DNA from: a virus
Length of the DNA stretch: 20,711 bases
Virus record (IMG/VR): IMGVR_UViG_3300032116_001574
Span: 1 to 20,711 of that record
Direction: 5' to 3' (one strand)
Below the pieces are notes generated by a model. That model had not been told where the DNA came from. It saw only the letters and a program-made list of their open reading frames with translations, and searched no databases. How positions within the stretch are numbered: the stretch's first letter is position 1; each line of letters opens with the position of its first letter. Shown here in pieces: positions 1-20,711 of the stretch. A program made the position numbers and the translations under genes.

Positions 1-2212
1 ACGTCATCCAGCCGCGACCCTTGAGTACACGCAACAACCGCTGCGCCTCGCCCTGGTGCACGGTCTCGACCATGTACTCGCCGGCCTCCTCCAGCATGCG
101 CTCGGCCGACCAGACCGCGACGTCCCTGCCCCAGTCCATGTCCTCGAGCGCCACCTTGGGATTGGCCGGGTCGCGCCCGATCGCCCGGATGACCGCCAGC
201 CGCTGCGCCATCTCGGCGGTGCGGGTGAAAAACACCGAGTCCTGCTCCATCCGCTCGATCTTCTCGCCGAGGGCCTGGTATGCCCCGTGCGCGAACCTGT
301 CCGCCCACGGCACGACGATCATGGGCGCGTCGGCGATGCTGGCGTGGCTTGTGGCGCGGGTCAGTGGGTTGCCGGCCGTGTAGATCGCCAGCATTTGATC
401 GACCACAGCGGCCGGCACCTCCATCTTGTCAGCCAACGGCTCACGCTCGACCACCCGCGAGTGCGTCGACAGGATCAGGAAGCGGTTGAGGAAGCCGTTG
501 AAAACGTCCCCGCCCTCGAGGTTCTGGAAGAACTCTTCGTGCGTCGACACCCCATAGATGGACAAAGCCGGGCTATGGATCGGCTCGCCCACCCTGCCCG
601 CCCATTCCGGGGGCGCCATCGTGTCGAAACTGGAGCCCCACGCCGTGCGCAGGACGCCGGTGATCGCCTTCTCGTGCGTCGACGCCTTGCGCCCATTGAT
701 CCGGCCGAGGAACGCGCCGAACTCGTCGATGCAGGTCAGGGTCAGTGGCTGGCGCGTGATGCGGTTGATGAGCGCCGACATGGACATAAAGCCCGACGGG
801 CCGTAGTGCGCGCCCATCGTGCAGGCATGCAGGACGCGGCCGATGCACTTCAACGGATGATCCTTCGCAGCACCCGACGGCGCCAGAAACAGGCCGTAGA
901 TGTGCGTCCCTGTCAGCGTCGGGCCTGCGTATTTGCGCCCGGCTGCGGTGCCGACCAGTTCCAGGGCGGCCAACAGGGCGCCGGCACGCTGCGGCTTGCG
1001 GGCGCTGTCCGCGATCCAGTCGGTAAGAAGCCCGAGGAGGCCGGGGTTGCGGGTGAGTGCGTCGGGCAAATCTCCGGCGACGTGTTGGATTTCAGCCTGA
1101 ATCTGTACAGGTTCGGGCAACGTGTTCGTTTTTGCGGCGATTACCGGCTCTTTTCTCCGCAACGGCTCCGGCAGGTCGTGGTCTGGAAGGGGGTCGGTCT
1201 GAACGACCCCCTTGCCCAACGCAATCACCACCCCATCATCCTTCAGCCCCAGCCGCTCACGCAGCCAGTCCGTCGCCGTGGGCTGGTCACAATCGCGCGC
1301 GGCCATGACGAGGTCGATCGCCGAATAGGTGTCGTTCGTGCCAAAGTCCTTGATGCCGTCACGCTGGATCGACAGATTGCGCTTGCGGTCCGGGATCGGC
1401 TGCCCGGTGCTGGACGCCCGCCATGTCGCGACGGCCTCAAACCCGCCGCGTGCAGGCCTGCACCCGTACAGGTCGAGCGCGGGCACCCAGCGGTCGAGGT
1501 TCGCCAGCGCCGCGGCCTTCGTCTCCGACCAGATGTCGTCGGGGTCGATTTCACCGCATTTGGGTTGGCGCCGTGGAATATCTGACCCACGCACCCGCTC
1601 TCGACTCCACCCGCACGTCTCCAGCGCCTCCTCCAGCGCCGTCATGTCGTCATCGGTCAGGACCGGCAGCTCGTCTGCGCGCACGGGACCGGCCAGCCAC
1701 ACATAGGGCTTGCCAGTTTCGGGGTGGATGCTCGGCGGAACGACGGTCTGGCGCGTGTCGAACCCTGTCAGGCGATCGAGCAGGCGTCCGTCGGGGCCGT
1801 CATACGAGGCGGTCTTCAGCGTCTTAGGCGCCAGATAGAACCTGGACTCCCCTTTGCGCCCGCGCTTGACCATCGGACTTGCGGGCGCCGCTCGCAGCAG
1901 GGTGTCGAGGGCGTCCGCGTCCTGAGCGTCAAAGTCCAGCACGACGACGTGCAGATCCTTGCGCGCCACCGTGCCCATGAGCAGGCCGATGTTCGCGCCC
2001 GGAGCCTTCGACCACAGGCCGAGCTCGAACGCGGACGGCGTGGTGTCGCGGAACCGTTGCCACTTGGACATGCCCTGCCAGCCGCCGGAGCGGTACTCGC
2101 CGGGGCATTTGCCGCGACCGGCGTGGGAGGGGTAGTCGTGGGGGATGAGAGGGAGGACGGAGAAGCCCAACCCCTGCAGGTCGGATGCGGCCGTCGAGAA
2201 TGGAGACGTCAC
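1..2212 (-). CDS. Prim-Pol type DNA primase fused to a P-loop ATPase/helicase-like domain (C-terminus beyond left edge)
   Basis: The frame is open from a GTG at 2212 to the window edge, giving 737 codons with no stop. Residues 1-180 look like an archaeo-eukaryotic-type Prim-Pol domain: an LDFD acidic pair (D93, D95) and a VVPPSIHPETGKPYVW block near 157-172. Residues 235-325 resemble the region that follows it in many alphaphage primases (WVPALDLYG, DFGTNDTYSAIDLVMAAR). Residues 437-460 hold a degenerate Walker A (APSGAAKDHP) and 492-500 a Walker B (TLTCIDEFG), as in DUF3987-like helicases. The likely role is primer synthesis and unwinding at phage forks. The GTG overlaps the upstream stop by 4 bp (GTGA). 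The domain reading is by motif and the family name for the ATPase part is inferred. Confidence 0.85.
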   Translation of the reverse strand, partial: MTSPFSTAASDLQGLGFSVLPLIPHDYPSHAGRGKCPGEYRSGGWQGMSKWQRFRDTTPSAFELGLWSKAPGANIGLLMGTVARKDLHVVVLDFDAQDADALDTLLRAAPASPMVKRGRKGESRFYLAPKTLKTASYDGPDGRLLDRLTGFDTRQTVVPPSIHPETGKPYVWLAGPVRADELPVLTDDDMTALEEALETCGWSRERVRGSDIPRRQPKCGEIDPDDIWSETKAAALANLDRWVPALDLYGCRPARGGFEAVATWRASSTGQPIPDRKRNLSIQRDGIKDFGTNDTYSAIDLVMAARDCDQPTATDWLRERLGLKDDGVVIALGKGVVQTDPLPDHDLPEPLRRKEPVIAAKTNTLPEPVQIQAEIQHVAGDLPDALTRNPGLLGLLTDWIADSARKPQRAGALLAALELVGTAAGRKYAGPTLTGTHIYGLFLAPSGAAKDHPLKCIGRVLHACTMGAHYGPSGFMSMSALINRITRQPLTLTCIDEFGAFLGRINGRKASTHEKAITGVLRTAWGSSFDTMAPPEWAGRVGEPIHSPALSIYGVSTHEEFFQNLEGGDVFNGFLNRFLILSTHSRVVEREPLADKMEVPAAVVDQMLAIYTAGNPLTRATSHASIADAPMIVVPWADRFAHGAYQALGEKIERMEQDSVFFTRTAEMAQRLAVIRAIGRDPANPKVALEDMDWGRDVAVWSAERMLEEAGEYMVETVHQGEAQRLLRVLKGRGWMT

Positions 2213-2415
2213 CCCTCCGCCCCCACAGGAATCGTCCACGCGCTGACGATGCGGTCGCCCGCGGCCTTGTTCGCCTCATTGACGAGGATGAGGAGGAACG
2301 CTGTCCACTCGTCTTTGCTGAGGGCGGCGAGGTCGGTCTTCTTGATGGACGCGAGGTAGGCGCCGGCTTGATCGCCGGCGTCGAGCACGTCTTGGAGGGT
2401 CAGGAAGGGGGTCAT
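2209..2415 (-). CDS. Small phage protein, 68 aa, unknown function
   Basis: The start ATG at 2415 overlaps the upstream methylase-like gene's stop (ATGA), and its own stop overlaps the primase GTG (GTGA). This double coupling is why I reject the longer upstream start at 2448. The protein begins MTPFLTLQDVLDAG and is mostly helical and acidic (KKTDLAALSKDEWTAFLLIL, then NEANKAAGDR). The LAALSKDEW block resembles small uncharacterised proteins in other alphaproteobacterial phages, but I cannot name a domain securely. Its place just before the primase suggests a replication accessory role, which is inference. Confidence 0.75.
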   Translation of the reverse strand: MTPFLTLQDVLDAGDQAGAYLASIKKTDLAALSKDEWTAFLLILVNEANKAAGDRIVSAWTIPVGAEG

Positions 2416-3035
2416 GCAGCTTGCTCCAGAGCGACAGGACCGCCCCACTGGTCAGCCATCGCGTCGGCGATGCCCGAGAAGAACCGGCTGCGCTCTTTCC
2501 AGCGGTCGGGGCCAGGAGACATCCGATGAACCCGCGCCTCGCGACCCGAGACGATGTTCGTGGGCACCAGCGGCGGAAGATTCTTCAGCCACAGGCAGGT
2601 CCGCTTGGTCTCGCCATGCCCGAACTGCCACGGCTGGACGGACTGCGCGGGTTCTTGGTAGCCCCGGATCAACTGCTTGGCGTGGCGGTGCATGACCGGA
2701 TTCTCGACCGCGATCCGCTCAATGGGCGCGTTCCAGAAATCGCTGAACAGCGCCGCGCCCTCTGCCAGGTCAGCCCACATCTCCGGCAGAGTCCGTCCCG
2801 TCGGCGGCGCTGACAGCCACCGGACGCCGCTGTTGCAGAGCCGCGTGCACGGTGGATGCGCGACCATGAGCAAATCCCAGCCATCGTTCAGATGGTCACG
2901 GGCATCGCCGGTGATGTGACGGTTCGACCCGTCTTCGGATGGCAGCAGGTCGCAGGACCAGGCATCATGCCCGCGAGCCTCGAATGCGCGACGAACGGTC
3001 CCGGAGAACTCGCAAGCAACAAGAACCCGCATCAC
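2412..3035 (-). CDS. Short DNA cytosine methyltransferase-like protein
   Basis: A 207-aa protein beginning (M)MRVLVACEFSGTVRRAF, which fits a SAM-binding motif I. It carries a PPC motif (MVAHPPCTRLCNSG) in the place of C5-methylase motif IV and an ENP motif (AVENPVMH) like motif VI. The end (RSRFFSGIADAMADQWG) is typical of small phage 'DNA cytosine methylase' proteins. At about 206 aa it lacks room for a normal target-recognition domain, so methylation of cytosine is plausible but untested; another pyrimidine modification is possible. The start is either GTG at 3035 (4-bp overlap) or ATG at 3032 (TGATG overlap) with the upstream gene. It is a second methylase-like gene besides the one near 5.4-6.5 kb. 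Confidence 0.8.
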   Translation of the reverse strand: MMRVLVACEFSGTVRRAFEARGHDAWSCDLLPSEDGSNRHITGDARDHLNDGWDLLMVAHPPCTRLCNSGVRWLSAPPTGRTLPEMWADLAEGAALFSDFWNAPIERIAVENPVMHRHAKQLIRGYQEPAQSVQPWQFGHGETKRTCLWLKNLPPLVPTNIVSGREARVHRMSPGPDRWKERSRFFSGIADAMADQWGGPVALEQAA

Positions 3036-3202
3036 TGCACCCCCTCAATCTTCATCCCGACCAACACGACGCGCTTGCCGTCAGGCAGCGCCTCCCAGTG
3101 TTTGACCTGGATCGCATCGCCCTTATCGGGCTTGACGTTCAGGACGGTCTCGCCGGCGCGATTGACGTAGCCGCCGGTCACCGTGGCGTTGAAGCGGGTC
3201 AT
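3032..3202 (-). CDS. Small conserved-looking phage protein, 56 aa
   Basis: It starts at ATG 3202, which overlaps the GcrA-like gene's stop (ATGA), and ends overlapping the methylase-like gene. The product begins MTRFNATVTGGYVNRAG and continues with alternating polar and hydrophobic stretches (VLNVKPDKGDAIQVKHW, KRVVLVGMKIEGVQ), suggesting a small beta-barrel or beta-sandwich, perhaps nucleic-acid binding. No catalytic motif is visible and I do not recognise the family. Coupling to its neighbours supports it as a real gene. Confidence 0.7.
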   Translation of the reverse strand: MTRFNATVTGGYVNRAGETVLNVKPDKGDAIQVKHWEALPDGKRVVLVGMKIEGVQ

Positions 3203-3435
3203 GCGTGTTGCTCCCAAGAGAACGAGCGGGGCGGCGTTGGCGGGGTTCGGAACATGATCTGGCCGTTCCAGCGGCGGGCATCAGCCTTGCGCTCACCGAG
3301 TTCGCCGAGGCGGTGCAGTTTGCCCATCGCGGCGTTGCGGGTGACGCCGAGGTATCCGGCAGCCTGAGCCGCAGACTTGCCTTCGCGCCACAGCGTCAGC
3401 AGGACGCCGACGCGGTCCTCGGTCCAGCCGCTCAC
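3199..3435 (-). CDS. GcrA-like DNA-binding protein (N-terminal domain only)
   Basis: A 78-aa product from GTG 3435, which overlaps the upstream stop (GTGA). Residues 4-45 match the GcrA signature: WTEDRVGVLLTLWREG, a helix-turn-helix (SAAQAAGYLG) and VTRNAAMGKLHRLG. GcrA is an alphaproteobacterial cell-cycle regulator that binds promoters carrying CcrM-methylated GANTC sites and contacts sigma-70 through its C-terminal part. Cellular GcrA is about 170 aa; this copy keeps the DNA-binding end and has only about 30 further residues (ending RTPPTPPRSFSWEQHA). It could compete with host GcrA or recruit polymerase differently, both inference. It sits directly after a winged-helix regulator. Confidence 0.88.
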   Translation of the reverse strand: MSGWTEDRVGVLLTLWREGKSAAQAAGYLGVTRNAAMGKLHRLGELGERKADARRWNGQIMFRTPPTPPRSFSWEQHA

Positions 3436-3806
3436 ACCGACACCCGTTCGGCGACCCAGGCGCGCAGCTCGGGCGACATCGTGTAGGAGCCGGTCCCATA
3501 GGCGTTCGAGATGCGGCCGGGCGCATTGAACTCCTGCAGCCGGCGGCGGAGTTGCGACAGGCACACCTTGACGCTGGCCAGATCGGGGCCGTCACCGTTG
3601 GCGTGCTCAAACACGTTGAGGTACAGCGCCGTCGTCGTGACGGGCCGTGTCGCATTCATCAGGACGGCGAGCGTGCGGGCCTGCTTGGGCGAGATGCCGA
3701 AAGCATGGCGCAGTTGGTCGTGTGTCTCGACAGTCCCGGTCACGCCGTTCAGGCGCTCACGCAGATCACGCACCTGCTCCTGCAGGTCTTCATACGTCGG
3801 CGTCAT
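3432..3806 (-). CDS. OmpR/CtrA-type winged-helix transcriptional regulator without receiver domain
   Basis: A 124-aa product from ATG 3806 (ATGA overlap with the helicase stop). Residues 5-22 form a short probable coiled coil (YEDLQEQVRDLRERLNG). Residues 35-110 look like an OmpR/PhoB-type winged helix: FGISPKQARTLAVLM, then VKVCLSQLRRRLQEF as the recognition helix and AYGTGSYTM as the wing, which corresponds to the GYxL hairpin of response regulators. There is no phosphoacceptor receiver domain, so activity would be controlled by abundance or by partners. Its position next to the GcrA-like gene suggests the pair acts on host cell-cycle type promoters or on phage late promoters; that is inference. 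Confidence 0.72.
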   Translation of the reverse strand: MTPTYEDLQEQVRDLRERLNGVTGTVETHDQLRHAFGISPKQARTLAVLMNATRPVTTTALYLNVFEHANGDGPDLASVKVCLSQLRRRLQEFNAPGRISNAYGTGSYTMSPELRAWVAERVSV

Positions 3807-5431
3807 GCCGCTTGCTCCTGTGAATCTGAAAATCTGCGGCCAACAATATTGAACCACTTGCCGTTCTTCCGGACCCCGATGAACCGGGGCGGCGTCAACT
3901 CTGCCCACCGCGCCAAAGCCTCTTCGACGCACGACGGCACCGGCGTCAGCCCGCCATGCGCGGCCCACCACTTCTCAGCGCGGTATCTGCCCGGACCCCC
4001 ATGCTCAAAAAGCACCCACTCCGGATACGACATCAGCCCCGCCGAATAGGTCACGCGCAGACTGTCCGGCGACCCGGCCTTGACGTGCCGACGCGCCATC
4101 CAGGTGACGACCGCGATCTCCTCGGGCGGCTGGCTTTTCAAATCCCGGCTCAGGATCGCGACGTCGTCCGCCTCCGCATCGTGCCGGGCCTTGTCCAGCG
4201 TCCATTCGTGGCCGCAGAAAGCGCAGGTTTGGGCGTTGAGCGCGGCGAGGGACTTGCAGGAGGGGCACTCCTTGGCGCGGATGTCGGAGATCTTCGCCGC
4301 GTCAGGCGCACCCTTCTTGCCGGGGCGTCGATCGACGGTGAGCGTGTCGACGGGGCCTAGCCGACGTATGGTCCCCGTGTAGTCGAGCACCAAACAGTCA
4401 GCCTTGCCGTCCGCCAGCCGAGTGCCCCGGCCCAGCATCTGGACGAGCAGGCCGGGCGAGAGCGTCGGACGCAGCAGCGCGATCATGTCGAGGCCAGGGG
4501 CATCGAAGCCGGTCGTCAGGACGTTGCAGTTCGTGAGGCAGCGCAGTCGCCCGGCACGGAAGTCGTCGATGAACCGGGCCCGGTCGCCAGGGTGCGTCTC
4601 GCCCGAGATGACCTCGCAGGACACGCCCTGACGCTGGAACTCGTCGCGGACATGGTGCGCGTGCTTCACGCCGGCGCAGAACGCCAGCCACGAGCGCCGC
4701 GACTGCCCGTACTCGATGATCTCCGACACGGCGGCACGGGTGATCGCGTCATCATCCGCCGCGGCCTCGAGCGCACCGGAGACGAACTCCCCGCCCCGCT
4801 TGGCCACGGACGAGACGTCGATCTCCATCGCCCCACGCTTGGACACCAGCGGCGACAGCCAGCCGTCGTCGATGCCCTTGCCGATGCCGTAGGAGAAGAC
4901 GATCTCGTCGAACAGACGCCCCTGCCCGTCGTCGAGCCGACCGGAGTCCATGCGGAACGGCGTGGCGGTGAAGCCTGCGACGCGCAGGTCGGGCCGCATC
5001 TCGCGCAGGCCGTCCAGCAGATGCCGGTACATGCCCTCGCCTGCCGACGGGACCAGATGCGCCTCGTCGATCAGGACCAGGTCGAACGCGCCGAGCTCCT
5101 TCGCGCGGCGGTACACCGACTGTATGCTGGCGAAGATGATTCGCTGCGAGGTGTCGCGACGACCAAGGCCGGCGGAGTAGATGCCGACAGGGGCAGCGGG
5201 CCACAGGGAGAGCAGCGCCTTGGCATTTTGCGCGACAAGCTCCCTGACGTGCACCAGCATCAGCACGCGCATTTGGGGATAGGCCCCCATGAGACGCTGC
5301 GTCAGGTCGCCGATCGTGATCGACTTGCCGAGGCCGGTCGCCATGTCGACGAGCGGGTTGCCGCCGCCCGATGACCAGTAGGAGAGGACGGAGTCGATGG
5401 CTTGGGTCTGGTAGGGGCGGAGTTGGGTCAC
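3803..5431 (-). CDS. DEAD/DEAH-box superfamily 2 helicase with zinc ribbon
   Basis: A 542-aa protein from GTG 5431 (GTGA overlap). Motifs in order: LRPYQTQAI (4-12), Walker A TGLGKS (32-37), DEAH (122-125), TATP (155-158), LTTGFDAPGLD (305-315) and motif VI QMLGRGTR (331-338). A Cys4 zinc ribbon follows (C389, C392, C403, C406). The tail (about 440-500) contains WMARRHVKAGSPDSLRVTY and a YPEWVLFEH block often seen in phage helicases of the SSL2/UvsW/type III Res-like group. The likely role is ATP-driven DNA unwinding or branch remodelling in replication and recombination. It is complete, with no disrupted motif. Confidence 0.93.
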   Translation of the reverse strand: MTQLRPYQTQAIDSVLSYWSSGGGNPLVDMATGLGKSITIGDLTQRLMGAYPQMRVLMLVHVRELVAQNAKALLSLWPAAPVGIYSAGLGRRDTSQRIIFASIQSVYRRAKELGAFDLVLIDEAHLVPSAGEGMYRHLLDGLREMRPDLRVAGFTATPFRMDSGRLDDGQGRLFDEIVFSYGIGKGIDDGWLSPLVSKRGAMEIDVSSVAKRGGEFVSGALEAAADDDAITRAAVSEIIEYGQSRRSWLAFCAGVKHAHHVRDEFQRQGVSCEVISGETHPGDRARFIDDFRAGRLRCLTNCNVLTTGFDAPGLDMIALLRPTLSPGLLVQMLGRGTRLADGKADCLVLDYTGTIRRLGPVDTLTVDRRPGKKGAPDAAKISDIRAKECPSCKSLAALNAQTCAFCGHEWTLDKARHDAEADDVAILSRDLKSQPPEEIAVVTWMARRHVKAGSPDSLRVTYSAGLMSYPEWVLFEHGGPGRYRAEKWWAAHGGLTPVPSCVEEALARWAELTPPRFIGVRKNGKWFNIVGRRFSDSQEQAA

Positions 5432-6516
5432 GACACCGCCTCCATCACTGCCGCTATGAAGCCTTCGGCCGCCGGCGCGACGATGGCATTGCCGTAACCG
5501 CGCAGTCGTCCCACTCGGGCGGCAGCCCCATGAGCCAGCGGGAATGTGCCGGGTTCAACTGGCCGCCACCGTCCATCCCGGCAGTGGAGCCAGTCAACAG
5601 CTCCCCAGTGACCGTTAGTCGGACCGGGCCGCAGGCTTTCGCCATGATTCCGAGCTTCTTGTGCAGGCCCCCCAGATTCGGGTTGCGGTCCTTGGCCGCC
5701 GCCTGCCGCGCCTCCCATTGTTCTAGGGTCTCGTTGCTGTTCACCGTGTCCGACGCACTGGTGGTCGGCCACCCCGCACAGTCCGCGACCAGCCCCAGCG
5801 TCACCTGCACCTTGCGTCCGTCCGGCGTCTGTCCCTGCGGTGTCGTGCCCGGCGGAAACGTCTGACCGCCCGACGGTGTCGAGGGAGTCGGCCAGCCTGC
5901 CTGCTTCGCTTCCAACACCAGACACGCGCAGCCGTGCTTCGTCCCGTGCAGCGCCTTCTGCGTCTCCGACCGGCCCGAGGTGTCGTGCGCCTGCGGCGTC
6001 GTCCACCCCTTCTCCGGCCACACCAACCCACCACAACCGCTGTCGGATATGCGGCGCGCCGAAGCCCGCAGCGCAGGTATCGATCGCCCCGACGGCGTAG
6101 CCCGTTCCTTCCAGGTCAGCGTGTACAAGGTCGAGCCAACCGAGGCCGTCCTTTGACGCAACCTGCTCGCCAAGGACGAGGTCAGGGCGGCACTGCTCGA
6201 TGAGATGATGGAATGCGGGCCATAGGTGCCGCTCGTCATCGAACCCGCCGCCTTTGCCTGCCGCGCTGAAAGGTTGGCACGGGCAGGAACCCGTCCAGAT
6301 CGGGCGATCGTCCGGCCATCCGGCAAGACGCAGGGCGTGTGACCATACGCCGATACCGGCGAAGAAATGACACTGGGTGAAGGAGGCGACGTATTCGGGT
6401 TCAAGGTCACGGATGTCTCTTTCGTCCACGACGCCCGGCGCGATGTGCCCGGCGATGATGAGTTGGCGCAGCCAAGCCGCCGCGTTCTTGTCGATTTCAT
6501 TGTAGAGCGCGGTCAC
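5428..6516 (-). CDS. C5-cytosine-specific DNA methyltransferase
   Basis: A 362-aa protein from GTG 6516 (GTGA overlap with the exonuclease stop). Visible C5-methylase motifs: [14 protein letters not shown] (50-62), [16 protein letters not shown] (76-89, catalytic Cys80), VI-like GEQVAS (116-121, Gln in place of Asn of ENV), [14 protein letters not shown] (156-165) and X GYGNAIV (340-346). A conserved block [14 protein letters not shown] precedes motif X. Residues about 170-295, where target recognition should lie, are Gly/Ala/Arg/Asp-rich and look like an out-of-frame reading of a second long frame that covers almost the whole gene. It probably methylates phage DNA against host restriction; the target site is unknown. 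Confidence 0.9.
5454..6500 (-). CDS. Overlapping alternative-frame ORF inside the cytosine methyltransferase gene
   Basis: A 348-codon ATG-to-stop frame on the same strand, shifted +1 relative to the methyltransferase and nested within it. Its second half is protein-like: [32 protein letters not shown], three GWxT repeats (GWTTPQAHD about 165-173, GWPTPSTPS about 202-210, GWPTTSASD about 243-251), and an end with [22 protein letters not shown] recall phage proteins with this pattern deposited in their own right, often labelled hypothetical or DNA methyltransferase; this is from memory, not a search. The first 115 residues look like an out-of-frame shadow of the methylase. There is no Shine-Dalgarno before ATG 6500. 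It could be a real overprinted gene, a frameshift extension or a conserved shadow. Confidence 0.4.
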
Positions 6517-7451
6517 GACACCACCCCGCCGCAGTCCACCCACACATCGCCGCTCGCCAGCCGGTACGTGACGCGCTCGTTCTCGTAGTCGACGTCGGTC
6601 TGCTCGCCGGGGATGGTCGTCGGGTTGAACAGGTGCTGCGGACAGCCCACCTTCTGCTCGTCGAGCGTCAGGTCACGGTTCCAGCGGCTGCAGCTCCACC
6701 GCGCGTCGCCGTCCAGATGCGCAGTCGAGTGAAGGCACGACCGACACGACCGCGCCGGCATGAGCCCGTCATTCGGCGCGCAGCCGTAGCCCGCTTTCAG
6801 GAAATAGACCGGGCAGGAACAGGCCGGGCGCCGGTCGGAGGTGACGATGCGCTCGGCGCGGGTCATGAGCGCGGTTGCGGCGAGGGCGTCGTACTCGATG
6901 CGCTCGACGTACAGGCTGTCGTCGTTCTTGTTGACGGCCAGATACAGAGCGCGCGTCAGGCCCTGACAGTGCAGATACACCTGAACCTGGGCGAAGTGCT
7001 CCGGCTTGCCGTCGCGCACACAGTCAGCCTTCAGCAGCGCCTTGAACGCGCGGTCGTTCATGCTCTTGGCCTCGAAGACGTGCGCGGTCTTCGGCGCCTC
7101 GGGCACGCCCATAACCTTGCCGTCGGTGCGCCCGGACGCATGCCCGCCTGCGAACACGATGCGCCATTGCTCGCCCGTCGCCGGGTCGACGTCGTCGACG
7201 ATCATGCCGGCGTCGCGCAGCCTCTGAACGAGACGCGTTTCCCAGTGTTCGCCGGTCTCGAAAATCGAGAGCTTCTGGGCGTCAAAAATCTCAGCGGGGA
7301 ACAGCCAGCGAAACTTGTCCCATTGCATTTTTTCGCAAGAGCCAAGCCCCGAGGCTGCAAGCCTGGGATGCTGTTCTCTCCGCTGTTTCTGTTCGAGCGC
7401 AGCAAAGATCGCGCGAGCGGTCGGAGGGGTCGTTTCAGGCAGCGCGACCAT
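6513..7451 (-). CDS. PD-(D/E)XK exonuclease, RecB/Cas4-like
   Basis: A 312-aa protein. I place the start at ATG 7451 because a GGGAGG Shine-Dalgarno lies just upstream; the start overlaps the HNH gene by 17 bp. Catalytic core: GRTDGK (D110), VFEAKS (E127, K129) and a QVQVYLH helix (Q155, Y159), which fit the D...ExK...QxxxY pattern of RecB-family nucleases. A lone N-terminal Cys (C39, GLGSCEK) plus a C-terminal Cys cluster (C211, C213, C224, C236, C239, C254, C270) recall the split iron-sulphur ligands of Cas4/AddB, though a zinc site is possible. It probably resects DNA ends for the Sak4-like annealase encoded nearby. Confidence 0.85.
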   Translation of the reverse strand: MVALPETTPPTARAIFAALEQKQRREQHPRLAASGLGSCEKMQWDKFRWLFPAEIFDAQKLSIFETGEHWETRLVQRLRDAGMIVDDVDPATGEQWRIVFAGGHASGRTDGKVMGVPEAPKTAHVFEAKSMNDRAFKALLKADCVRDGKPEHFAQVQVYLHCQGLTRALYLAVNKNDDSLYVERIEYDALAATALMTRAERIVTSDRRPACSCPVYFLKAGYGCAPNDGLMPARSCRSCLHSTAHLDGDARWSCSRWNRDLTLDEQKVGCPQHLFNPTTIPGEQTDVDYENERVTYRLASGDVWVDCGGVVS

Positions 7452-7995
7452 GTGCGCCTCCCGCTTCTGGACGCGAGCAAGCGAACGCTCCGTGCAGGCG
7501 CTGTCGTGCCGCACTCACGGCAATCTCGGCAGCGTCAACGGTGTCGTGATACCCGAGCCACTGGTAGCGGCCACGCGCGGCGATGTAGGCTTTCCAGCGG
7601 CCTGTCTTGCAGCACAGCGAGACGCCCTTGGCGCCGCTCGTGTTGCGGCGGCTCAGGCAACTGTTGTGAATGTTCTCGGAGTAATCGGCGCAGCGAAGAT
7701 TGCTGAAGCGGTTGTTCATGCCGTCGCCGTCGGCGTGGTCAATGAGGCTTGGCGGATCTTCGCCAGTCATCATTTTCCAAGCTAGGCGGTGCGCGGGATA
7801 CCGCTTCCCGTCGAGCATGATCGACAGGTAGCCTTTGTCGGTCACGGTTCCCGCCGGCGATCCGGCGACAGCGAACTTCCACTGCTTCGTGACCAGCCAG
7901 GTGAACGCGCCGGTCTCAGGCTCGTAGGCCAGAAGCTGCCGGAGATACCCGACGGGGGGAAGTGGTTTGGGAGTGATGCAGGAAACCTCAGCCAC
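7435..7995 (-). CDS. HNH endonuclease with AP2-type DNA-binding domain (homing-like)
   Basis: A 186-aa protein from GTG 7995, overlapping the upstream Cys-rich gene by 8 bp. Residues about 62-110 hold the HNH core (RYPAHRLAW, then IDHADGDGMNNRFSNLR with H87 and N95). Residues about 118-170 hold an AP2-like domain (SGAKGVSLCCKTGRWKAYIAA and YQWLGYHDTVDAAEIAV). This domain pair is typical of free-standing phage homing endonucleases. The last 15 residues lie over the start of the exonuclease gene, suggesting later insertion or trimming. A general nicking role in recombination or packaging is less likely but not excluded. Confidence 0.9.
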   Translation of the reverse strand: MAEVSCITPKPLPPVGYLRQLLAYEPETGAFTWLVTKQWKFAVAGSPAGTVTDKGYLSIMLDGKRYPAHRLAWKMMTGEDPPSLIDHADGDGMNNRFSNLRCADYSENIHNSCLSRRNTSGAKGVSLCCKTGRWKAYIAARGRYQWLGYHDTVDAAEIAVSAARQRLHGAFACSRPEAGGAHGRAA

Positions 7996-8152
7996 AGGTC
8001 ACCTGCGGGCATGAGGGACAGCCGCACTTGCAGGGGCGCTTGGCGCGCTCCTCACGCGCCTCTTGCTCGCACGTCCAGACCTCAGCCGGGGTCATGTCGC
8101 CATGCTCCGACCAGTGGTCGTCGGCCTCGTCCTCGGTCATTTGCCGTCCCAT
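7988..8152 (-). CDS. Small Cys-rich protein, 54 aa, putative zinc binding
   Basis: Read by hand from ATG 8152 (TGATG junction with the upstream gene; a GTG at 8155 is also in frame) to TGA at 7988. The N-terminal half is acidic (MTEDEADDHWSEHGDMTPAE). The end reads RPCKCGCPSCPQVTCG, with six Cys in 13 residues, plus one further Cys in the middle. A structural zinc site or protein-protein knuckle is plausible. Coupling on both sides and the sensible amino-acid make-up support a real gene; function unknown. Confidence 0.6.
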   Translation of the reverse strand: MGRQMTEDEADDHWSEHGDMTPAEVWTCEQEAREERAKRPCKCGCPSCPQVTCG

Positions 8153-8334
8153 CACACCTCTCCCCGATAAGCACGGTCGAGCAGGCGTTGTGCGGCGCTG
8201 ATCTCGAGGCGACCGGCGGTCTTGAACCCGCCCTCGAACTCGGTTTTGGCTTGGCGAACGATCTCGGCCACCTGGGTGAGCAGGTCGACCTCGGACGCCT
8301 GTCGGCCATCGACAGGGCGCAGTTGTTCGTTCAT
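8152..8334 (-). CDS. Small phage protein, 60 aa, unknown
   Basis: ATG 8334 has an AGGAGA Shine-Dalgarno at good spacing (caggagaccctgacgATG). The product is one long amphipathic helical stretch (SEVDLLTQVAEIVRQAKTEF) followed by a second helix (LEISAAQRLLDRAYRGEV). No known motif is seen. It is the first gene after the hairpin-containing gap downstream of the DUF669 gene and is coupled to the Cys-rich protein. It might be a small accessory or anti-host factor, but there is no direct evidence. Confidence 0.7.
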   Translation of the reverse strand: MNEQLRPVDGRQASEVDLLTQVAEIVRQAKTEFEGGFKTAGRLEISAAQRLLDRAYRGEV

Positions 8335-8356
8335 CGTCAGGGTCTCCTGCGATGCT

Positions 8357-8406
8357 GTTGGAAGACAGCGGGTTGGAAGGGTCGCCGGACGGGACGGAGT
8401 TGGAAG
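8357..8406 (-). repeat. Three direct copies of CTTCCAAC
   Basis: Seen on the plus strand as GTTGGAAG at 8357-8364, 8372-8379 and 8399-8406 (the last inside the hairpin loop). A fourth copy at 8918-8925 lies immediately upstream of the DUF669 ATG. On the mRNA these read CUUCCAAC. They may be binding sites for a protein or RNA that controls this part of the operon, or chance; meaning unknown. Confidence 0.45.
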
Positions 8407-8423
8407 CTAGCCCCGTCCGGCGA
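8382..8423 (-). other. 12-bp perfect inverted repeat in the only sizeable early-operon gap
   Basis: The arms are TCGCCGGACGGG at 8382-8393 and its exact complement at 8412-8423, with an 18-nt loop. It begins 9 nt after the DUF669 stop and so would form a strong RNA hairpin on the minus transcript. No U-run follows, so a classical intrinsic terminator is unlikely. mRNA end protection or processing between the abundant ssDNA-binding protein and downstream genes is a better guess. Confidence 0.6.
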
Positions 8424-8431
8424 TGTTCAGG

Positions 8432-8917
8432 TTAGGCAGCCTTCTGGCCCCACGGCGTCTTCGCCGCGCCGGCAGCCGGAGCAGCGGTCGCGGGTCCGGC
8501 AGCGCCAACTGCCGAGCCGACGGGCGCGTACCGGGTGACCTTGTTCTTGGGCCCGTAGCCGTTCTGCGCCGGCTCAGTGCGGACGCGGATCATCACCGGC
8601 TTGAACTCGATCTGGTCCGAGTTGGTGACGGCGCCCTTGTGGCCGACCGCCGCGGCGATTTCCTTGACCGCGCGAGTGGCGATCTCCTGCGTCTGCGGAT
8701 TCGGGTGCACGATGTTCTGCCCGTCCCAGATGCGCCGCTTGGCGTACTGGCCGTCGAGGATTTCCCAGGTGAAGACCGCGCGCTGTTTGACGCCGCCGTC
8801 CTTCACCGTGTGGACGGTCTCGATGATGTGGGCGATCACGTCACAGTCGGGGATCGGATCGAAGTCACCGCCTTCGCGGTCAGGGACGCTGTCAACGTCG
8901 ATGTTGAGGGCAACCAT
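8432..8917 (-). CDS. DUF669 family protein, ssDNA-binding-like
   Basis: A 161-aa protein from ATG 8917, preceded by an AAAGGAG Shine-Dalgarno. The core (DFDPIPDCDVIAHIIETV, VFTWEILDGQYAKRRIWDGQNIVHPNPQTQEIATRAVKEIAAAVG) matches DUF669, found in phage recombination loci and thought to act as single-strand binding partners of Sak-type annealases. From about residue 130 it becomes a low-complexity Ala/Gly/Pro tail (VGSAVGAAGPATAAPAAGAA) ending TPWGQKAA, reminiscent of the flexible tail of SSB but not acidic. Direct adjacency to the Sak4-like gene supports a shared job. Confidence 0.82.
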   Translation of the reverse strand: MVALNIDVDSVPDREGGDFDPIPDCDVIAHIIETVHTVKDGGVKQRAVFTWEILDGQYAKRRIWDGQNIVHPNPQTQEIATRAVKEIAAAVGHKGAVTNSDQIEFKPVMIRVRTEPAQNGYGPKNKVTRYAPVGSAVGAAGPATAAPAAGAAKTPWGQKAA

Positions 8918-8941
8918 GTTGGAAGTCTCCTTTCGGGAGGG

Positions 8942-9736
8942 TTAGGCCGCTTGCGCAGCCGGGGTCTCGACCGCGCCAACGGCCGATTGGGGGAAGAAGG
9001 GGGCGAGAGCGGTGAAGCCCTCGCCGCGCTTGAACATGATCCGGGCCGGCATGTTGTACCGGTTGCCAGCGGTGAACGCGGGCTTGCCCTCGGTGTAGAT
9101 CCAGCGCGTGTCGCCACCGTCAGCGCGGGCGCGTTCGCCTTTGCCCTCGGTCTTGATCGTCACGTCCTTCTTGACCAGCAGGATGGCGTCGACCTCGCGC
9201 TTCAGCAGGGCCTCGGCCCGCTTGTGCAGGTCGATGTCGTAGCGGCTGTAGGACTGGGTCTCGGGGTCATCGAAGCGGCTGATGATCGCGTGACCGACCA
9301 GCACGACGGCCATGCCGCGCTCGTTGCGCAGATAGTTCAGGCCGTCGAGCACCTGGAGCCAGAGATTGTCGGCCTCGATGTAGCCCTTGCCGTAGCCGCC
9401 GCCTGCCAGCTCGATCGACTTGACGTTCGAGTCGCGGCAGACCTTGTCCCAGACCAGCTTCTGCAGGGCGGAGACGCTGTCGAGCACGACCGTCTGGAAA
9501 TCATGCGCCTCAGTGGCGAGCGAGGTGATCGCCTCGACCACGCTCTCGAACGTGTCCAGCGTGCCAAAGCTGTCGAGCACGAGGTCGCCGCTCTCGCCGC
9601 GCTCCGTCTGCAGGAACACCGGCGCCGGGAACTCGGCGGCGAGCGTCGTCTTGCCCATCTTCTCGGGCCCATAGATCAGCAGCCGGGGCGGCTGATCGGC
9701 GCGGACCTTGCGCAGTGAAGCCAAACTAATCGCCAC
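8942..9736 (-). CDS. Sak4-like RecA-fold ATPase (single-strand annealing recombinase)
   Basis: A 264-aa protein from GTG 9736, which has an AAGGAG Shine-Dalgarno and overlaps RusA by 11 bp. Walker A is GPEKMGKT (23-30); Walker B is TVVLDSVSAL (82-91); a later VVLVGHAI strand (144-151) and KREVDAILLVKKD fit the AAA_24/phage nucleotide-binding family. Members such as Sak4 anneal or exchange strands with an SSB partner. The order RusA, this gene, DUF669 and a PD-(D/E)XK exonuclease further on forms a complete phage recombination module. The C-terminus is Ala-rich (ETPAAQAA). Sak4 assignment rather than generic AAA ATPase rests on context. Confidence 0.85.
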   Translation of the reverse strand: MAISLASLRKVRADQPPRLLIYGPEKMGKTTLAAEFPAPVFLQTERGESGDLVLDSFGTLDTFESVVEAITSLATEAHDFQTVVLDSVSALQKLVWDKVCRDSNVKSIELAGGGYGKGYIEADNLWLQVLDGLNYLRNERGMAVVLVGHAIISRFDDPETQSYSRYDIDLHKRAEALLKREVDAILLVKKDVTIKTEGKGERARADGGDTRWIYTEGKPAFTAGNRYNMPARIMFKRGEGFTALAPFFPQSAVGAVETPAAQAA

Positions 9737-10301
9737 AATCTTCTCCTTCAGGCGCGTCGATGAACCAGCCGCCGGTCGCGCCGTCCTTGTGCGGGTGGAA
9801 GTTCAGGGTGAGCGGTTCCGCCGGTCGCACCATGATGCGCGCGCGCGGTGTGCGGTGATTGCCTTGCGGCATCCACGCCAGCACCAGGCCGGTCACGAAA
9901 CGGTCGTCGTCGATCACCTTGCAGGACACGAGCAGGTCGATGGCCGCCTTGGCGGTGTTGTCCAGATCGGCACGCAGGCTCGCGCGCTCCACGCCCATGA
10001 CGATCACTACCCTGCCCGGCACCCGGTCGCAGCCGTCGCGCGTCATCTGCTCGCGCACCGTCCAGCCAGCCTCAGCCAGCCATGCCTTGTAGGCCGGCGT
10101 CTTGAAGCGACCGCGGACGCTGTTCGAGAACAGGTTGTTCACGCTAGGCGGCGCTGGAATGACGAGGGTGGTGCAGGCGGAAGCGCCGGGGATCGATGCT
10201 CCCGCCTGCTGGCGCACCCCAGACACGGAAACCGCGCCGGGATTGTTGAGGGCCGCGTAGTCAGCGGCCTCTGCGATTGGGCAAATACGCGCGGCGCTCA
10301 C
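9726..10301 (-). CDS. rusA: RusA family Holliday junction resolvase
   Basis: A 191-aa protein from GTG 10301 (GTGA overlap with the Cro-like gene). The RusA core runs from about residue 46: LVIPAPPSVNNLF, then LRADLDNTAKAAIDLL with acidic D112 and D114, and VIDDDRFV with further Asp residues near 131-133, matching the DxDN...DDD arrangement of the family. The first 45 residues (to about ASACTT) look poorly conserved and may be a spacer; an internal start cannot be excluded. It cuts four-way junctions arising in recombination and replication. Confidence 0.92.
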   Translation of the reverse strand: MSAARICPIAEAADYAALNNPGAVSVSGVRQQAGASIPGASACTTLVIPAPPSVNNLFSNSVRGRFKTPAYKAWLAEAGWTVREQMTRDGCDRVPGRVVIVMGVERASLRADLDNTAKAAIDLLVSCKVIDDDRFVTGLVLAWMPQGNHRTPRARIMVRPAEPLTLNFHPHKDGATGGWFIDAPEGEDCGD

Positions 10302-10504
10302 AGCGACACCTGCTCGAGCACCGCAATGGTCTCGTCCGGCAGGTTCGCGATCGGTCCGATCTTGCGGCCCGTGGCACGGAATATGCGGAGGGCGAGCTTC
10401 TGATTCGGGACGCGGCGACCGTTGGCAATGTCATAGGCATAGCCACCACGGGCGACGCCGCTGTCCTGCAACTGCTTGGCAAATGAGGTATCGACGTTGT
10501 CCAT
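10298..10504 (-). CDS. Cro-like DNA-binding protein, first gene of the leftward operon
   Basis: A 68-aa product from ATG 10504. The longer start at 10564 is rejected because it would place operator O1 inside the coding region and overlap the divergent repressor start. The sequence SFAKQLQDSGVARGGYAYDI then NGRRVPNQKLALRIFRATG looks like a small Cro/YdaS-type helix-turn-helix, with the family-like GPIANLPDE end. No Shine-Dalgarno is evident. Position opposite a CI-like gene, with an operator 10 bp upstream, supports the Cro role. Confidence 0.75.
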   Translation of the reverse strand: MDNVDTSFAKQLQDSGVARGGYAYDIANGRRVPNQKLALRIFRATGRKIGPIANLPDETIAVLEQVSL

Positions 10505-10506
10505 AT

Positions 10507-10535
10507 TTGAAACATCGCAGATTGCGAGGTTAACG
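10507..10535 (+). promoter_or_regulatory. Possible repressor promoter overlapped by O1
   Basis: TTGAAA at 10507-10512 is a good -35 match. A weak -10 (TTAACG, 10530-10535) lies 17 bp further on. Operator O1 fills the spacer, as expected for an autoregulated or Cro-repressed promoter. The -10 match is poor, so this is tentative. Confidence 0.3.
10515..10527. promoter_or_regulatory. Operator O1, palindrome TCGCA-GAT-TGCGA
   Basis: A perfect 5+5 bp palindrome with a 3-bp spacer in the divergent Cro/CI region, ending 10 bp before the Cro-like start codon. The same half-sites recur at 10571, 10950 (one mismatch) and 10975. The binding factor is inferred to be the CI-like and/or Cro-like protein. 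Confidence 0.75.
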
Positions 10536-10562
10536 GCAAGCCTCAATCCTCGCAAAAACGAC

Positions 10563-10916
10563 ATGGACGATCGCAGCCTGCGATTTACCAGTCAGCGCAT
10601 GGCCAGATCACCCGTAAAGCTCGCCGCAAACCACCTCCGGGCATGGAGGGAGTTCAGGCGCATGACCCAGGAACAGCTCGCCGATTCGATCGGCACCGCC
10701 GGCAATGTGATCGGCTTGCTGGAGAGCGGCGAGCGCGGACTGTCCCATAAATGGCTGCTGAGACTGGCCCCGGTCCTTGGAACCACGCCCGGCTTCCTGC
10801 TGGATCACGACCCCTACGACATGGACACGTCATTTCTGGACGCCGTCATGTCGGTGCCGACGGAAGATCGGGCACAGGTGCTGGCGATCATCGAGACCTT
10901 TAAGAAACGCGCGTGA
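10563..10916 (+). CDS. CI-like phage repressor (short, helix-turn-helix)
   Basis: 117 aa from ATG 10563, or 105 aa from ATG 10599 (MARSPVKLAANHLRAW); neither has a clear Shine-Dalgarno. The HTH_3-type domain is RRMTQEQLADSIGTAGNVIGLLESGERGLSHKWLL read in two parts: MTQEQLADSIG then NVIGLLESGERGLS. The tail (FLDAVMSVPTEDRAQVLAIIETF) is a short helical segment. There is no LexA/CI S24 peptidase domain, so induction by RecA-stimulated self-cleavage is not expected. It is transcribed opposite the Cro-like gene and flanked by four operators. Confidence 0.85.
   Translation: MDDRSLRFTSQRMARSPVKLAANHLRAWREFRRMTQEQLADSIGTAGNVIGLLESGERGLSHKWLLRLAPVLGTTPGFLLDHDPYDMDTSFLDAVMSVPTEDRAQVLAIIETFKKRA
10571..10583. 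promoter_or_regulatory. Operator O2, palindrome TCGCA-GCC-TGCGA
   Basis: Perfect half-sites, with symmetry extending one base further on each side (A/T). Its centre is 56 bp from O1. It lies in codons 3-7 of the repressor if translation starts at 10563, or just upstream of the coding region if it starts at ATG 10599, which would be a cleaner arrangement. Confidence 0.75.
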
Positions 10917-10949
10917 GTCACGGCCTGCGAGGACGGCTGAAATAATACC

Positions 10950-10962
10950 TCGCATTTTGCGC
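10950..10962. promoter_or_regulatory. Operator O4, TCGCA-TTT-TGCGC (one mismatch)
   Basis: It matches the O1-O3 consensus except for the last base. It lies 34 bp after the repressor stop and 25 bp (centre to centre) from O3, so two dimers could bind on nearly the same DNA face. A lone half-site TGCGA at 10926-10930 precedes it. Confidence 0.6.
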
Positions 10963-10974
10963 TAGACAGCATCC

Positions 10975-10987
10975 TCGCAATCTGCGA
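10975..10987. promoter_or_regulatory. Operator O3, palindrome TCGCA-ATC-TGCGA
   Basis: A perfect palindrome, extended by one base (C/G) on each side, centred 38 bp before the GTG of the first gene of the rightward operon. It implies that the switch proteins also control the run of genes ending in xis and int. Confidence 0.75.
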
Positions 10988-10992
10988 GCCTT

Positions 10993-11012
10993 CCCTCCTC
11001 AACACAGGAGGG
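10993..11012 (+). promoter_or_regulatory. Hairpin that pairs with the Shine-Dalgarno of the first rightward gene
   Basis: CCCTCCT (10993-10999) is a perfect complement of AGGAGGG (11006-11012), with a 6-nt loop (CAACAC). AGGAGGG is also the ribosome-binding site for GTG 11019. Folding would hide the site from ribosomes, so translation of the coupled operon could depend on melting or on a trans factor. No U-run follows, so it is not a terminator. Confidence 0.65.
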
Positions 11013-11018
11013 CATAGC

Positions 11019-11303
11019 GTGCCGCACCCAAATCAACAGGCGCTTCCCGTCGCCGTCGACCGCTGGATCGACCAGTCATACTGGCTGTCGGATGCAGCCG
11101 CCGTCGCGCGGCTCAACGAAAAACTGGCCTTCGTCACCCAGGCGATCGACGTGCTGGCATCCGATGCGGATGACGTGCCGTCGGAACTGGACGGCCTGTC
11201 GGTCATCGACCTGATGTCGGCGTCCGCGACCCTGGCTCTCGAGATCGGTACGCGCCGCCGGCACGCCGAGATCAGCGAGCGGATGATGGAGCGTGCAGCA
11301 TGA
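11019..11303 (+). CDS. Unknown phage protein, 94 aa, first gene of the rightward operon
   Basis: GTG 11019 follows a strong AGGAGGG site (itself in a hairpin). The product is acidic and helical (WIDQSYWLSDAAAVARLNE, FVTQAIDVLASDADDVPSEL, LMSASATLALEIGTRRRHAE). No domain is recognised. Its stop is overlapped by the next ATG (ATGA). Confidence 0.75.
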   Translation: MPHPNQQALPVAVDRWIDQSYWLSDAAAVARLNEKLAFVTQAIDVLASDADDVPSELDGLSVIDLMSASATLALEIGTRRRHAEISERMMERAA

Positions 11304-11515
11304 ACCGCACCCTTCGCACCGACTACGCAGCCTACAACGCGCGCGGCGTGCAGGTCCGCACCTTCAACGATCTGCCCCGCGCCCGAGCATGGGTTCGCGA
11401 CAACGCCAGCCTGCATGCCGGCCTGCACCTGCAGGAGGTCAGCCTGGTCGCCCGCAAGATTTACACGCCGCGCTCGCGACCGGCGGCTGACTGCGGTCAG
11501 GCGGTGTTCGCATGA
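11300..11515 (+). CDS. Unknown small phage protein, 71 aa
   Basis: ATG 11300 overlaps the previous stop. The sequence begins MNRTLRTDYAAYNARGVQVR and is basic, with RARAWVRDNASLHAGLHLQEV suggesting a helix and then a strand. No motif is known. It is coupled at its 3' end to a tiny membrane peptide (ATGA). Confidence 0.7.
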   Translation: MNRTLRTDYAAYNARGVQVRTFNDLPRARAWVRDNASLHAGLHLQEVSLVARKIYTPRSRPAADCGQAVFA

Positions 11516-11601
11516 TCGCCGCCATAGCCGAGGTGCTGCGCCCTCGCAGTCTCATCATTCTGGCCGTGCTGGCCGGGGTTATCAGCTTGTGGTGGCTGTG
11601 A
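11512..11601 (+). CDS. Tiny predicted membrane peptide, 29 aa
   Basis: Read by hand: ATG 11512 overlaps the previous stop, and TGA 11599-11601 overlaps the next ATG (TGATG). The product is MIAAIAEVLRP followed by a basic Arg and the hydrophobic segment SLIILAVLAGVISLWWL, ending at the membrane interface with Trp-Trp. It is a typical single-pass small protein. Such short ORFs are easily missed; the perfect coupling on both sides is the main support. Confidence 0.55.
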   Translation: MIAAIAEVLRPRSLIILAVLAGVISLWWL

Positions 11602-11783
11602 TGCGGATAACGGACAAAGCCATTTTGGCCCGAGCTATTCGCAGAAGCCATTTGTCGGCGGCGATTATCGCTGTCCGCATGGCTAAACAGCACCTCGACG
11701 CTGGCAACCGGGAAGACCTCATCATTGAAGCCATTGATGAGGCGCTCGCAGCCATCGCCCGCGCCACAGGAGAAGCATCATGA
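11601..11783 (+). CDS. Unknown small helical phage protein, 60 aa
   Basis: I chose ATG 11601, which overlaps the membrane peptide's stop, rather than the longer upstream frame. The product begins MRITDKAILARAIRRSHLSA and has an amphipathic helix (REDLIIEAIDEALAAIARAT). No known domain. Its stop is overlapped by the next gene (ATGA). Confidence 0.65.
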   Translation: MRITDKAILARAIRRSHLSAAIIAVRMAKQHLDAGNREDLIIEAIDEALAAIARATGEAS

Positions 11784-12256
11784 CCGAACTCCCCGACGAT
11801 ATGGATGCCCGCACCCCTGCACCAGAGGGGGAGGCGGTGACCGTTTGGTATGGCAAAATGCCGGAGAGCAACGGGCGCGAAAACTGGACGGCATCGCTTC
11901 GCCGCGTCAACTCGACCGATCCGTGGGGCCAAGAGTTTTGCTTTGCGCGTTCCGAATACCCTGACCGGGTGCGCTACGAAGCTGACCGAGTGCGGTGGAT
12001 CATCGGTGAACTGCCCGAACGTCCAGACATTCTCGCCTATGACCCCGACAAGCACAGCGGCTACGTTCCGCCAGCATCCCCTGTCGTTCCGGCAGGGGTG
12101 AGCAGGGCTGACGCGCGGCTGATGGCGCAAAGCGGCGTCGTCGAATGGCTGGCGGGATACAAACAGGAATACCGCGCACCGCATGACACGCTCTGCGATC
12201 TGATAGCCGACGCCATCATCGCAGCCCTTCGCCCTACCGATACAGGGAGGGAGTGA
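11780..12256 (+). CDS. Unknown phage protein, 158 aa
   Basis: ATG 11780 has an AGGAGA site upstream and overlaps the previous stop. The N-terminal half reads TVWYGKMPESNGRENWTASL and PWGQEFCFARSEYPDRVRYEADRVRWIIGEL, a pattern of hypothetical accessory proteins in other phages. The C-terminal half has an IADAIIAALRP helix. Base composition here looks somewhat less GC-rich than the int and early genes. Function unknown. Confidence 0.75.
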   Translation: MTELPDDMDARTPAPEGEAVTVWYGKMPESNGRENWTASLRRVNSTDPWGQEFCFARSEYPDRVRYEADRVRWIIGELPERPDILAYDPDKHSGYVPPASPVVPAGVSRADARLMAQSGVVEWLAGYKQEYRAPHDTLCDLIADAIIAALRPTDTGRE

Positions 12257-12393
12257 TCGGTCCGCTCTTGCAGTTCATCGGGCTGGTGATCGTCGGACTG
12301 TTCGGTGTTACCAGCGCCAGCGTTCTGCTGGACCGCCTGTTCAATGGCGCTCGCTACGTCCGCGAAGCGCGAGAAAGGAAACAACGCAAATGA
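12253..12393 (+). CDS. Small single-pass membrane protein, 46 aa
   Basis: GTG 12253 overlaps the previous stop and has a GGGAGG site directly upstream; TGA 12391-12393 overlaps the next ATG. A hydrophobic helix (LLQFIGLVIVGLFGVTSASVL, residues about 5-25) is followed by a strongly basic tail (REARERKQRK), so the C-terminus is probably cytoplasmic. It may act on the host envelope (for example exclusion) or be a regulator; no family recognised. Confidence 0.65.
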   Translation: MIGPLLQFIGLVIVGLFGVTSASVLLDRLFNGARYVREARERKQRK

Positions 12394-12710
12394 CCACCCC
12401 TGACATAGCCGGTCTGTGCGAGAGGCTGCGGAAACCCCGGCGGGCTGGCCGGGTGTCGCAAATGCTTATCAACCCCGACGGCCTCGAAGCAGCCGACACC
12501 CTTGAACGCCAAGCCGCTGAGATAGAGAGACTGCGTGGGGCTTTGGAGTTCTACGCTGACGAAGATAACTGGTTCGGTGTTTACATGACTGGTCGCGGAC
12601 CAATGGTTGATGATTGGTCCATTGACGGTCACCCCTACTGGCCAGATGGAAAGCCCGGAAAAACCGCCCGAGCCGCCCTTACAGGAGAAGACCATGGGGG
12701 GACGGGATGA
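12390..12710 (+). CDS. Unknown phage protein, 106 aa, coiled-coil segment
   Basis: ATG 12390 overlaps the previous stop, with AAAGGAAA upstream. It contains LCERLRKPRR near the start, a helical EAADTLERQAAEIERLRGAL stretch and a YADEDNWFG block. This layout is common among small accessory proteins of proteobacterial phages. Its C-terminus (KTARAALTGEDHGGTG) leads into an ATGA overlap with the excisionase-like gene. Confidence 0.75.
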   Translation: MTTPDIAGLCERLRKPRRAGRVSQMLINPDGLEAADTLERQAAEIERLRGALEFYADEDNWFGVYMTGRGPMVDDWSIDGHPYWPDGKPGKTARAALTGEDHGGTG

Positions 12711-13066
12711 GCCTACCTCCTCGCCTTCACCTGCCCCAGGTTCTCGCCCTCGCCGGCTACAGCCGGTCCACGCTCCGCTCGCGCCAACGCGCCGGCGCCA
12801 TGCCTATGCCGATCGACCGCGGCGGCCGGGGCGGGATCTATGACCGAGACGCGGTTCTCAAAGCTCTAGGGATGGCGCAGGATGCAACCCCCGACCCCGC
12901 CGACGCATGGACATTTAAGCCCGATGCCTACCGTGACGCTCTCGCTGGGCAGATACGTCGTCCTCAAGAAGCGCGCCGACGGCACGAGCCGGGCGTACTT
13001 TCAGGTGCCGGCACGCCTGCGCCCCTCCGGTTGGTCTCCGGCCATACCGCTGCCCCGCACGGCTGA
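12707..13066 (+). CDS. Excisionase-like helix-turn-helix protein
   Basis: 119 aa from ATG 12707 (ATGA overlap). Residues 8-55 (LPQVLALAGYSRSTLRSRQ, then MPMPIDRGGRGGIYDRDAVLKALGM) resemble the AlpA/Xis/MerR-type winged helix-turn-helix used by phage excisionases. From about residue 75 the sequence is Arg/Pro-rich and overlaps the integrase coding region, so the tail may be a by-product of the overlap. Position directly upstream of int supports a role in directing recombination or regulating int. Confidence 0.7.
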   Translation: MSLPPRLHLPQVLALAGYSRSTLRSRQRAGAMPMPIDRGGRGGIYDRDAVLKALGMAQDATPDPADAWTFKPDAYRDALAGQIRRPQEARRRHEPGVLSGAGTPAPLRLVSGHTAAPHG

Positions 13067-14078
13067 ACGGCGCGGCACGCTGGACGCGGCTGAGGTCGCG
13101 GCCATCAAGAAGGACGCCGAGGCCCTGTACGGCGAGCTCATGCAGGCCAAGACCGGCGACACGGTGCGACCGCCCGAGCGCAGCCTGTCGACGCTTGTGG
13201 ACGCCCTGCAGCGGTCTCCTGAGTGGGCGGCGCTGTCACAGAAGACGCGCGTGGGGTACGAGACCGGATTCAAGAAGATCCTGGCATGGTCGAAATCGTG
13301 CGGTCACCCGGACCCGACCGCCCTGCCCCGCTCGGCGATCCTGCAGTTTCTGTCGAGCTTTGACGCGGGCACGGAACCGGACGGCACGGCGCGTGTCGCC
13401 CGGCACACCGCCAAGAAGCACACAGCCGCCGTCCTGCGCCTCGTGCTCGAGCAGGCCATCAACAAGGGCTGGCGAACCGACAACCCGGCGCGCGGCATCC
13501 GAATCAAGGTGCCGAAGACCAAGGCGACGATCTGGGAGCAGAAGGACGTCGACTGCTATGTGAAAGCCGCGCGCGATACGGGCGTGCCGTCGATCGCCCT
13601 CATCATCCTGCTGGAATGGGAGATCGGCCAGCGCCTGACCGACGTGCGCGCGTTCCGGCCGGGCGCCGAGTACGATGCCGAGCGCGGTGTCTTCTCGTTC
13701 CGGCAGTCCAAGACCGACGAGCCGGTGTCGATCGAGGTGTCGGTCGGGCTGCGTGAGATGCTTGCCAAGGCCGGCGAGGGGCAGTTGTTCCTGTTCCGCA
13801 ACGACCGCACCGGCAAGGCCTACACCGAGAACCGGCTGTCCAAGACATTCGCCTGGGTGCGCGTCGCTGCGGTCAAGGCCGGCGGTCGGCCGCTGATTCT
13901 CAAGCAGCTCCGGCACTCGTGCATCGTGCAGTTGGCGCGCGCCGGGTGCACCGTGCCAGAGATCGCGGCCATCACAGGCCATGCGCTGACGAGCGTGAAC
14001 GGGATTTTGAGCGTGTATTTGCCCCGCGATACGGCGGTGGCGAGGGCGGCTCAGGTGAAGCGGGGGTTGGTGGTATGA
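12924..14078 (+). CDS. int: Tyrosine recombinase, phage integrase
   Basis: 384 aa from ATG 12924 (MPTVTLSLGRYVVLKK, where family-like sequence begins); ATG 12882 would add 14 residues. The N-terminal arm-type DNA-binding region (1-80) is followed by a core-binding domain (85-190) and a catalytic domain: R237 (IGQRLTDV), K263 (SKTDE), R330 (KQLRHSC), H353 (ITGHAL) and Tyr365 (VYLPRD). The position normally filled by His in HxxR is Lys327. The start lies 143 bp inside the excisionase frame. It should recombine the tRNA-Pro core at 14273-14323 with the host gene. Confidence 0.93.
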   Translation: MPTVTLSLGRYVVLKKRADGTSRAYFQVPARLRPSGWSPAIPLPRTAERRGTLDAAEVAAIKKDAEALYGELMQAKTGDTVRPPERSLSTLVDALQRSPEWAALSQKTRVGYETGFKKILAWSKSCGHPDPTALPRSAILQFLSSFDAGTEPDGTARVARHTAKKHTAAVLRLVLEQAINKGWRTDNPARGIRIKVPKTKATIWEQKDVDCYVKAARDTGVPSIALIILLEWEIGQRLTDVRAFRPGAEYDAERGVFSFRQSKTDEPVSIEVSVGLREMLAKAGEGQLFLFRNDRTGKAYTENRLSKTFAWVRVAAVKAGGRPLILKQLRHSCIVQLARAGCTVPEIAAITGHALTSVNGILSVYLPRDTAVARAAQVKRGLVV

Positions 14079-14284
14079 TCCAGTTCAAGGACAAAGCGCA
14101 GATGGAGCGGTTCTTCGGCGTGCCTGAAGACTCACTTATTGAGGCGTCGGGACCGCTCGTTTATGCACCGAAGTCCCCTCTGCCGCGAATGAACCAAGAA
14201 CAGAAAGTTGGACGTCCCGCCCCTCAAGAGTTGGACGCCCCGCCGACCACCGCCCCTAACCCCTTGAAAAATTGGTCGGAGTGA
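14075..14284 (+). CDS. Small protein of 69 aa between int and attP core
   Basis: ATG 14075 overlaps the int stop (ATGA). The product starts MIQFKDKAQMERFFGVPEDS and ends in a Pro-rich stretch with NPLKNWSE; the last codons and the TGA (14282-14284) lie inside the tRNA-derived core, so integration would not change the protein. No known domain. Two GTTGGACG repeats fall inside this reading frame, which may limit its evolution. It may be a dispensable frame. Confidence 0.55.
   Translation: MIQFKDKAQMERFFGVPEDSLIEASGPLVYAPKSPLPRMNQEQKVGRPAPQELDAPPTTAPNPLKNWSE
14207..14237. repeat. Two GTTGGACG repeats on the int side of attP (putative arm sites)
   Basis: Copies at 14207-14214 and 14230-14237, 23 bp apart, same orientation. 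Together with two copies on the other side of the core they look like integrase arm-type binding sites. Confidence 0.5.
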
Positions 14285-14323
14285 GAGGATTCGAACCTCC
14301 GACCCTCTGGTCCCAAACCAGAT
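14273..14323 (-). other. attP core: 3' half of a tRNA-Pro(TGG) gene
   Basis: On the minus strand this gives an anticodon stem TCTGG/CCAGA with loop TTTGGGA (anticodon TGG), the variable loop, a T arm with GGTTCGAAT, and a 3' acceptor strand ending CCGACCA with encoded CCA. The acceptor 5' strand and D arm are absent, so it is not a functional tRNA. It would rebuild the host tRNA on integration. The neighbours are int on one side and virion genes on the other. Confidence 0.88.
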
Positions 14324-14348
14324 TGTCACCGTTGAAATCGTTGAAGTC

Positions 14349-14411
14349 CGTCCAACAGTTAGCGGTTTGTTCGTGGTCCATAAATCAAGGACTTAGCACC
14401 CCAGTTGGACG
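14349..14411. repeat. Two GTTGGACG repeats on the late-gene side of attP (putative arm sites)
   Basis: One copy is inverted at 14349-14356 (CGTCCAAC on plus) and one direct at 14404-14411. Both extend to TTGGACGGANTT. The stretch 14324-14435 otherwise holds no gene and no clear terminator; a 5-bp stem at the tail-gene stop (14433-14447) lacks a U-run. Confidence 0.5.
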
Positions 14412-14435
14412 GATTTAGACCCTCGGGATGGCGCG

Positions 14436-17135
14436 CTAGTTCAGCGCCCCCCAGTTAACACCACCGTTTTGTGTGAACCATGCCGACGGCGATGCCGTAG
14501 CGTTATTCAGCCGTGCCTCAATGATCGTGTCGTGCGGGGCGACGTTGAAACTGCCGATGCCTTTGCACTCGAGGAACAGCATACCGCTCGTTCCCCACGG
14601 TACAGAGACTGCCGTGTTCAGGTCTGTGTCAACAAAAAGGGTGTCATAGCTCGGGCTGTCTAGGTAGAGGGTCATCTTACAACCCGCCTGCATCAGTTCA
14701 GGGCACACAAACTGAGCGTAAAAATTGCGATAGCCAGGATTGTCCCCGACCATAAAGGAGCCGGGGTCGAGGATAATTTCGCCTGAAAGGCTCGAAAAGG
14801 CCCGCGTGGAGTTACCCGTCACAGGCATACTCGTCGAACAGTTATCGACGTGGATCGAGAGCTTCGGACCGAGGATGGCATAGACGCTGGTGGCGTCAGG
14901 GTTCGTGGTCCATGCCGACGAAACAGTCAGTTGCGTCGCGGTGTTGGCGGTAATCCGGCGCGTCTGGCCAATGCCTGTGCCTGAATTGATGCGGACGTTC
15001 CGGCCAATAAACCCGCTGGCAACCCACGCTTTCGTGCTGTCGGTCAACGTCGTCGCGCCCCCGGCCGTCGCTGTGCCGGCGTCCAGGTTCGTGTTCGCGA
15101 ACGAGTACCAGATGCTGTAAACGCTCGTCGCGTCGGGGTTTACCGTCCACGCCGCCGCAACAGTCAGAACCGTCGCGGTGTTGGAGATAATCGTGCGGGT
15201 CTGCCCGTTACCTGTGCCGCCCGTGATGCGGACAAGCCGGCCAGCCTGCTCGTTGACGGACCATGCTTTGCCGCTGTCCGTGAGCGTCGTTGACGCGCCA
15301 GCCGTCGCCGTCCCGCTGACTAGTGCCGCGTAACTGGTGTAGCCGATCACTGGCAGCGACGTCCGCGCCCTGGTGTTCCTGACGACGAAGGTCGTCGGGG
15401 TCGCCTTCGCCCCCACCACCGATGAGTCAAACTCAATGAAGCTGCGTTCCATCACGCCCGAGAGCAGGCTGCTCGCAGCAATGATGGTGAGGCCGTCCAA
15501 TTCGGTGGTGAAGGCCGACGCGGTAGAAATCGTGGTGGATGCAACAATCCGAGGGATGATGACATCCGTAATGATCGTGGTGTCCCGCCCGAGGCCGTAC
15601 ATTTCAGCGTTGTCGAGCTTTTGCTGGAACGCAAAGACACTGTGAGACGAGCCCAGCGGGGACGCGCCCGTCGCGCTCTTGTAATACTCAATGCGAGCGC
15701 CGAGCACCAAGCCGTTGCCAAACTGGAAATCGAAATCAACCGAGTTGGCAGAGGCAAAGGACGCGGTCGTTCCGTCAACCGCTCGCCTGCGGCAGAACGG
15801 CCCATAAATGATCGTATCGCCGCACTGGTCTTTGTAGAGGCGTACCTGACTGTCCTCCAAAACCGGACTGTAGATCCGCACCGAGCCTTCGCGGCGGTTG
15901 TTCGTCGAGCCGCTCTGCCGCCCGAAGCACTTGATGCAGTCGGCGTCGTCCGTGGACGAGGGGCCGCAGTTTACGCGGCGGACGACGGGCGAATATAATT
16001 CGACCTCGCCATCAAAGCCCGAAATCGAAATGCCGCTGGACTCACCGGCAGCGTCAACGCGCGTGACGTCCTCAACGGTTGGCGACCGCATCACGACCCG
16101 CTCGTAGCGGCCCAGGATTTGGATGCCAGCAGCGGCGCTGATGCCCGCCGCAGCCTTCACGTTCTTGATGTGGACGGGGGCATCCAGAACGACTGTCCCG
16201 CCGGTCGTGGCCGTCGTATGACGCAGCCAGATACCGGCCGCAGCCTTGTTGTTGCAGTTGATCGTAAGGGTGCCGGGGCCGGAAATGCTGTGGCTCGGGG
16301 TGCCGACAGAGCTTTCAGCGTACAGGAGATAACTGAATGCAGTCGCCCCAGCGTCGATGGTGATCGTCACATCGTCTTTGACGATCAGCCGGAGCTCCGC
16401 GCCATTGGCCGGAGCGACGGGCGTGATCGGCCCGTTGATGTCGTAGTGGCCCGAAAGCTCAATGGGTCGGCCATCAACCATCGCGGCCGTGAACGCTTTA
16501 AGCAGCGTCGCCGTTGTCACCGTGGCGTTGGTGAACGCGCCGAACTCGCCCGAGTTGGGCTGTACGGGAGCCTGCCGCAACTTGGTTTGGGCCGAAACAG
16601 GGGTAGATCCCGTGCCGGCCTGAAGGAACGTCACAGAGGCGCTGGACTGGATCACGCCCGCCACGTCGAAGATCGCCTGCACGGCGGCCTCAGCGGCCTC
16701 AGCGCGATCAGCCGCCGACGAGGCGGTGGCCGCGTCCGTAGCCACAGCCGCAACAGCGGCATCGGCAGAGTCGATGCGGCGCTTGTGATCCTGGCTGATT
16801 GCCATTTGCCGGTTCAGCGCCTGATCGACGGACTGGACCGGCGTCGTGCTGGCTGGGGCAAAGTTGCTCGTGCGGGCAGGCGTGACGTTCCGCTCAATGC
16901 GGACAGTGACGTCGTCGACCGCCGTGTTGAGCGTTACGGTGCCTCCGTCATAGCCGCCCCCCTCAAGCAGGGTGCCCGTGAAGGTAAACGCGGACTGCTC
17001 AAGCGCAACGCCCGCGACCTTCACCGTCAGGTCCGCCTTGGCGAACAGGCTGAACGTGATCGGGAACACGGTGGTCGACGTGGTGACGGTGAACGTCGCG
17101 AACGTCTGTTCGTCGGGGATCGTCAGTCTGGCCAT
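14436..17135 (-). CDS. Tail fibre/tailspike with T7-fibre-like N-terminus and beta-helix
   Basis: An 899-aa protein from ATG 17135 (no strong Shine-Dalgarno). Residues 1-115 (MARLTIPDEQTFATFTVTTS, ending SVDQALNRQMAISQD) resemble the virion-attachment domain of T7-like fibres. Residues 120-155 form an Ala-rich helix. Residues about 200-600 read as a right-handed beta-helix (GPGTLTINCNNKAAAGIWLR, SPTVEDVTRVDAAGESSGIS), as in depolymerase spikes. Two 68-residue repeats occupy 608-675 and 687-754 (GTATAG...TTLTDS.KAW...GQTR...PDATSVY). The C-terminal 145 residues are probably the receptor-facing tip. Enzymatic activity is not demonstrable from sequence. Confidence 0.85.
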   Translation of the reverse strand: MARLTIPDEQTFATFTVTTSTTVFPITFSLFAKADLTVKVAGVALEQSAFTFTGTLLEGGGYDGGTVTLNTAVDDVTVRIERNVTPARTSNFAPASTTPVQSVDQALNRQMAISQDHKRRIDSADAAVAAVATDAATASSAADRAEAAEAAVQAIFDVAGVIQSSASVTFLQAGTGSTPVSAQTKLRQAPVQPNSGEFGAFTNATVTTATLLKAFTAAMVDGRPIELSGHYDINGPITPVAPANGAELRLIVKDDVTITIDAGATAFSYLLYAESSVGTPSHSISGPGTLTINCNNKAAAGIWLRHTTATTGGTVVLDAPVHIKNVKAAAGISAAAGIQILGRYERVVMRSPTVEDVTRVDAAGESSGISISGFDGEVELYSPVVRRVNCGPSSTDDADCIKCFGRQSGSTNNRREGSVRIYSPVLEDSQVRLYKDQCGDTIIYGPFCRRRAVDGTTASFASANSVDFDFQFGNGLVLGARIEYYKSATGASPLGSSHSVFAFQQKLDNAEMYGLGRDTTIITDVIIPRIVASTTISTASAFTTELDGLTIIAASSLLSGVMERSFIEFDSSVVGAKATPTTFVVRNTRARTSLPVIGYTSYAALVSGTATAGASTTLTDSGKAWSVNEQAGRLVRITGGTGNGQTRTIISNTATVLTVAAAWTVNPDATSVYSIWYSFANTNLDAGTATAGGATTLTDSTKAWVASGFIGRNVRINSGTGIGQTRRITANTATQLTVSSAWTTNPDATSVYAILGPKLSIHVDNCSTSMPVTGNSTRAFSSLSGEIILDPGSFMVGDNPGYRNFYAQFVCPELMQAGCKMTLYLDSPSYDTLFVDTDLNTAVSVPWGTSGMLFLECKGIGSFNVAPHDTIIEARLNNATASPSAWFTQNGGVNWGALN
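14874..15314 (-). repeat. Tandem 68-aa repeat pair in the tail protein
   Basis: Repeat 1 is encoded by 15111-15314 and repeat 2 by 14874-15077, with an 11-residue linker. Both share GTATAG, TTLTDS, KAW, GQTR, LTV, AW and NPDATSVY in order. The DNA has diverged, so the duplication is old or was acquired as a pair. Confidence 0.85.
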
Positions 17136-17179
17136 TGGGCCAGATTGCGGGTGGTGGTGTGTGGCTCAACGCACGACGG

Positions 17180-20100
17180 TTACTCCGCCGCGCGCGCCTC
17201 CTCGCGACGCCGTACCTTGTCGGCCGCCATAGCCTGCAGGTCGCTGGAGAACATCTCGGTCACGGCCGCCCGCGCCTCGTCGCGGTAGGCGCCGACCACC
17301 TCGCGGATGTAGTCAGCCTTGCCGCCCGTCGGCCCGTCGGACAGCGAATAGTAGAACTCACTGTCGGGGTGGCGCCCCTCGGCCACGGCGTTCAGGTGGT
17401 CGAATGAGGGCGCGCCGGCGAGCCGCATGAACTCGCTGTAGATGTCCGGGCGGTTCTTGAGCGATACCGTCTCACCCATGAAGGAGAGCGACCTGTTCGG
17501 CATGGCCACCGAGACGCCGTTGTTCAGGATCTCAAGGTCGATCGCCGACCCCCCTTGCCCGCGGGATTGAAGCCCCAGGGTGTTGTACATCTGGTCGGTC
17601 GGCGCTTCGGTATAATACCGGCGCTCACGGCCCCACAGGTCACGCTGCGGGGGCAGGTCGTCCGACAGGCCTGGCATGGTGTTCATCATGGCCGTGGCGA
17701 TGTTGTGGGTCTCGCGCATGTACGGGTCGTCAGCGCGGCGGAAGGTGCGCGCCATGCTGCTGCCAGGGATCAAGGCGGACGCGCGCGACATGAGCAGCCG
17801 CTCGGCCTCGCCGTTGCTGCCGTCCAGCAGGGCGCTCGTCAGCTCGGTGATGCCGCTCAACATGGTCTTGTCGAAGAAGGCTTGGCCGATCGAGGCGATG
17901 GCGTGGGCCGCGACCTCGTCCAGTTCCGTGCGCCCGGCCTCGTCCCAGTCGCCGTTCTTCATCAGGTCGGCCATGTCCGCCATCAGACCCATCGCCTGCC
18001 CCAGCGGATCGGCGCGCTCAAAGCTGAACCAGCGGTCGCCAACGCGAACACTGTAGGGCTGGAACACGGACCTGCCGTATTCGTCGGTGCGCTGCAGGGC
18101 CTCGCGCTGCGCACGGTTGCCGGGACCGCGGCCAGTCAGGTCGCCGTCCATCGCCATGCCGATATAGACCGACCACAGCGCCGTGCCGACGGCGATCCGC
18201 GCCTTGGCCGTCTCAGCCGCCGCGCCACCCTCGGCGATCGCGTCGCGATACCGCCTCATCATCGGCGCAAGCGGCGAGTAGCGCATGCCCACGCTGACGA
18301 GGTTCGCAGGCGTGCGCAGGAACGGCATGATCATCGTGCCGAACGGGATCGGGCCGCTGTTCTCGTCCACCATACGGCGGCCAGCGCTGGCCCATTTGTC
18401 GAAGCCGCCAGCGTTGGTGAAGGTCAGCTCGTGCATCTCCTTCTCCGCCGCCGCCATCATGTCGTCGGTCGGGTTCTGGATCAGGTCGGCATATCGCGTG
18501 CGCGCTGCCTCGCCGGTCAGCCCCTCGGTCGTCACGCGACGGAAGGCTTGAGCGTGCAGTTCGCCCCGCGCCGCGATCGTCTTGAAGAAGTCATCGGTCA
18601 GGGCGTTCAGGTTCGAGGGGGCCTCTACCAGCATTTGGATGATGTCGAGCGTGCGGCCCAGCGTGGAGTCCTCGCTGACACGCCATGCTGCCGCACTCAG
18701 CGGGCGACCCATTGTCGAGCCGGCCTCCTCGCGCTCGGCACGCAGGCCGATCCCCGGAGGAATAGCGTCGTCAAGGCCGGGCGCCATGCCACGGAACAGA
18801 CCGTCGCGACGCAGGCGCTCGCCAGCGTTCGCACCGATGTCCTGAGCAGCCTGCACGGGGTTCATGCGGAAGATGTCGCGCATGGCCTGCTGGTAGCCGT
18901 GCACCATCGCTGACGCCTCGCCGGCCTGCATGGTGGCCTTGCCGCCGAACGCACTGGCCAGGCGCGGAGAGACGGCCCGCGTTGCCATGTTGAGCCCCAG
19001 CATCATGCCGTTGCCGGCGATGTTGATGATCGGCGTGCCGATGCCCGACAGGAGGCTGTTGGTATAGACCAGTTTGATGATCTCGCTGGTGCGCGCCATC
19101 GCGCCGCCACGAACCATTTGGTTGAGCTCGGCATCGCCCTTGGCCTTGGCCTGACGAATCCGACGCGCCAACTCAACCGCGCTGCCCGCACCACCCATGT
19201 CTGCGAGCAGGCTGTCGAGCTGGCGCAGATAGGTGGCGGGTGCATCTGCCGGGATCTTGAAGGCGTTGAGCGCACGACCGGCCTCAGCGCGAGCGCCGAA
19301 AAACTCGTTCTGGATCGCAGCGTGCACGGAGGCGGCGCGACGCAGGGCAAACTGGTTGGCGATCGTGGGGTTGTCCTCGACAGCCTTGGCGAGCTCATCC
19401 AGTTTCGTCCCCGACGAACTGAGCGCCAGCCTGTAGGCGACGATCTCCTCCGCGTTCATGGCCTGCCCAACGCGGCGCGAACCCATGCTGTCGACCCAGT
19501 CGACGCCGTTCGCAGCCTCGCGGGTGGCTTCCTGCGAGATACGCCCCCGGCGAGCCAGGTCGACGTTGTCGCGCATCCGATCAGCCATGCCGACGATGAC
19601 CGCCTGCACGTCCTCGGGCGTGTTGATGCGCGCGAGGTTGATGTCGAACACGTTGTCGGTGGAGGCGCGCACGGCGGCGGCGGTGATCGGCGCATCGGCG
19701 GCGTCGACCTTGGCCTGGAACGGGGTGACGACTGGGGCCTCTGCCTCAACCTTGACCCTGAACCGCGGCCCCTCGGGATTGCCCAGCGCCTCACGCACAG
19801 CGGCTTGGACCTCGACACCGCGCGCGGCAGCCTCGTCCATCGCCAGCGTCGGATCGACCTGCAGGCCCTCCGCGCGCGCCGCGTCCCTCGCCGCCGACCG
19901 CACCTCGCGCGCAGCCTTCAGCCGGCGGATGCCCACGCTCAGCACATCGACGACGCCGCCAAGGACGCCGCCCTCGATCACATTCTTGAACCGGCCCTCG
20001 ACCTCGCCGTCCTCGGGATCGGCAGCCAGCCAGTTGAGTGCCGGTGCCAGTGCCTCGGGAGCGTGCTCGGCCAGCAGGTTGGACAGGCGCTCCTCTTGCC

Positions 20101-20711
20101 CGTCGAACGCCGTGAAGTCAGCCAGCGCACCCTGCGCCATGCTCTTGCCGATGCGCGCGGCGTTGCCCGCCGTTTTCCAGCCCTGCAGCAGCTTGCCGCC
20201 GCCGACCCAGCCGGTAGCGAACTGGGACACGCCCTCGATCAGGCGGCCGGTCACGGACTCAGGACGCTCGGCCTCGCTGACGGGTGCACGGAGTTGCGCC
20301 ATGCCGAGACGCTGCAGCCAGTTGGGCTGATCGCCGCCGCGCGCCTCGGTCATGCGGCGCTCCGCTTCGTTCTGCGTGGTCAGGCGGATGCTCATGGGGG
20401 TCGAGGCGTCGCCGTCGAAGCCCTCCCACATGACCGTGCCGGGGACATACTGCTCAATCCAGTCGCCGGTCTCGTCGATCAGATCCATCGTGGCGTTGAA
20501 GCCGCGCTTGACGCCCGACAGGGCGGCACCGCCCATCTCCAGCCCGACACCCTTCGCCACGTCGCCGGCCACGGCGCCCGCACCGTCCAGCACGGCCTGC
20601 GGGACCATCGCGGCCTGAATGATCTGGGCTTCCTCTTGGTCCAGCGCCTGCGACTCGCGCGCGGCCTGACGCTCGGCATAGGCGTTATCGAGGGGTGCGG
20701 GGAGGATCGGG
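17180..20711 (-). CDS. Very large virion protein, probable internal/DNA-ejection protein (start beyond right edge)
   Basis: The frame is open from the right edge to the TGA at 17180, 1176 visible residues. The first Met at 20608 is not taken as the start because 34 upstream codons (PLDNAYAERQAARESQALDQ...) are open and look coding. The protein is mostly helical and Ala-rich. A hydrophobic block near 19010-19080 (NSLLSGIGTPIINIAGN) is a motif I associate with giant phage virion or polyvalent proteins. A second, FGTMIMPFLRTPANLVSVGM, follows near 18290-18350. No lytic transglycosylase or protease motif is visible. Location before the tail fibre fits a T7 gp16-like role, which is inference. Confidence 0.7.
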   Translation of the reverse strand, partial: PILPAPLDNAYAERQAARESQALDQEEAQIIQAAMVPQAVLDGAGAVAGDVAKGVGLEMGGAALSGVKRGFNATMDLIDETGDWIEQYVPGTVMWEGFDGDASTPMSIRLTTQNEAERRMTEARGGDQPNWLQRLGMAQLRAPVSEAERPESVTGRLIEGVSQFATGWVGGGKLLQGWKTAGNAARIGKSMAQGALADFTAFDGQEERLSNLLAEHAPEALAPALNWLAADPEDGEVEGRFKNVIEGGVLGGVVDVLSVGIRRLKAAREVRSAARDAARAEGLQVDPTLAMDEAAARGVEVQAAVREALGNPEGPRFRVKVEAEAPVVTPFQAKVDAADAPITAAAVRASTDNVFDINLARINTPEDVQAVIVGMADRMRDNVDLARRGRISQEATREAANGVDWVDSMGSRRVGQAMNAEEIVAYRLALSSSGTKLDELAKAVEDNPTIANQFALRRAASVHAAIQNEFFGARAEAGRALNAFKIPADAPATYLRQLDSLLADMGGAGSAVELARRIRQAKAKGDAELNQMVRGGAMARTSEIIKLVYTNSLLSGIGTPIINIAGNGMMLGLNMATRAVSPRLASAFGGKATMQAGEASAMVHGYQQAMRDIFRMNPVQAAQDIGANAGERLRRDGLFRGMAPGLDDAIPPGIGLRAEREEAGSTMGRPLSAAAWRVSEDSTLGRTLDIIQMLVEAPSNLNALTDDFFKTIAARGELHAQAFRRVTTEGLTGEAARTRYADLIQNPTDDMMAAAEKEMHELTFTNAGGFDKWASAGRRMVDENSGPIPFGTMIMPFLRTPANLVSVGMRYSPLAPMMRRYRDAIAEGGAAAETAKARIAVGTALWSVYIGMAMDGDLTGRGPGNRAQREALQRTDEYGRSVFQPYSVRVGDRWFSFERADPLGQAMGLMADMADLMKNGDWDEAGRTELDEVAAHAIASIGQAFFDKTMLSGITELTSALLDGSNGEAERLLMSRASALIPGSSMARTFRRADDPYMRETHNIATAMMNTMPGLSDDLPPQRDLWGRERRYYTEAPTDQMYNTLGLQSRGQGGSAIDLEILNNGVSVAMPNRSLSFMGETVSLKNRPDIYSEFMRLAGAPSFDHLNAVAEGRHPDSEFYYSLSDGPTGGKADYIREVVGAYRDEARAAVTEMFSSDLQAMAADKVRRREEARAAE

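Follow-up and report, generated by a model that had tools for sequence, protein, structure and literature searches.

Whether two long frames that overlap on the same strand of a phage methyltransferase gene are both read into protein, and what the second would contribute to the enzyme, is the question raised by a minus-strand locus in the window, which is the complete IMG/VR virus record of 20,711 bases analysed here. A preliminary description, made from the sequence alone, pointed out that a +1 frame is open for 348 codons inside the 362-codon frame of a C5-cytosine methylase, and this overlap was found as described (Table 1). Three readings were offered at that time, namely genuine overprinting, a target-recognition module read in another frame, and a programmed frameshift giving a second C-terminus. 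The first two have turned out to be the same thing, with the +1 frame appearing to hold the target-recognition domain (TRD) and the motif IX half of the enzyme, and the third is disfavoured. Judged by comparison of homologous loci, the product of the locus is very probably a C5-cytosine DNA methyltransferase of two subunits written in overlapping frames, of which alpha (the methylase frame, frame 1) would be the catalytic chain and beta (the +1 frame, hereafter frame 2) would carry the TRD and motif IX.

Layout of the locus and the catalytic chain

On the minus strand, the methylase gene has a Cas4-like exonuclease gene (phrog_1990) on one side and a helicase gene, phrog_16, on the other. Homologues place the probable methylase start at GTG 6516, as does the GTGA (6513-6516) in which it overlaps the stop of the exonuclease gene upstream; at its other end the methylase gene overlaps the helicase start (5428-5431). 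Such start/stop overlaps on both sides suggest a translationally coupled operon. Adjoining the exonuclease gene, a homing-endonuclease-like HNH endonuclease with an AP2-like domain is encoded at 7435-7995 (minus strand; PF13392, 1.5e-10). Elsewhere on the minus strand lie a second methyltransferase-like gene at 2412-3035, matching phrog_757 (2.3e-62) and no Pfam family, and a tail protein gene at 14436-17135 whose product contains two similar stretches of roughly 80 residues each (GTATAGASTTLTDSGKAW... and GTATAGGATTLTDSTKAW...).

Table 1. Coordinates of the overlapping methylase genes and their features in the window
Feature	Coordinates	Strand	Remarks
Alpha, C5-cytosine methyltransferase (frame 1)	5428..6516	-	362 aa from GTG 6516
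Alpha motif I	6366-6343	-	
Alpha motif IV	6282-6265	-	PCQ
Alpha motif VI	6171-6160	-	GEQV
Alpha motif VIII	6060-6022	-	
Alpha motif X	5499-5479	-	GYGNAIV
Beta, full extent of open frame (frame 2)	6500 to 5454	-	348 codons
Beta, conserved dual-coded part (+1 to alpha)	5454..6272	-	from NLSARQAK in frame 2 to the stop
Candidate internal beta start, ATG	6237..6239	-	MTSGTYGP...; AAAGG about 12 nt upstream; weakly supported
Beta 26-residue block	6060..6137	-	helix and beta-hairpin opposite alpha motifs VI-VIII
Three GW-P-T-P units of beta	6008-5982, 5897-5868, 5774-5748	-	within region 5748..6008
Beta motif IX stretch	5511..5567	-	codons shared with the alpha stretch before motif X

Database searches with frame 1 returned the C5-cytosine methyltransferase family PF00145 (2.2e-12) and phrog_363 (2.8e-79). 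The five motifs I, IV, VI, VIII and X, together with a weak middle, lie where the preliminary description had put them, and the invariant columns of the homologue alignment are FxGxG, PCQ, GE, RxR and GNA. By carrying all five motifs in its catalytic chain, alpha qualifies as a PF00145 C5-cytosine methyltransferase; it is not of the monomeric type, in which the same chain also holds a small domain with TRD and motif IX, and motif IX was found in frame 1 of none of the 134 homologues. The AF2 model of alpha is confident at residues 8-180 and in the C-terminal helix, and its large domain matches M.HaeIII and M.HhaI. Residues 183-301 (pLDDT 30-45) are predicted to be disordered, and the insert opposite the GW-P-T-P units of beta is of low complexity. 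In this model, alpha is a large domain whose insert, at the place of the small domain, is disordered.

Stop codons and selection in the overlapping frames

Within the window alone, the depletion of stops in the +1 frame is modest (3 against 5.1 expected); the longest +1 open run of 352 codons compares with a maximum of 208 in the 13 other window genes tested, which show no overall +1 stop depletion. Stops were then counted from about methylase codon 51 to 30 codons before the methylase end, with the expectation obtained by shuffling synonymous codons within each gene so that codon usage was preserved. Across 133 non-redundant homologous loci, part of which came from frame-2 queries, the +1 frame contains 19 stops against 375 expected, and it is stop-free in 122 loci where 5 were expected. 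The 66 loci found with the methylase frame as the only query gave 17 stops against 200, with 57 stop-free frames against 2.4 expected. The +2 frame carries about 10 stops per gene. Free interruption of the +1 frame in homologues, named in the preliminary description as the observation that would speak against a second protein, was not found: frame 2 is open through motif IX in 131 of 134 homologues (124 by a strict pattern and 7 diverged ones recognised on reading), and stops short of it in the other three (L044, L079 and L123).

Synonymous-site constraint, the other check proposed at the outset, is strong from codon 91 to about codon 350. At four-fold degenerate sites in the methylase frame, codons 11-90 diverge by about 0.62, codons 91-130 by 0.38, 131-160 by 0.19, 161-175 by 0.51, 301-350 by 0.13 and 351-371 by 0.54; at alpha codons 331-340, in the motif IX stretch of beta, the value is 0.037. 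The constraint sets in sharply at codon 91, where codon choice is far from bulk usage, and ends near the end of frame 2. Conserved frame-2 coding begins near 6272 and the first 75 or so residues of the 348-codon frame are not conserved, which is a small correction to the preliminary description.

The substitutions indicate which of the two frames is the better kept. Within the insert that separates motifs VIII and X, the differences in five close pairs fall on methylase codon positions 1/2/3 in the ratio 106/45/28, as against 18/5/59 upstream (Fisher p=1.6e-15). Since a first codon position in frame 1 corresponds to a third position in frame 2, this pattern marks frame 2 as the conserved protein in the insert, and purifying selection there is stronger on frame 2 than on the methylase frame, which is only weakly held. 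Lactobacillus phages repeat the frame-2-dominated pattern independently, with 27/4/12 in the C-terminal overlap versus 3/2/34 in the last 25 codons (p=2.7e-8).

Relatives of the monomeric type serve as a natural control. Among the actinophages, relatives whose methylase frame includes motif IX contain 62 +1 stops against 76 expected and hence no depletion, and one locus of this kind (L349) has 12 against 12.2. Where motif IX lies in the +1 frame, the lactobacillus phages have 1 stop against 60 expected and the Paenibacillus-Leyra set 47 against 260; the GC content of these two sets is only 41-62%, and their +1 frames are still stop-depleted. Among the loci in which motif IX was found, none has it in both frames. 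With both frames open and purifying selection over the overlap, it is virtually certain from these comparisons that the overlap represents real, conserved dual coding, and the suspicion of genuine overprinting is borne out by the stop depletion and the synonymous constraint alike.

The frame-2 product and alternative readings

Frame 2 matches phrog_1008 (8.7e-30) and phrog_31772 (3e-28), both labelled DNA methyltransferase, and sequence searches with it found nothing significant in Pfam, NCBIfam, PADLOC or the PDB. The statement in the preliminary description that similar phage proteins had been deposited in both frames proved correct, these two families being frame-2 families and six phage records annotating both frames. 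The three GWxT repeats and the family-like end were likewise located where claimed, and the order in frame 2 is G-W-P-T-P units upstream, then motif IX. In C5 methylases, the VIII-to-X stretch is the site of the TRD and motif IX. A frame-2 profile of 68 proteins matches this stretch, read in frame, in monomeric actinophage methylases, best at residues 245-407 of one of them (L357; E=3.5e-10), whose motifs VIII, IX and X are at 197, 398 and 422, and more weakly in several others. Because the profile finds the in-frame TRD and motif IX of monomeric enzymes, frame 2 would be the missing half of the enzyme, and there is good reason to regard beta as the TRD and motif IX subunit of the methyltransferase; the region of its GW-P-T-P units is proposed as the target-recognition region.

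For beta, the AF2 model is of low overall quality (pLDDT 65, pTM 0.32), although its N-terminal helix and hairpin (H14-34, E39-47 and E53-61; pLDDT 68-86) are predicted with confidence. A fold search with this model gave no match in the PDB, and its matches in a viral model library were confined to close homologues. Low confidence in the isolated chain would be compatible with a subunit that depends on its partner. The helix and hairpin block has a four-fold site divergence of 0.12-0.25 versus the 0.62 baseline and is possibly the part that contacts alpha.

As for the start of beta, 102 of 134 loci have a start codon somewhere in alpha codons 91-104, versus 89 by chance, and 32 have none there. 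All 134 loci have start codons further upstream within open frame 2, sitting in unconstrained sequence; those of the window, at GTG 6410, TTG 6404, TTG 6326 and ATG 6500, are possible alternatives. ATG 6239 was rejected as a single conserved start, as ATG, GTG and TTG are all absent at this site in 51 of 134 loci and constraint starts 11 codons upstream.

Sequence comparison establishes that both frames code and are under purifying selection, that the motifs are divided between them, and that beta is homologous to the TRD and motif IX of monomeric enzymes. In the proposed enzyme, alpha would constitute the complete catalytic large domain, with SAM-binding motif I, the catalytic PCQ, the ENV-like GEQV, the RxR of motif VIII and the C-terminal motif X, and a disordered linker would stand in place of the small domain. 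Beta would supply this small domain in trans, with its W-P-T-P target-recognition units followed by motif IX, and its N-terminal part may dock on alpha. A single mRNA would serve for both chains, with beta initiated internally, and the two would assemble into an active enzyme modifying the phage DNA, for example against host restriction. Between 0 and 8 W-P-T-P units were matched per gene. Tentatively, these units may be exchangeable recognition modules in a widespread class of phage C5 methylases with the recognition half in an overlapping frame, so that retargeting could proceed by gain or loss of units in beta while the opposite frame encodes the tolerant linker of alpha.

Three other explanations of the second frame have to be weighed. 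Long chance frames are common in GC-rich DNA, and the +1 frame might be open and seemingly conserved through base composition and methylase conservation alone; indeed, the N-terminal +1 similarity of L349 to beta persists without an open frame, which indicates that some of the similarity is passive. Against this stand a 20-fold stop depletion relative to the codon-usage-preserving null, seen also at 45-50% GC, four-fold sites frozen in the overlap only, insert substitutions that favour frame 2, and the monomeric relatives, which have no +1 stop depletion. An explanation by composition has next to no probability left and, as stated, is already refuted. Beta might instead be a separate protein outside the methylase reaction, such as an overprinted regulator or counter-defence protein. 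Its N-terminal 90 or so residues have no counterpart in canonical C5 methyltransferases, which would suit such a role, as would the lack of any Pfam, NCBIfam, PADLOC or PDB match, but its C-terminal part is homologous to the in-frame TRD and motif IX of monomeric enzymes, and motif IX, where found, occupies one frame or the other and never both. A function apart from methylation is accordingly highly improbable.

A programmed +1 frameshift, by which ribosomes on the methylase frame would finish in frame 2 and produce one polypeptide that includes the TRD and motif IX of frame 2, would account for the abrupt onset of frame-2 constraint at alpha codon 91 (CCT-TTC, just past PCQ) without a conserved start codon. 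However, a shift at codon 91 would drop motifs VI and VIII, and one after motif VIII would leave the frame-2 constraint at codons 91-160, upstream of that motif, unexplained. The shifted chain would also be without motif X, which lies in frame 1 in nearly all homologues. Moreover, no conserved slippery site was found at CCT-TTC: only 95 of 133 loci have CCT as codon 91, and codon choice at 88-91 either follows bulk usage or is spread over CCT, CCG, CCC and CCA. In addition, frame 2 of the Leyra-like and most lactobacillus phages has a stop just upstream, with well-kept ATG codons close behind it. On these grounds a frameshifted product is very unlikely, and the two-subunit enzyme is the reading retained below.

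Relation to known methyltransferases and meaning of the overlap

M.EcoHK31I (YGGCCR), a C5 methyltransferase, consists of two polypeptides, the larger carrying motifs I-VIII and X with a predicted TRD and the smaller carrying motif IX (PMC3404938, citing Lee et al. 1995). It is the closest precedent for the present locus, since the smaller chain there holds motif IX, as frame 2 does in 131 of 134 homologues here. Its smaller chain is presumably encoded inside the larger gene in another frame. Compared by description, the two differ in that the predicted TRD of M.EcoHK31I is in the larger chain, whereas here the VIII-to-X region is conserved in the overprinted smaller chain; a recognition-like region that also lies in the overprinted subunit is what appears to set the present case apart from this precedent. 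In addition, the present case is a phage orphan methylase kept across phages of several bacterial phyla.

M.AquI (CYCGRG) is a two-subunit C5 methyltransferase with motifs I-VIII in one chain and part of the TRD and motif IX in the other (PMC3404938). It shares with the present locus the separation of catalytic motifs from the TRD part and motif IX, and with one relative (L291) a second chain that also contains motif X. The window is not of the AquI type, since its motif X goes with the catalytic subunit in frame 1. The two AquI genes are not known to overlap extensively. In L291, frame 0 ends directly after motif VIII and the +1 frame carries the P-T-P repeats, IX and X, a different split point within the same gene family. 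The monomeric actinophage C5 methyltransferases (Phasih, Estave1, L357) share with the present locus a catalytic domain, P-T-P repeats and motif IX, but have them all in one frame, with no kept +1 frame. Fused forms occur as well (L349 and L287), in which motif VIII continues in frame into P-T-P repeats and motif IX; the open +1 frame is lost in L349. Gordonia phage SchottB (L267, 1309-2379) has P-T-P repeats in the +1 frame and motif IX in the methylase frame, an arrangement that the simple two-subunit scheme does not explain.

The arrangement recurs in phages of Proteobacteria and Firmicutes, and by one example in Bacteroidota; a Porphyromonas phage and Klebsiella phage BUCT711 have the same split, judged on reading. 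Both frames are annotated in the records of K1ind2, K1G, the Xanthomonas phages PhiXhv-5 and PhiXhv-28, and the Paenibacillus phages Leyra and Tadhana, and one frame only in those of N15, epsilon15, eiAU, Bas72 and RcCWillis. Pseudomonas phage PMG1 (L172) has only frame 2 annotated; its methylase frame is interrupted near the start with frame 2 open, and its alpha looks broken. The two overlapping products are catalogued as phrog_363 (frame 1) and as phrog_1008 and phrog_31772 (frame 2), and the labels of these families and of the 'Mte8-like protein' of K1ind phages read only DNA methyltransferase or Mte8-like, the division of labour being absent from those records. In the open-licence literature, no description of this overlap or of its division of labour in phages was found.

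It is rare for two parts of one enzyme to be overprinted on the same strand over a long stretch and with deep conservation. Of the records consulted, about half annotate one frame only, so that one half of the enzyme is either absent from the gene list or classed as unknown. Methylases of this kind would be expected to show no activity when made from a construct that is recoded or expresses a single frame. The family also offers a tractable system for the passage from a single-frame gene to a dual-coded two-subunit enzyme.
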